Shown here piece after piece: positions 1 to 64,000 of a stretch of DNA of 64,000 bases; the stretch's first letter is position 1; every line of letters starts with the position of its first letter. The notes under the pieces were generated by a model. The model was not told where the DNA came from. It made no database searches and saw nothing but the letters and a program-made list of their open reading frames with translations. The DNA is from Blastocatellia bacterium. GTDB lineage: Bacteria; Acidobacteriota; Blastocatellia; Pyrinomonadales; Pyrinomonadaceae. The position numbers were made by a program, and so were the translations under genes. The stretch lies in contig PMSM01000014.1 of the NCBI GenBank assembly GCA_003168335.1, positions 248,001 to 312,000 of the forward strand, given 5' to 3'.

Positions 1-1
1 G

Positions 2-520
2 ATCACCGACTACCAGGACAAGCAGATGCGCCGGAGACTTGATGTCGCCCCCACCGCGGCCCTTGGGCCGGGGCCGACCTATCTGGTCTTCACCGGCGCC
101 CAGGGCGGAGGAATGATGTTCGGCAACGAGTTTCGAGTTCGCGAGACTGCCGTATCGCGCCACTGGGCGATGATGGGCTTTGACACGCTGAATCGGGCCA
201 TCGAGGGCCAACTTGTCAGCGCGCGTCAGAGCGATGACGGCGGCGACTATGTCGTGGAAGTGAAGTTTAACTCGGAAGACACGGTGCGTTACTGGATTAA
301 CAAGCAGTCCTTCCTGATCGACAAAATAACCACGCGCTACCGAAGTCAGGTTCTGATCGAAGAGCAGCGCAGCGAATATCGCCGGGCCGATTGCATGATG
401 CTGCCCTTTCACATCATGACGCGTCTGCAGGGCCAACCGTTCGCAGACCTCGCGATTGACAGCTATGATTTGAAATCCAACGTTCCGGCTTCGCGGTTCA
501 CCATCTCGGCTACGCCATAA
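2..520 (+). CDS. Partial secreted/hypothetical protein, C-terminal part
   Basis: The reading frame is open from the first bases of the window, so the true start lies upstream and only about 172 C-terminal residues are visible. The visible part alternates beta-like strands with few helices (e.g. DYVVEVKFNSEDTVRYWINK, then strands around YRSQVLIEEQ). This resembles the LolA-like or outer-membrane-lipoprotein-sorting fold common among acidobacterial secreted proteins, but that is an inference from pattern only. No catalytic motif is seen. It ends about 130 bp before the next gene and may be a separate transcription unit. Function unknown. Confidence 0.7.
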   Translation: MTDYQDKQMRRRLDVAPTAALGPGPTYLVFTGAQGGGMMFGNEFRVRETAVSRHWAMMGFDTLNRAIEGQLVSARQSDDGGDYVVEVKFNSEDTVRYWINKQSFLIDKITTRYRSQVLIEEQRSEYRRADCMMLPFHIMTRLQGQPFADLAIDSYDLKSNVPASRFTISATP

Positions 521-653
521 GCCCGAGCCTGCAACTGATCGGATTCCGCAGGTTACAAGGTCCTGCCGGCTTGTGCCTGCGGAAGACGATCCGACGCTTG
601 ACCACTCAGAACGAGGGCGCTCGACGATGTGCCCTGACAAAGGGTGAGAAAGC

Positions 654-1889
654 TTGAGCCCTAAACCTCGCCTTTGGTCGATCACCGTAATCGCCTTCGG
701 GTTTTTCTTTGTCTTCACTCCGTCGTGCACCCGTTCCGTCAACCAGAACAGACCCAACCAAGCCGCTGCTTCATCGACCGGCACGGCAGGAAATGTATTT
801 GACGATTACCTCAAGTCAGACTTTGCTCCGGCCGACGGCTTTGATTTCGCCGTCGGGGACCAGGACGGCAAAGGAGCTTACCAGGACAAATCAACCGGAA
901 AGACTTACTCCGGCTGGTATGTGGCCACGCACTTCGCCGACAAATACAGCTACGGAATTCACACCGGAGAGGACTGGAGCGGCCTGGGCCCGCCCGCGAG
1001 CGATCTGGGTCAGGACGTTCACGCGGTCGCCAACGGCCGCGTCGCGTTTGCGGATTCTTGCGGCAGGCTCTGGGGCAACGTGGTGATGATCGATCACGTC
1101 TTCTACGAGAACAATGAAAAGAAAAGCATTCGCTCGGTATACGCGCACCTGCACGAGATCAAGGTCAAGCTTGGAGAGGTGGTTCAACGACGGCAAGTGA
1201 TCGCCACCGTCGGTCAGGATCCCGACAAACTATTTGCCCCCCATCTACATCTTGAAATGCGTTGGGACCCGTCGCTTGGTCCAACGTACTGGCCCTCTTC
1301 AAACGGCAGGGACGTGGCGTGGGTGAAAGAGCATTACGCCTCGCCTTCCGCGTTCATCAGCAGCCACCGCAGCGCACCCACGCCGCAACGAGAGGCTACT
1401 TTAGTCCTGGTGGATCAGCACAGTTACAAGATGCGCCTGTACCAGAATGGCCGGATGTCTGGTGAATTTGACGTTAGCTTCGGTCAGGGAAACGGCGCGA
1501 AGCAAGTTCAAGGCGACAACAAGACTCCGACCGGAATGTACTTCGTAATTCAGAAGCATCAGGGACAATTCGAGGGTCCTTACGGAGCGTATTACGGCGG
1601 CTATTGGATCAAAGTTAACTATCCAAATGCCTTTGACGCAGCGCGGGCCAACTCTGAGAAGCTGATTAGCTCTCAACAACAGGAGACGATCAGCAAGCAA
1701 TGGCGCCAGCGCGCGCCCACACTCGAAAAGACGCGGCTGGGCGGCGGCATCGGCTTCCACGGCTGGATAAAGGAATGGTCGAATGACGGGCCGCGTCATC
1801 TTTCGTGGGGCTGTGTAGTAATGCACATCTATGACATCAGCAAAGTCTACGACCAGATTCCGGAAGGATCGATGGTGGTCATCTTTTGA
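654..1889 (+). CDS. M23 peptidase - L,D-transpeptidase (YkuD) fusion protein
   Basis: A 411-residue exported cell-wall enzyme. The start is TTG with GGGTGAG just upstream. The N-terminal hydrophobic segment (residues about 8-24) ends near TPSC, so it is a signal peptide or weak lipobox. Residues about 90-210 form an M23 (LytM-like) metallopeptidase domain with ligand motifs HTGED (103-107), YAHLH and the terminal HLH (197-199). Residues about 245-411 form a YkuD L,D-transpeptidase domain with GFHGW and the catalytic-Cys motif SWGCVVM (Cys387). M23 domains cut peptide crosslinks and YkuD domains form 3-3 crosslinks or attach proteins, so one chain could cut and re-seal peptidoglycan. The stop overlaps the next start by 4 bp. 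Confidence 0.9.
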   Translation: MSPKPRLWSITVIAFGFFFVFTPSCTRSVNQNRPNQAAASSTGTAGNVFDDYLKSDFAPADGFDFAVGDQDGKGAYQDKSTGKTYSGWYVATHFADKYSYGIHTGEDWSGLGPPASDLGQDVHAVANGRVAFADSCGRLWGNVVMIDHVFYENNEKKSIRSVYAHLHEIKVKLGEVVQRRQVIATVGQDPDKLFAPHLHLEMRWDPSLGPTYWPSSNGRDVAWVKEHYASPSAFISSHRSAPTPQREATLVLVDQHSYKMRLYQNGRMSGEFDVSFGQGNGAKQVQGDNKTPTGMYFVIQKHQGQFEGPYGAYYGGYWIKVNYPNAFDAARANSEKLISSQQQETISKQWRQRAPTLEKTRLGGGIGFHGWIKEWSNDGPRHLSWGCVVMHIYDISKVYDQIPEGSMVVIF

Positions 1890-2533
1890 GTAACGTGCCC
1901 GTACAAAGCCGTCTTACTAACGAGCGCCTCGCTGCCGCGACCGAAGCGTTGGCCGCGCGTGATCACGACCTCGCCTCCATCTACAGGCTTCATGGCCCGC
2001 CGCCGATGTGGGGTAGACGGCCCGGCTTCTCTACCCTGCTGCGCATTGTTCTTGAGCAACAGGTTTCACTGGTTTCGGCGCGCGCGATGTTTGAACGCCT
2101 GAAATCAAGCGTCGAACCGTTTACCGCGCCGGGATTCATTGAAGCCGGCGAGGCTTATCTTCGTTCTCTCGGCGTGACGCGACAGAAGGCGCACTACTGT
2201 GTACAGGTCGCTGAGGCTTTCACCAACGGTCATCTTGATCAGATTGGGAGGATGAGCGACGAAGACGCGCACTCGGCACTTGTCAGCATTAAAGGCGTCG
2301 GCCCATGGACGGCAAACATTTATCTCCTGATGGCACTCCGTCGTCCGGACATCTGGCCCGACGGTGATGTCGCCCTGGCAACGGCAGCGGGCAAACTCCG
2401 CAAACTAAACCAGCGCCCTTCTTTCTCAGAGCTAGCAAAGATCGCCGAAGCCTGGCGTCCCTATCGTTCCGTTGCTGCGAGGATGTTGTGGCAGTATTAT
2501 CTGGCGGAGCGGGATGGAAAGAAGAAAGGTTAG
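1886..2533 (+). CDS. DNA-3-methyladenine glycosylase, AlkA/HhH-GPD family
   Basis: Base-excision repair glycosylase that would remove alkylated purines. The 215-residue protein carries the HhH-GPD fold: LLRIVLEQQVSLVSA early, then the helix-hairpin-helix LVSIKGVGPWTANIYLL (about residues 130-146), followed by the Gly/Pro-rich loop and a conserved Asp in WPDGDVAL. It lacks the Cys cluster of the EndoIII/MutY type, which fits AlkA-like enzymes. The start is TTG, overlapping the stop of the M23/YkuD gene (TTGA), so the two are translationally coupled although their functions seem unrelated. The AlkA N-terminal TBP-like domain is missing, as in the shorter bacterial forms. Confidence 0.88.
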   Translation: MSNVPVQSRLTNERLAAATEALAARDHDLASIYRLHGPPPMWGRRPGFSTLLRIVLEQQVSLVSARAMFERLKSSVEPFTAPGFIEAGEAYLRSLGVTRQKAHYCVQVAEAFTNGHLDQIGRMSDEDAHSALVSIKGVGPWTANIYLLMALRRPDIWPDGDVALATAAGKLRKLNQRPSFSELAKIAEAWRPYRSVAARMLWQYYLAERDGKKKG

Positions 2534-2545
2534 CTCTCTCTTCTT

Positions 2546-2818
2546 ATGGAATTTGAATGGGACGAAGCGAAGGCCGCAGCCAATCTGGCCAAGCATGCCG
2601 TCTCATTCGAAGAAGCCAAGACTGTCTTTGATGATCCGGTATACGTCGACCTCTACGATCCAGACCATTCCCAAGACGAGAGTCGTTATATTATTATCGG
2701 ACTATCGCGACAAGGCCGTTTGGTCCTTGTATCTTACACTGCGCGCGATGCTATCATTCGCCTGATTAGCGCACGAGAAGTGACGCGCGGTGAGAGAGAA
2801 GCGTATGAAGAAGGTTGA
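2546..2818 (+). CDS. brnT: BrnT family toxin
   Basis: A 90-residue type II toxin. BrnT proteins are RelE-fold ribonucleases neutralised by a downstream antitoxin. The family pattern is clear: N-terminal FEWDEAKAAANLAKH, central AKTVFDDPVY, then DESRYIIIG, VLVSYTARD, and IIRLISAREVTRGERE near the C terminus. The ATG lies 12 bp after the glycosylase stop. The 3' end overlaps the start of the antitoxin-like gene by 14 bp, the usual coupling for this toxin-first type. Confidence 0.9.
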   Translation: MEFEWDEAKAAANLAKHAVSFEEAKTVFDDPVYVDLYDPDHSQDESRYIIIGLSRQGRLVLVSYTARDAIIRLISAREVTRGEREAYEEG

Positions 2819-3032
2819 AACAGAAATGGACGACGAGCTCAGGCCGGAGTACGACCTGAAGAAGTTGAAGGTCAGAAAGCTCGGCCCCGGCAGGAAACGT
2901 TTCGGTGATGTCGTTCGCCTCGAGCCTGACGTTGCAGAAGTGTTTCCTAATGCGGACTCAGTCAACGAAGCTCTGCGGTCCTTGATTCGAGTTTCTAAAG
3001 ACAAGCCTCCTAACATTCGCAGAACGACCTGA
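2805..3032 (+). CDS. Antitoxin partner of BrnT
   Basis: A 75-residue acidic/basic small protein. The ATG at 2805 is preferred over the in-frame GTG at 2790. The sequence has a charged N terminus, YDLKKLKVRKL and a C-terminal segment with VVRLEPDVAEVFPNADSVNEALRSL split over two helices. That C-terminal pattern (LDPDVAxxFPxxxxVNEALR) is common in antitoxins paired with BrnT- or RelE-like toxins and binds the promoter and the toxin. The overlap with brnT supports co-expression. The exact antitoxin family name is inferred. Confidence 0.8.
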   Translation: MKKVETEMDDELRPEYDLKKLKVRKLGPGRKRFGDVVRLEPDVAEVFPNADSVNEALRSLIRVSKDKPPNIRRTT

Positions 3033-3069
3033 CAAGACTCATCATGCGCCGCCGTCAGACAGCAATGAT

Positions 3070-3321
3070 ATGAGCCCAACCTTCGCCCAATTAGTCGAAC
3101 GTGTGAAGCAACTCTCACTTGATGAGAAGCAAGAATTGTTAGAGCTTCTTGACGGACTGCTCGAAGGACCGGGGCAAGAAGCCAAGGTTCATCTGCCGGG
3201 ATATTACGAAGAGAAAAGCAGCAAGAAAGTCGATCTGGCCGAATTGGTTTCTCGGATGCCTGCCGACTATCAAGCGACAGAAGAAGGGTTTGGCGAGCCG
3301 GTAGGGAAGGAAGAATGGTAG
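3070..3321 (+). CDS. MazE-like antitoxin with atypical N terminus
   Basis: An 83-residue protein. The C-terminal third (LVSRMPADYQATEEGF, GEPVGKEEW) matches the MazF-binding tail of MazE/PemI antitoxins, which ends in a GKE-W pattern. The N-terminal AbrB/SpoVT DNA-binding fold (KWGNS-type motif) is absent. In its place is a helix (FAQLVERVKQLSLDEKQEL) of a kind found in other small antitoxins. The gene is followed at once by a broken mazF. It may be an orphan or decoy antitoxin that neutralises related MazF toxins elsewhere. The domain swap is seen in the sequence; the function is inferred. Confidence 0.7.
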   Translation: MSPTFAQLVERVKQLSLDEKQELLELLDGLLEGPGQEAKVHLPGYYEEKSSKKVDLAELVSRMPADYQATEEGFGEPVGKEEW

Positions 3322-3423
3322 ATGCCGCCCGAAAAAGGCGCCTTCATCACTCTTCCTTTCGACCCGCAACCTGGTCATGAGCAGATTCTCAAGACACGCC
3401 TCGTCGCAGATTCGCATGCTTAA
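3322..3423 (+). pseudogene. Truncated mazF/pemK toxin remnant
   Basis: The ATG directly follows the stop of the MazE-like gene. The 33-codon frame contains GAFITLPFDPQPGHEQ, which matches the N-terminal signature of MazF (DFDPQxGHEQ), usually followed by GRRPALVLS. Here the similarity stops after HEQ and the frame ends 13 codons later, against about 110 residues for an intact toxin. I could not find the missing part in another frame downstream, so this looks like a deletion rather than a simple frameshift. Confidence 0.7.
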
Positions 3424-3439
3424 ATTTCGAGTAGGTAGA

Positions 3440-3468
3440 TTGCAGTTACAGTGTCACCAAGCTAAAAT
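3440..3468 (+). promoter_or_regulatory. Possible sigma-70 promoter of the 3478 gene
   Basis: TTGCAG (3440-3445) and TAAAAT (3463-3468) are separated by 17 bp. The ATG follows only 9 bp after the -10 box, which would give a nearly leaderless mRNA. Motif match only. Confidence 0.4.
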
Positions 3469-3477
3469 CGCAAACAA

Positions 3478-4332
3478 ATGGCTACTACGGAGAATCAACG
3501 CGCTGCAGAGTCGATGCAATTCTCTGACTTTTTGGAGCAGATTCCGCCGGGTGTGACCCTTGAGATCGAGGATCTTTTCAAGGGTGCAACCGCGACTTCA
3601 ACACACACGCTTTCGAACACTGACATTCAGTTGTACTGTGAGTCCGAAACCTGCAACGGCATTAGGTTCTTTGGTCAGAGTCAGGGGCAAGCTGCAGACC
3701 ACACCTCAACACAAGAGATATTTCTTAAGTATTTCTGCCGAAATTGTCGATCTAGATTCAAGACGTTTGCCCTACGCATAAAGAAGACCGGCGGCGTCAC
3801 TTTCAACGGTACAGCAATGAAATTTGGCGAATCACCCTCCTTCGGTCCTCCCGTGCCAGCGAGGGTAATAGGTTTGATCGGTCCAGACAGAGATTTGTTC
3901 TTGCGTGGCAGGCGTTGTGAGAATCAAGGTTTGGGTATTGGAGCGTTCAGTTATTACAGGCGAGTAGTCGAAAATCAAAAAAGTCGCTTAATAAATGAAG
4001 TCGCGACCGTTGCAAGACGGCTCGGCGCGACTACAGAAGTACTCGAACTCTTCGAGAAAGCCGCCCGCGAAACGCAGTTCAGCAGGGCTATCGATGAAAT
4101 CAAGACATCAATCCCGCAAGTCCTTCTCATTGACGGTCACAACCCTTTGACGCTTTTGCATGCCGCTTTGAGTGAAGGTCTGCATGGCGGCACAGACGAC
4201 GAGTGTCTAGAGACCGCAACAAGCATTAGGGTTGTATTAACGGAGCTCGCAGAACGCATTTCGATTGCATTGAAGGATGAGAACGAGCTGAAGCTTGCTG
4301 TTGGCAACCTCATGCGGCGAAAAACGAAGTAG
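3478..4332 (+). CDS. Hypothetical protein with zinc-ribbon-like cysteines
   Basis: A 284-residue protein of unknown function. Two cysteine pairs, CESETC near residue 55 and CRNC near residue 86, look like a split zinc ribbon. The C-terminal half (from about residue 140) is helical, with GIGAFSYYRRVVENQ, resembling the helical part of DUF4145-type proteins often found next to defence genes; this likeness is tentative. Its base composition is more AT-rich than its neighbours and it directly follows the toxin-antitoxin remnants, so it may have arrived with that islet. It has its own plausible promoter and converges on the ligase gene after 34 bp. Confidence 0.75.
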   Translation: MATTENQRAAESMQFSDFLEQIPPGVTLEIEDLFKGATATSTHTLSNTDIQLYCESETCNGIRFFGQSQGQAADHTSTQEIFLKYFCRNCRSRFKTFALRIKKTGGVTFNGTAMKFGESPSFGPPVPARVIGLIGPDRDLFLRGRRCENQGLGIGAFSYYRRVVENQKSRLINEVATVARRLGATTEVLELFEKAARETQFSRAIDEIKTSIPQVLLIDGHNPLTLLHAALSEGLHGGTDDECLETATSIRVVLTELAERISIALKDENELKLAVGNLMRRKTK

Positions 4333-4366
4333 TAATAGTTCGGGGGATCAAACGCCTTAGCTCGCC

Positions 4367-5527
4367 CTACTTTGCAATCGTCGAAGGCGCGGTCGCGGTC
4401 TTACCGACGGTCAGGTCCACATCGCGCGGGACGTTTTCCATCGTCAACTCAGTCAGGCGATCGACCACGGCTTTCAGATCATTGGTCTCGTTATAGACCC
4501 GCAGTTGTTCGTCGGCTGAGGTGCCGCGTTCGAGGATTGTGTGAATGTGCTCGATCTCTTTGCGCGAGCCGAGATCGTCGAGCACGTCATCAACGAAATC
4601 CAAAAGCTCGCGCACCAGGTCCCTGGTTGGAACTTCCTTCTGCTTGCCAAAATCAATCATCTTGCCATCCAGGCCGTAACGCACGGCGCGCCACTTGTTT
4701 TCCTGAATCAGCATGCGCCGGTACAGCCGAAAGCCGAGGTTCTTCTCAAGCAGCTTGGTGAGTTTGGCGACGATGGCCTGGAACAACGCGGCAATCGCTA
4801 CCGTGTCATCGACGCGCGTGGGAATGTCACAGATGCGAAACTCCAGCGTCGGAAAATAAGGATGCGGCCGGCAGTCCCACCAGATTTTCTTGCCGTCGTT
4901 AATGCAACCGGTCTTTACCAGCAGCTCGACGTAACGTTGAAATCCGCCGTACGAGTCGAAGTGATCGGGAATGTCTGTGCGCGGAAACTTCTTAAAAATT
5001 TCCGAGCGGTACGATTTCAACCCTGTGTTATGGCCCATCCAGAACGGCGATGAGGTCGTCAGCGCCAGTACGTGCGGCAGGAAGTAGCGCGACGCGTTCA
5101 TGATGTGTATTTGACGCTCGCGATCGGCAATGCCCACGTGCACGTGCAACCCGAAGATCAAAAGCGAGCGCGCGACGGTTTGTAGTTCCTCAATCAGCAG
5201 CTCATAACGGACGTCATCGAAGATCTTCTGGTCCTGCCAACGCGAAATCGGATGGGTCGAGGCCGCGACGATCTTCAAACCATTCTTTTGCGCCAGTGAC
5301 GAAATGATGCTGCGCAGGCGGGTGATGTCGGCGCGGGCTTCCTGAATGTTGTTACAGACGCCGGTGCCCACTTCAATCTGCGATTGAATCATCTCAGGCT
5401 TGATCTGCTCGCCGAGCAGCATTCGGCCTTCCTCCAGAAACTCGACCACGTGCGAACGCAGCTCGCGCGTCTCCGGATCGACGATCTGAAATTCTTCTTC
5501 GATGCCCAGTGTGAATTGGTCGAACAT
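4367..5527 (-). CDS. Carboxylate-amine ligase, YbdK/GCS2 family
   Basis: A 386-residue ATP-dependent ligase of the glutamate-cysteine ligase type 2 family, which joins a carboxylate to an amine such as Glu plus Cys. The N terminus FTLGIEEEFQIVDPET is diagnostic (metal-binding EEE). Further family motifs are QSQIEVGTGVC, ASTHPISRWQDQK, and the ATP/metal region FGLHVHVGI. GVDDTVAIAALFQAIVAKL-like helices follow in the C-terminal half. Length is normal for the family. The PilZ gene lies upstream on the same strand after a gap of about 46 bp, so the two may be cotranscribed. The true substrate is not known; YbdK itself has only weak GCS activity. Confidence 0.9.
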   Translation of the reverse strand: MFDQFTLGIEEEFQIVDPETRELRSHVVEFLEEGRMLLGEQIKPEMIQSQIEVGTGVCNNIQEARADITRLRSIISSLAQKNGLKIVAASTHPISRWQDQKIFDDVRYELLIEELQTVARSLLIFGLHVHVGIADRERQIHIMNASRYFLPHVLALTTSSPFWMGHNTGLKSYRSEIFKKFPRTDIPDHFDSYGGFQRYVELLVKTGCINDGKKIWWDCRPHPYFPTLEFRICDIPTRVDDTVAIAALFQAIVAKLTKLLEKNLGFRLYRRMLIQENKWRAVRYGLDGKMIDFGKQKEVPTRDLVRELLDFVDDVLDDLGSRKEIEHIHTILERGTSADEQLRVYNETNDLKAVVDRLTELTMENVPRDVDLTVGKTATAPSTIAK

Positions 5528-5573
5528 GTTTTCGTCCAGGAACTGGCGGGCAGTAGCCCGCCTCTAAACTATT

Positions 5574-5906
5574 CTAGGGGGCCGGCAGTTCGCGCTCCAT
5601 CAGAGCGCGAGTTTCGTCCGGCAGACGATGAAACCTGACGCCGACGCCATGACCCGGATTGCTGTAAACCACGTCGGCTTTGACTATGACGTGCTCGCCG
5701 CCCAGCGGAATCCGCAACGTCAACGTCACTCCTAAAGGAAGCAGCGACTGCGTGGACAGGTAAAGTCCGCCGAGACTGATATCTTTGGTGCCCGCTACGC
5801 CGGTTGAGTCTGCGCCGTCAAAATGAACGTCCACAATCAATCGCGAGCGGTCGAATTGGCGCCGCTCGTCAGGCGAAATCTCGTCAGATTGATCCTCGTC
5901 AGCCAC
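5574..5906 (-). CDS. PilZ domain protein
   Basis: A 110-residue single-domain PilZ protein, a probable cyclic-di-GMP receptor. The binding signatures are visible: the arginine motif in DERRQFDRSR (about residues 13-22) and DISLGG (about residues 44-49), the D/NxSxxG motif. The remaining beta-barrel strands (VTLTLRIPLGGEHVIVKADV and GVGVRFHRL) complete the fold. There is no attached enzymatic domain, so it would act by binding a partner. A GGDEF protein is encoded at 57.0 kb in this window, so the organism has c-di-GMP signalling. Confidence 0.9.
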   Translation of the reverse strand: MADEDQSDEISPDERRQFDRSRLIVDVHFDGADSTGVAGTKDISLGGLYLSTQSLLPLGVTLTLRIPLGGEHVIVKADVVYSNPGHGVGVRFHRLPDETRALMERELPAP

Positions 5907-6322
5907 TTCGGTTTGTTCCTCCGGGAACGCGGGATGGATTTCGAGAACTAGTCACAGTCTGCCGCACAAGTGCCTCGGCTTTCTCTTGAACCGGCCCTAT
6001 TCGCCCCGATAATACTCGATTCCGGGCGTGACGGAAACCTGAATTCACGCGTGGCTCCGGCAAGAGTTTCCTCTTATCAACTCGCTTCGGCTACCTTATC
6101 GGCCGCATTAACCGCACTGAAACCATTGAATTGGTTTCATTTTCCTACCACGAACTGGCGGTCGTCGCCCCTGACGAGGCACACTTCTGAGTGCCGATTG
6201 TCATTCGGCGGGTAAGTTAGCAAGCTCTGTTGAATTGACACTAAAATCATGCACACGCTACTATCCGTGCTTCTGATTCCGCCCTCTGCATTCTGATTTT
6301 AGGGACTTCCTGGATTCTCTTT
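5907..6322. other. Intergenic region between divergent PilZ and metB-like genes
   Basis: About 415 bp without a convincing gene. It should hold divergent promoters for the PilZ gene and the metB-like gene; one candidate for the latter is listed separately. I looked for an S-box (SAM-I) consensus ahead of the metB-like gene and saw none. Short ORFs here have no ribosome binding site. Confidence 0.5.
6235..6264 (+). promoter_or_regulatory. Possible sigma-70 promoter of the metB-like gene
   Basis: A perfect TTGACA at 6235-6240 is followed after 18 bp by TACTAT at 6259-6264, about 58 bp upstream of the start codon. Motif match only. Confidence 0.45.
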
Positions 6323-7468
6323 ATGGGTTTTGCCACTACCGCTATTCACGCCGGCCAAGAACCGGATTCGGCCACGGGGGCCGTCACTGTTCCGATTTAT
6401 CAAACGTCCACCTATGCCCAGGATGGGCTGGGCAAGAACAAAGGATTTGAATACGCGCGCACCTCCAACCCCACGCGACTGGCGTTGGAGCGCAACCTGG
6501 CCGCTCTGGAAGGCGCACAGTTCGGATATGCTTTCGCCTCGGGCATGGCGGCCATTGACGCGACCATGAGGCTGGTTAAAGCCGGCGACCATGTCATCGT
6601 TTCCGACAATACTTACGGTGGCACCAATCGGCTGTTCAAGAGCGTCCTGGCGAACTATGGGATCGAGTTCACCTTTGTAGACACTTCCGAAGTCACCAAT
6701 GTGGAAGCAGCAATCAAAGACAATACGCGCATGGTCTTTCTTGAGACGCCGACGAATCCCGTCATGATCGTCACCGACCTCAAAGCAGTTTCAGACGTAG
6801 CCCATGCCGCGGGCGCGCGTGTTGTTTGCGATAATACCTTTATGTCCCCTTACCTCCAGAGGCCTCTGGATTTTGGCGTGGACATAGTCGTTCATTCAAC
6901 CACCAAATTTCTTAACGGACACTCAGACGGTATCGGTGGCGCAGTGGTTTTGAATAATGAAGACGACGCAAGCTGGATTGCCTTTATCCAGAATAGCGCC
7001 GGCGCGATTCTTTCCCCATTTGACTCGTGGCTGGTGCTGCGGGGCACAAAGACGCTGGCCCTGCGCATGGAACAGCACGATAAGTCCGGGCGGGCGGTCG
7101 CGGCATTCCTGGAAGATCATCCGAAGGTGCGCAAGATTTATTATCCCGGTTCGCCTTCACACAAGCAGCACGAACTTGCAAAGCGTCAACAGAAGGGATT
7201 CGGCAGCATGGTTTCGTTCGATGTGGGATCTCTCGAGGCCGCGCGCGCAGTTCTGGAATCAACGAAGCTTTGCACCCTGGCGGAAAGCCTGGGCGGCGTG
7301 GAAACATTAGTTTGCCACCCGGCCACGATGACGCATGCCTCGGTCGCTCCTGAGGTGCGCGAACGTTTGGGAATTACGGACGGACTGGTCCGCATTTCGG
7401 TGGGCATTGAAGACACCGACGACATCATCGCCGACTTGGATCAAGCATTGAGCGCCGTAACCAAGTGA
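6323..7468 (+). CDS. Cystathionine gamma-synthase / PLP-dependent trans-sulfuration enzyme
   Basis: A 381-residue cytoplasmic Cys/Met-metabolism PLP enzyme. It begins GFATTAIHAGQEPD and has PIYQTSTYAQ, YARTSNPTR, SGMAAIDATMRL, the phosphate/ring-contact region FLETPTNPVM and CDNTFMSPYLQRP, and the PLP lysine in HSTTKFLNGHSD (about residue 198). GGVETLVCHPATMTHAS near the C terminus is typical of MetB/MetC. Sequence alone does not separate cystathionine gamma-synthase from gamma-lyase or beta-lyase; the first is my preferred call. The gene stands alone between a long leader and the PP2C gene 74 bp downstream. Confidence 0.9.
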   Translation: MGFATTAIHAGQEPDSATGAVTVPIYQTSTYAQDGLGKNKGFEYARTSNPTRLALERNLAALEGAQFGYAFASGMAAIDATMRLVKAGDHVIVSDNTYGGTNRLFKSVLANYGIEFTFVDTSEVTNVEAAIKDNTRMVFLETPTNPVMIVTDLKAVSDVAHAAGARVVCDNTFMSPYLQRPLDFGVDIVVHSTTKFLNGHSDGIGGAVVLNNEDDASWIAFIQNSAGAILSPFDSWLVLRGTKTLALRMEQHDKSGRAVAAFLEDHPKVRKIYYPGSPSHKQHELAKRQQKGFGSMVSFDVGSLEAARAVLESTKLCTLAESLGGVETLVCHPATMTHASVAPEVRERLGITDGLVRISVGIEDTDDIIADLDQALSAVTK

Positions 7469-7542
7469 CAACTGACGAGCGACACGATAAAATCCTGACG
7501 TACCCATAGTCTTGCGGAGTCGTCACTTTACGATCCCCTATT

Positions 7543-8475
7543 ATGCTGATCGATTTGCATGCAAAGTCTGACGTTGGCCGCGTGCGCCGCGGTAACGAGG
7601 ACAACTTTCTCCTGCTCGATCTCACCACGCCGCAAACGTGGAGCGGCTCGGACGGGCCCGAGAACCCTGCAGAGATGAACCAGTTCCCTCTGGGCGAACG
7701 GGGCCTGGTGCTGGTGGTTTCTGACGGCATGGGCGGAGCGTTGGCCGGCGATGTCGCCAGTCGCATGGCGATTGAAGCCGTGCACGATGTCTTGATGGGC
7801 AAGCATGTCGACGGGGCCGGATGTGAACCCGACGCCAGTCTCCTGGATTGTCTGAAGCACGCCACCATGCAGGCGAACCGAAACATTCATTACAAGAGTT
7901 TGGAAGACAGCCGTTGCAGCGGCATGGGCGCCACTTTAACCGGGGCAGCAATCAAGGGCGATAAGCTTGATCTGGTGCAGGTCGGAGACAGCCGCGCGTA
8001 TGTTATGCGAGGTCAGCAAATCCGTCTGGCCACGAAGGACCAATCGCTGGTGCAACAACTGGTGGACGTTGGTCAAATCAGCGAAGAAGAAGCTGAGACG
8101 CACATGTTTCGCAACGTGATTTTGCAGGCGCTGGGCGCGCAGACGGAATTGGCGCCGGCAACTGCACGAATCCAGATCCGGCAAGGCGATATGTTGCTGC
8201 TGTGCAGTGATGGGCTTTCCGGCAAGCTGCGCAATGAAGAGATTCGCCAGATCGTTGCCGACTCGAATGGGGATCTGGCCGCGGCATGTGACGCTTTGGT
8301 AGCCGAAGCGAACCATCGTGGCGGCGAAGACAACATCACCGTTGTGCTGGCGCGATTCACCGGCGAAGAGTTGCGCGAAGCCAGCGCGGACCGAATCACA
8401 GTCGAGCTACCACCACTCGAAGAAGACAAGACTCTCGACGAGACTGAAACTGAAGCCGATACGTCCCCGGATTAA
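7543..8475 (+). CDS. PP2C-family serine/threonine phosphatase (Stp1-like)
   Basis: A 310-residue metal-dependent protein phosphatase that would oppose Ser/Thr kinases. The PP2C motifs are in order: SDVGRVRRGNEDNF (metal-binding Asp), VVSDGMGGALAGD, GMGATLTGAAI, LVQVGDSRAYV, QALG, LLCSDGL and GGEDNITVVLARF. The catalytic domain ends near residue 270; the last 40 residues are an acidic, probably disordered tail (EEDKTLDETETEAD). There is no transmembrane segment. No kinase gene is adjacent, so its partner is not evident from the window. It converges on the NfeD gene after 33 bp. Confidence 0.93.
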   Translation: MLIDLHAKSDVGRVRRGNEDNFLLLDLTTPQTWSGSDGPENPAEMNQFPLGERGLVLVVSDGMGGALAGDVASRMAIEAVHDVLMGKHVDGAGCEPDASLLDCLKHATMQANRNIHYKSLEDSRCSGMGATLTGAAIKGDKLDLVQVGDSRAYVMRGQQIRLATKDQSLVQQLVDVGQISEEEAETHMFRNVILQALGAQTELAPATARIQIRQGDMLLLCSDGLSGKLRNEEIRQIVADSNGDLAAACDALVAEANHRGGEDNITVVLARFTGEELREASADRITVELPPLEEDKTLDETETEADTSPD

Positions 8476-8508
8476 GTGCCGCTGCTGAAGCCCTCTTCAC
8501 CTTTTTGG

Positions 8509-9000
8509 TTACTTCTCAAGTTCCTTTCCCCGCCAGTCGCGCCCGTGCTCAACCCGTCTAACGTAAATTGAAGCACCCTGCACACGCTCGACCTCGACGC
8601 GGTCGCCTGCTTCCAATGGCTCTTCACCTTCCGTGGGATACGCAGTCCAGGTTGAGCCAAACACTTTGACCGCCCCTTCATGCAGGGCCCCGCGGCTGGA
8701 CGAGACCACCGTGCCGACTTTTCCGGGCAATCCTTCGACTCCTGATTTCAGATCGCCGCCAGTCCGCTCGCGGGAAAAGTATTGGACGAAGATCGTGCGG
8801 GACGCGGCCGTCAGGGCAATCGATACGATCGCGAAAATCAGAAATTGCGCCGTGATGCTGTGGATGCCAACCAGTCCGGCAAAGGCTGCCGCGAGCGCGC
8901 CAATCCCAAACCAAAGGAGAACGAACCCCGTCGTAAAGACTTCGGCGATGATCAGCACCGCGCCCAGGATCGTCCAGACTATCCAGAGGTAGTTTTCCAT
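8509..9000 (-). CDS. NfeD family membrane protein
   Basis: A 163-residue short-form NfeD protein. The N-terminal half has three or four membrane segments (about residues 5-70), including VLLWFGIGALAAAFAGL. After about residue 90 comes the soluble OB-fold domain characteristic of NfeD: GLPGKVGTVVS, GAVKVFGSTWTAYP and LEAGDRVEVERVQGASIYV. NfeD proteins usually partner stomatin/SPFH proteins or membrane serine proteases in membrane quality control; none is adjacent here. A hairpin repeat lies just upstream of its start. Confidence 0.9.
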   Translation of the reverse strand: MENYLWIVWTILGAVLIIAEVFTTGFVLLWFGIGALAAAFAGLVGIHSITAQFLIFAIVSIALTAASRTIFVQYFSRERTGGDLKSGVEGLPGKVGTVVSSSRGALHEGAVKVFGSTWTAYPTEGEEPLEAGDRVEVERVQGASIYVRRVEHGRDWRGKELEK

Positions 9001-9007
9001 AGCTGTC

Positions 9008-9137
9008 CGACAAACTTCAGTTTGTCGCTCTACTTCGTAATGAAGTCAGTACCACCTGCGTGAGCGGGTGGGCTAAACAACCAACCCACTTATTGAGTGT
9101 TTGATCCACCCGCTTACGCAGGTGGTACTGACCTCAT
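9008..9137. repeat. Intergenic hairpin repeat (family R3, copy 1)
   Basis: Two nested palindromes lie between the NfeD and proline dehydrogenase genes. The first, 9008-9027, is CGACAAACT-tc-AGTTTGTCG. The second has 32-nt arms at 9040-9071 and 9106-9137 that match at 30 of 32 positions and read CAGTACCACCTGCG inward. Related arms recur at 36712-36885, so this is a dispersed repeat family. Confidence 0.8.
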
Positions 9138-9150
9138 GCTCCGGCCACAA

Positions 9151-10068
9151 TTACTTCCAAAGGTTCTTCAGCACAAACCAAATGTTTGCCGGCCGCTCTG
9201 CCAGGCGCCGCATGAAGTAAGGATACCAGTGTTTGCCGTAAGGAACATATACGCGCATCCGGTAACCATCGCGCGCGAGCTGTTCCTGCAAATCGCGGCG
9301 GATGCCATAGAGCATCTGAAATTCGAAGGCTTCCTTGCCGATGCCCTCGCGCTGCGCGAAAGCTATCGTCGCGTCGATCATCTTCGGATCATGCGTGGCA
9401 ATCCCATGATAGCCACCGCTCGCCAGCAGCACCTGCATCACGCCCACGTAGTTATCATCAACGCCTTTTTTGTCGGGGTAAGCAACTTCCGGTGGTTCGT
9501 TGTAAGCACCTTTGCACAGACGGATGCGCGCCGGAATCTTCAACAGGTCGCGCACGTCATCCATCGTGCGATAGAGGTAAGACTGGACCGCGATGCCTAC
9601 GTCGTTTAGCCCGAACTCAGCCCGCAGCCGTTTGAAAACGTCAATCGTCGCCTGGGTGACGTTGGACCCTTCCATATCGACGCGCACAAAGTTGCCACGG
9701 CGGGTCGCGTCTTCGACTATGCGCCGGACATTGTGATAAGTCAGGTCCGGATCGATCTCCAGACCAAACTGCGTCAGCTTGATCGAAACATTCGAATCAA
9801 TGCCGGTTTCATCGATGTGCGCGAGGACGTCGAGATACTCGCGAACTTCGGCCTCAGTTTCAGCGATACTGCCGACTGATTCGTTCAGGTGATCGAAGGT
9901 CGACGTACAGCCGCGGGCGTTGAGATCGCGAATAGCGGCCACGGCTTCGTCGATGGTTTCGCCCGCGATAAAGCGGGTGGTGAGTTTCTTGAAGAGGCCA
10001 AACTTCGCGGCAAATTCCTTCAACCCTTCCTGTCGAGACAGGTAAATCAGCGCGCTTCGCGTTAGCAT
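9151..10068 (-). CDS. Proline dehydrogenase
   Basis: A 305-residue flavoenzyme of the PRODH family that oxidises proline to pyrroline-5-carboxylate and passes electrons to quinone. It is the stand-alone bacterial form, not fused to P5C dehydrogenase. Typical segments are RFIAGETIDEAVAAIRDLN, STFDHLNESV, SIKLTQFGLEIDP, FVRVDMEGSNVT, AVQSYLYRTMDDVRDL, RLCKGAYNEPPEVAYP and FEFQMLYGIRRDLQEQL, ending with the substrate-binding region RVYVPYGKHWYPYFMRRLAERP. No P5C dehydrogenase gene is adjacent. It is divergent from the small membrane-protein gene at 10148. Confidence 0.93.
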   Translation of the reverse strand: MLTRSALIYLSRQEGLKEFAAKFGLFKKLTTRFIAGETIDEAVAAIRDLNARGCTSTFDHLNESVGSIAETEAEVREYLDVLAHIDETGIDSNVSIKLTQFGLEIDPDLTYHNVRRIVEDATRRGNFVRVDMEGSNVTQATIDVFKRLRAEFGLNDVGIAVQSYLYRTMDDVRDLLKIPARIRLCKGAYNEPPEVAYPDKKGVDDNYVGVMQVLLASGGYHGIATHDPKMIDATIAFAQREGIGKEAFEFQMLYGIRRDLQEQLARDGYRMRVYVPYGKHWYPYFMRRLAERPANIWFVLKNLWK

Positions 10069-10147
10069 GTTCGGTGATGATTATTCCCTGTGGTATTCTT
10101 GGCAACACTTCCGAAAAAGGTTAACGCCCAAAAACGATCAAGTTTCA

Positions 10148-10483
10148 ATGCGCTGGAAACTCCTTGTGTTAGTCTCTTTTGTCGCTGCGTTGGTCGCTTG
10201 CGGAGTGTGGTCCCTACTCATAATGATCATCTTCGGCCACTCTGTCAGGCCTATTCAACCGCACGACTGGCTCTTACTGGCTAGCGCGGCTGTGCCGCTG
10301 GCGCTGGCCGGCGTCGCCGGCTTTTTCGTCTACCGGCACACCGCGCGGAGACGAAGGACCCAAGCTTTACTTACGGCCTTACTGACGCTTTTCCTGGCAA
10401 TTGCCGCCTGTCTTGCTGCCACAAGATTATTTCCAAACACGATCACCATCTATCGTGAGCAGGGAGGCCCAGGGCGCAGCTAA
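10148..10483 (+). CDS. Small membrane protein, unknown function
   Basis: A 111-residue protein with three predicted transmembrane segments: about residues 4-26, 40-60 and 75-92. A basic cluster (RHTARRRRTQ) follows the second. I prefer the ATG at 10148 over the upstream in-frame ATG at 10067 because the hydrophobic signal-like segment then sits at the N terminus and does not overlap the proline dehydrogenase start. No family was recognised. It converges directly on the HD-domain gene. Confidence 0.6.
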   Translation: MRWKLLVLVSFVAALVACGVWSLLIMIIFGHSVRPIQPHDWLLLASAAVPLALAGVAGFFVYRHTARRRRTQALLTALLTLFLAIAACLAATRLFPNTITIYREQGGPGRS

Positions 10484-11083
10484 CTAAGCATTCGTTGTCT
10501 GCTCGTCCTTCGGCCCCAAGCCGATCTCTCTCTGCACCGGCTTCAACGCATCGATCACGAAGCGAATATGTTCGTCCAGTTCCACGCTCAGCTCAGCCAC
10601 GCCCTGATGAATATCTTCCCGGTTAACTGAACGGGCGAAATGTTTATCCTTCAGTTTCTTCTTCACCGAAGACACTTCCATATCATCCAGACTACGAGAC
10701 GGACGGACCAGGGCGCACGCTACCAGAAAACCGCACAGCTCGTCGGTCGCGAACAACGCCTTTGCCATGTCGGTGTCGCGCGGCACGCCGGTGTAAGTCG
10801 CGTGACCCAGAATCGCTCTGATTATCCGCTCCGGATAGCCACGGCCACACAAAATATTAGAGCCCGTGAATGGATGCTGGTCCGCAGCCGGAAACATTTC
10901 GTAGTCAAAGTCGTGCAACAGCCCGACTAGTCCCCACTCATCTTCATCGGCATCGGGCGTGCCGTAACGTTTCGCGCAGGCCCGCATCGCGGTTTCTACG
11001 GCCAACGCGTGCTTACGCAAACTGTCGCCCCGGGTGTACTCGCACAGTAACTCCCACGCTTCTTTACGATCAGGCATAGTCAA
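10484..11083 (-). CDS. HD domain phosphohydrolase
   Basis: A 199-residue single HD-domain protein, probably a metal-dependent nucleotide or phosphate hydrolase. Metal ligands are visible as KHALAVE (about residue 25), LLHDFDYE (the HD pair, about residues 54-61), a His in AADQHPFTG and ILGHATYTG. The motif order follows the HDIG/YqeK-like subgroup; substrate is unknown. The distal half is helical (VKKKLKDKHFARSVNREDI) and not part of the catalytic core. The genes on both sides are unrelated. Confidence 0.85.
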   Translation of the reverse strand: MTMPDRKEAWELLCEYTRGDSLRKHALAVETAMRACAKRYGTPDADEDEWGLVGLLHDFDYEMFPAADQHPFTGSNILCGRGYPERIIRAILGHATYTGVPRDTDMAKALFATDELCGFLVACALVRPSRSLDDMEVSSVKKKLKDKHFARSVNREDIHQGVAELSVELDEHIRFVIDALKPVQREIGLGPKDEQTTNA

Positions 11084-11158
11084 ACAAGCTCAAGCTAACG
11101 TCGTTTGGATTGCGGTGAAAAACTAACACGGCTGCACGAGGAGGGACAAGTTCGGGTG

Positions 11159-11237
11159 TGGAGTGCGGCGACTTGTCGCCGCTTTGTTTACGGCGTTTCA
11201 TCAAGGCTGAAAAGCGCTGACAAGTCAGCGCACTCCA
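11159..11237. repeat. Intergenic imperfect hairpin repeat
   Basis: Left arm GGAGTGCGGCGACTTGTCGC near 11160 and right arm GCTGACAAGTCAGCGCACTC near 11215 form a long imperfect hairpin. Each arm also contains its own small palindrome. It sits just past the end of the VWFA gene and could act as a transcript end structure or be a REP-like element. Confidence 0.7.
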
Positions 11238-11242
11238 GAGTT

Positions 11243-12550
11243 CTATCTGGCGCTGCGGGCGCGGTAACCCGGCCGAGCGCGAATGGCGATGTCCTTGCGC
11301 GAGGTCTTAACCTGGATCTTGCGATAAGCGCCGTCATGATCTCGATTGATGGGGTAGTAACCCAGCAGGTACTGAGTCCGCATCTCGTCTGCAATCGCCG
11401 CGAAGGCTTGCGGCAGAGCGCCTAATGTGTCCGCGCGATAGACTTGCCCGCCGGATCTGTCGGCGATCGTACCCAGATAACTGTCAGCCATAAAGTACAA
11501 GTTATCCAGCATCGCACTAAGGCTGTCATTCGTTTTCCGCTCCCTAATCGTGCCTGGATTGGGATTCGTCCGCATTGACGGTTGCGGCCCTGCATCGGGG
11601 AATGGATCTGTCGGAGAGGTTTGACGTGGATTGCCGACTCCACCACGACCGAAGATCACTGACGGTGGAGGAATGATGGGCAGCGGCCCTCTTTGTCTCG
11701 TTGGGACCGGAGAGGGATCGTCGCTCGGAAACGTCGTCGGGGTCGTGCCCGACTGAGGTTGGCGGATCACGCTGCTCGTAGGCAGCGGGCCGCCGTTTTG
11801 TTCCGCCTCCTGCTGTCTGGCGATCTGTTCAGTAAAGGCCCGCGTGTCGAAGCGAATCGGGTAAACGATTACGCCCGACTCGTCGAGATCGTGGACCGTA
11901 CTCTCAAAGGTCGAGCTGACGCTGTGCCAGTCGACGCCGTCTGTGAACAGGACGATGGCCTTTCGCTGCTGAATTGGCCGCAGCGCGTCGAATGCGGTTT
12001 GCACCGCATCGTACACCCGGGTTCCCTTGCCCGTGCGCGTTTGTTCGATGGCGCGGCCCAGGACCGATTTGTCGCTGGTGAATTCGTTCAAGTCCCTGAC
12101 CTCATCATCGAAGGAAATGATCTTCACCCGATCGCGCGGACCCAACTGGCTGAGAAAAGCAATCGCCGCTTGTTGAATTTGAACCAACCTCTCCCGGGTG
12201 CTGTCGCTCGTGTCGAGCATTAGCACTACATAGAACGGTGCGTTTACCGTGGCCAGAAACGCGATCTCTTGCGGCACGCCATCCTCTGACAGTTTGAATT
12301 CTTCTTTGCGCAAGTCGGTAATGTAGTGGCCGATCCGCGAACTTGCGATCACCGGAACCGTGACCAGATTGGTATCAATCTTGATCGTTTCGAGATCGTC
12401 TTGAGCAGGTTCAGGCAAAACGTCCCGGGGATTCGTGGCGGCGGGTTTCTGTTCACCCGGGCGCTGCGCATCTCTTGGCGACTGCGCCAACGTAATTGAA
12501 ACAGGTAAGACCAGGATGAAAGCGACGAATGCCCAAGCCAGGAGTTTCAT
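11243..12550 (-). CDS. Secreted VWFA-related domain protein (acidobacterial type)
   Basis: A 435-residue exported protein. The chosen start at 12550 gives a classical signal peptide (KLLAWAFVAFILVLPVSI, cleavage after LAQ); the longer frame to 12748 only reads through repeat DNA. A von Willebrand A domain spans about residues 70-270, with MIDAS residues in LMLDTSDST, the threonine in GKGTRVYDAV and the aspartate in LFTDGVD. A proline/serine-rich linker follows, then a C-terminal stretch MRTQYLLGYYPINRDHDGAY typical of the acidobacterial VWFA-related family. These proteins are abundant in Acidobacteriota; their role is unknown. Confidence 0.88.
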   Translation of the reverse strand: MKLLAWAFVAFILVLPVSITLAQSPRDAQRPGEQKPAATNPRDVLPEPAQDDLETIKIDTNLVTVPVIASSRIGHYITDLRKEEFKLSEDGVPQEIAFLATVNAPFYVVLMLDTSDSTRERLVQIQQAAIAFLSQLGPRDRVKIISFDDEVRDLNEFTSDKSVLGRAIEQTRTGKGTRVYDAVQTAFDALRPIQQRKAIVLFTDGVDWHSVSSTFESTVHDLDESGVIVYPIRFDTRAFTEQIARQQEAEQNGGPLPTSSVIRQPQSGTTPTTFPSDDPSPVPTRQRGPLPIIPPPSVIFGRGGVGNPRQTSPTDPFPDAGPQPSMRTNPNPGTIRERKTNDSLSAMLDNLYFMADSYLGTIADRSGGQVYRADTLGALPQAFAAIADEMRTQYLLGYYPINRDHDGAYRKIQVKTSRKDIAIRARPGYRARSAR

Positions 12551-12668
12551 GACGGCTCCATTGAGACGAGGCTGGTGCCGTTCGATTGGATCGACTCGGC
12601 AGGTATTGGGGAGAACCGGGGACATTCTAAGCTCGTTGGCCGACGGATGCCAACTCGCCGCGCCGTTT

Positions 12669-12863
12669 GGTACTGGTTCAGTTTCAGTCCCACCAATGAA
12701 GATGACGCTGGGAGCGCGGACGTCTCGTCCGCACAGCGTGCGAAGCACGCTCCCTTTTTCGAGCTTCTGGCAGCAATAACTGTTCGCGCTCCGCGCTCAA
12801 TGCGGACGAGACGTCCGCGCTCCCAGCAGAAGATCGACCTTTGGCTCAAACTGAACCAGTACC
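12669..12863. mobile_element. 195-bp TIR element B, copy 1
   Basis: A 195-bp non-coding element with perfect 16-bp terminal inverted repeats (GGTACTGGTTCAGTTT and its complement). It is flanked by near-identical 8-bp direct repeats, CGCCGTTT at 12661-12668 and CGCCGTTA at 12864-12871. Inside is a second inverted repeat with 26-nt arms starting CTGGGAGCGCGGACGT (family R1). The copy at 53643-53837 has the same length and, by direct reading, a single base difference. There is no transposase, so it is a MITE-like passenger. Confidence 0.85.
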
Positions 12864-12871
12864 CGCCGTTA

Positions 12872-13327
12872 GATAGTGGCATTGCACTCCCGCGATGCCC
12901 GCCGGCTTTACTGAACATCTTGTGAGATTGAGGACATTGTGGAGCTTCTGGATTGGCCTATAATCAGAACATGAAGCGGCTGGCATTGTCCTTACTTGGT
13001 GGCTTTGCTGTTCCGTTTGGCTATTACATCGCGCTTGGTCTACTTTTGCTTTGGACTAAGAACTGGGCTCTGGTTTCACGTTTGGGCTATCCTGTGAGAT
13101 GGCCGATACCGATTCTCTTCCACCTTTTTCATTTTGGCTCATTCCCCCTGAGACGCGGAGACCGAACATTTCTTATTCTGTTAGTCTTCATTTGCAACGC
13201 AGTTCTTTACTCGATCCCGATCTATTTTCTCTTGTGGGGATTCTCAATACGAAGACGCAAGGCTGTCCGCGGTGACCTGCCGCCCGATCCACCGCAATTT
13301 GTCTAACATTGAAAATGACCCACTACC
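12872..13327. mobile_element. TIR element D carrying a membrane-protein gene
   Basis: A 456-bp segment directly after the 8-bp repeat that ends element B. Its left end reads GATAGTGGCATT and its right end, complemented, GGTAGTGGGTCATT, close to the ends of elements A, B and C. It is flanked by CGCCGTTA (12864-12871) and GGCCGTTA (13328-13335). It contains the complete small membrane-protein gene at 12971-13306. The ends are less perfect than those of the other elements, so the boundary is less sure. Confidence 0.6.
12971..13306 (+). CDS. Small membrane protein inside a TIR element
   Basis: A 111-residue protein with about three hydrophobic segments: residues 5-30, 45-60 and 70-95, ending in a basic, proline-rich tail (IRRRKAVRGDLPPDPPQFV). 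The ATG at 12971 places the first hydrophobic segment at the N terminus. No family was recognised. The gene fills most of element D, between terminal repeats shared with other elements, so it may travel as a passenger. It has no visible relation to the VWFA or DedA genes beside it. Confidence 0.6.
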   Translation: MKRLALSLLGGFAVPFGYYIALGLLLLWTKNWALVSRLGYPVRWPIPILFHLFHFGSFPLRRGDRTFLILLVFICNAVLYSIPIYFLLWGFSIRRRKAVRGDLPPDPPQFV

Positions 13328-13371
13328 GGCCGTTAGATTGCTCCCCGGGAATCCTGTAAAGTTGCAGGCGA

Positions 13372-13983
13372 ATGAATTTTCTCCACAATTCGCTCCAACT
13401 GATCGAGCAGTACATGCTCACGTATGGCTACTGGGCCGTGTTCTTTGGCGTGATGCTCGAGAATGCGGGAGTGCCGGTGCCGGGTGAAACAATTCTGCTG
13501 ATCGCCGGATACTTTGCCGCGACGGGTCACTTTCACCTTGCCCTTGTCATGCTGATCGCGGCGACCGGCGCAGTTATTGGCGACAATATCGGTTTTGCCA
13601 TCGGTCATCATTTTGGTCGTAGTGTGATTTTGCGTGTCGGCCGATTCTTTTTTCTGACGCCGAAGCGATTCGAACACATGGAGAATTACTTTGCGAGTCA
13701 CGGCAATAAGACAATTTTGGTCGCCCGTTTCATCACCGGCCTGCGCGTGGTGGCCGCGCTGCTCGCCGGAGCATCGAAAATGCCCTGGCGCCTCTTCTTC
13801 GCCTATAACGTGGCCGGCGCCGTCCTGTGGTCCGTTGTGATCACAACCCTTGGATACCTGTTTGGCGCGAGCCTCCCGCTGCTTATCAAATGGGTGGGAC
13901 GCAGCGGAACAGTTTTGCTGATCAGCGCGATCGTTCTTGGCGTGGTTGTTTGGCGCGTTCGGAAACATCGAAAGAGCGAGTAA
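13372..13983 (+). CDS. DedA / VTT-domain membrane protein
   Basis: A 203-residue inner-membrane protein of the DedA (SNARE-associated/VTT) family, some members of which flip undecaprenyl phosphate or lipids. Family marks are FFGVMLENAGVPVPGETILL near the N terminus, the glycine-rich IAATGAVIGDNIGFAIGHHF, RFITGLRVVAALLAGASKMP, and a closing transmembrane segment before a basic tail. The conserved E and R residues of the re-entrant loops are present in ENAGVPVPGE and ARFITGLR. It begins 36 bp after the 8-bp repeat that ends element D. Confidence 0.92.
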   Translation: MNFLHNSLQLIEQYMLTYGYWAVFFGVMLENAGVPVPGETILLIAGYFAATGHFHLALVMLIAATGAVIGDNIGFAIGHHFGRSVILRVGRFFFLTPKRFEHMENYFASHGNKTILVARFITGLRVVAALLAGASKMPWRLFFAYNVAGAVLWSVVITTLGYLFGASLPLLIKWVGRSGTVLLISAIVLGVVVWRVRKHRKSE

Positions 13984-13986
13984 ACG

Positions 13987-14012
13987 CTGGGAGCGCGGAC
14001 GTCCCGTCTGCA
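13987..14012. repeat. Solo half of repeat family R1
   Basis: CTGGGAGCGCGGACGTCCCG directly after the DedA stop matches one arm of the R1 inverted repeat found inside element B and at 33268-33373, with one difference within the 26-nt arm. The second arm is absent here. Confidence 0.7.
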
Positions 14013-14035
14013 CAGCGCGCGCAGCGCGCTAATAA

Positions 14036-14848
14036 ATGCAAGCCGACACGGTAACAACCATAAGTCTCGCGGGCCGCACCATTTTGGTCTCTCCAGATAG
14101 CTCACATACCGAGCTCAAGACGGAACTCGAGCACCGCGGCGCGCGCGTCCTTACCTGGCCACAGCTCGATCTCCGCGCACTCGACAATTGTGACGCGCTC
14201 GATGAATCGATCGAGAATTTGTTCGGCTACGACTGGCTGATTTTCCGTCACATCAATGCTGTTGATTTCTTTCTGCGCCGTTTCCAGGAACTTGGGCACG
14301 AGATCAGCGAATTGGATTCGCTCCGCGTTTGTGGTGTGGGTGAAGAGTCGGTTCACAAACTTGAAGCGTCGCAAGTTCACCTTGACGTCATCCCTGATCG
14401 GCTTTCATCTCAGGCCGTATTCGGCGCCATTGAAACCTACGCCGGCGGTCGCGACGCTTTTCGCGGTCTTACTTTTCTGATTCCAGGGGCAGGCGCCTCC
14501 CGCGATTACCTGCCGGAAGCGCTGCAAGACGCCGGCGCGCGCGTCGATTTGGTGCCGACCTACCACACCTGTGCGGCGAACGATCCCGCTCTGGCTCGCA
14601 TAAACGCGCTGGTAACAGGCGGCGGGATCGACTGCGTAGCCTTCACAACTTCGGCAGAGGTGAAGGAGTTTGCTGCGGTGTTCGATACGAACGATCTTAA
14701 CCGACTGGTCGATGGGATTGCCGTGGCGTGTATCGACGAGACTACGTTGCGGACAATTGCCCGGTTCAGCCTGACTGCGGACATCGTCCCCAAAGAGTCC
14801 ACTGGGCCCGCCCTGTCGCAGGCTATCGCTCTATATTTTCCTCACTGA
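14036..14848 (+). CDS. hemD: Uroporphyrinogen-III synthase
   Basis: A 270-residue cytosolic enzyme that would cyclise and invert hydroxymethylbilane to uroporphyrinogen III in haem and corrin synthesis. HemD sequences are poorly conserved; the call rests on the two-lobed pattern: LAGRTILVSPDSSHTELKTE at the start, YDWLIFRHINAVDFFLRRF, LRVCGVGEESVHKLEA, then RGLTFLIPGAGASRDYLPEAL, VPTYHTCA and IDCVAFTTSAEVKEFAAVF. The tail VPKESTGPALSQAIALYF is also typical. No other hem gene is adjacent. The call as HemD-like is firm; pathway membership is inferred. Confidence 0.85.
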   Translation: MQADTVTTISLAGRTILVSPDSSHTELKTELEHRGARVLTWPQLDLRALDNCDALDESIENLFGYDWLIFRHINAVDFFLRRFQELGHEISELDSLRVCGVGEESVHKLEASQVHLDVIPDRLSSQAVFGAIETYAGGRDAFRGLTFLIPGAGASRDYLPEALQDAGARVDLVPTYHTCAANDPALARINALVTGGGIDCVAFTTSAEVKEFAAVFDTNDLNRLVDGIAVACIDETTLRTIARFSLTADIVPKESTGPALSQAIALYFPH

Positions 14849-15034
14849 GAAGCGGAAGCTTGCTACCGACACAAATTTCATCCTGCGGAATACTCACGCC
14901 GATTCTTTCACCTGGCTTCCACAACTATGTCTGAGCAACTCAGGGTAATGAAATTAGAATTTGGTTGCTCCCTGCTCCCCTGGAGAGAAGGGCCGGGGAA
15001 GAGGGGGCGTAGCTGGGGCGGCTTCGTACTCAAG

Positions 15035-15056
15035 CCCTCTCCCCCAAGGGAGAGGG
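15035..15056. repeat. Short palindromic repeat in front of the NtrC-type gene
   Basis: CCCTCTCC-cccaag-GGAGAGGG forms a hairpin 40 bp upstream of the regulator. The surrounding 100 bp is G- and C-tract-rich, with a related run GGAGAGAAGGGCCGGGGAAG near 14980. It accounts for the spurious N-terminal extension of the downstream reading frame. Confidence 0.5.
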
Positions 15057-15095
15057 AGAGCCAGGGCGGCAATCCCATATGCTAAACTGAGATCG

Positions 15096-16487
15096 ATGAA
15101 GGGCCGTGTTCTCATCATCGATAGCGACCGGGAAGATTCTGAAGCTCTGCGCAGAGAGCTGCAGGACTCTGGTTACGAAGTCCTCACCGAATCCTCATCG
15201 GGTTCCGGCGTCGAAGTCGCCGACACTTTCGCTCCCATCGCCATCGTCATCGACCCAAGTGCGAACGGTGCGGATGCTTTCGTTCTGCTCAAGGAAATTC
15301 GGGCGCGACAGCCGCACACGCCCATCATCCTCACCGCGCGCAACAGCTCAATCGAGACCGCGATGCGCGCGATTCAGGAAGAGGGCGCGTACCACTATTT
15401 TGAAAAGCCTGTCGACCCCGAGAAGTTTTTGGTCGTGCTCGAGCGCGCCGTTGAGTTGGCCGAAACGCGACGCGAGAATGAAATCCTGCGACGTCAATTG
15501 CGCGACCGCGGAGCTTTTGGCGAATTGGTCGGCAACTCAGAAACGATGCAAGAGGTTTACCTGCTCATCGAGCAGGTCGCGTCTTCATCGGCGTCGGTCC
15601 TGATTACCGGCGAATCCGGAACCGGCAAAGAGTTAGTCGCGCGCACGATTCACAACTTGAGTCCGCGCCGCAACGCGCCTTTTCTGGCGGTCAACTGCTC
15701 CGCCATTCCCGACACTCTGATGGAGTCTGAACTGTTTGGACATGAAAAGGGTGCTTTCACCGGCGCGGTTTCCCGACGACACGGGTGCTTTGAGTTGGCC
15801 AACACCGGCACGCTGATGCTCGACGAAATTGGCGAAATGCCTTCGTTGCTGCAGGCAAAACTTCTGCGCGTAATCGAAGAGCGCGTCGTCCATCGTCTGG
15901 GCAGTCGCAAAGACATTCCCGTCGACATACGAATCCTGGCAGCAACCAACAAAGAACCGCACGGCGCAGTGCGCGATGGCACGCTGCGCGAAGACCTGCT
16001 CTATCGGCTCAACGTAATCACCATCCATCTGCCGATCCTGGCTGACCGGATGGAAGACCTGCCTTTGTTGGCCCAGCACCTGGTCACTACGCTGGCCGCA
16101 AAACATAACCGGCCCGCGCGCTTTATCAGTCCGGCGGCCCTGGATGCGTTGCGTTATCATTCCTGGCCGGGGAACGTGCGCGAACTGCGCAACGTACTCG
16201 AGCGCGCCGTGGTGATCTGCTCGGGAGAGCAGATCGAACGCCATCACTTCGCCCCGTATCCCTTCGAACAGCGACAGAGGCTTCGCTCTGAGGACACAGT
16301 CACCTTCCCTGTCGGCACGCCTCTGGAAGAGATCGAGCGGCAGATGATTCTGCGCACCCTGGATAAGACCGGCAATAACAAGACCAAGGCGGCCGAGCTA
16401 CTGAACGTCAGTCTGAAGACACTTCATAACAAGCTGAATGCGTATCGAGCGCGCGGTCTGGTTAGTAAGCTCGGTGAAAAGAAGTAG
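15096..16487 (+). CDS. Sigma-54-dependent response regulator, NtrC family
   Basis: A 463-residue transcription activator. Residues 1-115 form a receiver domain with acidic residues near DSDRED, the probable phospho-Asp in VIDPSANGAD and the lysine in YFEKPVD. Residues about 140-375 are the AAA+ sigma-54 interaction domain with Walker A GESGTGKE, the sigma-54 contact loop GAFTGA, Walker B MLDEIGEMP and the arginine-finger region. Residues about 425-463 form a Fis-type HTH (NNKTKAAELLNVSLKTLHNKL). Start 15096 is chosen because KGRVLIIDSD is the receiver's first strand. No histidine kinase is adjacent. Its sigma factor, rpoN, is encoded at 25.4-27.0 kb. Confidence 0.93.
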   Translation: MKGRVLIIDSDREDSEALRRELQDSGYEVLTESSSGSGVEVADTFAPIAIVIDPSANGADAFVLLKEIRARQPHTPIILTARNSSIETAMRAIQEEGAYHYFEKPVDPEKFLVVLERAVELAETRRENEILRRQLRDRGAFGELVGNSETMQEVYLLIEQVASSSASVLITGESGTGKELVARTIHNLSPRRNAPFLAVNCSAIPDTLMESELFGHEKGAFTGAVSRRHGCFELANTGTLMLDEIGEMPSLLQAKLLRVIEERVVHRLGSRKDIPVDIRILAATNKEPHGAVRDGTLREDLLYRLNVITIHLPILADRMEDLPLLAQHLVTTLAAKHNRPARFISPAALDALRYHSWPGNVRELRNVLERAVVICSGEQIERHHFAPYPFEQRQRLRSEDTVTFPVGTPLEEIERQMILRTLDKTGNNKTKAAELLNVSLKTLHNKLNAYRARGLVSKLGEKK

Positions 16488-16537
16488 CTTCGTTTTTATC
16501 GGTCAATATCTTCAAAGCATTTTCCGGTCGTTCGTCT

Positions 16538-16602
16538 TTAGAGTACCAAGTTTTGTTGGGTTCTTTTGCAGGCAAAGGCCCGACTGAGACCGGCACTCTA
16601 AA
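16538..16602. repeat. Intergenic hairpin repeat (family R2, copy 1)
   Basis: TTTAGAGTACCAAGTTTTGT on the left and CCGGCACTCTAAAC on the right flank a GGGTTC-rich loop with CCCGACTGAGACC. The same framework recurs at 41101-41158 and at 52978-53049. It lies between the NtrC-type gene and the metalloenzyme gene. Confidence 0.7.
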
Positions 16603-16661
16603 CGCCAGCGGTACCCCATCCGCTTGCATGCCCCAGGCAGGGAATGTTATCTATCGCGGCT

Positions 16662-17594
16662 ATGTCCGTGCTCTTATTCTTCATTGACGGTCTGGGAATC
16701 GGCACGCGCGGTGCGCATAATCCCTTCGACGGCCTGGACGATGCGGCGCCCCTGGCAATCTTTCAAGACGAACGGCCGTTGTTGCCCTTCGATGGAGTGC
16801 TGGCGCCGACTGATGCGTGCCTCGGCGTCGAAGGCAGGCCGCAGAGCGCTTCAGGGCAAACTACGATACTCACTGGCGTCAACGGCCCCGCGACCATCGG
16901 CTATCACAAACAGGGGTTTCCAAATCAGGCTTTGCTGGATATCATTCGCGAGCATTCGATTTTTCTCCAGCTCAAGCGCGCCGGAGTAAACGAAATCACC
17001 TTCGCGAATACTTACACGCAGAGATTCTTCGAAGAGCGCCCGCGTTGGATATCGGCCACGACCGCGGCGGTCGAAGCCGCGGGCCTTCGCTTCAATGTCG
17101 TGGACGATTTAAGAGCCGGACGTGCGGTGTACCAGGATTTCACGAATGCGATGTTGATTGAGCGCGGCGAGACAGTAGGTCTGCGCACTCCCGAAGAAGC
17201 GGGCGAAGTGTTGGCCAACATTGTCGCCGCCCACGACTTCACGCTGTATGAATACTTCATCACGGATAAGATAGGCCACGCTCAGGACTTTGACGCGGCG
17301 CGACGCGTGCTCACAATGCTCGCGCGCTTTATTCGTTCCCTGCTGGCTAAACTGGATTTGAAAGACGCCACCGTAATCCTGACGAGCGACCACGGCAATA
17401 TCGAAGATCTTTCGCTGCGCAACCATACTCTCAATCCCGTCCCGTCGATCGTTTGGGGCAAACATCGCGAGTGCTTGGCCGCCCGCATTAACAGCTTGAC
17501 TGATATTACTCCAGGGATCGTTGATGTTTTGACGAAAGGAACACACACCGATGGACAGTCCGGCCAAGCCGACTCAGTCCGGGCGTCTGTCTGA
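16662..17594 (+). CDS. Metalloenzyme-superfamily (alkaline phosphatase/phosphopentomutase-like) protein
   Basis: A 310-residue protein of the alkaline phosphatase superfamily. Metal-binding FFIDGLGIG opens the protein; PQSASGQTTILTGVNG contains the probable nucleophile; DKIGHAQD and LTSDHGNIED carry further metal ligands, and THTDG near the end another histidine. This is the arrangement of phosphoglycerate mutase and phosphopentomutase relatives, but the domain inserts that identify those enzymes are not obvious, so the substrate is open. The start could also be the ATG at 16644, six codons upstream. It overlaps the following MFS gene by 44 bp. Confidence 0.8.
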   Translation: MSVLLFFIDGLGIGTRGAHNPFDGLDDAAPLAIFQDERPLLPFDGVLAPTDACLGVEGRPQSASGQTTILTGVNGPATIGYHKQGFPNQALLDIIREHSIFLQLKRAGVNEITFANTYTQRFFEERPRWISATTAAVEAAGLRFNVVDDLRAGRAVYQDFTNAMLIERGETVGLRTPEEAGEVLANIVAAHDFTLYEYFITDKIGHAQDFDAARRVLTMLARFIRSLLAKLDLKDATVILTSDHGNIEDLSLRNHTLNPVPSIVWGKHRECLAARINSLTDITPGIVDVLTKGTHTDGQSGQADSVRASV

Positions 17595-18984
17595 GCCTGC
17601 GCAAGCCTCGACGACTGTTTCGCGCTATTCCTACTACGCGCTTTCAGTTCTAACCCTGGTGAACTTCCTGAACTACATTGACCGCCAGGTATTGCCCGCG
17701 GTGGCTCCGGCGATGCAACGGGACCTCGGCCTGACGGATACGGAAATCGGGGCGATGGAAGCGGCCCTGCTGCTTTCCTTCACGGTGCTCGCGCCGTTGT
17801 TTGGGCGACTCGGTGATCGTTATTCGCGGACAAAGCTGATGGCCGGCGCCGCGGTCGTCTGGAGCATCGCTACCGGACTGGTTGCCTGGGTCGATCGCTG
17901 GCCGATACTGCCGCCGTCGCTGCACCTCTATCTGCCTTTCTTTGGGCTAATCGCCCTTTCATCGGTGGCCCTGGGACTCTGCTCTGTTCGCGCCCTGGTC
18001 GGTGTCGGCGAATCGTCCTATTCGACGATCACGCCGACTCTGATCGCCGACTATTTTCCAATGCGACGACGCGCTACGGCGCTGGGAGTCTTCCAGGCTG
18101 CTATTCCTATGGGCTTTGCCCTGGGTTACGTGTTAGGGGCCGTGCTGGCTTATTTTTTCGGCTGGCGGGTGGCCTTCATGGTGGTCGGCTTGCCTGGGCT
18201 GATCGTCTCCGTCTTTGTTTGGAAGCTGCGCGAACCACAGCGCGGAGAGCATGACATTGCGGCGGATTATTCAGTAGCCGCCGAGATCACGCAGAAGCAG
18301 TCATGGTGGCAAACGACCAGACAGATCTTCATGACTCGTGACTGGCTGTTATCAACAGCCGGATACACGGCGATTACGTTCGTCCTCGGGGCTTTCGCGA
18401 CCTGGGCCACTTTAATGCTGGCGCGCGACAAACACATGAGCGAGACGGCGGCGGCGGTGGTGCTCGGCGTTGTCAGTCTGGTAGGCGGCGCGGCAGGCAC
18501 GTTTGGCGGAGGATGGGTTGCCGACCGGATTGTAGCAAAGCGCCGCAATGGTTACTTTCTGGTCTGTGCGGCCAGTAGTTTGTTGGGAATCATTCCCGCG
18601 GTGATTGCGTTGGTGACGCACCGGCCCCTGTTCTTTCTGCCGGCGATCTTTTTCGCGGTCGTGCTCTTGTTCAGTAACAACGCACCCTTCCACGCGATTC
18701 TGGTCAACAGCGTGCCACCGGCAATTCGGGCCTCAGCAATGGCCTTCAACATCGTCGTAATTCATGCGTGCGGTGATGTGATCTCCCGTTTCGGAGTGGG
18801 AAGACTCTCAGATTCACTGGCCGCAGGCAACGCAACTCCGATCGCAAGCTTTGCGAGACTTCTCGGGATCGATCCCGCACACGAGCATCTGACCGCGGCG
18901 TTGCTGGTAGTTCCTATAGGCTTGCTTGTTTCGGCGATGTTCTTTTTGTGGGGCGCCAGGAAGCATTCAAACCAGGTTTTGTGA
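17551..18984 (+). CDS. MFS transporter (Spinster-like)
   Basis: A 477-residue inner-membrane transporter with about 12 membrane segments. The first helix contains LVNFLNYIDRQVLPAVAP, characteristic of the Spinster/anion-cation symporter branch, and the loop 2-3 motif reads GRLGDRYSRTKLM. A long central loop (FVWKLREPQRGEHD onward) separates the two six-helix halves; the second half repeats the loop signature in GGGWVADRIVAKR. The start lies inside the 3' end of the metalloenzyme gene, so they are probably cotranscribed and coupled. The substrate cannot be told from the sequence. Confidence 0.88.
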   Translation: MDSPAKPTQSGRLSEPAQASTTVSRYSYYALSVLTLVNFLNYIDRQVLPAVAPAMQRDLGLTDTEIGAMEAALLLSFTVLAPLFGRLGDRYSRTKLMAGAAVVWSIATGLVAWVDRWPILPPSLHLYLPFFGLIALSSVALGLCSVRALVGVGESSYSTITPTLIADYFPMRRRATALGVFQAAIPMGFALGYVLGAVLAYFFGWRVAFMVVGLPGLIVSVFVWKLREPQRGEHDIAADYSVAAEITQKQSWWQTTRQIFMTRDWLLSTAGYTAITFVLGAFATWATLMLARDKHMSETAAAVVLGVVSLVGGAAGTFGGGWVADRIVAKRRNGYFLVCAASSLLGIIPAVIALVTHRPLFFLPAIFFAVVLLFSNNAPFHAILVNSVPPAIRASAMAFNIVVIHACGDVISRFGVGRLSDSLAAGNATPIASFARLLGIDPAHEHLTAALLVVPIGLLVSAMFFLWGARKHSNQVL

Positions 18985-18990
18985 TCTTGC

Positions 18991-19287
18991 TTATGACGTC
19001 GCTTGCTTCCGTTTCTTCTTTGCGCTCAGACAATCTGTAGAACAATAGACCGCAGCACTCGAACCAGCGGTGAGAGCACGTCCGATCGGGATCCAGGTAC
19101 TGCAAGTCTCGCAGCAAACAAGTTTTTCAGGTTGTTGATTACGAGGATTCGCGCCCTTCGCGCTCGCCTGTTGGAAGTTGCGCAGCGTCTTGATGAATTC
19201 CTGGACCACTCGGAGGTAAGGGCGGAGCCGCCGGAGCAACAGAAGCAGCAGCAAGGCAACCAGACCAATAACTACCAGGTACTTCAA
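18991..19287 (-). CDS. Membrane-anchored PP0621-like zinc-ribbon protein
   Basis: A 98-residue protein with an N-terminal membrane anchor of mostly leucines (residues 4-19), a basic stretch, then a small zinc-ribbon-like domain: CCETCSTWIPIGRAL and VYCSTDCLSAKKKRKQ. The paired Cys clusters and the YCS-xxC ending resemble PP0621-family proteins of unknown function. It ends 6 bp from the convergent MFS stop. Nothing in the context suggests a role. Confidence 0.7.
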   Translation of the reverse strand: MKYLVVIGLVALLLLLLLRRLRPYLRVVQEFIKTLRNFQQASAKGANPRNQQPEKLVCCETCSTWIPIGRALTAGSSAAVYCSTDCLSAKKKRKQATS

Positions 19288-19358
19288 ATTCCCTTTTCCG
19301 CCGTGGTGCGACGCATCTTGATGGCACTGCCTGCAACTAAGCAGGGCCAGGTTTCCAG

Positions 19359-19640
19359 CTACTTATCCTCGCTACGTCCGCCGCCTTCAGTTCCGGTGAA
19401 AGGCGAATCGTCCTTGCGACGGCGTGGGAACGGATCCACGTCACGGCGGCGCGGAGGTGATGTGTTAACGCGCCGATCAATACTTCCCGGGGGCAGGGAC
19501 CGTCCATGAATTGCTTCGGTGAGAATTCGGGTAATCTCCTGGGAAAGGGTGCGATGCTCGGACGCCGCTCGACGACGGAGAGACTCTTTCAGTTCATTGG
19601 GGACATAAGCGCCGATGAACACTCCTTTACGATTGACCAT
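19359..19640 (-). CDS. Ribbon-helix-helix (Arc-type) DNA-binding protein
   Basis: A 93-residue protein. Residues about 5-45 have the ribbon-helix-helix pattern: strand GVFIGAYVP, helix NELKESLRRRAASEH, turn RTLS and helix QEITRILTEAI. The C-terminal half is basic, proline- and arginine-rich and probably disordered (PPRRRDVDPFPRRRKDD). The ATG at 19640 is preferred over one ten codons upstream. RHH proteins of this size often are antitoxins or local repressors, but no toxin gene is next to it. It is followed upstream by rnpB on the same strand. Confidence 0.75.
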   Translation of the reverse strand: MVNRKGVFIGAYVPNELKESLRRRAASEHRTLSQEITRILTEAIHGRSLPPGSIDRRVNTSPPRRRDVDPFPRRRKDDSPFTGTEGGGRSEDK

Positions 19641-19754
19641 TTGTTTTCGGGATCTCCTTGTGAAAAGCAATTCAACAGTTAACGAAGGACGCTTTCGGTT
19701 TCCCGGCTGTGAAGCAACGCCTCACTTAACAACGCGCGATAGTTGCCAGGGAAA

Positions 19755-20298
19755 GAGAGCAAGTCTGTAAGCCGAATTTTGTCCTCCGATTTCAGATTTG
19801 AAATTTCAAATTTGAGATCTCAAAACTGAAATCGGAGTGGCGATCATTCATCTAGCCCGACCGTTGCCGGCCGGATCGAGCGACCTACCCGGAGGTCGTA
19901 GCAGCCGAAAACTGCTTTGGGCGGGCAGCCCTTTTGACGCCTCCCTATTTGGTCTTGCACCGCGAGGAGTTTGCCTGGCCGCGCATGTCACCACACGCGC
20001 CGGTGCGCTCTTACATTAAGCCCGTTCGGGCCGCACCGTTTCACCCATCACCCCGCGTTTCGGATCCCAGATCTTAGAATCTGAAGCGCGGTCGGCTGGT
20101 CTCTTTTCTGTTGCACTTGTCGTCGCCCAAAAGGTCCCCTTCTGCAATTTCAAATTCGGAATTTGAAATTTAAGGCCCCCTCGAACGCCCCGCCGTTAGC
20201 GGGCTCGCTGCCCTCTGGTGTTCGGACTTTCCTCTCCTTCGAGCCAATCAAATCTGAAATCCGAAAGGCTCGAAGCAGCGATCACCCGACTTGCTCTC
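19755..20298 (-). ncRNA. rnpB: RNase P RNA (class A), enlarged
   Basis: Catalytic RNA of RNase P, which trims tRNA 5' ends. The minus strand begins GAGAGCAAGT and ends ACUUGCUCUC, pairing as P1. Class A landmarks in order are GAGGAAAGUCC, ACAGAAAAGAGACC, GGUGAAACGGUG, GGCCAGGCAAACUCC, AAAUAGGGAGGC, UAGAUGAAUGAUCGCC and ACAAAAUUCGGCUUACAGAC. At about 544 nt it is well above the usual 350-450 nt. The extra length lies largely in AT-rich palindromic stems near 19785-19837, 20070-20085, 20146-20171 and 20249-20266, which stand out against the GC-rich core. Confidence 0.95.
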
Positions 20299-20314
20299 TT
20301 TCCAAGGCGTTTGA

Positions 20315-20323
20315 ATTATAGCA
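20315..20323 (-). promoter_or_regulatory. Extended -10 promoter of rnpB
   Basis: The minus strand reads TGCTATAAT about 17-25 bp upstream of the mapped 5' end of rnpB, a perfect -10 hexamer with the TGn extension. No good -35 box lies at the expected distance. Confidence 0.6.
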
Positions 20324-20409
20324 AACGCTTGTTCAACAGGTACAGCAGCAAACTTTCGATCCTTTAAACTGGGAAAGCCAGCGTAATCCCCCAATAATTC
20401 GTGACAGTC

Positions 20410-21117
20410 CTACCCGAAGTACTTGAAGCCAATGCGCAAATGATTAAGCGCGGAGGCCGGCAAAGTGGATACGAGGACCCAGGTCATGAGGGAATGCGAC
20501 AGGGCGAGCGCAAAGAGATTTGGTGCTCTTTGATAGACGGCCGCCCAAATTATCCCCCCGCCAAGGGTCACGATGGTAAGCAGGGGATTGGGTAGATGAA
20601 GGCCTCCAAAAACCATAGCGACCAATAGAATGCTAAGCCAGCCCGGCCCCCAGATAACCTGCGCCCGCCGATTGATGAAACCCTGCAGCACGTATTGCTG
20701 CACAAGTCCCCAGCCAAAACCCAGAACCAACTGACCGATGATGGGCCGACCGGCATGCCATCGGAGGAAATTTATTTCTCCCCCAAACCACCAACCCGCA
20801 AGCAAGCCCAGAACCGCGGTCACGAGCATGGGCAACAATAAAAGCTTTGCCGCCCGCAGGAAGGTATCGAAACGAAAACCCAGGTCGCGCAAGGTTTCAC
20901 CTCGCAGGCGGTGCGAACCAATCATGAGAACGAAAGCCAGCGCAATCGGGATTGCCACGACGAGTTTGCTTCGTCCGATCACCGCCGATAGGATCCACTC
21001 GGCAATGAGAATAGACGAAGCAGCCGACGCAATCTCCCAGGCAGCAAGCGCGCGATCTCCAACTACGGCGTCGGACCGTGCACTGCTCTGTGGTTCGCTA
21101 TGGTCGACCGAACTCAC
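20410..21117 (-). CDS. CPBP (Abi)-family intramembrane protein lacking the glutamate pair
   Basis: A 235-residue membrane protein with six to seven hydrophobic segments. The CPBP family of intramembrane metalloproteases (Rce1/Abi) is recognisable from the spacing of its motifs, but motif 1, normally EExxxR, reads QQYVLQG here. Motif 2 (FGGLHLPNP) and motif 3 (LSHSLMTW) keep their histidines. Without the two glutamates the canonical activity is doubtful. The start is GTG and shares one base with the stop of the upstream gene, so the pair is coupled. The role is unknown; its partner has an extracytoplasmic carbohydrate-type domain. Confidence 0.75.
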   Translation of the reverse strand: MSSVDHSEPQSSARSDAVVGDRALAAWEIASAASSILIAEWILSAVIGRSKLVVAIPIALAFVLMIGSHRLRGETLRDLGFRFDTFLRAAKLLLLPMLVTAVLGLLAGWWFGGEINFLRWHAGRPIIGQLVLGFGWGLVQQYVLQGFINRRAQVIWGPGWLSILLVAMVFGGLHLPNPLLTIVTLGGGIIWAAVYQRAPNLFALALSHSLMTWVLVSTLPASALNHLRIGFKYFG

Positions 21118-21602
21118 TAACGTGGGGCTCCTCTCTCCGGCGCTTGCACGCTGCCATGCGGCTCATTTCCTTCGATGCGGAAACGAAACGGTTTGCCAAT
21201 TAACTGCAAGGTTGGTCGCGCCCCGGCGCTACTGGAGTGTAGCGCATAGACCCTTGCCTCATGTTCGCCGGCTCGAAGCGCCGGCGTCTGCACAACAAAA
21301 CCGTGCCAGTCATCTTCCGCTCGCCTGGCCTCATGGACATCTGGTCGGAATTGATCTGCGGCGGTGTCAGCAATAAAGTTGTCATCGATGAAGAGTTGCA
21401 ATTCTACGCGTTTCGCGGGCTGCGCTTCATCAACCACCCAGCCGGTAACAGTTTGGCTGTCGGCACGATCAAGCACTCCGCGCAAATCTCGATTGGTAGT
21501 TGCGAAGTAAAAGCCCACGGCGAACGCCGTGACGAGCAGGGCCTCGGCCATGGACTTTGAGATTAATAGGTGGACCAGCTTTGATCGCGACTGAGTCTTC
21601 AT
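21117..21602 (-). CDS. Membrane-anchored protein with extracytoplasmic beta domain
   Basis: A 161-residue protein with one transmembrane segment (about residues 18-35, MAEALLVTAFAVGFYFA). A beta-rich domain follows with VTGWVVDEAQPAKRVELQLF and a later HGFVVQTPALRAGEHEARVY. The pattern GW..D...P...V.L..D followed by RPDV and HGF occurs in many surface proteins, often next to glycosyltransferases. The ATG at 21602 is preferred to the one 14 codons upstream. It is coupled to the CPBP-like gene and lies downstream of the polysaccharide export gene, past a terminator. Confidence 0.65.
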   Translation of the reverse strand: MKTQSRSKLVHLLISKSMAEALLVTAFAVGFYFATTNRDLRGVLDRADSQTVTGWVVDEAQPAKRVELQLFIDDNFIADTAADQFRPDVHEARRAEDDWHGFVVQTPALRAGEHEARVYALHSSSAGARPTLQLIGKPFRFRIEGNEPHGSVQAPERGAPR

Positions 21603-21656
21603 GCGGAACGGCTGAGAAAGTTCTTCGGTGAACTTTCCCCTCAAACGCTATCCGGG

Positions 21657-21688
21657 CAAAGAAAAAGGGCGGCACCCTGGTCCGCCCT
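21657..21688 (-). terminator. Rho-independent terminator after the Wza-like gene
   Basis: On the minus strand, stem AGGGCGG / CCGCCCT (21682-21688 and 21666-21672) is followed by TTTTTCTTTG. It lies about 30 bp past the stop of the polysaccharide export gene. Confidence 0.8.
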
Positions 21689-21719
21689 CACTGCAGTTCG
21701 TTGACATAGGCCCAGCTTA

Positions 21720-22928
21720 TCACATGCCTCGCGTTACCTCGATGCGATCTCCGGCTTCCAAGAGAGGATCTTGCGATTTCCCTTCCTGGATTGATTGAAG
21801 ATTGTACTCGCTGGACATCAGGAAGCCATTGGACTTGCGGCGCGCAACTTTGACGCTGGTCTTGCTGCCGCGAGGAACCCCACCCGCCGATAGGATCGCC
21901 TGAGTCAAAGTCATTCCTTCCCGGAATTCTCTTTCGCCCCGAGAAGCAACGTCCCCTCCGACATAGACGAAGCGCGCAGCCGCGCCTCCGGAAATAGTGA
22001 TAACGTCACCGGGCAAAACCAGAATCGCCATCGCCTGTTCGTTACTCAACGATATGGTTTGGCTGTGGCCGTTACGAACTAAGGTGACGAGAGACGCTTC
22101 AGGCCGCGGCAACGCCGTGGCCAGCACCGCAAAAAGCGGCATTGCTTCAAGCCGCATAATCTTTCGGCCAGGGCTGTCAACCAGACCCGTAATGACGACC
22201 GTGTGGCTGGCGTAGTCGCGGACACTCACACTGACGCGCGCGGTCTTGATGACTTTGATCTCGTTGGTTAACAGCTTCGCAATCTCGTCCGTGGTCATGC
22301 CTGCGACCGCGAGCGGGCCACTCAATAAGGGATACTCAAGGGAGCCATTCTTCAGCACGGTGAAAAGGGTAGACTCTCTGGTAGGCAGGTTCGAAAGGCG
22401 AATATCGAGGACGTCTCCAATACCGACGTGATACACGACAGTCGGAGACGGGCCACGCGTGGCCAATGGCTTTGGAGAACTTGCATTGCCGGCGACCGGC
22501 GAAGCGGCCTCACTAACGAGCGCAGTTTGCTGAACCAGCTTCTTAGTAGACGTATTATTCTGATCCGCGCTTGCCTTTTTGTCTATCGGTAAACTTTCCA
22601 GGGGCGCGATCCGTTCGTTTGCCGCAGAGCGAACGATGACTGGCGTGTTTCCCCACTTTGGCTCGGAACTGATTTGATTGACTGGAGTGGGGGGATTTGG
22701 AGCCGCCCCTGAGCTTGATTCGGATTTGTCTTTCGACTCTGTGACCGCGGTCGACTTTTCGACGTGGTTGGCAGACCTGCTCGAGCCGACGACACGGCTT
22801 CGCACCGCTGTCGAGCCGGTGGTGAGCGGTTCGGAATCGCTCGATCTGCGCTCTCTGGTTTGGCTTTGGGCTGCCGAAAAGGCGGGGAGCGCCAGCAGCA
22901 CTGCAAGCAGGAATACGGTTCTTTTCAT
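21720..22928 (-). CDS. Polysaccharide export protein, Wza/SLBB family
   Basis: A 402-residue exported protein. It has a signal peptide (TVFLLAVLLALPAFSAA), a long Ser/Thr/Pro-rich linker to about residue 170, then the Poly_export domain (YHVGIGDVLDIRL, NGSLEYPLLSGPLAVAGMTT, ARVSVSVRDYASHTVVITG) and two SLBB-like segments (VYVGGDVASRGEREFREGMT and the final LLEAGDRIEVTRG). Such proteins form the periplasmic/outer-membrane channel for capsule or exopolysaccharide. No lipobox is seen and the linker is unusually long. No glycosyltransferase or Wzc-type gene is adjacent. Confidence 0.88.
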   Translation of the reverse strand: MKRTVFLLAVLLALPAFSAAQSQTRERRSSDSEPLTTGSTAVRSRVVGSSRSANHVEKSTAVTESKDKSESSSGAAPNPPTPVNQISSEPKWGNTPVIVRSAANERIAPLESLPIDKKASADQNNTSTKKLVQQTALVSEAASPVAGNASSPKPLATRGPSPTVVYHVGIGDVLDIRLSNLPTRESTLFTVLKNGSLEYPLLSGPLAVAGMTTDEIAKLLTNEIKVIKTARVSVSVRDYASHTVVITGLVDSPGRKIMRLEAMPLFAVLATALPRPEASLVTLVRNGHSQTISLSNEQAMAILVLPGDVITISGGAAARFVYVGGDVASRGEREFREGMTLTQAILSAGGVPRGSKTSVKVARRKSNGFLMSSEYNLQSIQEGKSQDPLLEAGDRIEVTRGM

Positions 22929-23169
22929 CGCGACACTCGTCTCCATGGGGCCATTGCAACTCGCCTGCCGGGCACGGACTGGCGAATCGCCGTAACTCGC
23001 TCGCCCGCATCGGACTGCGGGCTCTCGATCTCCATAAACAACGAAAGACCGCCAATTTCAGGAAAACGCGCTTTTTTCCAGAGAAGAAGTGCGATTAGAG
23101 GCTGGCTGGTGGGTTCTCGAGATCGGGATTAACCGGACAACACCGATCGAATGGTCCGGCCGAATTGGA

Positions 23170-23628
23170 TTACCCACTCTTGGCCGGGCGCGCCAGGAGT
23201 TCGCCCGCGAGATGGATTCCCTCTTTGCCGCTGTCGCGGATTCGCTGGGCAACTTCGGTCAGTGACTGTTCAGGTTGGGCCTCCGCGAGTTTGAGGATCA
23301 TAGGAAGGTTTACGCCGGTCACGACTTCGATCCCGCTATCGCCGAGAAACATTGAGGCAATATCGGTCGGCGCACCGCCAAACATGTCCGTGAGCAGCAA
23401 AACGCCGCTGCCCTGGGAGACCCGCGCGATCGCGCGTTCGAGTTCCTGGCGGGCCACATCAATGTCGTCATGCCAGTCTATCGAAGCCGGCGTAACGTGG
23501 GGAATAGGGCCGACAATCATTTCGGCCGCGGCGATGAACTCGCTGGCCAAATGTCCGTGGGTCACGATCACTCCACCCACCAACCGGACCGGCTCAGCTT
23601 TAGTAGAATGCGAATCAATTACCTTCAT
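23170..23628 (-). CDS. PTS EIIA component, mannose family
   Basis: A 152-residue PTS EIIA-Man domain protein. The phosphorylatable histidine lies in VTHGHLASEF (about residue 24), and the fold signature LLLTDMFGGAPTDIA follows. The start overlaps the rapZ stop by 4 bp, making it the last gene of the lptB-rpoN-hpf-rapZ cluster. No EIIB, EIIC or EIID gene is adjacent, so it probably has a regulatory role in a nitrogen-type PTS chain and not in sugar uptake. Confidence 0.9.
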   Translation of the reverse strand: MKVIDSHSTKAEPVRLVGGVIVTHGHLASEFIAAAEMIVGPIPHVTPASIDWHDDIDVARQELERAIARVSQGSGVLLLTDMFGGAPTDIASMFLGDSGIEVVTGVNLPMILKLAEAQPEQSLTEVAQRIRDSGKEGIHLAGELLARPAKSG

Positions 23629-24578
23629 TTCGGTTTTTCCAAAGTCTGTTTTGCGCGTGCGACCTTCTTTCGGGCCGGCGCTCCTTTTCGAATATCGCGG
23701 TGGACCGCCTGCGCGTCAAAGCCCGCGCGTCGCAGACGACTGGCAAGCTCATTCGCTACCATCACCGAACGGTGCCGTCCACCCGTGCAGCCAATCCCGA
23801 CCGTAAGATACGATTTACCCTCGCGTTGGTATTGCGGCAAAAGGTAATACAGTAAATCGCTGAAGCGCTCCAGAGTTTCTTCGACTTCGGGTTGCGTTTT
23901 CAAGTACTTCACTACGCGCCGATCGCCACCGGTCAGCTCTCGCAGTCCATTAACAAAGAAAGGATTCGGCAGGTGGCGCACATCGAACAACAGTTCCATG
24001 TCTCGCGGCGGGCCGAACTTGTGCCCAAAGCTCAGCACCTGTACGCGCAAAGGCGCCGCTTCTCCTCGCGGGCTGAACCGGTCGAGCTGGATCTTTCTTA
24101 GAGAATGTACGGTGTGATCGGAAGTATCGACGACTTCATCGGCCAGCGCCCGAATTGGTTTCATCGCCTCGCGCTCAGCGCGAATCGCATCGAACAGTCC
24201 TTTACCACGGTCCGCCGGATGCGGGCGCCGGGTTTCGCTGAAGCGGCGGGCGAGAATTTCGTCTGAGGCTTCAAAGAATATTACCGACACTCCCAAGCCT
24301 CCCCTACGCAACACGCGCAATTGCTTGGCAAAGTCGGCCAGGAAGCGTCCCTCGCGAAAGCTGATTACCAGAGCGGCCCGATCGATTCGGCCGCGCTCGT
24401 CTTCCTGGGCGTGCACCAGACGCGCAAAAGTCGGCAACAAGGTCAACGGCATATTGTCGACACAGAAATAACCCAGGTCCTCGAAGGCGTTTGTCGCCGA
24501 GGTCATCCCCGAGCCGCTCAGGCCGGTAATGATCACGATATCAGGAGCACTGGTTTTGCTGGCTTTGGTCCTGGGCAT
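23625..24578 (-). CDS. rapZ: RNase adapter / nucleotide-binding protein RapZ
   Basis: A 317-residue P-loop protein. Walker A is GLSGSGMT near the N terminus and is followed by NAFEDLGYFCVDNMPLTLLP, which is highly typical. The C-terminal domain has RHLPNPFFV, LTVGIGCTGGRHRSV and a final RDIRKG. In Enterobacteria RapZ steers RNase E to the sRNA GlmZ and controls glucosamine-6-phosphate synthase; in other phyla its role is less known. A basic tail (APARKKVARAKQTLEKPK) extends beyond the usual end. It overlaps the EIIA gene by 4 bp. Confidence 0.93.
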   Translation of the reverse strand: MPRTKASKTSAPDIVIITGLSGSGMTSATNAFEDLGYFCVDNMPLTLLPTFARLVHAQEDERGRIDRAALVISFREGRFLADFAKQLRVLRRGGLGVSVIFFEASDEILARRFSETRRPHPADRGKGLFDAIRAEREAMKPIRALADEVVDTSDHTVHSLRKIQLDRFSPRGEAAPLRVQVLSFGHKFGPPRDMELLFDVRHLPNPFFVNGLRELTGGDRRVVKYLKTQPEVEETLERFSDLLYYLLPQYQREGKSYLTVGIGCTGGRHRSVMVANELASRLRRAGFDAQAVHRDIRKGAPARKKVARAKQTLEKPK

Positions 24579-24710
24579 TTTCCCTGGGCATCTCTGCAAG
24601 ACGATTACGCCGACCGACTGAATGTAGTGCTAACACCGGGAAACGACAAGCGCACCTTACCCGCTGGTATTTGGCTGACTAAATCTGCATCGAGGCCAGC
24701 GGGCCGGTTC

Positions 24711-24752
24711 TAAAGAGAAAGGAGGAGCCACATCCGACGATGCCGCTCCTCC
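24711..24752 (-). terminator. Rho-independent terminator after hpf
   Basis: On the minus strand, GGAGGAGC (24752-24745) pairs with GCTCCTCC (24728-24721), followed by TTTCTCTTTA. It lies about 25 bp past the hpf stop, so part of the transcription from rpoN-hpf should stop before rapZ. Confidence 0.8.
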
Positions 24753-24776
24753 CCAAGATCTTGACTAACAGGTTCA

Positions 24777-25310
24777 TTACGGCTCGATCAGGCCGAAGTT
24801 TCCATCTTGTCTCTTGTAGAGCACGCCCACCCGGCTCGTGTCCGCATCGCGAAAGACCACAAAGCTATCTGTCTTATCAGAGAGTTCGAGCGCGGCCTCT
24901 TCCGCCGTCATCGGCTTCACCTTATACCGGCGAGCATTGATAATTCGCACTGGTAGGGGAGCCGCTTTCAATTGCCCGTCCAGATCCGACACGGCGATAG
25001 ATGTTTTGGGCGAGCTATGTTTGCGATCAATGATTTTCTTCTTGAGTTTGCTCGCCTGCTTTTCGATTTTGCTGATCGCCCGGGTCAAGGCCATGTACAT
25101 GTCGCCGTTGGTATCCTTGGCGGTCAACGTGTGGTCGCGCCAATGCACGATCACCTCGCCTGTGTGACGGTTCTTCTCGACCGCTAAAATCACATGCGCG
25201 TGCGAACCAGCGCCGTCAAACAAGTGCTCCAGTTTTTTGAATTGCTCCTCAACATGGCGGCGAATTGCCGCGGTAACTTCTACGTGCCGCCCCGTATATT
25301 CAAATGTCAT
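24777..25310 (-). CDS. hpf: Ribosome hibernation-promoting factor, long form
   Basis: A 177-residue long-form HPF that would dimerise 70S ribosomes into 100S particles in stationary phase. The N-terminal S30AE domain starts FEYTGRHVEVTAAIRRHVEE and continues through VILAVEKNRHTGEVIVHWRD and DMYMALTRAISKIEKQASKLK. A linker leads to the C-terminal dimerisation domain with YKVKPMTAEEAALELS, FVVFRDADTSRVGVLYKRQDG and the final FGLIEP. The ATG at 25310 is the family start; nine codons upstream in frame are spurious. It sits between rpoN and rapZ, the normal place in didermic bacteria. Confidence 0.95.
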   Translation of the reverse strand: MTFEYTGRHVEVTAAIRRHVEEQFKKLEHLFDGAGSHAHVILAVEKNRHTGEVIVHWRDHTLTAKDTNGDMYMALTRAISKIEKQASKLKKKIIDRKHSSPKTSIAVSDLDGQLKAAPLPVRIINARRYKVKPMTAEEAALELSDKTDSFVVFRDADTSRVGVLYKRQDGNFGLIEP

Positions 25311-25390
25311 CTTGGGTCCTGCCTTCCTCGTTCTCAATGCGCAATCCGCAAATCACATCTGAACACTTATCTAAACCAGGGCCGCCTTTA

Positions 25391-26995
25391 CTACACCACA
25401 GCGCGGCGCTCGCGCGACCCGGGGATGCTCATTTGATCCCGATACTTTGCCACGGTCCGGCGCGATAATTTAATCCCGTCTTTAACCAGAATTTTTACCA
25501 CTTGATCGTCCGTAATAGGGTTGTGCGAGTCTTCTTCTTCTATCAATTTCTTGATCTGTAGTTTGATAATCCTGGTCGAAACCTCTTCGCCTTCTTCATT
25601 CAACATGCCTTCAGTAAAGAAGCGCCGCAACTCAATCACGCCCTGGGGCGTGTGCGCATACTTGCGATTAACCACGCGCGAAACGGTTGAAAGGTGCATG
25701 CCGATGTCTTCGGCAATGTCCTTGAGCATCATCGGCTTGATGGATTGGACGCCATGGTCAAGGAACTCTCTTTGACGGTGCACGATGGACTCGACCACCC
25801 GGTAGATCGTCTGACGCCGATGCTCGATGTTGCGCAGCAAATCAACCGCGGAGCGCATTTTCTCTTTGATAAAGTTCCGCGTCTCCTTCGTCACACTCGC
25901 CTGTGAGAGCATCTGTTGATAGCTGGGACTGATACGCAGCCGGGGGCTGCCATCGTCTGCAAAGTAGATCACATACTCGCCGTTTTCTTCGAGCTTCTCG
26001 ATGTAAATCTCAGGCGAAATCAGAATCGGTTCTTCCGATGAGTAACGCCTGCCCGGAAACGGATCGAGAGTGCGAATGAATTGCAGCTCGGCCGCGAGCG
26101 TTTCGAGGTCGACGCCGATTTGCTTCGAGAGATGCGGCAACTTATGTTGCTGTAATTCCTCGAGGTGATCTCTGATCAATTGAGTAGCCAGCCGTTCCGT
26201 CTCACCCCGCGCTTCCAACTGCGCCAGCAGGCATTCGCGCACGTCGCGCGCACCACAACCAACGGGCTCGAGCACCATGACAACCGCGCGCGCCCGCTCA
26301 ACCATCTCTTCAGTCCAGCCACCCTGGGCCGCGATCTCTTCATTGGTCGCGTTTAGGCGTCCGTCCTGATCGAGATTGCCGATAACGGCTTCCGCGGCGT
26401 TGCAGAGCTCGCCTTCCGCGCAATCCATGTGGAGTTGCCATTCGAGGTGTTCAGCCAGCGAGGGTGCTCTCGTCAGGAATTGTTCGAAGGTCGGCGCGTC
26501 TTCCTTGTACTCGAACTCCTGCGTCTTATAGCCGGGGTCGAGATAGTCCTGGAACTCGCGACCAAAGTCGACTTCTTCAAAAGAATCACGCGAGTCTTCA
26601 GGCGCAAGTTCCTCGCCTGCCTCCAGGCTCGCTCCCTCGGCATCCGCGTTGGCCGCAAATTCGCTTTCAGCCTCCGGCAAAAAAGTCGTTTCGATTTCGC
26701 TCTCGCCGGATCCGTTCGACGAGGGCTCTCCCGGCCCAGGCGCGGCGGCTTCAACGGGCGGCGCTTCGAAGTTCTCCAACTCACCGCCACTGGCCATATG
26801 ATCCAAAATCTTCTCGGCCAGCTCGCGGGCCTCTTCCTGGGTCGCGACTTCTTCGAGAACGGGGTTTTCAGTGAGTTGCTGCTGAATCAGGTCGGAAAGC
26901 TCCAGAGTAGTCATCTGCAACATCTCAATCCGCTGCCGAAGCTGCGGCGTGAGTACGAGACGCTGCGAAAGACTGGTAGTGAGCCTGACTGACAT
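25391..26995 (-). CDS. rpoN: RNA polymerase sigma-54 factor
   Basis: A 534-residue alternative sigma factor. The glutamine-rich region I is present (LSQRLVLTPQLRQRIEMLQM), followed by a long acidic region II (residues about 65-170), the core-binding domain around EWQLHMDCAEGELCNAAEAVIGNLD, the HTH region (DIAEDIGMHLSTVSRVVNRK) and the RpoN box near the C terminus, reading SRRTVAKYRDQM (usually ARRTVAKYRE). It directs transcription at -24/-12 promoters with activators such as the NtrC-type protein at 15.1 kb. Genes upstream (lptB) and downstream (hpf) are its usual neighbours. Confidence 0.96.
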   Translation of the reverse strand: MSVRLTTSLSQRLVLTPQLRQRIEMLQMTTLELSDLIQQQLTENPVLEEVATQEEARELAEKILDHMASGGELENFEAPPVEAAAPGPGEPSSNGSGESEIETTFLPEAESEFAANADAEGASLEAGEELAPEDSRDSFEEVDFGREFQDYLDPGYKTQEFEYKEDAPTFEQFLTRAPSLAEHLEWQLHMDCAEGELCNAAEAVIGNLDQDGRLNATNEEIAAQGGWTEEMVERARAVVMVLEPVGCGARDVRECLLAQLEARGETERLATQLIRDHLEELQQHKLPHLSKQIGVDLETLAAELQFIRTLDPFPGRRYSSEEPILISPEIYIEKLEENGEYVIYFADDGSPRLRISPSYQQMLSQASVTKETRNFIKEKMRSAVDLLRNIEHRRQTIYRVVESIVHRQREFLDHGVQSIKPMMLKDIAEDIGMHLSTVSRVVNRKYAHTPQGVIELRRFFTEGMLNEEGEEVSTRIIKLQIKKLIEEEDSHNPITDDQVVKILVKDGIKLSRRTVAKYRDQMSIPGSRERRAVV

Positions 26996-27097
26996 AATCC
27001 AAATGCCAAATTAACTTAACGAACTGCCGGGGATTTTCTTTTACGGGCAACCGCGCACGGGGATTATAACCTATCGCGCACTGATCATGCACCGGAT

Positions 27098-27913
27098 TTA
27101 CATGCGGAACTTATCGCCAAGATAAAGCCTTCGCACTTCCACATCTTCTGTCAAGTCGCGCGGCACGCCCGATCTAAAAATCTTTCCTTCGGCCATGATG
27201 TACGCCCGGTCCGTCACCCCGAGCGTCTCGCGAACATTGTGATCTGTGATCAGGATTCCAATCCCGCGACTGCGCAGATACAGGATTACGCTCTGAATGT
27301 CATCGACGGCCTTCGGATCGATTCCGGCGAAGGGCTCGTCCAGCAAAATAAATTGCGGCTCAGTAGCCAGCGCTCGAGCGATTTCGGTTCGGCGACGTTC
27401 ACCGCCGGACAACGAATCGCCGCGCGTGTTGCGCACGTGCTCGATGCCAAACTCCTGAAGCAGCTCTTCGACTCGCTTTCGTTGTTCGCGTCGACGCAGC
27501 CCCATCGTTTCCAGCACCGCGAGGATATTTTCCGCCGCAGTCATTTTGCGAAACACGGATGGCTCTTGCGGCAGATAACCAAGTCCCAGCCGCGCGCGCA
27601 AATACATCGGCAAGCGCGTAAGGTCCTGGCCCGCCAGATGAACCCGTCCGGCCTCCGGCGTCTCGAGGCCGATGATCATGTAGAACGTCGTGGTCTTGCC
27701 CGCGCCGTTCGCTCCCAGCAGCCCGACGACCTCGCCCGGTTCGACGTGTAACGTAACGTCGTCAACCACCCGCCGACGGCCGTAGGACTTTTGCAGGTTG
27801 AAAGCCGAGAGCGCCCGCGCCGAAGGCTCCTCGGGCCAGCTCGTAGTTGGGCCCGACTTTGCTTTCGGTTCAGCTGGGGGGGCAACAGGCGGCGGTGCTA
27901 TTGTTTGCGACAA
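27098..27913 (-). CDS. lptB: LPS export ABC transporter ATP-binding protein
   Basis: A 271-residue cytoplasmic ATPase of the LPS export machine LptBFG. Walker A is [14 protein letters not shown], the Q-loop region [16 protein letters not shown], the ABC signature [15 protein letters not shown], Walker [14 protein letters not shown] and the switch histidine in ITDHNVRET. These are the diagnostic LptB forms. An N-terminal proline-rich extension of about 35 residues ([16 protein letters not shown]) precedes the family start near [11 protein letters not shown], so a later start is possible. The next gene downstream is rpoN; trpF lies 56 bp upstream. Confidence 0.95.
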
Positions 27914-27969
27914 CTTCTATTCCTCGAGAGCTTACTTTCCATTCACAGAGACTGGCTCAAGCAGGCAGT

Positions 27970-28617
27970 TTACCCGTTGCGCACGGCTTGAACAAACGCT
28001 TTCATCCGCGCGGCGTCCTTTCGTCCGGGCGAAGATTCAAGCGAGCTGCAAGCATCAACCGCATAAGGTTGTACCTGGGCGATCGCCCGGGCAACGTTCC
28101 CGGGCGAAAGCCCGCCGGCGAGAAACAAGCGGGACACCAACTCGCGTGTTGAGCGAGCAATTGACCAGTCAAAGACTCGTCCAGTGCCTCCGCGCATTTC
28201 ACTGTGAAATGCATCGAGCATGATTGCGTCAGCGTCGTAGCTTTCGGTCTCGGCTGGTGCGAAGGTGTCCGTCACACGGAGCGCCTTAATTAGAAACTTA
28301 CCGTGCAAGAGCTGTTTTAGTCTCTGGCAAAACTCTGCCGATTCGTCGCCGTGCAATTGGACTGCGCCCACGCCCGCTTCTCCTACGACTCCGATCACCG
28401 AATCTGGTGAAGATTCGTTAACAAAGACGCCCACCAGGGTTACCGGCTGGTTTGCGGTTTCACCGCGCAACGTTTCGATTATTTTCTTCACGATTTGCGG
28501 CTCAACAAACCGCGGACTCGCGCGGTAGAAGTTAAAGCCCAGCATGTCCGCGCCTGCCGCGATAGCCGCGCGCGCGTCTTCGACACTCGTGATGCCACAA
28601 ATTTTTACGAGGGCCAT
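27970..28617 (-). CDS. trpF: Phosphoribosylanthranilate isomerase
   Basis: A 215-residue TIM-barrel enzyme for the third step of tryptophan synthesis from chorismate. VKICGIT at the N terminus contains the catalytic cysteine; MLGFNFYRASPRFV and GAVQLHGDES follow; the catalytic aspartate is in AIMLDAFH and the phosphate-binding loops are LFLAGGLSPGNVARAI and AVDACSSLESSPGRKD. It starts 5 bp after trpC, so the two are cotranscribed. Confidence 0.95.
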   Translation of the reverse strand: MALVKICGITSVEDARAAIAAGADMLGFNFYRASPRFVEPQIVKKIIETLRGETANQPVTLVGVFVNESSPDSVIGVVGEAGVGAVQLHGDESAEFCQRLKQLLHGKFLIKALRVTDTFAPAETESYDADAIMLDAFHSEMRGGTGRVFDWSIARSTRELVSRLFLAGGLSPGNVARAIAQVQPYAVDACSSLESSPGRKDAARMKAFVQAVRNG

Positions 28618-28622
28618 TCTGG

Positions 28623-29435
28623 CTAATCTTTCTTTGCGTCTGCGGGCCCTTGCGTGAAATCTCTTAGGGCACGTTTGGGATCATCCGCCCGCATTAAGCT
28701 TTCACCTATCAAACATCCGCGATAACCAAGACTCCGCAGACGGGCGATGTCGGCTGCCGATCCAATCCCGCTCTCGCTAATCAGCAAGGCGCCATTAGGC
28801 GCGTGTTGCGCAAGATAAACCGAAGTATCAAGTGACACTTCGAATGTGCTCAGGTTTCGATTGTTTACCCCGATGATCCTTGCACCGCTCTTTACCGCCC
28901 GATCCATTTCCTCTCTAGTGTGCACCTCAATCAGCGCGTCCATGCCTAATTCGTCTTCCGCAATTCGGCGGAGACGGACGAGCGTCTCATCATCGAGCGC
29001 GGCCACGATCAGCAGCAGTGCGTCCGCCCCCACCGCGGCTGATTCGTAGACCTGATAGTCTTCGAAGATGAAATCCTTCCGCAACACCGGCAACGCAATC
29101 GCCTGCCGCACCGCGCGCAGATCGTCGAGCGAGCCGTCAAAGTAATCCTCTTCCGTCAGCACCGAGACGGCCGCGGCGCCGGCGCTTTCATAGGACCTCG
29201 CCATACTCGCCGGATCGGCACCGCTTCTTATTTCCCCCCTGGACGGCGACTTGCGCTTGAACTCCGCGATGATATTGATTCTATCTTCATCGCTCAGCGC
29301 GTTGACCAATGCATGATGAGGGACAACAGCGCGCGACTGTTGCGCCATCAGCTTAATGACCGCCGGCGAGACGGAACTCTTTGCCGTCTCAACTCGCTGG
29401 CGTTTCTGATTAATTATCGTCGAGAGAAAATCCAT
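28623..29435 (-). CDS. trpC: Indole-3-glycerol-phosphate synthase
   Basis: A 270-residue TIM-barrel enzyme that makes indole-3-glycerol phosphate. The sequence starts FLSTIINQKRQRVE, followed by IIAEFKRKSPSRGEIR with the catalytic lysine, AAVSVLTEEDYFDGSLDDL, LPVLRKDFIFEDYQVYE (lysine), EVHTREEMDRA, IIGVNNRNLSTFEV and LISESGIGSAADIARL. All are typical. It precedes trpF by 5 bp and follows trpD after a 120-bp gap. Confidence 0.95.
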   Translation of the reverse strand: MDFLSTIINQKRQRVETAKSSVSPAVIKLMAQQSRAVVPHHALVNALSDEDRINIIAEFKRKSPSRGEIRSGADPASMARSYESAGAAAVSVLTEEDYFDGSLDDLRAVRQAIALPVLRKDFIFEDYQVYESAAVGADALLLIVAALDDETLVRLRRIAEDELGMDALIEVHTREEMDRAVKSGARIIGVNNRNLSTFEVSLDTSVYLAQHAPNGALLISESGIGSAADIARLRSLGYRGCLIGESLMRADDPKRALRDFTQGPADAKKD

Positions 29436-29555
29436 GGGCAGACAAAAGCGCTCCTCGTAACCCTGTGCCTAATCATTAGGAAGTTCTGCACCGTTAGTAG
29501 CTTTCCAAAACCCGCGCCGCGGATGCAAGCATAAAGTCTAGAGACTTTTCACAAC

Positions 29556-30608
29556 TCATTCGGCCTTTTCACCAGGCTCGTTCGTACTTCGCATGAGCTG
29601 TTCCAGTTTTCCCAGCGCCGCCCCGCCGTCGATACTCTGTTCCGCCAGACGCGCTCCTTCGCGCAAATCGCCCGCGAGACCTCCGACGTGCAATGCCGCA
29701 GCGGCATTGACGACCACCAGAGTTCGTGCTTCGTTGCGTCGAGCGCCGGAAAGCACAGAACGGATGATCGCGGCGTTTGCTTCCGCGTCGCCACCGCCCA
29801 GCCCCTCGAGCGCCCCGCGCTCGAAGCCAAAATCTTTCGGTTCAATTTCGAACAGGCGCACTTTGCCGTTACCTGCCTCAGCCACAAACGTCTTGTCGGC
29901 AATGGTAACTTCATCAAGGCCGTCGGCGCCGTGGACAATCCAGGCGCGCTCAGTCCCTAACAGCGAGAGCGTTCGCGCCAACGGCTCGACCAGAGTGCGG
30001 TCCCACACGCCGATTATCTGACGCGGCGCACCCGCCGGATTCGTAAGCGGGCCGAGCAAATTAAAAACCGTCTGCACCCCGAGTTCCCGCCGGATGCCGG
30101 CGACGCGCGCGGTCGCATTGTGATAGAGCGGTGCGAACATAAAACACATGCCATTCTCGTTCAGACACTTTTCAGAAATTTCAGGCGACACCGACACGTT
30201 GATACCCAACGCGGTGAGCACATCGGCGCTGCCGCAGCGGCTGCTGGCTGCACGGTTGCCGTGTTTAGCGACCGGCAACCCCGCGCCGGCGATTACAAAC
30301 GCGGCGGCGGTCGAGACATTGAAAGTCTTTACACAACTCGATCCGGTGCCTGCCGTGTCGATGAAAGTTGAGTGACTGGTGTTGACGCGCACGGCGCGGC
30401 TGCGCATGCCTTCGGCCAACCCGGTGAGTTCTTCGACGGTTTCGCCTTTCGACTTGAGCGCGATCAGCGTCGCAGAGATCTGCGCGTCGGTCGCCTCGCC
30501 GTCGAGCAGGGCGTCGAGCAGTTGCGCCGCTTGCGCGCGCGAGACGTGCTCGCCGCGCATCAGGCGCGGCAGAAAATCTTTGAGGGGTACATCCGGCATA
30601 AATGTCAC
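29556..30608 (-). CDS. trpD: Anthranilate phosphoribosyltransferase
   Basis: A 350-residue enzyme that joins anthranilate to PRPP. The GTG at 30608 overlaps the trpG stop (GTGA); an ATG three codons later is the alternative. Typical helices come first ([20 protein letters not shown]), then the PRPP-binding loop, which reads [18 protein letters not shown] where GTGGDG is common, and [51 protein letters not shown] and the DE pair in VHGADGLDE complete the set. The second Gly-Asp of the canonical loop is replaced; such variation occurs in some phyla. Confidence 0.94.
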
Positions 30609-31171
30609 AATCTCAGAAAATTTGCCAACAGCTTCTTCCCTTCCGTAGTCATGATCGATTCCGGATGAAATTGCACGCCTTCCACTTTCATTTCGCGATG
30701 GCGCAGGCCCATGATCAGACCATCAGGAGTGCGCGCGGAGACTTCCAGACATGCCGGCAGATTACCGTCCTCAACTATCAACGAGTGATATCGACCAGCA
30801 CTAAAAGACTGCTCGAGTCCGGCGAAGATCGTTTTACCGTCGTGCTGCACCGGGGACGATTTCCCGTGAGACAGTTGCGACGCACGAACGACGCGGCCGC
30901 CGAAGACCTGACCGATGGCCTGATGGCCCAGACAGACGCCGAGGATTGGAACTCGACCCGCAAACGATTCGATCACTTCCATTGAGATACCTGCGTCATC
31001 CGGCGTCCCCGGGCCAGGTGAAATAAGAATCCGCGCAGGCTTGAGCTTTGACTCGATCTCATCGACGGTAACATGGTCGTTGCGGCGCACTTCGATTTGC
31101 TCGCCCAACTCACCGAGATACTGCACGAGGTTGTACGTGAACGAATCGTAGTTGTCGATGACTAAGAGCAT
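30605..31171 (-). CDS. trpG: Anthranilate synthase glutamine amidotransferase subunit
   Basis: A 188-residue class I amidotransferase that gives TrpE ammonia from glutamine. [20 protein letters not shown] opens the protein; the nucleophile is in [15 protein letters not shown] and the catalytic His-Glu in [10 protein letters not shown]. It overlaps trpD by 4 bp. TrpE, its partner, is encoded 2.2 kb upstream on the same strand with two unrelated genes between. PabA in folate synthesis has the same fold, so a dual role is possible. Confidence 0.95.
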
Positions 31172-31272
31172 TGCCGATTTCCAATTGCCAATTGCCGACT
31201 TGGAGCTTTGTACTTTGTTCTTCGTACCTGGTACTTAGTTTCCTTGCTCCGGCAACTGTGATTGCGTTCTGC

Positions 31273-32112
31273 CTACTGCTTACTGCCGACTGCCTCCTGC
31301 TTTTTCTTCTCGGCTTCGTGCAGCAACATCACCAGGTTTCCACGTTTATTCTTCGCGGCCCAACCGGCGGCGGTTACGCCGTCTACGTCCTTGATTCGCG
31401 GATCAGCGCCCTTGTTCAGGAGTATCTGAACAGCTTCGTCTTGTCCGTAAGACGCGGCCCACATCAAAGCCGTTCCGCCGAGCTTGTTCTTCACGTTCGG
31501 GTTTGCTCCCGCATTCAAAAGCATCTCCAGGATCTCCGCGCTGCCGAACCACGCGGCGCCGTGGACAGCTGTATCGCCGTCTCTGTCCTGGTGATTAGTA
31601 TCCGCGCCGAGCTGCAAGAGCTTTTTTAGAAACTCCGCGCGTTTATGCCAAACGGACAGCATCAACGCAGTCATGCCGTTTGGCGTCTCGGATTTCAGAT
31701 CAAGGCCCGGCTGTGCGATCAAAGCATCCGCCACTTCATTACGCTCACCCTCAATCGCCAGCAAGAGTGCCGTCCAGTTGTTCCTGCCTTTCGCATTAAC
31801 ATCCGCGCCGCCACGTAACAACGCGCTTACGATTTTCAAGTCCCCGCGCGCCGCGGCCGCCGTCAACGCCGTGTCTCCGTTTTCATCTTTCGCATTAGGA
31901 TTAATGCCGGCGGCGAGAAACCCATTGACCGCCAGTTCATCGCCCCCGTTTGCTGCCGACAGAAAAGATCGATCGTCAAATTTGTAGCCGCGCAGTTGCA
32001 AAAACCGCTTGGCCGCTTCGGGTGTCGGCTGGTCACTGCCGGGCTCCGCACACGCGCACAGACAAAATAACAACCCGACAATCAGAAGCGTGAGGGACCA
32101 TTTCTCAAACAT
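31273..32112 (-). CDS. Ankyrin-repeat lipoprotein
   Basis: A 279-residue exported protein. A signal peptide with lipobox LCAC (hydrophobic LLIVGLLFCLC) predicts a lipid-anchored protein. From about residue 50 come six or seven ankyrin repeats with the usual G-TAL--A---G pattern: ENGDTALTAAAARGD, NNWTALLLAIEGERN, NGMTALMLSVWHKR, DGDTAVHGAAWFGS, GGTALMWAASYGQD and a last degenerate one. The C terminus is a short basic tail. Ankyrin repeats bind proteins; the partner is unknown. It sits between a cyclophilin and trpG in the trp cluster, with a 101-bp gap of simple-repeat-like DNA before trpG. Confidence 0.88.
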   Translation of the reverse strand: MFEKWSLTLLIVGLLFCLCACAEPGSDQPTPEAAKRFLQLRGYKFDDRSFLSAANGGDELAVNGFLAAGINPNAKDENGDTALTAAAARGDLKIVSALLRGGADVNAKGRNNWTALLLAIEGERNEVADALIAQPGLDLKSETPNGMTALMLSVWHKRAEFLKKLLQLGADTNHQDRDGDTAVHGAAWFGSAEILEMLLNAGANPNVKNKLGGTALMWAASYGQDEAVQILLNKGADPRIKDVDGVTAAGWAAKNKRGNLVMLLHEAEKKKQEAVGSKQ

Positions 32113-32147
32113 ACAAGGCTCTTACATTACCTAACTTCGAAACAGGT

Positions 32148-32356
32148 GGCCCGAAGGGCCGACAGTCAATAGCCACGCCCGTAAGGGCGTGGATCAGAGG
32201 CTCATCAAGACGAACGAGCGCCGCAGGTGCGGCACAGAGCAATGATTGATGGCATCGCGTAACATAAAAGTGCCGGCCCTTCGGGCCTCACAATTGGTCG
32301 AGACGATCGCGACCACGCCCTTACGGGCGCGGCTATTGAATGCGGCCCTTCGGGCC
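32148..32356. repeat. Long inverted repeat between the cyclophilin and ankyrin genes
   Basis: Left arm 32148-32192 and right arm 32313-32356 are nearly perfect inverted copies of about 45 bp. Each arm holds two small palindromes, GGCCCGAAGGGCC and CCACGCCCGTAAGGGCGTGG. A further GGCCCTTCGGGCC lies between. The gap of about 400 bp between the two genes holds little else. The element resembles REP/BIME-type intergenic repeats. Confidence 0.75.
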
Positions 32357-32516
32357 TGAGTTCAGTCATCCACCCCTACCCGACAATCCCAAATTCTCCC
32401 GCCAGGAGCCCCTTCCCAGATTCCCTCAATTGATCGTCGTCGCTGGCTGAAGTACTTTGCCGACTGCGGCGAGAAATCAAAACCATCTGAATCTCTTTCT
32501 GAACCTACTTCTGAAC

Positions 32517-33200
32517 CTATTTCTGACACTGGGCCACGCCGGCATGTTTGATGCGCACCGGCACGACCGGTTTTTCGTTTTCCGACGGCGCGCGATTGAT
32601 CGCGTCTGCCACCTCGATCCCCGTGAGGACGCGACCAAATGCAGCGAATTTGCCGTCGAGGTGCGGCCCGTCGCCAACCAAAATAAAGAAATGCGTGGTC
32701 GCACTGTTGGGTTCCTCGCCGCGCGCCATCGACACAATTCCGCGCAGATGCTTAACGCCGCTCGGCTCATCAGGCAGGTGGCGCGACATTCGCTCGGCCA
32801 ACTCCGCACCCCACTTTTCGCTGGTTGAAAGATTGCCGCCCTGAATCACAAAGCCTTTCACCACCCGGCTGAATGTGGTCGTTTCCAGCGCGCCCGTGGC
32901 CGCCAAATTAAGAAAGCTTCGCGCTGTTTCAGGCGCGGCAGCCGGCAGCATGGCAATGACGATCGCGCCTTCCTCGGTTTCGAGGGTCACACATTGGGTC
33001 ATCTTCTCAACCGTCGCGCCAGCGAAAGGATCGGACCTGGCCACTGTCACTTCGGCGGGCGGTCGAGTATTCGCCTTCTTGAGCGTCTCAGTATTAGGCG
33101 CGGGGTTCTGAGCAGAGGCTAGAGTAGCGCCGAGAGTGACACAGATGATTGCGATAACGATGTGTCCGGTAAACCTTAGGATGGCGAGTTTAGTTGCCAT
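32517..33200 (-). CDS. Exported peptidyl-prolyl cis-trans isomerase, cyclophilin type
   Basis: A 227-residue protein with a signal peptide (FTGHIVIAIICVTLGATL, cleavage after ASA). The cyclophilin domain runs from about residue 75: VTLETEEGAIVIAMLPAAAPETARSF, TTFSRVVKGFVIQGGNLS (catalytic Arg and Gln), GIVSMARGEEPNSATTHFFI, and LDGKFAAFGRVLTGIEVADA. The frame extends upstream to 33326, but those codons lie in repeat R1, so the ATG at 33200 is used. It would act in periplasmic protein folding. It lies between trpE and an ankyrin lipoprotein, unrelated to tryptophan. Confidence 0.93.
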   Translation of the reverse strand: MATKLAILRFTGHIVIAIICVTLGATLASAQNPAPNTETLKKANTRPPAEVTVARSDPFAGATVEKMTQCVTLETEEGAIVIAMLPAAAPETARSFLNLAATGALETTTFSRVVKGFVIQGGNLSTSEKWGAELAERMSRHLPDEPSGVKHLRGIVSMARGEEPNSATTHFFILVGDGPHLDGKFAAFGRVLTGIEVADAINRAPSENEKPVVPVRIKHAGVAQCQK

Positions 33201-33267
33201 AGATTTGCTCCGCAAATGTCCGACACACTGCAGAAAGGGAAACTCTGAACAAGGTGCTGACCAATAT

Positions 33268-33373
33268 CTGGGAGCGCGGACGTCCCGTCCGCATTGAGCG
33301 CGCAGCGCGAAAATTGGTCGTTCCAATAAAAGTCGGGAGCGGCGCTGTGCGGACGGGACGTCCGCGCTCCCAG
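33268..33373. repeat. Inverted repeat family R1, complete hairpin copy
   Basis: The arms at 33268-33293 and 33348-33373 are perfect 26-nt inverted copies beginning CTGGGAGCGCGGACGTCCCG, with a 54-bp loop. The same arms occur inside both copies of element B and singly at 13987. It lies between trpE and the cyclophilin gene. Confidence 0.85.
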
Positions 33374-33392
33374 CAATTAGGCTTGTCGAACA

Positions 33393-34895
33393 TCATAGCC
33401 CTTTCTCTGCTAACTCAATCGCCCTAAATAGTGCCCGCGCTTTGTTCACGCACTCTTCATATTCCCTTTCCGGGATCGAATCGGCAACGATGCCCGCGCC
33501 GGCCTCGATTGTAGCCACACCGTCGCGTAAATCGATCGTCCGAATCGCAATGCATGAATCCAGATTGCCGGCGTAGTCGACGTAAAGGATCGCGCCCGCA
33601 TACACACCGCGATGTCCCGGTTCCAGTTCGCGAATGATTTCCATCGCCCGGATCTTCGGAGCACCCGTTACCGTCCCCGCCGGGAAACACGCCGCCAGCG
33701 CATCAAAGCGATCAAGGTCATCACGCAGACGCGAGCGCAAGCTGGTTACCAGATGCTGTACGTGCGAATAGCGTTCGATGGCCATTAGCTCCTCGACCTT
33801 GACTGAGCCGTAATCCGAAACGCGACCGAGATCGTTGCGGCCAAGATCGACCAGCATCGTATGTTCGGCAACTTCCTTTTCGTCGCTGCGCATCTCTTCA
33901 CCCAACCTACAGTCTTCGGCTTCAGTGGCGCCGCGCTTGCGCGTGCCGGCTATCGGACGGTAGTCGAGCCGCTGATCATGACAACGCACGAGCATCTCTG
34001 GCGATGCGCCGATAATCGTCTCAGCGCCAAGGCGCAGAAAATACATGTACGGCGAAGGATTCGTCGCCCGCAGGGCGCGATAGATTGAAATAGGGTCGGC
34101 GGTCGTCGGCTTTGCGAACTGCTGAGCAATTACGGCTTGATAGCAATCGCCCGCGGCAATATGTTCTTTGACCGTGTCGACGGCTGCTTCAAAGTCTCTG
34201 CGCGGCCAGTTAGATTGAAATTCGACCGCGGTGGCGCCGGTGCGCTGCCGTACTGAGGACACTGGCCTCGAGTCTTTACTTAAATCGTTCTCGATACTTT
34301 CGGTTTCCGCGACCGCGCGCTGGTAAAGTTCGCGCAGGCGATCGCGATCGCCCTCGGCTTCATCGGTGAAGACGACGGACGTTATCTCCATCTGCTGCCG
34401 CACGCGATCGAATGCGACGATGGTGCGAAAGAACATCCACACCGCGTCATTCGTCTCGCGCGACGCGCCGTTAACGCCGAGCACCGGTTCGAACCACTGC
34501 GCCGCGTCATAGCCCAGGTATCCAACCGCACCACCCGACAAGGGCGCGAGCCCCGCCCGCCGAGCGAGCTTCTTCCCCAGAAAGTATTCGCGCAGAAATG
34601 CGACGGCGTTTTGATCGCGCACTTCGCGCCGGCCGTCCATTTCCAGAATTGTCTTCGCGCCCTGGCCGCGCGCGACCATCCATGGATTCGCACCCAGAAA
34701 AGAATAACGCGCGACCCGCTCGCCGCCCTCGATCGATTCCAGCAGAAAAGCGTGCGACGCATCGCCGGCGATGCGCAGAAATGCTCCCACCGGCGTTTGC
34801 AAGTCAGCGAGCACACTGCGCACTACCGGCACGACGTTGCCGCACTGCGCTTCCAGTTCGAAGTCTTCGAATGTTGCTGGCCTAAGTTCGAGCAT
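33393..34895 (-). CDS. trpE: Anthranilate synthase component I
   Basis: A 500-residue enzyme, first step of tryptophan synthesis. The ATG at 34895 is used; the extra 23 codons upstream are in repeat-like DNA. The feedback-site motif FLLESIEGGE lies near residue 50. The chorismate-binding domain carries ATNPSPYMYFLRL, IIGASPEMLVRC, RPIAGTRKRGATE, MLVDLGRNDLGRV, FPAGTVTGAPKIRAMEII and AILYVDYAGNLDSCIAIRT. It is the first gene of the minus-strand trp run but is separated from trpG by two other genes. No classical leader peptide with tandem Trp codons is obvious. Confidence 0.95.
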   Translation of the reverse strand: MLELRPATFEDFELEAQCGNVVPVVRSVLADLQTPVGAFLRIAGDASHAFLLESIEGGERVARYSFLGANPWMVARGQGAKTILEMDGRREVRDQNAVAFLREYFLGKKLARRAGLAPLSGGAVGYLGYDAAQWFEPVLGVNGASRETNDAVWMFFRTIVAFDRVRQQMEITSVVFTDEAEGDRDRLRELYQRAVAETESIENDLSKDSRPVSSVRQRTGATAVEFQSNWPRRDFEAAVDTVKEHIAAGDCYQAVIAQQFAKPTTADPISIYRALRATNPSPYMYFLRLGAETIIGASPEMLVRCHDQRLDYRPIAGTRKRGATEAEDCRLGEEMRSDEKEVAEHTMLVDLGRNDLGRVSDYGSVKVEELMAIERYSHVQHLVTSLRSRLRDDLDRFDALAACFPAGTVTGAPKIRAMEIIRELEPGHRGVYAGAILYVDYAGNLDSCIAIRTIDLRDGVATIEAGAGIVADSIPEREYEECVNKARALFRAIELAEKGL

Positions 34896-35051
34896 TAGTT
34901 CCAAGTTTAGCTTACCAACTTTAGTTGGATTTTGCCTTACCACAAAGCCAGACGACCGGGACACATCCTGGCAATGTGGCGCGGTTGAGGAACTAATCTA
35001 AATCTTTACGGAATGAATTGTGCGGGCAATGACGAGGGCTTCTGGAAGTCT

Positions 35052-35762
35052 TTAGAGTTGGCGGCACATCTCTCCCGGTTCCCATGAAGTTGAGATGATT
35101 CGTTTATAGGCTAACTTTATCTCGAGGGCATTCCAGTCTTTGCGCTGCCAGGTGGATCCGTCCTCGTATTCCACCCGATTAATCACAACTTTTTCCTGGA
35201 AGGGATTTTCGGCCGCGTTGGCGAGGGTTTTCACGCTGATGACATCGCTCGGACCGGACACACTGAAAGCTTGCAGTTCTCTTTCTTTGTCGGGCTTTAT
35301 CTTGACGTCGCAAAGAAACTGCCGGCGCGTTACATACGCGGGGTTCGATCGATCGACAAATTGAAGCTCTAAGAACAGGCTTTCAATGATCTTGGGGCTC
35401 GCGTTTTGGACCTTGACCACGTAAGCGAATCCGTCTGTTGGCTTGCCCTTGGGAGCGCGTGATTCCTGTACGGATTTTTCCAGCGCCGCGCTCCGCCCGT
35501 CGATGGTGCCTTCATTTGGATCTATGGCTCCGGCCGGATCGTTTGCCCTTGCGTTTTTTTGATAGTTCTTATTGGGCGCGATCATCTCCGCCACCGGCGC
35601 GGCCGGGCCGGTCGCTGACGGGTCCGGTGCCTTCACGTTCTGACGAGTCCTGAACCACTTGAAACTAAGCACAGTTACTGCAGAACTCTGCGGCGAGGTT
35701 ATGGGATTTTGGACGGGGGAAACAAGCATCAGGAGAAGCGGCAACAGCAATAGAGCTTTCAT
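35052..35762 (-). CDS. Exported hypothetical protein
   Basis: A 236-residue protein with an N-terminal signal sequence (KALLLLPLLLMLVSPV). The central part is low complexity and charged. The C-terminal 130 residues look like an immunoglobulin-type beta domain: GFAYVVKVQNASPKIIESLFL, RRQFLCDVKIKPDKERELQAF and VINRVEYEDGSTWQRKDW. The ATG at 35762 is chosen so that the signal sequence starts the protein. No family was recognised. It is transcribed toward trpE, about 155 bp away. Confidence 0.65.
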   Translation of the reverse strand: MKALLLLPLLLMLVSPVQNPITSPQSSAVTVLSFKWFRTRQNVKAPDPSATGPAAPVAEMIAPNKNYQKNARANDPAGAIDPNEGTIDGRSAALEKSVQESRAPKGKPTDGFAYVVKVQNASPKIIESLFLELQFVDRSNPAYVTRRQFLCDVKIKPDKERELQAFSVSGPSDVISVKTLANAAENPFQEKVVINRVEYEDGSTWQRKDWNALEIKLAYKRIISTSWEPGEMCRQL

Positions 35763-35902
35763 GGGTGCCTCCGTGACCATTCTTATAGTGCTTAACTCCC
35801 GGCTCTGGCAAGAAGGATAGGACCCGCGACGCACGTAAATCCACTTAAGATCGGCAGGAACGCAGTTGAATGGTCCGACCAACTCACCAGTCGTAGTTGT
35901 CG

Positions 35903-36706
35903 TTAACCTAACCCATTCGCCGCCAACCAATGGCCGCCATCAACTACGATTATTGCTCCGTTGATGTAGCTGGCCGCGTCGGAACAAAGAAATATCGCCG
36001 CCGCTTCGATATCTTCGATCAGTCCAAACCGTCCGAGCGGAATCGTTTGCTTTAGCTTCTCTTTGATTGGCTCTGGGACCAGCCGCTTCATTCCTTCGGT
36101 GTCTCCAATTGGCCCCGGCGCGATCGCGTTCACCCGAATTCCATAACGTCCCCACTCAACAGCCAGGTTCTTCGTCAACGCGTCGACGCCTGCCTTGGCC
36201 GCCGCGACGTGAAGCTGCATCGGCGTGCCCAGGTAATGCAGCGTGGCGCTGATGTTCAGAATCTGGCCACGATTCTTTTTCAATTCATCGAACGCCGCGC
36301 GGCAAACATTGAATGAGCCTTTCAGATCGATATCCACAACGGTTCCAAAGCCGTTTGCCGAAAGTTCCTCCGCGGCGCAAAGAAAGTTCCCGGCCGCGCC
36401 GTTGACGACAATATCGACTTTGCCGAATCGTCCGATGGTCGCGGCGATCGCCTTTTCAACCTCTTCCGGAATCCGAACATCAGCAGCGACGGCGAAGGCT
36501 TCGCCGATATTCTCGTCCCTAATGCGGGCGTCATTGATCGCCTTTGCGGCTGGTTCGAGGTGCTCGATGCGGCGACTGACGAGCGCGACGTTGGCGCCGG
36601 CTTCGGCCAACGCACGCGCTACACCGCCGGTGATGCCCGTGCCGCCGCCCGTCACAAAGGCAACGTGGTTCTTAAGAATTCCGTCAGCGAAAATCTTGTT
36701 TGTCAT
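35903..36706 (-). CDS. SDR oxidoreductase, 2,4-dienoyl-CoA reductase-like
   Basis: A 267-residue short-chain dehydrogenase. The Rossmann motif is FVTGGGTGITGGVARALAEAG, followed by VNGAAGNFLCAAEELSANGF and ILNISATLHYLGTP. Where most SDRs have YxxxK this protein reads HVAAAKAG, the form found in peroxisomal 2,4-dienoyl-CoA reductases, together with RVNAIAPGPIGDTEGM and the final FLCSDAASYINGAIIVVDGG. It would reduce dienoyl- or enoyl-CoA with NADPH during oxidation of unsaturated fatty acids. No other beta-oxidation gene is adjacent. Confidence 0.87.
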   Translation of the reverse strand: MTNKIFADGILKNHVAFVTGGGTGITGGVARALAEAGANVALVSRRIEHLEPAAKAINDARIRDENIGEAFAVAADVRIPEEVEKAIAATIGRFGKVDIVVNGAAGNFLCAAEELSANGFGTVVDIDLKGSFNVCRAAFDELKKNRGQILNISATLHYLGTPMQLHVAAAKAGVDALTKNLAVEWGRYGIRVNAIAPGPIGDTEGMKRLVPEPIKEKLKQTIPLGRFGLIEDIEAAAIFLCSDAASYINGAIIVVDGGHWLAANGLG

Positions 36707-36711
36707 AAAAG

Positions 36712-36885
36712 TGGCACAGACTTTAGTCTGTGATTATCTGTATCACGCGGGTTCAAGCCATTACCACCCGCGTCAGCGGGTGGGTCAAACCCTCCAGGCC
36801 GGTTGATCGATAGATCCACCTGCTTACGCAGGTGGTACTGGCTTCATTACTGCGTAGAAGCAATCACAGACTGAAGTCTGTGCCA
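36712..36885. repeat. Intergenic hairpin repeat (family R3, copy 2)
   Basis: The outer arms (TGGCACAGACTTTAGTCTGT at 36712 and its near-complement ending at 36885) match at 23 of 24 positions. Nested inside are GCCATTACCACCCGCG and CGCAGGTGGTACTGGC, matching the inner arms of the repeat at 9040-9137. The element fills almost the whole space between two minus-strand genes. Confidence 0.8.
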
Positions 36886-36889
36886 CCAG

Positions 36890-38863
36890 TCATCCGCCCG
36901 CGATGTATGGCCGGGCCTGCACGATATAGACCTGACCCTTCATATAAGCCCATTCAATGTCCTGATCCTTGCCGTGGAAAATCCGCTTGATGCTCGCCGC
37001 TGCGGCAGCCAGGCGCCGGACTACATCGTCAGTCAAAACGATCCGCTCACCACTGATGGGGATTTCCTTGATGCCGCCGTGCTCGTCAAAGGTGAGCAGG
37101 CTGTCTTCCTCTGAACGCGTGAGCACCTGCACCGCGTTCGCGATCGGAACAAAAATGACCTGCTCGGCAATTCTCTGCCCTTCCACGACTTTCATTCCCA
37201 GGCCGCGCTTGGCGCTAATGTAGATGGTGTCTTTCTTGATGGGATTGATTTCCCGGTTGAACGGGTCGGCGGTAATCATCACACCCGAACTCTCCGAGTT
37301 GATTCCTTCCTGAATCAGGACCGCCATGTAGATTTTGGTGTGATCGATGCCGGCGCGCTCGCGAGCTTCGTAGGCTTCAAAGTTCCAGACTGAGGCCCAG
37401 ACTGTTTTGACACCCTCCATCAGTTGCTCGTCGCTCCGCAGGTTCGGCATCGACGTATATAAACCCGCGCCGTTAAAGTTCGGCAGGTCCTCGCTGTTGG
37501 TCGAGCTGCGCGCGAACACGCCTTTGTCGGGGAACTCGGCATGTAAGCGCCGCAACGTCTCAGCCCGCAGCTCCGCGTTGATTGTCCCCCGTTGAAAGCG
37601 TTCCCGCATCTTCGCCAGAGCCGCGCGCCGGTAAGCCGGGTCGTGAACGAATTTCTGATCGTTCAGCATCTGATAGATGGCGTCGTCCAGTTTGTTTTCT
37701 CTCAGAAACTGGTCGTAATAGAAGAACGGGATCGTAAAGCCGGGCGGCACCACGATTCCTTTCAGCCGGGCGTGAATCAACTCGCCCAGGTTCGCCGACT
37801 TAGCGCCATAGGCAATTACCGACGAAGCTCGCTGTGCGCTCAGGCCGGCGAGTTCCTTCACAGACAGATCCGAGCGCGGCTTCATCACATCCAGACGCTC
37901 TTTCAACCTCTTCTGGTACTCATCGAGCGCGCTGGTGTCAGCGCGTTTGATCGTATACGTGTCGTGGCGCGCGTCGAACTCGACCCACCAACCGTTGTAC
38001 TCCTTAAAAAGTTCCTGCGCGTTCTTGATGTAAACGTTGGGAATGCCCCACCCTTTGGCCAGCAGATTGATATGCGAAAGCGGCGTAGACGGTTTGGTCG
38101 TGATAATGCCGGCCACCGGAGGAAGCTGAACCGGAACTTCATCGAGCACCAGAATTTCGTTGAATCCGATTTCGACGTGCTCATCAAGTTTAGGAATAAT
38201 GTGAATGCGCCCCAGGGCCTTGGCTACATTCAGCGGCTGATACTCCTGGTTCCTGGAAATTTCAGTTTGCAGAATGCGCTGTAGCCCCTCGAGGTTGGCC
38301 GAGGCTTCGTCCTGACGCGACGAATTCGGCTTGAAAGCAACGGGCACAAAGAATGATTTGTTGATGAGGTCGGCCGCCAGCTTGATCTGATCGGTCGGAA
38401 TCAGGTCGCCTTCCCAGAATTCAAAGGTCCAGCGTCGCACGGGTGTCTGGTAGGCGATCGTCCCCATGATAAAGCGACGATTAGCCTTCAGATAATTATT
38501 CTCGAAGAATTCCTGGCCGCGTTCGAGCGAGAGGTAGGTCCCATTGACGAAGTCTTTATGAAACTTGTAACGCTTTGTATTTACGTAGTAGACGCGATTG
38601 TGGTCCCTCCGATCGATGACGAACAGCACGTGCGGCAGGGCAAAGGGCGTGTTGGCATCATACGTGACGGCCAGTTCGTCAAACTCAGCCCGTGAGCGAA
38701 TCGCCGGTGATGACTTGGCGGACGCAGCCTTCACGTCCGCCGCGACGCGGGGACGTACGCCGCTTGTCGCGGACGCGGTAGATTGCGATCGTGTCTCAAT
38801 CGCAAAACTCAGCAGCATCGCCAGGATGGTCGCTGTACTTCCTCTTCGCCGCCAGATGTTCAT
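36890..38863 (-). CDS. Exported PEP-utilising / ATP-grasp dikinase-like protein
   Basis: A 657-residue protein. It starts with a signal-like segment (GSTATILAMLLSFAIETRSQ). Residues about 60-230 are unassigned. A phosphohistidine swivel domain follows with TPLSHINLLA (His264), then a PPDK-type ATP-grasp domain from about residue 345 with GAKSANLGEL, FARSSTNSEDLPNFNGAGLY, GVMITADPF and VYIVQARPYIAGG. This His-domain-then-ATP-grasp order is that of glucan water dikinases and differs from PEP synthase, where ATP-grasp comes first; the C-terminal PEP barrel is absent. An exported ATP user would be odd, so the N terminus may be a membrane anchor. It overlaps the decarboxylase gene by 4 bp. Confidence 0.8.
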   Translation of the reverse strand: MNIWRRRGSTATILAMLLSFAIETRSQSTASATSGVRPRVAADVKAASAKSSPAIRSRAEFDELAVTYDANTPFALPHVLFVIDRRDHNRVYYVNTKRYKFHKDFVNGTYLSLERGQEFFENNYLKANRRFIMGTIAYQTPVRRWTFEFWEGDLIPTDQIKLAADLINKSFFVPVAFKPNSSRQDEASANLEGLQRILQTEISRNQEYQPLNVAKALGRIHIIPKLDEHVEIGFNEILVLDEVPVQLPPVAGIITTKPSTPLSHINLLAKGWGIPNVYIKNAQELFKEYNGWWVEFDARHDTYTIKRADTSALDEYQKRLKERLDVMKPRSDLSVKELAGLSAQRASSVIAYGAKSANLGELIHARLKGIVVPPGFTIPFFYYDQFLRENKLDDAIYQMLNDQKFVHDPAYRRAALAKMRERFQRGTINAELRAETLRRLHAEFPDKGVFARSSTNSEDLPNFNGAGLYTSMPNLRSDEQLMEGVKTVWASVWNFEAYEARERAGIDHTKIYMAVLIQEGINSESSGVMITADPFNREINPIKKDTIYISAKRGLGMKVVEGQRIAEQVIFVPIANAVQVLTRSEEDSLLTFDEHGGIKEIPISGERIVLTDDVVRRLAAAAASIKRIFHGKDQDIEWAYMKGQVYIVQARPYIAGG

Positions 38864-40314
38864 CGATCTACCCCTAAGGCGTTCCCTTCCTCTCGAAGTA
38901 ATTCTACCAGATCATCGACGTGCCGGCGCTCAGTCAGGTAGCTGTTGATATTCACGCGCAGCGCTCGCCGGCCCTGCAGGATCGTTGAAGGGAAGAAGGC
39001 TCTGCCGCTCTTCTCAATCCGCTGTTGCAGAGCCTGCTGCGCGCGATCCTGATCTTCGGGAGCAAGACCGCGGACATGCTCAGGCAGATAGCGAAAGCAG
39101 CAAACAGCGGTTTCAATCTCGCCGACACGTTCGAAGTCCGGCAGCTCGTCGAGCCGATCGGCAAAGTGCCGGGTCAATTCAAGGTGGCGCTCAACCGTTT
39201 CGGCATAGCCGCGTTTCCCCATAAACTTAAAGGCCATCCAAAGCTTCAGGGCGTTAAAGCGTCGGGTGCCCATCTGGCCATAGCGAAAGAAGTCGTACTG
39301 CACGTCCGAGCCACCGCGATCCTCGCTAAGATATTCGGGAGAGATGTCGAACGAGTCGCGCAAGACGTTACCGCCGTCGCGCACCAGCGTCGTGCCACAG
39401 GAAAAAGGAACGAACATCCATTTGTGCGGATCGAACGTTATCGAGTTCGCCAATTCAATTCCGCTCAGCTTCTTCTTCTGGTTGTCGGAAAAGGCCAGCC
39501 CGCCACCGTAAGCTGCGTCGACGTGAAACCAGCAATCGTTTTCCCGGGCGATCGCGGCCAGTTCCGGCAGTGGATCGATCACGCCTGTCGAAGTGGCCCC
39601 GGCAATACCAACTATACAAAACGGAACCCGCCCGTCACTTCGATCCTTTTCGATCGCCTCGCGCAGGAGATTGACGCGAATGTGAAATCGCTCGTCGGTA
39701 TCTATCTTGCGCAGGCTCTTTCGTCCGAGGCCGAGAATGTCAACGCTCTTCTCCACTGAGAAGTGACACTGCTCTGACGCGTAAATTGTCAGATCGGCGC
39801 CGGCAGCGCGCACGCCGAGATCGCACATGTCCCTCGCAGCCTTATCACGCGCGCACTTCAGCGCGATCAAGTTCGCCTCTGAACCGCCGCTCGCCAAAAC
39901 GCCGAAGGCGCCTGGCCCGTAGCCTATCAAGTCGCACAGCCAACCAATCACCTGCGCCTCGATGAGCGCAGACGTCGGGCCATTGCGCCAGGCGCCGGCG
40001 TTTTGATTGAGCGCCGAGCAAAGCGCGTCTGCCCAGACTCCGATTGCCAGGGGCGTCGGATTGAACTGTCCGAAATAGCGCGGGCTGGAAATCTGCATGG
40101 CGTGCGGCGCCACGTCCCGGGCAAACTGCTCCAGGATCTCTTCGGCAGGCATTCCGGCCAGCGGCAAGGGCTCGTCAAAGAGCCGCTTCAGATCCGCAGG
40201 CGTCGCTGGAGACGCTACCGGCGCGGATTCCAGCCGCTCAGCGTACTCGCTGATTAGACTTGTTACGGCACGTCCCAACTTCTTATGCTGTTCGCTTAAT
40301 GATTCACTGGTCAT
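38860..40314 (-). CDS. PLP-dependent group II decarboxylase (aromatic L-amino-acid type)
   Basis: A 484-residue decarboxylase of the DOPA/tyrosine/glutamate group. Key regions are MQISSPRYFGQFNP, the cofactor stacking region VLASGGSEANLIAL, WFHVDAAYGGGLAF (aspartate to the pyridine nitrogen) and the PLP lysine in ITFDPHKWMFVPF (about residue 300). The C-terminal domain ends with RVNINSYLTERRHVDDLVELL. The amino-acid substrate cannot be named from the sequence. It is the upstream gene of an ATGA-overlapped pair with the PEP/ATP-grasp protein, an unusual pairing. Confidence 0.9.
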   Translation of the reverse strand: MTSESLSEQHKKLGRAVTSLISEYAERLESAPVASPATPADLKRLFDEPLPLAGMPAEEILEQFARDVAPHAMQISSPRYFGQFNPTPLAIGVWADALCSALNQNAGAWRNGPTSALIEAQVIGWLCDLIGYGPGAFGVLASGGSEANLIALKCARDKAARDMCDLGVRAAGADLTIYASEQCHFSVEKSVDILGLGRKSLRKIDTDERFHIRVNLLREAIEKDRSDGRVPFCIVGIAGATSTGVIDPLPELAAIARENDCWFHVDAAYGGGLAFSDNQKKKLSGIELANSITFDPHKWMFVPFSCGTTLVRDGGNVLRDSFDISPEYLSEDRGGSDVQYDFFRYGQMGTRRFNALKLWMAFKFMGKRGYAETVERHLELTRHFADRLDELPDFERVGEIETAVCCFRYLPEHVRGLAPEDQDRAQQALQQRIEKSGRAFFPSTILQGRRALRVNINSYLTERRHVDDLVELLREEGNALGVDR

Positions 40315-40410
40315 GTTATCTTCGAAGCGTCAAAATGCGGGGTCCCCTGCCGGGCAGCCCCGGGATGACAATTAATCGCGTTGCGCGATCTAATCAGAAG
40401 CGGCGGCCAA

Positions 40411-41049
40411 ATGCCAACACCGATCGAAAGATTCAGCCAGGCCCTGAAAAAGCATGCGGGCGATTTTGCGGTCCATCTTAGGAACGAGGACATCGGACGC
40501 TTAAATAGCTACTACGAGTTATTGCTGAAGTGGAGTCCGCGACTTCATCTGGTAGCGCCCTGTTCGCCGGAAGAGTTTGCCACCCGTCACATCCTCGAAT
40601 CGTTATTACTGCTCCGACACCTGCCCGCCGATGCCCGAGTAGTCGACATCGGCTCAGGCGCCGGACTGCCCATCATTCCCTGCCTGATCATGCGCGCCGA
40701 TCTGCGCGCGACATTCATCGAGTCGTCGCCAAGGAAAGCGGTGTTTCTGCGTGAAGCCTTGCGACAAGTAACCAGTTCGCGGCCGCCGCGCCTGATGGTC
40801 GCCCGCTTTGAAGAAACCGCTCCTGATGCTGACTTCGTGACCTGCCGGGCCATCGATCGTTTTCAGCAGGTCCTTCCCGAACTCATCGATTGGGCGCCAG
40901 CCTCGAGCACGTTACTCCTTTTTACCGGCCCAGCGCTGCGACGGCAGGTCGAAGACCTGCTCTCATCGGTTCACGCTGAACTTATACCGGGCTCAGAACA
41001 GCGGTTTCTGCTTGTGGCCAGGCGGGCCGTGCCGCGCGCAAATCAATAG
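40411..41049 (+). CDS. rsmG: 16S rRNA (guanine527-N7) methyltransferase
   Basis: A 212-residue SAM-dependent enzyme that methylates G527 of 16S rRNA. Family features are YYELLLKWSPRLHLVAP, EEFATRHILESLLLLRHL, the SAM-binding VVDIGSGAGLPIIPCLI, FIESSPRKAVFLREAL and a late VTCRAIDRF. The ATG at 40411 is the family start; ten codons upstream are open but unlikely. rsmG is often near oriC with gidA and parAB; none is seen here, so this is not evidence for an origin. Confidence 0.94.
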   Translation: MPTPIERFSQALKKHAGDFAVHLRNEDIGRLNSYYELLLKWSPRLHLVAPCSPEEFATRHILESLLLLRHLPADARVVDIGSGAGLPIIPCLIMRADLRATFIESSPRKAVFLREALRQVTSSRPPRLMVARFEETAPDADFVTCRAIDRFQQVLPELIDWAPASSTLLLFTGPALRRQVEDLLSSVHAELIPGSEQRFLLVARRAVPRANQ

Positions 41050-41100
41050 CCTCGGTCTCATGCGTTGCTGATAGTCGTCCCCTTTGGGCTCGCGCGTGTT

Positions 41101-41158
41101 CAGAGTACCAACTTTAGCTGGGTTCTTTCCCAAGCAAAACCCGACTGAAGTCGGCACA
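41101..41158. repeat. Intergenic hairpin repeat (family R2, copy 2)
   Basis: CAGAGTACCAACTTTAGCTG followed by CCCGACTGAAGTCGG, the same framework as the copies at 16538 and 52978. It lies in the 290-bp space upstream of the PEP-CTERM gene, which shows no other feature I can name. Confidence 0.7.
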
Positions 41159-41336
41159 AAAGCACTTATTTAGGCGCCGCTACGGATTTTCTGGAAGACG
41201 ACCACCATTATCGCTTTCTCCTCTCTTACAGTTTCCTTCTAATGTGTCCGCGATCCATGCCAAAGGGCTGCTGATCGTTGGCAAACAGGGTGTCCCGACA
41301 CCATTTTTCCGAGCTTCGAGGGAAGGTAGGATTCAG

Positions 41337-41954
41337 ATGCGATTGCTAACTAAGGCGGGCCTGGGCTTAGCCATTCTATTCGTTGCGATTTCGATGGCGC
41401 CGGCCGCGAAGGCCGATCCCATTGTAATAAACACCGGCGGGTTCTCTTTGAGTAATTTGGGAAACAACGGCGGTGGCATAAGCGGCCTGGACTCACTGGT
41501 CGGTGCGGCGGCATCAAGCTCTCGCAATTTCACTGCCCCTGGCAGTTTCATCGCCCTGCTAAATCCTTTGACCTTCACCACCGGCTTTACGGGCCCGAGC
41601 TCTTCGGGCACTTACAGCTTCAACTTCTCACAGCCGTTGACCATCAATGGCGTAACTCAAACGCTAAACCTGGCCGGTAGTATTACGATTCGCCCAGACA
41701 TTGACACAGTCCGCATACTTTCTTCGGCGCCGTTGACTTTCAACTTCAACACCTTTTCAGTTGACGTGAAGGTCCTGCCGACAAGCATCGATGGATTTGG
41801 CCCCGGCGTTTTCTGCGACGTCTTGAAAGGTGACTTCACCGTCAGGACGAATTGCAACCCGGTGCCGGAGCCGGCAACGCTTAGTCTGCTGGGACTTGGT
41901 CTGGCGGGAGTGGCGGCGAAACTGCGACAGCGGCGAAAGGGCCGAAAGGTCTAA
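41337..41954 (+). CDS. PEP-CTERM sorted secreted protein
   Basis: A 205-residue exported protein. A signal peptide (AGLGLAILFVAISMAPAA, cleavage after KA) is followed by a Gly/Ser/Asn-rich beta-type body. The C terminus is a textbook PEP-CTERM signal: VPEPATLSLLGLGLAG, with the PEP motif, hydrophobic helix and the basic end RQRRKGRKV. Exosortase EpsH cleaves such tails and attaches or releases proteins with exopolysaccharide. No exosortase is in the window, so the organism must carry it elsewhere. The ATG at 41337, with GAAGGTAGGA upstream, puts the signal peptide first. Confidence 0.85.
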   Translation: MRLLTKAGLGLAILFVAISMAPAAKADPIVINTGGFSLSNLGNNGGGISGLDSLVGAAASSSRNFTAPGSFIALLNPLTFTTGFTGPSSSGTYSFNFSQPLTINGVTQTLNLAGSITIRPDIDTVRILSSAPLTFNFNTFSVDVKVLPTSIDGFGPGVFCDVLKGDFTVRTNCNPVPEPATLSLLGLGLAGVAAKLRQRRKGRKV

Positions 41955-41981
41955 GGACCCCGGTCTGCCGGATCTGGAAAT

Positions 41982-43862
41982 CTACTTAACCGTCACACTA
42001 ATTACCTGCTGGCCCGAGATTACAAATTCGGCCGGCAACAATTCTCTTTCATAAATCTGGGACAACAACGTCGGCGTATAACCGCCTGACGAACGATCGT
42101 TGTTGAGCGTAGCCACGACCGAGGGCGGCAGATTAGGCAGCTCGCTGGTGCCGATTACCACTCCGGCGGCCGGCCTTAGCAGTCTCAGGTACAACCTATC
42201 GTTCTTCTTTGTCTTGTTGATCGCGCCGACCAGTTGACCCAGATCTCGCGGCACGAAAACTTTCGCTGCCGATGACTCCTGCAACGTAGCGCCGTCCCCA
42301 ACCATGATCATCAATTGTCCTGACGGCGCGTCCGCCGGAATCTGGACGGGGATCCTCTCCACTAATCGCTTACCGGAATCGGTGCGCACATAGGCCTGGA
42401 TTTCGACCTTCTCGCCGCGGCCGACCTCGATCCTATCGAGCGAGATTCGTTCCAGGGTGGCGGCCCGCTTTTCCTCGCTGGAATCAATGTCCACCACAAT
42501 TGCTTTGATATTGACCTCGTCAAAGCCGCTGCCCAGGAGCGCCTGTACCGGCGTGGCGATCGAGCCGGCAGCCAGGACTGCGGCATTCGCCGACGAGAAC
42601 CGGCGTTGTACGGCGATCGGGGCCTGGCCATTGACGACGATCGAACCGTTAACGGTTATAGTCGATTCTCCAATTGAACGTTCGCGCGTCGCGATAGTGT
42701 TGAAAACCGTGATGTTGACGAGCAAAGGCGTCAGAAATTCATCGCTTACGACTTCATAGGAAAACTGTTCGACGCGATCCCGGCTGGTGTGAAGATTGAT
42801 CTTCACCGGGATCATCCGGGGAGCATGACCCAACTGACCAAACACTCCCGTGGCCCTGTCCTGTGATATCGAACCAACCATCCGCCCGGGAACCGCGAGT
42901 TTGAATGAATTGTATGCATTTTGAACCACTGTCACCACGGAGCATTCGGTCATCGGCATGTCGGAACCGCCCAGACCGAGAAAAGGATGTCCAAACGCGT
43001 AAATTCGTTCTCCGTCACGGAAGGTGACCGTTCCCGAGGCGGCGATGGAATAATCTCCACGCACAAGCTGCACACTCACCGAAGTACCGGGCGTCAGCGT
43101 CTTCTCGTCAAACGGCTCGAGCGGCGTAATGGCAGCGGAACCGCCCACACCGGAGACCGGGAGTAGCCCGCTCTTCGTCAACTCTGAAGAGAACAACGAA
43201 AGACTCTCCTGGCTAATGCCGCTGAACACGACGGGCGTAGCAATCTGCTGAATCTGTTGACCCATCAGCGGAACAAGCAGGGAGCCAGCCGTAACGGGGG
43301 CGATTAATGACGCGGACGTAAAGGCCGGCTTCGGCAGTCTCGGCTTCCATTCGGCGCTGGCAAGCTCAGTGAACGACGTCGCACGCACTTCCGCATTGCG
43401 CTTTGGCTTGTCATTACCTTGCTCAAAGATATCTATCATCTGCTGAATCGGAGTAATGCCGCAGATGGGTTCTTTCGAAAACGGGAAACTATAGGCAATG
43501 GCCCCAACCAGGCGGTCGTCGATGAATACTGGAGAGCCGGACATGCCGGCGAAGACCCCGGTCTTGTCTACGTTCGCCCCGCTTAGTTTGGCAATGATTG
43601 TCGATTGACGCGGTCCGGTAAATCCCGGGAGTACTCCCAGTATCTCGAGGCTAAATTCCTGCGGCTCGCTGCCCGCGAAGACGGTGCGCGCTATGCCCTT
43701 CATACCGGGGCGTAAATCCTCGAGCGGGTAGAGGGCCTGGGTCGGGGCGTTGGTCTTCGCCACGGTCTTTGCCGTGCGCGCCTGGCCGTATGCGCTAATC
43801 GATCCAGCCAATAAAGTGATCGCGATCAGGAAACTTGTAGTACTGTTCTTTAATGATTTCAT
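41982..43862 (-). CDS. SpoIVB-like S55 family serine peptidase
   Basis: A 626-residue exported protein with a signal peptide (FLIAITLLAGSISAYG). Residues about 40-210 form the S55 peptidase domain: LYPLEDLRPGMKGIARTVF, FSLEILGVLPGF, and the catalytic serine in VFAGMSGSPVFIDDRLVGAI. A PDZ-like region and long beta-rich C-terminal domains follow (SVSVQLVRGDYSIAASGTVT, IYAFGHPFLGLGGSDMPM). In Bacillus SpoIVB cleaves SpoIVFA to activate sigma-K, but non-sporulating phyla have long S55 proteins of unknown target. The start at 43862 is chosen for the signal peptide. Confidence 0.87.
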   Translation of the reverse strand: MKSLKNSTTSFLIAITLLAGSISAYGQARTAKTVAKTNAPTQALYPLEDLRPGMKGIARTVFAGSEPQEFSLEILGVLPGFTGPRQSTIIAKLSGANVDKTGVFAGMSGSPVFIDDRLVGAIAYSFPFSKEPICGITPIQQMIDIFEQGNDKPKRNAEVRATSFTELASAEWKPRLPKPAFTSASLIAPVTAGSLLVPLMGQQIQQIATPVVFSGISQESLSLFSSELTKSGLLPVSGVGGSAAITPLEPFDEKTLTPGTSVSVQLVRGDYSIAASGTVTFRDGERIYAFGHPFLGLGGSDMPMTECSVVTVVQNAYNSFKLAVPGRMVGSISQDRATGVFGQLGHAPRMIPVKINLHTSRDRVEQFSYEVVSDEFLTPLLVNITVFNTIATRERSIGESTITVNGSIVVNGQAPIAVQRRFSSANAAVLAAGSIATPVQALLGSGFDEVNIKAIVVDIDSSEEKRAATLERISLDRIEVGRGEKVEIQAYVRTDSGKRLVERIPVQIPADAPSGQLMIMVGDGATLQESSAAKVFVPRDLGQLVGAINKTKKNDRLYLRLLRPAAGVVIGTSELPNLPPSVVATLNNDRSSGGYTPTLLSQIYERELLPAEFVISGQQVISVTVK

Positions 43863-43946
43863 AATTCTTGGTTCGACAAACTGATGGCTTTCAAGCACCC
43901 GGACATTCACTAGTTACTATAGCCGAAGTTTGATGAAAGTAATAGC

Positions 43947-44585
43947 ATGTTGGCCAGCATGTTTGATGCTGAGGGCTTTATCCTGGTTGGCGGACAATCG
44001 AGCCGCATGGGCTCTGATAAGTCGCGACTCGTATTTGGCAAACAAACCGGCGTCGAGCACATCGCGGCCGCGTTACGCCCGCTAACTCGGACAGTAAGGC
44101 TCGTGGGCTCGAGGGATCAGGGTGACGCCGCTGGTCTTCAGAATATTCCGGACACGCATGAACGTTGGGGTGCGCTGGGTGGAATCCAGGCCGCACTAGC
44201 TGCTTGCGAGTCAGAATGGGCGTTGATAGCAGCTTGCGATCTTCCGCTCGTGACTACCGAGCTGTTCGGTCGACTGTGGCAGGTCGGAGCTCAAACAGAA
44301 GGAGAAGTCTCAGACGCCATCGTCCCGATTCAGGCTGACGGGCGGCCACAGCCCCTGTGTGCCTTTTATCGCCGTAAATCCTGTTTACTGCCAGCCAAAC
44401 AACTAATTGTTGAAGGCGAACACAAGCCTCGCGCCCTGCTGGCGAAGGTCCGCACGCGTTGGGTAGACTTTGGTGAGCTTTCCGATTTGCCCGGCGCAGA
44501 AGATTTCTTTCTGAACGTCAACACTCCGAGTGATTACGAACGCGCGCAGGACATTCTCGCACGGTCACAGAAACAGGAACCGTAG
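43947..44585 (+). CDS. mobA: Molybdenum cofactor guanylyltransferase
   Basis: A 212-residue nucleotidyltransferase that adds GMP to molybdopterin. ILVGGQSSRMGSDKSRLVFG is the GTP-binding loop (GGxSxRMGxDK); LGGIQAALAACESEW and ALIAACDLPLV supply the metal-binding aspartate; PQPLCAFYRR and NVNTPSDYERA are also typical. A few residues before the first strand (MLASMFDAEG) leave the exact start open. No other moco gene is adjacent; the S55 peptidase gene is divergent. Confidence 0.92.
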   Translation: MLASMFDAEGFILVGGQSSRMGSDKSRLVFGKQTGVEHIAAALRPLTRTVRLVGSRDQGDAAGLQNIPDTHERWGALGGIQAALAACESEWALIAACDLPLVTTELFGRLWQVGAQTEGEVSDAIVPIQADGRPQPLCAFYRRKSCLLPAKQLIVEGEHKPRALLAKVRTRWVDFGELSDLPGAEDFFLNVNTPSDYERAQDILARSQKQEP

Positions 44586-44625
44586 CGTGCGTCGATATGA
44601 AATGGGAAGCCTAGGAAGAACCAAT

Positions 44626-44702
44626 ACGATCCACGAACCGACCCGAAGCAAGCACGAAGAAGACACTAAATTCAAGCCATTTCGTGTTATTTCGTGGATC
44701 GT
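44626..44702. repeat. Intergenic inverted repeat
   Basis: ACGATCCACGAA (44626-44637) and TTCGTGGATCGT (44691-44702) are perfect inverted copies separated by CACGAAGAAGACAC and TTTCGTGTTATT-type text that also pairs in part. The 285-bp space between mobA and the hydrolase gene holds nothing else I can name. Confidence 0.65.
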
Positions 44703-44869
44703 TCCTATTGTCGTTGCGGAAGCCCACCATTTTTCAGCAGGCCAGGTCAAATTGAACTTGGAAATCCGCAATTACTTCAGCCGGATTTTTCGCGCTCATT
44801 ACGCCTCGCGTTCTAACCCAAACTTTTTCTTTTGCAATTCCCTGCTCTTGATTCATAATCCGCCCTGAC

Positions 44870-45820
44870 ATGTCACTTCGTCCCAAACTCATAAAGCGAG
44901 TAATTAAGTCTTTTCTTCCCATCGTCCTCGTCGTCGTCGCGGCATTCGCCGCGGTAACCGTGTGGATCGTTCACGGTATTACGCGACCGCCGCGGACACC
45001 TTACCTGGTCACACCACAGACTTTTTCACGGGTCACTGGTCCGTTGCTGAAGGCCATGGATGTAACCTGGCCAAACCACGACGGGACCCAGGCGCGCGGC
45101 TGGCTGATTCGCGGCGCCGAAGGATCGCCGGCGGTGATCTTGTTGCATCGCTATGGTGCGGATCGATCCTGGTTATTGAATGTCGCGGTGAAATTGAACG
45201 AGACCACCAACTTCACCGTGCTGTGGCCCGATCTGCGAGGACACGGGGAAAATCCACTAGTGAACAGGACTCTGTTCGGCGGGGTTGAGGGCGACGACAC
45301 CACCGCTGCGATTGATTACCTGCACACACTGAAGACAACTGGCGGCAGACCTCAAGTCGTCGGCCCTATCGGCGTCTACGGCGTAGAATTGGGAGCCTAT
45401 GTTGCACTGGACGCAGCACAGCGTTATCCCGAAATACGCGCTCTAGTGCTGGATTCAGCACCCGCTTCACCTGACGACCTGGTTCGCGCCGCGACCAGCG
45501 GACATGCCGGGATGAACAATTTCCTCCTGCAGCGGTTGGCTCGTTGGGGGCTAAAGATTTACTCGTTCGGCAAGTATCAAAGCACGCCATCGTGCGAACT
45601 CGCCCACTCTCTGCGTGACGTGCGCGTCTTGCTGTTGACTGGGAGCGAAGGCGACCCCTGGCGGACTTCCACGCTGGAATTAGCCAGGTGCATCAACGGG
45701 TCTGTCCAGGTGAAAAAAGACCTGCCGGTAACGGGCGTCTTTCTTCCTTCCGCCACGGGAGAACAAGAAGAAACCTACGACCGTCCCGTGATCGAGTTTT
45801 TTGATAAAGCGCTGCGGTAG
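44870..45820 (+). CDS. Membrane-anchored alpha/beta-hydrolase fold protein, nucleophile replaced
   Basis: A 316-residue protein. An N-terminal transmembrane anchor (FLPIVLVVVAAFAAVTVWIV) precedes an alpha/beta-hydrolase fold facing the periplasm: GSPAVILLHRYGADRSWLL (oxyanion-side HRYG), FTVLWPDLRGHGENP and the nucleophile elbow, which reads GVYGVELGAY. The serine of GxSxG is therefore glutamate. LLLTGSEGDPWRTS is the usual acid region. With no serine, cysteine or aspartate at the elbow, normal ester hydrolysis is doubtful. It may be a pseudo-enzyme or use other chemistry. Confidence 0.8.
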   Translation: MSLRPKLIKRVIKSFLPIVLVVVAAFAAVTVWIVHGITRPPRTPYLVTPQTFSRVTGPLLKAMDVTWPNHDGTQARGWLIRGAEGSPAVILLHRYGADRSWLLNVAVKLNETTNFTVLWPDLRGHGENPLVNRTLFGGVEGDDTTAAIDYLHTLKTTGGRPQVVGPIGVYGVELGAYVALDAAQRYPEIRALVLDSAPASPDDLVRAATSGHAGMNNFLLQRLARWGLKIYSFGKYQSTPSCELAHSLRDVRVLLLTGSEGDPWRTSTLELARCINGSVQVKKDLPVTGVFLPSATGEQEETYDRPVIEFFDKALR

Positions 45821-45841
45821 TCATCTGAGCACAGATCAGAG

Positions 45842-47527
45842 TCACTTCACGCGCACAACCACCAACGACACGCGGCCGTTATTAGCAATCACTTCAGTTT
45901 GGATGGTCGGATAAGACGTTACCTGCGCCTCGTATTCCCGCGGCACAAAACACAACACCAACCCGCCGCTGCGACGCGCGGCATCGGCGACCTGGGTCAC
46001 GCCCTCGAGCTTAACGGGCTCGCCATCAGGCAGGTACATCATTCGATAGGCAGCGTAGAATTCGGCCGTGCGCTCGACGGTGTGCAGTTGCACCACCGGC
46101 ACAGCCCCATAACCGCGCGCCGATGCCGCTGCCAACAAATCCCGAACCGACTCCGGGCGCGCAATGATGCGTGCTGCGCAAACGAAACCGATTGCCGAGG
46201 CGACGAACAGCGCCAGCGGGATCAGGATGAAGAGAACTTTGCGCAACTGCGGGCGGGCCAGGGCCGCGACGCCAATCACGATCAGCGGCAACGCGCCCAG
46301 GACAACACACGCCGAGCTCAGACTGGCATGATGAGCCAGATACCACGCTCCGGCTGCGCCTAGTCCAATCAACAGGACGCCCGTCGTGCGCAGGACTAAA
46401 TCGCCGCGCCGAGCACGCAGAAAGCATGTGATCCGTTCGCCGATGAGCAAGGCCACGGCGGGCAGCGCCGGCAGAATGTAAGCCGTTAGTTTTGATTCCG
46501 AGAAAGAAAAGAACACCACCGGTAAAGCTATCCAGGAAAAGGCGAACACACAAAAGCGATCGAGCGGCCTTCCTCCTCGCCACTGCCAACGACGCGACCC
46601 AAAGAACGCCGCGCCGAGAAACATCGTCCACGGCAATGAAAGCGCGACGAGCACCAGAACATAAAAATAGAATGGCTCCGGATGGTGATACTTGTTGGTG
46701 ACAAAGCGCGCGAAATGATGCTGAACAATAAATTGATCGACAAACTTCCAGCCATGTCGCGAGAGCATCGGGCCGAACCACACAGCGGCAACTGCGATCG
46801 CGAGCGGCACTCCCCAAAGCAGACTCTGTAGAATCCTTCGGTGCGGCCATTCGCGGCGCAGCAGGAAGTAGCTCCCGATGACGCCGAAAGGGATAACGAT
46901 GCCGATCAATCCTTTGGCGAGCAGAGAGAGCCCGACGAAGAGATAGAAGCCGATGAGGAGCGCAGGCATCCTTGCCTGCGGTTCGCCGGCATCATTGCCG
47001 GCGCCCTGGGCGTGCCGAACCTGCCAGACGAAGAAACAGGCGAGCGCCCCCGTAACGGTCATCGTCACCACAATGTCAAAGCTCGCGCCACGCGAGAATA
47101 CGATCGCACCCAAACTCGATAACCAGACCAACGCACTGAAGCGACCGAGGCCCTGCCGTTCTTGCTCCGCGTTTTCACCCAACACGGGTGAAGATGCACC
47201 GCTGCTCTCTTCAATAGTCTTACCGATCCAGTAAACGAACACTGCGGTGAGCAGCCCGCAAAGTGCCGGACCCAGACGCGCCGCATATTCGCTGACTCCC
47301 AGGACGCGATAACCGGCGATCATCAACCAGTAGAGTAACGGGGGCTTTTCAAACCAGGGCAGACCGCCGAGCGTGGGCGTGATCAGATCATGCCGCGCCA
47401 GCATCTCCCGCGCGACCTCGGCATAGCGTGGCTCATCCGGCCCCACCAAAGGAAGCGAACCCAGGCTCCAAAGATAGAAAGCGGCAATGCTGAGAAAGAG
47501 AAGCAGCCAGCCGCGCTTGGCAAGCAT
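45842..47527 (-). CDS. ArnT-like (GT39/PMT-type) membrane glycosyltransferase
   Basis: A 561-residue polytopic membrane enzyme with about a dozen hydrophobic segments. The catalytic loop LPLVGPDEPRYAEVAREML near the N terminus has the Asp-Glu-x-Arg motif of ArnT/PMT enzymes; GGLPWFEKPPLLYWLM is the second conserved loop. These enzymes use polyprenyl-phosphate sugars as donors on the periplasmic side, for example to modify lipid A or proteins. The C-terminal periplasmic part is small. The next gene, divergent, is a Gfo/Idh oxidoreductase, so sugar metabolism or lipid A modification is plausible. Confidence 0.87.
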   Translation of the reverse strand: MLAKRGWLLLFLSIAAFYLWSLGSLPLVGPDEPRYAEVAREMLARHDLITPTLGGLPWFEKPPLLYWLMIAGYRVLGVSEYAARLGPALCGLLTAVFVYWIGKTIEESSGASSPVLGENAEQERQGLGRFSALVWLSSLGAIVFSRGASFDIVVTMTVTGALACFFVWQVRHAQGAGNDAGEPQARMPALLIGFYLFVGLSLLAKGLIGIVIPFGVIGSYFLLRREWPHRRILQSLLWGVPLAIAVAAVWFGPMLSRHGWKFVDQFIVQHHFARFVTNKYHHPEPFYFYVLVLVALSLPWTMFLGAAFFGSRRWQWRGGRPLDRFCVFAFSWIALPVVFFSFSESKLTAYILPALPAVALLIGERITCFLRARRGDLVLRTTGVLLIGLGAAGAWYLAHHASLSSACVVLGALPLIVIGVAALARPQLRKVLFILIPLALFVASAIGFVCAARIIARPESVRDLLAAASARGYGAVPVVQLHTVERTAEFYAAYRMMYLPDGEPVKLEGVTQVADAARRSGGLVLCFVPREYEAQVTSYPTIQTEVIANNGRVSLVVVRVK

Positions 47528-47551
47528 TGAAGGTTGCAAGTATAGTCGCAA

Positions 47552-47703
47552 AGCAGAAGTCAGAGGTCAGAAGTCAGAGATCAGAAGTCAATCGTTAGCT
47601 GCATCTCGCTCTTTGAATCAATCATGGCCAAACAATCGAACTCGAAGTATCGTCGAAACAGAACTGCGATTCAAACGCCCGGCACTGACCTCTGACTTCT
47701 GAC
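47552..47703. repeat. Simple-sequence repeats around a Gfo/Idh promoter region
   Basis: AAGTCAGAGGTCAGAAGTCA and further AGAAGTCA units at about 47556-47590 are mirrored in reverse complement by TGACCTCTGACTTCTGACC at about 47685-47703, so the whole region is a loose inverted repeat. A related run of short pieces, CCAATTGCCAATTGCCGAC, is at about 31182-31200. Confidence 0.55.
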
Positions 47704-47723
47704 CGCTGATCTCTTTTCTCTTT

Positions 47724-48707
47724 ATGCAACGCACCGCGGTAATCGGCGTCGGACATCTGGGCCAACAGCACGCGCGCATTCAGGCGGCGCTGGCGGCCCA
47801 AGGTCTGTCGCAATTCACCAGCGTCTGTGATATCGATTCCGAGCGGGTAAACAAGGTCGCCAACGAATGGTGCGCGAATCCAACCACCGACTGGCGCACA
47901 TTGATCGGCAAAGTGGATGCGGTAAGCCTGGCTGTACCGACCGAATCGCATTGCGAAATCGCGTGTGGATTGCTGGCAGCCGGTATTCATGTGCTCGTCG
48001 AAAAACCGATCTCGCGCACCATCGAGGAAGCCGATCGCATGATTGCCGCAGGTACGGAGGGTGGCGCCATCTTACAGGTGGGCCATGCAGAGCGATTCAA
48101 TCCGGCGCTGGTCGCGCTGCGTCCCCACGTGCATAACCCCGTCTATTTCGAAATTCATCGCGTCGGTCAGTTCACAGCGCGTTCGCTGGACATCGATGTC
48201 GTGCTGGATCTGATGATTCACGATCTGGATATCGTGCAGTGGCTGGTCGGCGAAGACGTGGAATGCATTGGCTTGCATGCAGTGGGCATTCCTATTCTCA
48301 CTGATCGCGTTGATGCCGCGAACGCGCGTCTGGAGTTTGCGACCGGCGCCGTGGCCAATATCACCGCTTCGCGAGTGGGCACGGAAACAATTCGTAAGAT
48401 GCGCTTTTTCCAACCGCGTGACTACATCGTGGTCGATTACCTAACCAACCACGCGTCGATCAGTAATCTCGCACCGTCGGCAGCCAGCCCCTGGCCGGGT
48501 GTGCGCACGCAAATCCTGGAGGTCGAAAACGTCGAGCCGCTGCGTGCCGAGATCGAATCATTTTTGCAAGCGGCTGCAAACGGTTCGCGCCCGGTGGTGT
48601 CGGGCGAAGACGGTCGTCGCGCGCTGGCGCTGGCGCTGCGGACGCTCGATCAGATTCATTCTCATACGGCCAAGTCAGGCGTAAGCGCTTTCCTGAAAAA
48701 CGCTTGA
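47724..48707 (+). CDS. Gfo/Idh/MocA family oxidoreductase
   Basis: A 327-residue NAD(P)-dependent sugar dehydrogenase. The Rossmann motif is VIGVGHLGQQHARI, followed by AVSLAVPTESHCEIACGLL, GIHVLVEKPISRTIEEAD (EKP motif) and the catalytic region LDIDVVLDLMIHDLDIVQWL. The sequence style resembles Gfo/Idh proteins found near lipid A biosynthesis genes, some of which act on UDP-sugars (GnnA-type), but no lpx gene is in the window, so the substrate is open. The divergent glycosyltransferase gene would fit an envelope sugar role. Confidence 0.88.
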   Translation: MQRTAVIGVGHLGQQHARIQAALAAQGLSQFTSVCDIDSERVNKVANEWCANPTTDWRTLIGKVDAVSLAVPTESHCEIACGLLAAGIHVLVEKPISRTIEEADRMIAAGTEGGAILQVGHAERFNPALVALRPHVHNPVYFEIHRVGQFTARSLDIDVVLDLMIHDLDIVQWLVGEDVECIGLHAVGIPILTDRVDAANARLEFATGAVANITASRVGTETIRKMRFFQPRDYIVVDYLTNHASISNLAPSAASPWPGVRTQILEVENVEPLRAEIESFLQAAANGSRPVVSGEDGRRALALALRTLDQIHSHTAKSGVSAFLKNA

Positions 48708-48794
48708 GTAGTTTTGCAAATTCCTTGCTTGATGAGGGGCTTCCAAGTGCTTAAGATCGCTGATATCATCCGGCGCGAAAGGGATGACCCGCCG

Positions 48795-49118
48795 ATGACT
48801 GATGAAGAGAGACAACGCGCGATGGATTTCATCGTGGTGCAACAGGCAAAGAACTCGGTCGAGATTGAGAAGCTCAACGAGTCGTATCGGAGAGCCGAAC
48901 ATCGGTTCGATCGGGATGAACGCATTCTCAAGCTAATCATCAGGGCGGGCAGGCGAGCACGTACGCAAGTGAGTAAGCACGAGCAGCGATTGCGTGAGCA
49001 GCATGCGCTCTTCGCCAAAGAGATGGCGGAGATGAGGGAGTTCCAGGCTCATTCTGATAAGCGCCTTGACGCTTTGATCGACATCGTCCGCGCAGATCGC
49101 AACGGTCGTTCAGCGTAA
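48795..49118 (+). CDS. Small coiled-coil protein
   Basis: A 107-residue charged, almost wholly helical protein. TDEERQRAMDFIVVQQAKNS at the start is followed by heptad-like helices (EKLNESYRRAEHRF, KHEQRLREQHALFAKEM). The ATG at 48795 is chosen because the sequence type usually begins MTxEExQRxMxFI; the open frame extends to 48714. It follows the Gfo/Idh gene and precedes the serine hydrolase. Function unknown; proteins of this type are common and uncharacterised in soil bacteria. Confidence 0.6.
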   Translation: MTDEERQRAMDFIVVQQAKNSVEIEKLNESYRRAEHRFDRDERILKLIIRAGRRARTQVSKHEQRLREQHALFAKEMAEMREFQAHSDKRLDALIDIVRADRNGRSA

Positions 49119-49144
49119 TCGATAGTTTTGAATCAAATCGCGCC

Positions 49145-50278
49145 GTGCCTACCGACCTCATAACAAACCCAGAACCCAGCATCTCGACTATGCTTCGTAG
49201 CCGCATCGATGCCGGCGACTTCCCTTCCGCAGTTTACATCGTCGCTGAGCACGGTCGTGTCATCCTCTCAGATGCTCTCGGGAATGCGGTGCGTGAACCT
49301 GAGTCGCACAACGCGTCTCTGGAAACGATTTATGATCTAGCTTCACTGACGAAACCGCTGGTGACTGGCTTGCTTTGCGCGCGGCTGGTTCAGTCAGGCG
49401 CACTGTCTCTGGACAGTTCCGTTGCCGACTACCTGGTCGAATTTGATCGCCCCGACAAACAACTAATTACAGTTCGTCAGCTTCTGACTCACACCTCGGG
49501 CCTGCCCGCATGGCGAGCGCTCTACATCCTGACACATGGCGAGAAAGACGGAACGATTGGCACGATTGCCCGCGAGCCCCTTGTATACAAGCCGGGCGAG
49601 CGAGTCGTTTACAGCGACCTGGGCTTTATTGTCCTTGGCTTTCTGCTACAAAGGCTGACGGAGACAGAACTCGACCGCCTCGCGCCACGTGACATCTTCG
49701 AGCCGCTGCATCTGCGCCGGACCTTTTTCAGTCCTAATCGAGCTATGCAAACGGAAATTGCGGCTTGCGAAAGCGGGAACGCCTACGAACGCGAAATGTG
49801 TGAGCGTGACATCGAGCTTCCCACGTACGGCGGTTGGCGCCCGGGTGTTATTTGGGGTGAGGTACACGACGGCAACGCGCACTTTTTGGGAGGCGCGGGA
49901 GGTCATGCCGGTTTGTTCTCGACCGTGGGCGAGACTTTGCGTCTGGCGAATCAATTCGTCGGCGGACTGTCTGAACTGCTTTCCAGAGAGACGTGTGAAC
50001 TCTTTCGCCAGAATATGACCGCGAACCTAAATGAAGCCCGGTCGTTCGCGTGGCAACTCGCCGCCACGAAAGATTCAACCGCTGGTAGGAGTTTGCCACC
50101 CGCTGCTTTCGGTCACACTGGATTCACCGGCACCAGTTGCTGGATCGATGCTGAAGCCGAACGCGCATACATTCTGCTCACCAATCGTACGCATGCCCGC
50201 GCACTCCCCTTTGCCAACATCAATCAAGTGCGGCGCGAGTTTCATTCGCTGGCCGCAGAAGCCTTGAAAGGGATGTGA
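49145..50278 (+). CDS. Beta-lactamase-family serine hydrolase
   Basis: A 377-residue penicillin-binding-protein/class C beta-lactamase-fold hydrolase. The SxxK motif is SLTK in IYDLASLTKPLVTG; the second motif reads YSDLGF in place of YxN; the third (KTG type) is HTGFTGT. VRQLLTHTSGLPAW is the family's hallmark. No signal peptide is visible, so it is probably cytoplasmic. The GTG start lies 26 bp after the preceding gene and its end is 10 bp from the MFS gene. Such proteins are often esterases or peptidases, not true lactamases. Confidence 0.88.
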   Translation: MPTDLITNPEPSISTMLRSRIDAGDFPSAVYIVAEHGRVILSDALGNAVREPESHNASLETIYDLASLTKPLVTGLLCARLVQSGALSLDSSVADYLVEFDRPDKQLITVRQLLTHTSGLPAWRALYILTHGEKDGTIGTIAREPLVYKPGERVVYSDLGFIVLGFLLQRLTETELDRLAPRDIFEPLHLRRTFFSPNRAMQTEIAACESGNAYEREMCERDIELPTYGGWRPGVIWGEVHDGNAHFLGGAGGHAGLFSTVGETLRLANQFVGGLSELLSRETCELFRQNMTANLNEARSFAWQLAATKDSTAGRSLPPAAFGHTGFTGTSCWIDAEAERAYILLTNRTHARALPFANINQVRREFHSLAAEALKGM

Positions 50279-50288
50279 CGGGGACCTC

Positions 50289-51521
50289 TTGGACCTACCA
50301 GACAAAGATGCGAAACCAGCAAGACGAGCCGCATGGCTGCGCGACTATCTCAGCCTTGAACGGAATGTGACCGTCGCATCGGGTGCGGTGTTTCTACTCG
50401 GCTTTGGCGAAGAGCTGTGGAAGAAGTTTCTGCCCAAGTATCTCGAGGCGCTTGGCGCCAGCACACCCATGATTGGACTCTTCGGCACGGCGGAAGATTT
50501 CTTCGATGCGGTGTATCAATACCCGGGCGGTTGGATTGCCGATCGCTTTGGGCGACGGCGGGCGCTTTTCTTCTTCCTCAGCCTCGCGTGCGCCGGTTAT
50601 CTCGTATATCTGGTCGGGCCCTCATGGCCGTTCGCTTTTTTGGGATTGGCGCTGGTGATGGGGTGGCAGAGCATGGCTTCGCCGGCCATTTTCGCTGTCA
50701 TCGGCGACTCGCTGCCGAAAGAAAAACGCGCCATGGGTTTTACCATCCAGTCGATTCTGAAGCGCGTGCCAATAGTGATCGCGCCCGTAATCGGCGGTAT
50801 CCTCATTGCGTCCCGGGGCATAGTCACAGGGGTTCACACCGGACTAGTTGTGACGCTCATTCTCGCCGCACTAACCGTTCTTCTGCTTCGTCTCATCAAC
50901 ATCGCCCGCGAAGCGCATCACCCTGCAAACATCTTCGGAGTTTGGGATTCCTTTCAAGCCGGCCTGAAGCGTCTCCTTATTTCTGACATCTTCATCCGCA
51001 CCTGCGAGGGCATGGTGGACGTTTTTATCATTCTCTACGTTACCAATGTCCTGCATGTCAGCTTCGCGCGCTTTGGCTCTCTGATCGCTATTAATACCAT
51101 CACCACCCTGGTGATTTATCTGCCCGCGGCCAAAGCAGCGGAACGCGTCGGACGGCGACCTTTCATCATCGTCACCTTCTGCGCCTTTGCCCTGTACCCG
51201 CTGGCGATCGTTTCCGCGCATGACTTCGGCGGCCTGGTGATAGCGTTCATCATCGGAGGCTTGAGGGAAATCGGCGAGCCGGCGCGTAAGGCAATGATTC
51301 TGGATTTTGCCGCGCCGCAACTGCGGGCGCGCAGCGTGGGGCTCTACTATCTGCTGCGCAGCCTGGCAATCACACCGGCGGCGGCAATTGGCGGACTGCT
51401 CTGGAAAGTCTCGCCGCAAACACCGTTCGTACTGGCGGGCGCTTTCGGCGTTGCGGGCACATTCATTTTCATCGCCACCGTGCGTGAGCGTTGGCCAACC
51501 AACGATTGTAAGGAGGGATGA
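50289..51521 (+). CDS. MFS transporter, in a chr-like operon
   Basis: A 410-residue transporter with about 12 membrane segments. FLLGFGEELWKKFLPKYLEALG at the N terminus and the loop 2-3 motif GGWIADRFGRRRALFF support the family call; the second half repeats it in AKAAERVGRRPFIIV. The start is TTG. Its 3' end overlaps the ChrB-domain gene by 4 bp (ATGA), so the two are coupled. In classical chromate operons the pump is ChrA of the CHR family; this MFS protein occupies that place. Substrate inferred from context only. Confidence 0.86.
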   Translation: MDLPDKDAKPARRAAWLRDYLSLERNVTVASGAVFLLGFGEELWKKFLPKYLEALGASTPMIGLFGTAEDFFDAVYQYPGGWIADRFGRRRALFFFLSLACAGYLVYLVGPSWPFAFLGLALVMGWQSMASPAIFAVIGDSLPKEKRAMGFTIQSILKRVPIVIAPVIGGILIASRGIVTGVHTGLVVTLILAALTVLLLRLINIAREAHHPANIFGVWDSFQAGLKRLLISDIFIRTCEGMVDVFIILYVTNVLHVSFARFGSLIAINTITTLVIYLPAAKAAERVGRRPFIIVTFCAFALYPLAIVSAHDFGGLVIAFIIGGLREIGEPARKAMILDFAAPQLRARSVGLYYLLRSLAITPAAAIGGLLWKVSPQTPFVLAGAFGVAGTFIFIATVRERWPTNDCKEG

Positions 51522-52048
51522 TTGTGAAGTGGATTACACGGCAAGACATTCGGGTCAATCGGACCGCGACGTGTTGGCTTATCCGGAGATTCATCGATCC
51601 TGAGGCTGACTTTGTGTTCGCGCCGCCAGATCAGATAGCTGCAATGCAAGTCGCGCAAGACGCGATCGGCTTTGATGCTCCCGGCGCGACCTATCCGCAC
51701 ACGAACGCCCAGGGTCTTTGCTCTTTCGCGGCGCTGGTACACGAACGGCTGGGACACGATCCAGTCTTATTGGAGATGGCGCGCATAGTTCAGGCAGCCG
51801 ACATTCAGGGCCAGCTGGACGATGATCCTGCCGCACGTGGTTTACAGACGATCAGTCATGGTTTTCCTTTAGTAACTAAAGACGACTACGAAACTGTCGA
51901 GCGCGCTTCATTCGTTTACGACGCGCTCTATGCGAGTATTATGGAAGGTCAGGCTCAAAATCGAATTGCTCACCGAGTTAGGCGAAGGAAGAGAGACTGG
52001 AAACTTGAATACGGCTCCGCAGGCAATAGCGGCGATGCACACTGGTAG
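51518..52048 (+). CDS. ChrB-domain protein (chromate resistance type)
   Basis: A 176-residue single-domain protein matching the C-terminal domain of Chr[21 protein letters not shown] at the start, [12 protein letters not shown], then [31 protein letters not shown] and [12 protein letters not shown]. ChrB is a chromate-sensing repressor in chr operons whose N-terminal part binds DNA; that part is absent here, so this is probably an enzyme-like or accessory version. It lies between an MFS transporter (4-bp overlap) and a superoxide dismutase (14-bp gap), the same company ChrB keeps with ChrA and ChrC. Confidence 0.85.
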
Positions 52049-52062
52049 AAAAGGGGACGAAG

Positions 52063-52845
52063 ATGAAAAAAGTTTCAAGACGACGGTTGATGAACATGAT
52101 GGCAGCGGGAGGCGCCGGGGTTGCGCTGACGACGTTGGTTAGAACCGAGCAGGTCAAAGCAGATGGAAACCGAGGGATGACAACCGAGGAGCAGGCGGCA
52201 ACTATCACTCCGGCGGCGCGGGCATTCAGTGGCCAACACTCACCGAAGCCGTTGCCGTTCGATCCTGCGAAGCTCAAGGGCATCTCAGAAAAGCTGATCA
52301 AGTCGCACTGGGAAAACAATTATGGCGGCGCCGTCAAAGCTCTCAACGCTGTCGAGCAAAGACTTGGCGCGATGCTTCAGGACAAGGACCTGCCACCGTA
52401 CGTTTACGGCGACCTCAAGCGCGAAGAGTTGATCCGCACTGGGTCGGTGGTGCTGCACGACCACTACTTCGCCAACCTTGGCGGTGATGGCAAAGCCAGC
52501 GGCAAGGCGCTCGATCTGATCAAGCAATGGTTTGGGAGTTACGAGCAGTGGGAAGCGGAATTCAAGAAGACGGCTAACGCCCTGGGAGGCGGGTCAGGGT
52601 GGACAATCCTTTCCTACAATTTGCACACAGCCGAAGTTCACAACTACTGGGCGTGGGATCACATGCACAATGCGCCGCTGGGCTATCCGCTGTTGGTGCT
52701 GGATATGTATGAGCATGCTTATCACATGGACTACGGCGCAGCCGCAGCCAAATACGTCGATGCTTTCATGCAGAACGTCAATTGGGATGAAGTCAACCGC
52801 CGAGTGGAAGAGATGCGCCCGCGCACAGCCCTCAGATCAAGCTGA
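52063..52845 (+). CDS. Tat-exported Fe/Mn superoxide dismutase
   Basis: A 260-residue enzyme converting superoxide to oxygen and peroxide. A twin-arginine signal is seen at the N terminus ([20 protein letters not shown]), so it is exported folded. The SOD domain begins near residue 65 with [20 protein letters not shown]; other ligand and active-site regions are [21 protein letters not shown], and [13 protein letters not shown], where the family has DxWEHAY. AGEN-type fragments are not clear, so Fe or Mn cannot be decided. ChrC of chromate operons is an iron superoxide dismutase, which matches this gene order. Confidence 0.9.
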
Positions 52846-52977
52846 CTCGCCGATTTCGCTTTCTGGGTAACGGAGCACTCCCACTTTCTGGGTAGTGGGT
52901 CAGTTTGAAAAAGTCACAGGTTTTTCGCTATGTCACGCGACCCGCCGCAAATCTCGGCGGTGTCCTAATCTAGCGGC

Positions 52978-53049
52978 GTTTAGAGTACCAACTTTGGTTG
53001 GGTTTCTTTCTCGCTTAATAAAAGCCCGACTAAAGTCGGTACTCTGAAC
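52978..53049. repeat. Hairpin repeat family R2, copy 3, inside element A
   Basis: GTTTAGAGTACCAACTTTGG and CCCGACTAAAGTCGGTACTC are nearly complementary arms of a hairpin. It is the most complete of three copies (also at 16538 and 41101). Confidence 0.75.
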
Positions 53050-53071
53050 ACCGTTTATCAAAGTAAGACAC

Positions 53072-53470
53072 CCCCAAATCTCATTCGATAACTCGCAAAT
53101 ACCGTTCGATCCGTGATGCGTGTTCGTCGGCACGCGACGAATATCATTGATCACCCGGAAAATATCGTCTGGTATTCGTCAAATTCCAACTGACATTTCT
53201 GACGTGTCGTGCGACACGTGCCGTAAACTAACTAGTACGCCACAGATATCGTTCGACATGCACCACAGGTCAAACAACACGTGGCATATATCGTTCGACA
53301 TGCGCCGCGGGTCAAACAACACGTGGCATATATCGTTCGACATGCACCACAGGTCAAACAACACGTGGCATATATCGTTCGACATGCGCCGCAGGTCAGA
53401 CGACACGCGGCACATATCGTCTGACATACGTGCCGTACCAACTGATATTTTCAAAATGTCAGGCTGAAAT
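53072..53470. repeat. 21-bp-period tandem array with a 42-bp higher-order core
   Basis: About 19 consecutive 21-bp units can be aligned. The core, 53246-53413, holds four 42-bp units (start ATATCGTTCGACATG) alternating between two variants, which suggests an older 84-bp duplication. Outer units are diverged. Because 21 is a multiple of three, both strands stay open over most of the array and would read as heptapeptide repeats (for example WHISFDM and HHRSNNT on plus, RRMSNDI and CHVLFDL on minus). No ribosome binding site supports translation on either strand. Confidence 0.85.
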
Positions 53471-53642
53471 TGTCCGACTTCCATTCATTCCGGGTTCTTC
53501 TGGCCTGTTATGCCTCACATGATGCCAGAGATAGCCCTTGGTGGATAAGACACCTTCGGTTGGGCGCTGATGCAAAGATAATCCCCTGAATCACGCTCAA
53601 GATGCGCTGGTTACAACCAAACTGACCCACTACCACTTTCTG

Positions 53643-53837
53643 GGTACTGGTTCAGTTTCAGTCCCACCAATGAAGATGACGCTGGGAGCGCGGACGTCCC
53701 GTCCGCACAGCGTGCGAAGCACGCTCCCTTTTTCGAGCTTCTGGCAGCAATAACTGTTCGCGCTCCGCGCTCAATGCGGACGAGACGTCCGCGCTCCCAG
53801 CAGAAGATCGACCTTTGGCTCAAACTGAACCAGTACC
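53643..53837. mobile_element. 195-bp TIR element B, copy 2
   Basis: Same length as, and one base different from, the copy at 12669-12863 (T to C in the left R1 arm near 53699). The 16-bp ends are identical to the first copy. Flanking 8-mers are ACTTTCTG (53635-53642) and ACTCTCTG (53838-53845), unlike the CGCCGTTT/A pair of the first copy. It lies directly between elements A and C. Confidence 0.88.
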
Positions 53838-54019
53838 ACTCTCTGGGTAGTGGGGTAACGTTGTGGTCATGGATTTCGTAGCCCGCAAATCGGGAGGAGT
53901 GTTCATTGTGGGTTTCTGCCCCGGTCATGCTGACTCTGACACAGAGCCGCAAGCCAGTCACAACCAACCGCAATCTAGTTGCAACCGCAGGCGCAGTCAG
54001 AAGGGCCACTGTGGTGAAC

Positions 54020-54283
54020 ATGACAATAGAAGACATTAAGTTAAGGGTACAGACAACGCTTGACGAACTCAGTAGCGAACACTTGATTCCTTTTAAGTTG
54101 ACTGCCCACAGAGTCAACACGGACGGGCCAGGAAAATACGTCGTTCCTTTTTATGACAGCAGAATCCATTCGTTTGGGTTCTCGTGGATAGATGGAGGAT
54201 CATCATTCAAAGAAGTCGTCCGGGCTGCGGTATTGGATCGCGTAAAAAGTATGGATGGCCCTCCGAATGGCCGGAGCGCGTAA
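54020..54283 (+). CDS. Small orphan protein inside TIR element C
   Basis: An 87-residue protein: helix (TIEDIKLRVQTTLDELSSEH), then strands with KYVVPFYDSRIHSFGFSWID and a final helix (SFKEVVRAAVLDRVKSM). The fold looks compact and real, but no family was recognised. The ATG at 54020 is preferred for its natural N terminus; a TTG at 53906 with GGGAGGAG six bases upstream would add 38 residues of random appearance. The gene lies wholly inside element C. It may be a passenger gene of that element. Confidence 0.5.
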   Translation: MTIEDIKLRVQTTLDELSSEHLIPFKLTAHRVNTDGPGKYVVPFYDSRIHSFGFSWIDGGSSFKEVVRAAVLDRVKSMDGPPNGRSA

Positions 54284-54307
54284 CTCTCACACCGCAAGTA
54301 AGCCCCC

Positions 54308-54451
54308 CCGGCGACCATACGTGCTTTTGAAATAGACAGAGACCAGGACGGGTTCGCGATTGTCCACATGACGAACGGCAAATCCCATTACATAGCCGAG
54401 AAGGACGCCCTCGCCTTGCGAACCCTGCTCCACGCCTCAAAAGCTAATTAA
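54308..54451 (+). other. Open stretch, possible gene remnant in element C
   Basis: A frame with no good start reads FEIDRDQDGFAIVHMTNGKS and ends LALRTLLHASKAN before TAA at 54449. The only ATG (54368) would give 27 residues. It looks like the C-terminal end of a former gene. No family recognised. Confidence 0.3.
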
Positions 54452-54576
54452 CCATATCCACACATTTACCCCACTACCACTTTCTGGGAGAGCTTTTCAC
54501 CTCAGCATAGTTCTAGTATCATAGCGTCCGCCCGCCCGGCTTGCTCCCTTTAGTGCGCGGAGAGATTCAAATTCTA

Positions 54577-57003
54577 ATGCAAAATTCCATTCGAACTATC
54601 GCGATCCTTTTGCTTAGCGCGAACGTGCTGCTTTCACCGTTAACTTTTCCGGCCTCGATTGTCGCGCAGGAGAGCCAGCCTCGCGCGCCTGCGGGAACCG
54701 GCGAAAAGAAGACTTGGCCTGCTGATCAAGGCTCAATCGTCAGGAAAGCAAGCGAATCCAAGGAGCAGGGTCAACTCCAAAATGAACCGGTGATGCGCAT
54801 CGCACTTTCGACCGACACGCGGGCAGCTACAATTTCAACCACCGCCAAGCTGCTCAACGCCTCCGAATTCAACCCGTCCGCCCTGCCGCCCGAAACCACT
54901 CGCGTACGAGTTGAGTCACGGATGCTGTCTCCTTCTACGCCAGTGAAGGACCGCGCTTACGACCTTGAAATTGCCCGCTCTCTGTCTCATGACGAAGCGG
55001 AGCGAATGATCGAATCAGTCCGCCAGATAACCGGGCACAATGCCCGCTCGCTCGCAGATTCGACCGAAACCTGGAAGGTCGTCGTCAGCAGCGAATCGCT
55101 TGAGGATGCGAACACCGTTTCAGCCAAACTCGAAGACGCAGGCTTTGAAGTGTTGTCATTGCGTGAAGCCGGCAGCGACAAGACAGTGGCCGTCGGCACG
55201 GGAAAGGCACCCGCGTTACCGGCGAAAGCGCCCAATGCCGCCAGCAGCAACAAACTCCGGCTGACCTCGCGGGCGATCGCGCCGGGTCGCGAATTGATTG
55301 CCTTCGCGAACGGTGCGGCGCCGCTCTTCCATTCGAGCGCGCCCCTTACCTTTGCTTCGAGCGACGAAGCGAACGCGCCGGTCCGCTTCAACGACAAACC
55401 TTTTCGCGGAAAGATCGAGGTGTTTGCAAACACGTGGGGAGCGCTGACGGTGGTTAATGTTATCGGCCTCGAAGACTATGTGCGCGGTGTCGTTCCCAAC
55501 GAACTTTCGCCCGGCGGGTATCCGGCAATCGAAGCGCAGAAGGCGCAGGCGATCGCCGCACGCACATACGCCCTCAAGAATCAGGGTCACTTTGCCTCTG
55601 AGGGATACGATCTATTGCCCACCACGCGGTCGCAGGTTTATCGCGGTCTCTCGAGCGAGAACTCTTTGTCATCGCGCGCGGTCGAAGAGACCCGCGGAAT
55701 GATCGCGACTTACAACGGCGAACCAATCAACGCGCTCTACACTTCGACCTGTGGCGGACGCACCGAAGATTCTGAAAACATCTTCAACGACGCCGTGCCT
55801 TACTTAAGGGGCCGCGAATGCGGTGCAGAGGGCAAGGCACCCTTCGCTCCGTTCACGATCAAGAGTGCCCGTGATCTTTTTGAAATCAAGGATGAAAAGG
55901 ACCTGGTGTTCGCGCGCGACGCGGCCCTGCTGGCAGTTAATGGTTTCTCTCTGCCGGCTGATCGAGTCTCAAGCGCCTGGCTTTCAGCGCACGTCGCAGA
56001 AACCGAAGCGCGAGACTGGTTGATGGCAGCGGGCCGATTGGCCCGGAATCCTCAGTTAACGATTCCTGATGAGGCGACCAAGCCGCCCGCATTCAGCACC
56101 GCCCTAATTGCGGCAGTCTTTGGTGACAAACGCGCGGACACACTGCTGAACAACGCGGATGCGGATTACCTGCTCGGCTTTCATGATGGCGAACAGGTGC
56201 CGGCAGCCAACCGCGCGGACGTGGCCATGCTGCTACGCGACGGGGCGTTGTCGCTGTTTGCCGATGCGACCTTGCGGCCTAAAGAGGCGATGTCGCGGGC
56301 GCGCGCGCTGCACGCGATTGCGCGTCTACTTGAAGGACGCGGTCTGCTGACTTTGCAGAAAGGAACTACGCGGCCCGCCGCTTCGGGCGTCCTGATCCTG
56401 CGCTCAAACAAAGGAAAGGACCTCCCCATAGTCGTCAACCGCGAAGCTTTCCTGTTCCGAGAGTTTGGCGAGAATCTTTATCAGATGAAGTCGCTGGCGC
56501 TCGTCGGCGGCGAGCCTTTGACCTTCCATGTCAACGCCAAAGGCGAAGCCGATTATTTGGAAGTTCGACCTGCGCCAAGCGGTGCCGCGGCCGAGCGCTT
56601 CTCACCATTCTCACACTGGACTGCGGAAATGTCCGTAGGCGAAGTGCAGGCACGCCTGGGCAGATCAGTTCGCGGCATCGGAGCAATCAGCGACCTGCGG
56701 GTGGTCGCGCGCGGATCTTCGCGGCGCGTAATTGATCTGGAAGTCGTCGGCAGTCAGGGCACTGGACATGTGCGCGGCGGACGCATCCGTTCGGCGCTGG
56801 GTTTGCGCGAACAACTCTTTGTCATCGATCGGATCTACTCGGAAAGCAATCGGGTCACCGGATTCATCTTCACCGGACGCGGCTGGGGCCACGGCGTCGG
56901 CATGTGCCAGGTCGGCGCTTATGGTCTGGCCCGTCAGGGATATAACGTTGAGCAGATTCTCAAGGCTTACTACACGGGCATTGAAGTGACGAAGATGTAC
57001 TAG
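54577..57003 (+). CDS. Large exported SpoIID/LytB-domain protein
   Basis: An 808-residue exported protein with an N-terminal hydrophobic signal segment (TIAILLLSANVLLSPLTF). Residues about 90-205 contain SPOR-like pieces (WKVVVSSESLEDANTVSAKL). The SpoIID domain starts near residue 285: GLEDYVRGVVPNELSP, AIEAQKAQAIAARTYAL and ALYTSTCGGRTEDSENIF. Its C-terminal part, RGWGHGVGMCQVGAYGLA, comes only near residue 770, so about 350 residues with an SLH-like region are inserted between. SpoIID family enzymes are lytic transglycosylases acting on stripped glycans. The ATG at 54577 follows repeat DNA. Confidence 0.88.
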   Translation: MQNSIRTIAILLLSANVLLSPLTFPASIVAQESQPRAPAGTGEKKTWPADQGSIVRKASESKEQGQLQNEPVMRIALSTDTRAATISTTAKLLNASEFNPSALPPETTRVRVESRMLSPSTPVKDRAYDLEIARSLSHDEAERMIESVRQITGHNARSLADSTETWKVVVSSESLEDANTVSAKLEDAGFEVLSLREAGSDKTVAVGTGKAPALPAKAPNAASSNKLRLTSRAIAPGRELIAFANGAAPLFHSSAPLTFASSDEANAPVRFNDKPFRGKIEVFANTWGALTVVNVIGLEDYVRGVVPNELSPGGYPAIEAQKAQAIAARTYALKNQGHFASEGYDLLPTTRSQVYRGLSSENSLSSRAVEETRGMIATYNGEPINALYTSTCGGRTEDSENIFNDAVPYLRGRECGAEGKAPFAPFTIKSARDLFEIKDEKDLVFARDAALLAVNGFSLPADRVSSAWLSAHVAETEARDWLMAAGRLARNPQLTIPDEATKPPAFSTALIAAVFGDKRADTLLNNADADYLLGFHDGEQVPAANRADVAMLLRDGALSLFADATLRPKEAMSRARALHAIARLLEGRGLLTLQKGTTRPAASGVLILRSNKGKDLPIVVNREAFLFREFGENLYQMKSLALVGGEPLTFHVNAKGEADYLEVRPAPSGAAAERFSPFSHWTAEMSVGEVQARLGRSVRGIGAISDLRVVARGSSRRVIDLEVVGSQGTGHVRGGRIRSALGLREQLFVIDRIYSESNRVTGFIFTGRGWGHGVGMCQVGAYGLARQGYNVEQILKAYYTGIEVTKMY

Positions 57004-57019
57004 GGTGGAGACGCAAAAC

Positions 57020-58033
57020 ATGCCACAACTCACATCAGATCAACGTGGACACCTTGATAGTGCAATTCGATGGTTCAAAGATCGGTATCTCACTGATCGG
57101 TATCAGGCCGTGCGCAATAGACTGCCATCAGTACGACTGGTAGCGACGCTGCAAAGTATTCATCAGGAAACAGAGGAACTGTATGAGCTATTCTTCGGTT
57201 GGCCGCAAGCTCAACTACTTGAGGTTCCTGAACGGTTGATTCCGTGCCTAAAACGTGTGCTGATCGCTTACCGACGTTACGAGGCAAACCAAGCGGAATC
57301 ACTAAAGGCCTTTACCAACAATTCTGATTTTATTCAAAGCTTGGAGAACAGAGTTAGCCCGTTGGACGACCTCCTCAGGGAGCCTTGGTTCGAAGTCGCT
57401 GAGCCCACTGCGATGCCACGGATTGCAGAATTACTGTCGATTCAAGCCCTTGAAGAGAATCCACGAGGGGAACCTTTAGCACCGCGCGAATACGATGAGA
57501 AATTCCATATCTTGCAGTCGCCAAAGCTCTTCATCAAAGATCTTAATCACTACCGCTGTTTGTGCGAGGAACGTGGGGCAACGGTCATTGCCGCTTACAT
57601 AGACATTGATGATTTTAAGGCGAAGTTTAATACCCCGTACAGCGAGACACAGGTTGATCGGCGAGTTCTACCGCTTTTCATGCAGGCGCTCGATGCCCAC
57701 GTATTCCAACATGGATTTGCATATAGGCAAGGTGGAGATGAATACCTCCTCTTACTTCCAAACCTATCGAGACACCTCGGAATCAGTTTCCTAGATGCTC
57801 TGCGCCTCAACCTGTCACAACTGGAGTATAGGGACATCGGAGAGAGGACTACTGTTTCCATTGGCTTCTGCTGCGTTGATCCAGACTCTTACTTAACCGA
57901 TCGCGAGATTGAAGAACTCGCTAATAGAGCAAAGAACTTCGCCAAGAGTAGTGGCAAGAATTGTATTGCAACCTATTCAGGAACTGGCTTTGAAGATGGA
58001 GACCTTTTCGTCGTGACTCCTCAAACTGCGTGA
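57020..58033 (+). CDS. GGDEF-domain protein (probable diguanylate cyclase)
   Basis: A 337-residue protein. The first 180 residues are helical and of no known family. The GGDEF domain spans about residues 185-335: IAAYIDIDDFKAKFN (metal-binding Asp), YRQGGDEYLLLLP (GGDEY in place of GGDEF), TTVSIGFCCVD and RAKNFAKSSGKNC. The signature residues needed for GTP binding are kept. No RxxD inhibitory site is obvious. GGAG lies eight bases before the ATG at 57020. Base composition is more AT-rich than its neighbours. It overlaps the convergent gene by 13 bp. Confidence 0.82.
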   Translation: MPQLTSDQRGHLDSAIRWFKDRYLTDRYQAVRNRLPSVRLVATLQSIHQETEELYELFFGWPQAQLLEVPERLIPCLKRVLIAYRRYEANQAESLKAFTNNSDFIQSLENRVSPLDDLLREPWFEVAEPTAMPRIAELLSIQALEENPRGEPLAPREYDEKFHILQSPKLFIKDLNHYRCLCEERGATVIAAYIDIDDFKAKFNTPYSETQVDRRVLPLFMQALDAHVFQHGFAYRQGGDEYLLLLPNLSRHLGISFLDALRLNLSQLEYRDIGERTTVSIGFCCVDPDSYLTDREIEELANRAKNFAKSSGKNCIATYSGTGFEDGDLFVVTPQTA

Positions 58034-58527
58034 TGGGCCGACAATCCAGTCCGACCTATTTGCATTATTGGCGAGGCGACATGACAACGGTACGGGGAAC
58101 CCACGCGTAGAAAGAAGAGCGTGCCGGCGTGTCCCGCCGCGCGAGCTTTGTCAGCAGCGTCAACCTCGTCATCTCCCACAAAATAATCGTTGGTCCCGAG
58201 CTCGATAGCTACAATTTCCCCCGTATGCTTGGGCTCGAGTTTCCGCGCCAACTCGTGCTGGTAGGTTTGCTTGGCGCGATCGATCTGCTCCAACGTCTGT
58301 TGCACACTCTCTTTTACTCTACTAATCACCTCATCACAGCAACCTTCCCAATAGGCGTTTGAAAAAGGAACACCAGAACCTTGATTTGCAAGAATCGGTC
58401 CCAGTTTGATAACGACCTCCCCGCCGTGTTTTCGACAGACCCGTATCTCTTTCGGAAGAGTCTTGATGATTTCACGCCATCTTGGAATCCTGGTAAAGTC
58501 TCGTGGATCTATGTCAACTTTGCTCAT
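58021..58527 (-). CDS. Hypothetical protein with a DUF5678-like segment
   Basis: A 168-residue protein. The first 100 residues are charged and helical (RVKESVQQTLEQIDRAKQTY). The part from about residue 105 (KHTGEIVAIELGTNDYFVGD, then ADKARAAGHAGTLFFLRVG) resembles the small DUF5678-type fold, which often precedes retropepsin-like proteases; this is a tentative match. The last 25 residues do not fit the fold and overlap the convergent GGDEF gene, so a frameshift near the end is possible. The ATG at 58527 is preferred. Confidence 0.6.
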   Translation of the reverse strand: MSKVDIDPRDFTRIPRWREIIKTLPKEIRVCRKHGGEVVIKLGPILANQGSGVPFSNAYWEGCCDEVISRVKESVQQTLEQIDRAKQTYQHELARKLEPKHTGEIVAIELGTNDYFVGDDEVDAADKARAAGHAGTLFFLRVGSPYRCHVASPIMQIGRTGLSAHHAV

Positions 58528-58564
58528 GAACTGCCTCCTCAACGGTTACTCCCATCAAATGATA

Positions 58565-58708
58565 TTACACAAACTCGATTCCTTCGAGCCAATTCTTCGA
58601 CTCCTTATTGGACTTGGCGCAATCAAAGAAGTTAGTTCTGATAGTGTCATGAGTTGCTTGATGTTGGATTACCATCGCGGCCATCTTCTCTACGACTTCG
58701 TCCGTCAC
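58565..58708 (-). CDS. Possible small protein upstream of the DUF5678-like gene
   Basis: A 47-residue frame from a GTG (TDEVVEKMAAMVIQHQATHD at the start, helical and amphipathic). It ends 38 bp before the next minus-strand gene, a spacing that would fit an operon. No family, no clear ribosome binding site. The start is near the divergent Uma2 gene. Confidence 0.3.
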   Translation of the reverse strand: MTDEVVEKMAAMVIQHQATHDTIRTNFFDCAKSNKESKNWLEGIEFV

Positions 58709-58742
58709 ATGTGCTAAATTGCCAGCAGACTCAGGAGTTTCT

Positions 58743-59303
58743 ATGGCAGCCCGAATCGAACCTTTACTCACCGTCGCCGATCTCGATGCCTGTCCCGATG
58801 ACAGCAATCACTACGAGCTTATTGAAGGAGAACTCTTCGTGTCTCGCGCACCTGGAATCCCACACCAACGCGTTCTCAACAATCTTCAATTTGCCCTTGA
58901 GTCCTATGTTAAAGAGAATCCGATCGGGATAGTTGTTCCCGGCGCCGGGGCTGTTTTCAGTGATTACGACGCAGTCATTCCAGACCTCGTTCTCGTGCGG
59001 AATGAGCGGTGGTCTGAGGTCGTAACTGAAATCAGGTTCACCGGCGCGCCGGATTTAGTGATCGAGATATTGTCCCCCGGCAAGGAAAACCGAGATCGCG
59101 ATTTACTCGTGAAGCGGCAACTCTACGCAAAATACGGTGTCGCGGAGTACTGGATCATTGATGCTGAGAATCGTTTGGTACAAGTTTACCGATTACAGAA
59201 ACAACGGCTGGAAAACGTGGCAACCTGGCGGAACGGCGAAGAGATTACGACGCCGCTTCTGCCTGATTTTAGATTGACCGTCACCGCCATTTTCAATCTC
59301 TAA
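58743..59303 (+). CDS. Uma2-family (DUF820) putative endonuclease
   Basis: A 186-residue protein of the Uma2 family, a PD-(D/E)XK nuclease fold abundant in cyanobacteria and soil bacteria. Typical marks are YELIEGELFVSRAPG, PHQRVLNNLQFAL, AVIPDLVLVRNER (core Asp), PDLVIEILSPGKENRDRDLL (Glu and Lys follow in VKRQLYAKYGVAEYWIID). Biological role unknown. The ATG at 58743 is chosen, eight codons after another possible start. It precedes the duplicated-domain secreted protein by about 20 bp. Confidence 0.9.
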   Translation: MAARIEPLLTVADLDACPDDSNHYELIEGELFVSRAPGIPHQRVLNNLQFALESYVKENPIGIVVPGAGAVFSDYDAVIPDLVLVRNERWSEVVTEIRFTGAPDLVIEILSPGKENRDRDLLVKRQLYAKYGVAEYWIIDAENRLVQVYRLQKQRLENVATWRNGEEITTPLLPDFRLTVTAIFNL

Positions 59304-59323
59304 GATTCCATTTGCTTCCAACC

Positions 59324-60178
59324 GTGTCACGACTATTCCTCGTCACATCAGTTTTGCTCTTCTTGTTCTTGCCCACCGTGAGCGATGCGTCTGCGCAAAC
59401 AAGTAAACCCGCCGCCCGGAAGTTTGATGAGTTTAGCGATATTCAGTATTCGGACCTGATCGCGCGGTTGGATAACTTTGCAATCCAACTACAGAACGAT
59501 CCGGCAGCAAAGGGCTTCATTTTGGTTTATCGCAGTCGTCGAGATCTTCCGGGACTTAACAATAGGCTTGCGCTCTGGAGCAAGGCTTACATGATCAATT
59601 CGCGTGGGCTCTCCACGGGCCGGTCAGTTACGGTCGATGCCGGCGAAGCGAGTTGTTTAGTGCAAGAGCTCTGGATTGTTCCTCCTGGAACCGCACCGAC
59701 GCCAAGAAGCGACGCTTACCAACGAAACTTCGTAGACACCGATTCCGCCCGCAAATTTGACGAATACGGCTTTGACGTGCCCGCGCGATCTTCACGCAAA
59801 CGCACCTGGGCAGGCGACGAGCGTGACGCTGAATACCTCGATGCTTTTGCAACGCAACTCCGAAAGGAGCCTCGCTCAACCGCGTGCGTCATCGTCTACG
59901 CGCAGTACAACCCGCGTCCGGGCCTGGTTGATTACGGTAATTATGAACCCGTCCGAGACGTGCGCCTCGATCTAACGGGAACCGCACGCAAACGCCTTGA
60001 TACAGAGAAGCGCCGTTTGATCAGCGCCTACGGAATTCCTGCCTTGAGAATTAAGACAATCAATGGAGGCTATCGCAAACGGCGAATGGTCGAACTCTGG
60101 ATCGTTCCCCGTGGAGAACATGCGCCGATTCCGACGCCAAGTTCCTTTCCACCCAGACGCACGCGAAGTCGCAAATAG
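59324..60178 (+). CDS. Secreted protein with an internally duplicated domain
   Basis: A 284-residue exported protein with a signal peptide (LFLVTSVLLFLFLPTVSD). The rest consists of two related domains: the first around LIARLDNFAIQLQNDPAAKG with VQELWIVPPGTAPTP, the second around EYLDAFATQLRKEPRSTACV with MVELWIVPRGEHAPIP. Both begin KFDE and end ELWIVPxG. The start may be GTG at 59324 or TTG at 59312. Similar repeat proteins are common in Acidobacteriota; function unknown. It ends just before the 31-residue membrane ORF. Confidence 0.75.
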   Translation: MSRLFLVTSVLLFLFLPTVSDASAQTSKPAARKFDEFSDIQYSDLIARLDNFAIQLQNDPAAKGFILVYRSRRDLPGLNNRLALWSKAYMINSRGLSTGRSVTVDAGEASCLVQELWIVPPGTAPTPRSDAYQRNFVDTDSARKFDEYGFDVPARSSRKRTWAGDERDAEYLDAFATQLRKEPRSTACVIVYAQYNPRPGLVDYGNYEPVRDVRLDLTGTARKRLDTEKRRLISAYGIPALRIKTINGGYRKRRMVELWIVPRGEHAPIPTPSSFPPRRTRSRK

Positions 60179-60181
60179 TTC

Positions 60182-60277
60182 ATGCGTTTCTCCCGCAATC
60201 AACTCATCGGCGCCCTCGTGTTGCTCGTGCTCGTCTGGCTCGTGATCGCGATTCGGCTTATCATCTCTCGCGGATGA
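60182..60277 (+). CDS. 31-residue membrane protein overlapping miaA
   Basis: ATG at 60182, stop TGA at 60275-60277. The peptide is one transmembrane helix (IGALVLLVLVWLVIAIRLII) with a short basic N terminus (RFSRNQ) and end SRG. Its stop overlaps the miaA ATG (ATGA), the kind of coupling seen in real operons. No family recognised; it is too short for most gene finders. It begins 3 bp after the preceding stop. Confidence 0.55.
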   Translation: MRFSRNQLIGALVLLVLVWLVIAIRLIISRG

Positions 60278-61215
60278 GCGAATCCAATCGACGAATCATT
60301 GCCATAGTAGGTCCCACTGCTTCCGGCAAAAGCGGTTTGGGAATCAACCTGGCACAACGCATCGGCGGCGAGATCGTCAACTGTGATTCGGTCCAGGTCT
60401 ACCAGGGCATTCAGATAGCCACGGCGAAAATGCCGCTGGAAGATCAGCGTGGCGTGCCGCATCACTTGATCGACTTTGTTTCTCCCTCGGTGAATTTCAC
60501 GGCCGCGGATTGGGCGCGCGCCGCAATTGAGAAGGTCGAAGAGATCGAAAAGCGCGGCCACTCAGCGTTACTGGTCGGCGGGACGGGTTTTTATCTTCGG
60601 GCCCTGCGCCGGCCGTTCTTTGATAGTCCACCGACGGATGAAGCACTCCGGGCGCGCCTAACAGCTATTCGCGAGCGGTGCGGCCCGGAACATCTTCATC
60701 GCGTTCTGCAGAGGTTCGACGCCGCTGAGGCCCTTAAGCTCAGCCCGCGCGATTGGCCGCGAGTGCAGCGCGCAATCGAATTTTGTTTGCAGACAGGTCA
60801 GCCGATTTCCGGCCAAAAACCGCTCCGGCCCGTGCCGCCTTCCGTGGCTTCGCACATTCAGATCATCGCCCTGAATCCACCGCGCGATGAACTCTATGAA
60901 CGAATTAATGAGCGGGCAGAGGCACACTTCGCAAACGGTCTCGTCGCGGAAGTACGCCGGCTTCTGGAAGAAGGCGTGCCGGCGAACTCAAACGCGCTCG
61001 GCGCGCATGGGTACCGGCGGGTGGTTGAGTTCTTGCGAGGTCAACGCGATCTCGAGAGCGCGATCGAACAGACGAAGCTGGACGTGCGCCATTATGCCAA
61101 GCGCCAGTTGTCGTGGTTCCGTCATGAGCCCGGCGTGCAGTGGCTCGCAGGGTTTGGCGACGATCCCGATGTCCAGGAGCAGGCCTTCGCGCTGGTGCGG
61201 CACACGGGTGTGTAG
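60274..61215 (+). CDS. miaA: tRNA dimethylallyltransferase
   Basis: A 313-residue enzyme that transfers dimethylallyl to A37 of tRNAs reading U-starting codons. The P-loop is [14 protein letters not shown], followed by [43 protein letters not shown] and a late [16 protein letters not shown] and [12 protein letters not shown]. Length is normal. It starts inside the stop of the small membrane ORF and is followed by hfq about 80 bp downstream, the order known from many bacteria. Confidence 0.95.
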
Positions 61216-61297
61216 CAGAAAAACCTTGTCAGCTTTGAGCGGCTGTTATACTCTGAGGCATCCGTTCGTGAAACTTCAGCTCAAGGACGATCGCTTA

Positions 61298-61588
61298 GTG
61301 GACTTAAAGCCAGCGCCACAAAATATTCAGGACGGCTTCCTCAATCTCGCCCGGCGAGAAAAGATAACGGTCACGATCTATCTGGTGAACGGCGCCAAAC
61401 TGTTGGGCCGCATCAAGAGCTTTGATAAGTTCTCGATGATTCTGGAAACAGGCGCCCAAGATCAATTGATTTTTAAACATGCTATCTCGACGATCTCGCA
61501 TGCGCGGCGTCCGACCGGCGAGCTAAAGCAGCCAACGGCGACCAGCGAGGGCCTGCCCGAGCAAACTGCCGAGGCCTCCGTCACCTGA
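61298..61588 (+). CDS. hfq: RNA chaperone Hfq
   Basis: A 96-residue Hfq hexamer-forming protein that pairs sRNAs with mRNAs. The Sm1 region is [20 protein letters not shown] with [16 protein letters not shown], and Sm2 is [15 protein letters not shown] proline/threonine-rich tail of about 25 residues follows ([15 protein letters not shown]). The start is GTG at 61298 with AAGGA nine to eleven bases upstream; GTG at 61268 would add ten residues. It lies directly after miaA, its usual neighbour. RapZ in this window is a protein linked to sRNA regulation elsewhere. Confidence 0.92.
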
Positions 61589-61617
61589 AAACATTTCAAC
61601 GCATAAACCCGCAAGAC

Positions 61618-62274
61618 ATGGCCGGCGCTTTCATCACCTTTGAAGGGATTGACGGTTGCGGGAAATCCACGCAAATGCGGCTGTTGGCGAGCGAATTACG
61701 CGTCCGCGGTCTCGAGATTGTGACGACCCGCGAACCAGGTGGCACTCCATTGGGACAGAGGCTGCGCGCCGCTTTGCTGGATGTCGACGAGCAAGTCGAC
61801 CCTCTGGCTGAACTACTGGTCTTTGCTGCCGACCGGGCGCATCACGTGCGCACCCTCTTGTTGCCCGCGCTCGAAACGAATCAGATCGTCTTATCTGATC
61901 GATATGCCGACGCGACCGCGGCTTATCAGGGCGCCGGCCGCGGCTTCGAACCAAAGTTGATTCAGGATATTGTGCAATTGGCGACCGGCGGATTGATGCC
62001 CGACCTGACTTTGCTGTTTGATTTGTCAGTGGCTGAGTCGGCAGTGCGCACTCGGCGTCGGGTGGCCAGCAAAACTACCGACCGTCTGGACAGCGAGGAC
62101 GCCGGGTTTCACACCCGCGTGCGCAATGCTTATCTTGAGATCGCGAAATCCGAGCCGCGGCGTTTCCGCGTCATCGACGCCCGTGGCTCAGTCCAGGAAA
62201 CGCACGCAACGGTCATGGATATCGTAATGCCGTGTCTTAAAGATCGCGGACTGATCGGGGAGCCGGGCCAGTAG
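61618..62274 (+). CDS. tmk: Thymidylate kinase
   Basis: A 218-residue kinase making dTDP from dTMP. P-loop FEGIDGCGKSTQM, the TREPGGTPLGQRLR substrate loop, FAADRAHHVRTLLLPAL and the DRY motif in SDRYADATAAYQGAGRG are all present. The lid region is short (TRRRVASKTTDR). It starts 29 bp after hfq and precedes holB by 18 bp, so hfq-tmk-holB may be one operon; tmk-holB is a common pair. Confidence 0.95.
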   Translation: MAGAFITFEGIDGCGKSTQMRLLASELRVRGLEIVTTREPGGTPLGQRLRAALLDVDEQVDPLAELLVFAADRAHHVRTLLLPALETNQIVLSDRYADATAAYQGAGRGFEPKLIQDIVQLATGGLMPDLTLLFDLSVAESAVRTRRRVASKTTDRLDSEDAGFHTRVRNAYLEIAKSEPRRFRVIDARGSVQETHATVMDIVMPCLKDRGLIGEPGQ

Positions 62275-62292
62275 CCCCTCTTACTATTACCC

Positions 62293-63333
62293 ATGTTCTC
62301 TAGACTCATCGGCAATGACGAAGTAAAGGAATCGCTGCGGCGCTTGATTGCCGGCGGGCGTCTACCCGGCTCGCTACTATTCACCGGCGAAGAAGGAATA
62401 GGCAAAAAGCTTTTCGCGCTCGAGTTGGCTAAAGCCCTGAACTGCCGCCACCGGAACGGAATCGAAGCCTGCGACGAATGCTCCTCATGCAAGAGAATCT
62501 CGCGATCGACGTTTCCGCCGTTCGGCAAAGACGACGACGACAAGGAAAGGATGATTTGGAGCGAACACGCTGACGTGGCCATGGTTCGCCCATACAAGCA
62601 ACTTATCCGTGTGCCGCCGATGCGTGAGCTGGAACGCGAAGCCAACTTTCGGCCATTTGAGGGCGCTGCGCGCGTCTTTATCGTTGCGGATGCTGATTAC
62701 ATGAATGATCCGGCGTCGAACGCTCTTCTCAAAACGCTGGAAGAGCCTCCGCCCACGTCTCACTTGATCCTGACCACGTCGAATCCCACATCGCTGTTGG
62801 CAACTATTCGTTCGCGTTGTCAGATAATTCGGTTTGCGCCCATTGCCGCCGGCGAGGTCGAACAATTCCTGCTTGAGCAAGAACATCTGCCGGCCGAGGA
62901 TGCACGGCTCCTGGCCCGCACGGCACAGGGCAGTATCGGCCGCGCCCTGTCCGGAGACGTCGAGACCTATCGCGAACGGCGCGAGAAGATGCTGGGAGTT
63001 CTGCGGGCGTTGACGCTCACCAACGATCGCGCGCAATTGTTGCGCTCAGCGGAAGAGTTGGCCGCGGTAAAGGATCGTCACGAGTACGAACAACGGCTTG
63101 ATGCGCTTGAGATTCTGATTCGGGATGCGTGGGCGCTGGCGCTGGGCCGGCCAGGCGGAACAATCGTGAATGGCGATTTGCTAACCGAGCTTCAACGGAT
63201 TGCCGCCGAGTTAAAGAGTGCACAAGCTGCTGCCTGGCTCAGTCAGATCGAAGAACTCCGCGGCACTCTGGAGGTCAATATCAATCGCAAGGTAGCCAGC
63301 GACGCGCTCCTCCTGACGATGGCCTCGACTTAG
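62293..63333 (+). CDS. holB: DNA polymerase III delta-prime subunit
   Basis: A 346-residue clamp-loader subunit. GSLLFTGEEGIGKKLFALEL is the P-loop, CRHRNG to CDECSSCKR the zinc module, then FIVADADYMNDPASNALLKT and LEEPPPTSHLILTTSNPTSL with IRSRCQIIRFAPI (the SRC arginine finger). The C-terminal helical collar is present. A region rich in Asp and Lys (GKDDDDKERM) is inserted after the zinc module. It follows tmk and ends before a terminator shared with the convergent ispG gene. Confidence 0.93.
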   Translation: MFSRLIGNDEVKESLRRLIAGGRLPGSLLFTGEEGIGKKLFALELAKALNCRHRNGIEACDECSSCKRISRSTFPPFGKDDDDKERMIWSEHADVAMVRPYKQLIRVPPMRELEREANFRPFEGAARVFIVADADYMNDPASNALLKTLEEPPPTSHLILTTSNPTSLLATIRSRCQIIRFAPIAAGEVEQFLLEQEHLPAEDARLLARTAQGSIGRALSGDVETYRERREKMLGVLRALTLTNDRAQLLRSAEELAAVKDRHEYEQRLDALEILIRDAWALALGRPGGTIVNGDLLTELQRIAAELKSAQAAAWLSQIEELRGTLEVNINRKVASDALLLTMAST

Positions 63334-63346
63334 AACCGGTCCGCGC

Positions 63347-63375
63347 AAAATCAAAAGGCTGCCGGGCGGCAGCCT
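63347..63375 (-). terminator. Rho-independent terminator after ispG
   Basis: On the minus strand AGGCTGCC-gccc-GGCAGCCT is followed by TTTGATTTT. It lies about 28 bp past the ispG stop. The plus strand lacks a T-run, so holB is not clearly terminated by it. Confidence 0.75.
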
Positions 63376-63402
63376 CAAACCCAATTGAGTTGTATTCTGC
63401 GT

Positions 63403-64000
63403 TCAAGTGATGGTCACCAATTCGTGACGCACGTCTGATTTGGCGGCTGCACCTTCAGCCAACAGTTTTTCGGTTTCTTTCACGAACGCTTCGACGATGT
63501 CTTCGCCGGATACCTTGCGCATGGGCACGCCGTCTTTGAAGATCATACCGACGCCGCGACCAAACGTGATGCCCAGCTGCGAATCGTGCGCTTCGCCCGG
63601 ACCATTGACCGCGCAACCCATGATCGACAGATGCAACGGCTCTTCAACATGAGCGAGGCGCCGTTCGATTTCAGTAACGATCTCGACAAAGTTATCAACA
63701 TCCAAACGTCCGCACGTGGGGCACGCCACGACCGTGACGCCGCGGGTGCGCAGCCCCAGCGACTTAACGATTTCCCAGGCCACGCGCACTTCCTCCTGCG
63801 GTTCCGCGGCCAGCGAAACGCGAATCGTGTCGCCGATCCCTTCGTGTAAGAGAATGCCCAGACCGATCGACGACTTAACCGTTCCGGTGAATGCGGTACC
63901 TGCCTCAGTCACACCGAGATGAAACGGATAGTCGACCTTTTCGGCGAGCAGGCGATAGGCGGCGACGGTCCGCTGCACGTCTGAAGCCTTCAGCGAGATG
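63403..64000 (-). CDS. ispG: 4-hydroxy-3-methylbut-2-enyl-diphosphate synthase, partial
   Basis: The C-terminal 199 residues of IspG (GcpE), an iron-sulfur enzyme of the MEP isoprenoid pathway. The frame is open to the window edge and begins [37 protein letters not shown] and [14 protein letters not shown] are typical, and the cluster ligands are [10 protein letters not shown] and [13 protein letters not shown] with the nearby glutamate. The tail carries about 15 extra residues ([16 protein letters not shown]). The 5' part lies outside the window. Confidence 0.95.

Follow-up and report, generated by a model that had tools for sequence, protein, structure and literature searches.

The closest precedent for the arrangement described here is the inverted-repeat targeting of IS30 and IS911, which likewise makes use of a site next to a resident relative's inverted repeat. 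IS30 inserts into hot spots or adjacent to its own inverted repeats, and this targeting creates a new reactive IR-IR junction (PMC9333248). ISH2-type MITEs (PMC3119063) and mobile insertion cassettes consist of transposon ends around a gene that does not encode a transposase. Among open-licence papers, we found no report of insertions in tandem or side by side that have a repeat in common, and a search of the same literature for IS1-family MITEs in Acidobacteria gave papers on IS6 instead. The target repeats of IS1 are similar in length to the 8–9 bp repeats of the elements considered below, and E. coli IS1 typically has two overlapping frames joined by frameshifting. We analyzed a stretch of 64,000 nucleotides (C1:248001-312000, hereafter the window) from a 5.16-Mb genome assembled in 14 contigs and 96.6% complete, in which two tandem arrays of unlike elements are bordered and divided by near-identical 8-mers. 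The best explanation of these arrays, and in our assessment a likely one, is that non-autonomous IS1-like elements inserted one after another, guided by the end of an element already in place.

The first array (12661-13335) sits between a minus-strand gene for a VWA-domain protein and a VTT-domain gene (13372-13983). It opens with the 8-mer CGCCGTTT (12661-12668), which was read directly and represents the first copy of the presumed target repeat, followed by the MITE that we call element B (12669-12863; 195 bp, ends GGTACTGGTTCAGTTT and AAACTGAACCAGTACC). A second copy, CGCCGTTA (12864-12871), separates B from element D (12872-13327, plus strand; 456 bp, ends GATAGTGG... and ...AAAATGACCCACTACC), a cassette lacking a transposase, and the third, GGCCGTTA (13328-13335), closes the array. 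The initial annotation had B abutting D with 8-mers at all three junctions, and both direct reading of the sequence and computed coordinates, including those of the middle and right copies, confirm this. Its statement that a single 8-mer is common to all junctions holds as near-identity and not as strict identity, as the pairwise mismatches among CGCCGTTT, CGCCGTTA and GGCCGTTA amount to 1, 1 and 2 positions. Agreement at a minimum of seven of the eight positions had a frequency of 0.0011 among random 8-mer pairs drawn from 12001-14000.

In the sister array at 52.9–54.5 kb, the 8-mer ACTTTCTG stands before element A (52883-52890), at the A/B junction (53635-53642) and after element C (54479-54486), and ACTCTCTG occupies the B/C junction (53838-53845). 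Between them lie A (52891-53634; 744 bp, perfect 16-bp ends), another 195-bp copy of B (53643-53837) and C (53846-54478, plus strand), which has GGTAGTGGGGTAA-type ends and holds an ORF of 87 codons (54020-54283, stop included) without a match in Pfam or NCBIfam. As had been proposed, the repeated 8-mer of the first array is not that of the second, the two sequences being completely different. Within each array, inner spacers and outer repeats differ by no more than 1–2 positions. Partial copies of A occur at the ends of contigs C7 (97% identity) and C9 (96% identity). The middle of A (53223-53467) is filled by CACGTGGCATATATCGTTCGACATGC-type repeats, and the offset alignments with an A copy suggest that their number varies. 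Directly to the left of the sister array, at 52858-52882, we observed GCTTTCTG and, next to it, a 17-bp piece, GGTAACGGAGCACTCCC, with an end-like start, which may be the remnant or scar of a fourth element. A search of the six congeneric genomes with the gene further left (52063-52845) found nothing at E 1e-40.

Element B is a genuine mobile element, a MITE. Its eight copies in the genome, a count that leaves out a B-type partial end at C9:694196, are near-identical (11 of 195 columns variable), carry no transposase gene and terminate in perfect inverted ends of 16 bp, and the hairpin-like B strand folds much more stably than shuffled versions of itself (z -10.2). An 8-bp flanking repeat, identical at seven or all eight positions, accompanies six of the eight copies, and its sequence varies between sites. 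The other two copies (L006 and L008) have no flanking repeat, and a search within 1.5 kb of them did not find the missing 8-mer beside a family end. These site-specific repeats, together with the 8–9 bp repeats of relatives in other genomes, support the target-site duplication suggested in the initial annotation. Since TGGTCGAG, ATTCAGTC and CAAAATTC at different B sites are unlike one another, the 8-mer is a property of the site and not of the element. Neither an autonomous partner nor any transposase with B-type ends that could serve as mobilizer was found in this genome, and the partner may be missing because the assembly comprises 14 contigs and is 96.6% complete. Inside B, a core of the form GGGAGCGCGGACG...CGTCCGC (12706-12738 and 12798-12826) resembles dozens of shorter matches across the genome at 74–94% identity; the dispersed palindromic repeat that forms this core may have been picked up by B.

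A local 8-mer or DNA context might also have been favored and struck repeatedly without any help from a resident element, an account that we consider unlikely but not negligible. It would suit the intergenic position of both window arrays on one contig, and a local structural preference is conceivable as few loci are known, but B occurs singly at four sites besides the window arrays, each time with an 8-mer of its own, and the two arrays repeat entirely different 8-mers. Moreover, the 19 target 8-mers, which are sites that we selected from the search results, have little in common, with a maximum of 0.53 bit at one position. Sequence preference alone is therefore a weaker, though conceivable, account.

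The window elements have relatives well beyond this genome. B and D probably belong to one IS1-like transposon family that extends across the phylum and is marked by ends of the form GGTAGTGGGTCAGTTTGA or its variants. The GGTASTGGGTCAGTTT end was present in 33 of the 195 genomes of our phylum sample, and its reversed control gave none among the matches listed. Family members range from 33 bp to 4.0 kb in length, and their target repeats in other genomes measure 8 bp, sometimes 9 bp. The 33-bp element, in G177 (L079, 501-533), consists of two 16-bp ends with one base between them and a perfect repeat, GATCTGTT, on both sides, and is of about the minimal size for a two-ended unit. Long members in G122 (3970 bp), G168 (3083 bp) and G187 (2753 bp) combine perfect 8-bp repeats with a transposase-type ORF. 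G168 and G187 each encode the transposase in a single ORF (288 and 276 aa, respectively), and both proteins match PF03400 (DDE_Tnp_IS1) above its cut-off and reach 61.7 and 52.2 bits against NCBIfam transpos_IS1, for which the cut-off is 100; the ORF of G122 seems to shift frame near its end. Passenger genes in the G168 and G187 elements match DUF4258, Gp49/HTH toxin-antitoxin-like proteins and DUF3467.

The genome studied here encodes three IS1-like transposases that share only 42–43% identity with the G168 transposase, and searches for family ends and for inverted repeats recovered no paired family ends near them. The ends and the 8-bp repeat initially suggested IS1595, which we rejected because PF12762 found nothing in this genome at E 0.001. 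A 1395-bp element 10.7 kb to the right of the window (L099:1464-2858; C1:322704-324098) has C-type ends, GRTAGTGGGGTAAGG, with CGGATTCG on each side, and is another cargo-bearing unit, its cargo being a 301-aa beta-helix gene. It also holds a transposase remnant that scores 21.4 bits against PF03400 (cut-off 24.1) and whose C-terminal part is 52% identical to the G168 transposase. Through this combination, the C-type ends are tied to the same IS1-like type of transposase.

Element D encloses a complete gene for a predicted membrane protein, in agreement with the initial annotation. The ORF (12971-13306 with the stop codon, plus strand) has 111 codons from the ATG at 12971, the list of predicted ORFs giving an upstream TTG start and 117 aa, and its product has hydrophobic stretches at residues ~4–26 and ~66–84 and no match in Pfam or NCBIfam. 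The right end of D agrees with the family consensus at 15 of 16 positions, and the locus 8-mer comes directly after it. The left end begins with GATAGTGG and then diverges, matching 7 of the first 8 consensus positions and 8 of 16 overall. With so poor a match, the left boundary is set by the 8-mer and by the exact adjacency of D to B, and the left end is a weak one that appears decayed or doubtful.

A relative of the D gene with 49% identity lies in unrelated surroundings in G081, a genome of the same family as the window's. The DNA alignment extends from 12948 to exactly 13327, and D's right boundary is independently supported because the homology stops at precisely this base amid different surroundings. 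In G081, the relative is flanked by a glycosidase-like gene, presumably NagZ-like, and by a hydrolase gene of the beta-lactamase family (PF00144); the counterparts of these two neighbors lie a few bases apart in our genome, with the D gene absent between them. The final bases of the D homology, at its right end, form the start of the G081 hydrolase (L113, 1833-1851), and among the matches listed from other genomes none begins at residue 1 of this protein. A decayed element end may thus have become a new protein start. At E 0.01, the D gene had matches, mostly weak, in 13 of the 294 genomes searched, a count that includes our own. A contig scan for D relatives returned one locus, JAMQPI010000062.1, from a Pyrinomonadaceae MAG, with the same match coordinates as those of G081.

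These data also bear on whether D is mobile at all or merely a segment with an ordinary gene next to B whose ends happen to resemble those of the family, which we judge improbable. A left end at 8/16 is what such a segment might show, and no family ends were detected beside the gene at L114-L116, the weaker D-gene matches inspected at the DNA level. Nor do the differences from the G081 relative indicate a selected gene, as they number 41, 35 and 42 at the three codon positions over 109 codons and give no sign of selection. However, the right end matches at 15/16 positions with the locus 8-mer next to it, the G081 homology ends exactly there, and D is absent from four congeners that share the flanking genes.

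The initial annotation had itself named, as an observation against its reading, syntenic relatives in which the D gene is always present and the proposed ends are no insertion boundaries, and the congeners instead lack the gene. G001, G003, G004 and G005 carry an ortholog of the VTT gene (80–84% identity) beside the VWA gene, and both B and D are absent. The distance between matched ends is 248–393 bp in these four genomes vs 942–981 bp in the window. They are shorter by 556–703 bp, and B, D and two 8-mers together measure 667 bp. The two other congeners are uninformative, G006 having only a distant VTT homolog (36%) and G002 being 79% complete with no VTT match. None of the six congeners had a match to the D gene. 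Alignment of the joined congener flanks did not recover an intact pre-insertion site carrying one CGCCGTTA, since the intergenic DNA is too diverged for the 8-mer to be resolved, and neither B without D nor D without B was seen at this locus among the congeners compared.

The insertion of new elements exactly beside old ones, as first proposed, is supported by the spacing of the ends. We searched the 33 family-bearing genomes with the end-pair pattern CCASTAYC-N(0-30)-GRTASTGG and a reversed control. The pattern gave 18 sites over the 33 genomes and the control 31; because the control outnumbers the pattern over all spacings, the spacing is informative and the number is not. This genome has three outward-facing end pairs, all within the window and all at a spacing of 8, with the other 30 spacings empty and no match to the reversed control. 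If 14 independent insertions are assumed, chance alone would give ~0.00004 adjacent pairs. Such close pairs are rare, and spacing 8 is absent from the 32 other family-bearing genomes. Seven sites fall in G034, five of them at spacing 9, and the other ten sites of the search have spacings of 4, 6, 7, 14, 21, 23, 24, 28, 29 and 29. Exact GGTAGTGG ends occurred at 11 sites in 7 of 393 genomes, with the control matching more often, at spacings of 8 (G330 and G367), 9 (five sites in G034) and elsewhere 1, 7, 14 and 24. With stricter ends, one site was found in each of 3 of 396 genomes, at spacings of 8, 8 and 9 and with no control match, and all three were already known from the exact search.

Serial insertion would account for these arrays as follows. 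The first element, probably D in view of its decayed left end, would have entered the VWA–VTT intergenic region, with duplication of a CGCCGTTA-like 8-mer. B would have been placed later by a transposase acting in trans, with the 8 bp abutting the resident end as its target, and this second duplication would yield the order 8-mer, B, 8-mer, D, 8-mer. The same process could have operated at 52.9–54.5 kb with A, B and C, and the D gene would be a passenger. In an ordinary insertion, the 8 bp between the staggered cuts are duplicated; if one cut fell precisely where the resident end meets its flank and the second 8 bp farther out, the same 8-mer would be copied again. The incoming ends could be positioned by a transposase that occupies the resident end. 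We infer the order of insertion, and the choice of site by a transposase engaged with a resident end, from the spacing and the spacer sequences.

Tandems in other genomes differ in their spacers. In G330, from another family of the phylum, GCCACGGA lies between two elements and is repeated after the second, the left end of the first lying beyond the contig, and in G367 the spacer is not repeated in the visible outer flanks. Three tandem MITEs in G034 (L109, 1410-1724) are bordered on both sides by the 9-mer CGCTGGCTG and have CGCCCTCAG and TGCTCTTGG as inner spacers, a pattern that fits a ready-made trimer moved as a unit. Transfer of this kind thus seems to occur in the family, but for the window we consider it very unlikely that an array was assembled elsewhere and arrived as one unit via its outer ends, because donor spacers would then be expected inside and new repeats outside, and the window arrays have matching ones. 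At a second G034 locus (L103), TGCCCTCAG is repeated, as would be expected of an array that grew in situ. Slippage during replication, or unequal recombination, between repeats would suit same-element arrays with equal spacers such as this one; as the source of the window tandems it is extremely improbable and in effect refuted, since B and D, like A, B and C, are unlike each other and could not arise by duplication of a single element.

Serial insertion beside resident ends can tentatively be carried further, to a possible general habit of the lineage. This branch of IS1-like elements might prefer the 8 bp beside resident ends of its own family and stack unlike gene cassettes, with the shared 8-mer as its signature. 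If so, a DDE transposase would gather cargo into ordered arrays in an integron-like manner, and the family would build gene-cassette arrays without an integrase, each step being a normal target duplication. The spacers provide a test based on sequence only, as spacers equal to the outer repeats point to serial insertion and spacers unlike them to transfer of a unit. Both spacer patterns occur in the end family.

Compared with IS1, the likeness lies in the PF03400 match of the G168 and G187 transposases and in the 8–9 bp target repeats, and the differences lie in the single uninterrupted ORF of each transposase, in NCBIfam scores below the cut-off, and in elements of 2.8–3.1 kb that carry passenger genes. 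Unlike the mobile insertion cassettes and ISH2-type MITEs, D has a different end family and host and stands in tandem with a common target repeat. With respect to IS30, the window arrays differ in joining unlike elements, in having a full 8-bp target duplication between them and in their association with an IS1-like transposase. The MITE, the cargo cassette and the IS1-like family are each of known kinds, and the unusual part is the proposed end-directed stacking with a common target repeat.
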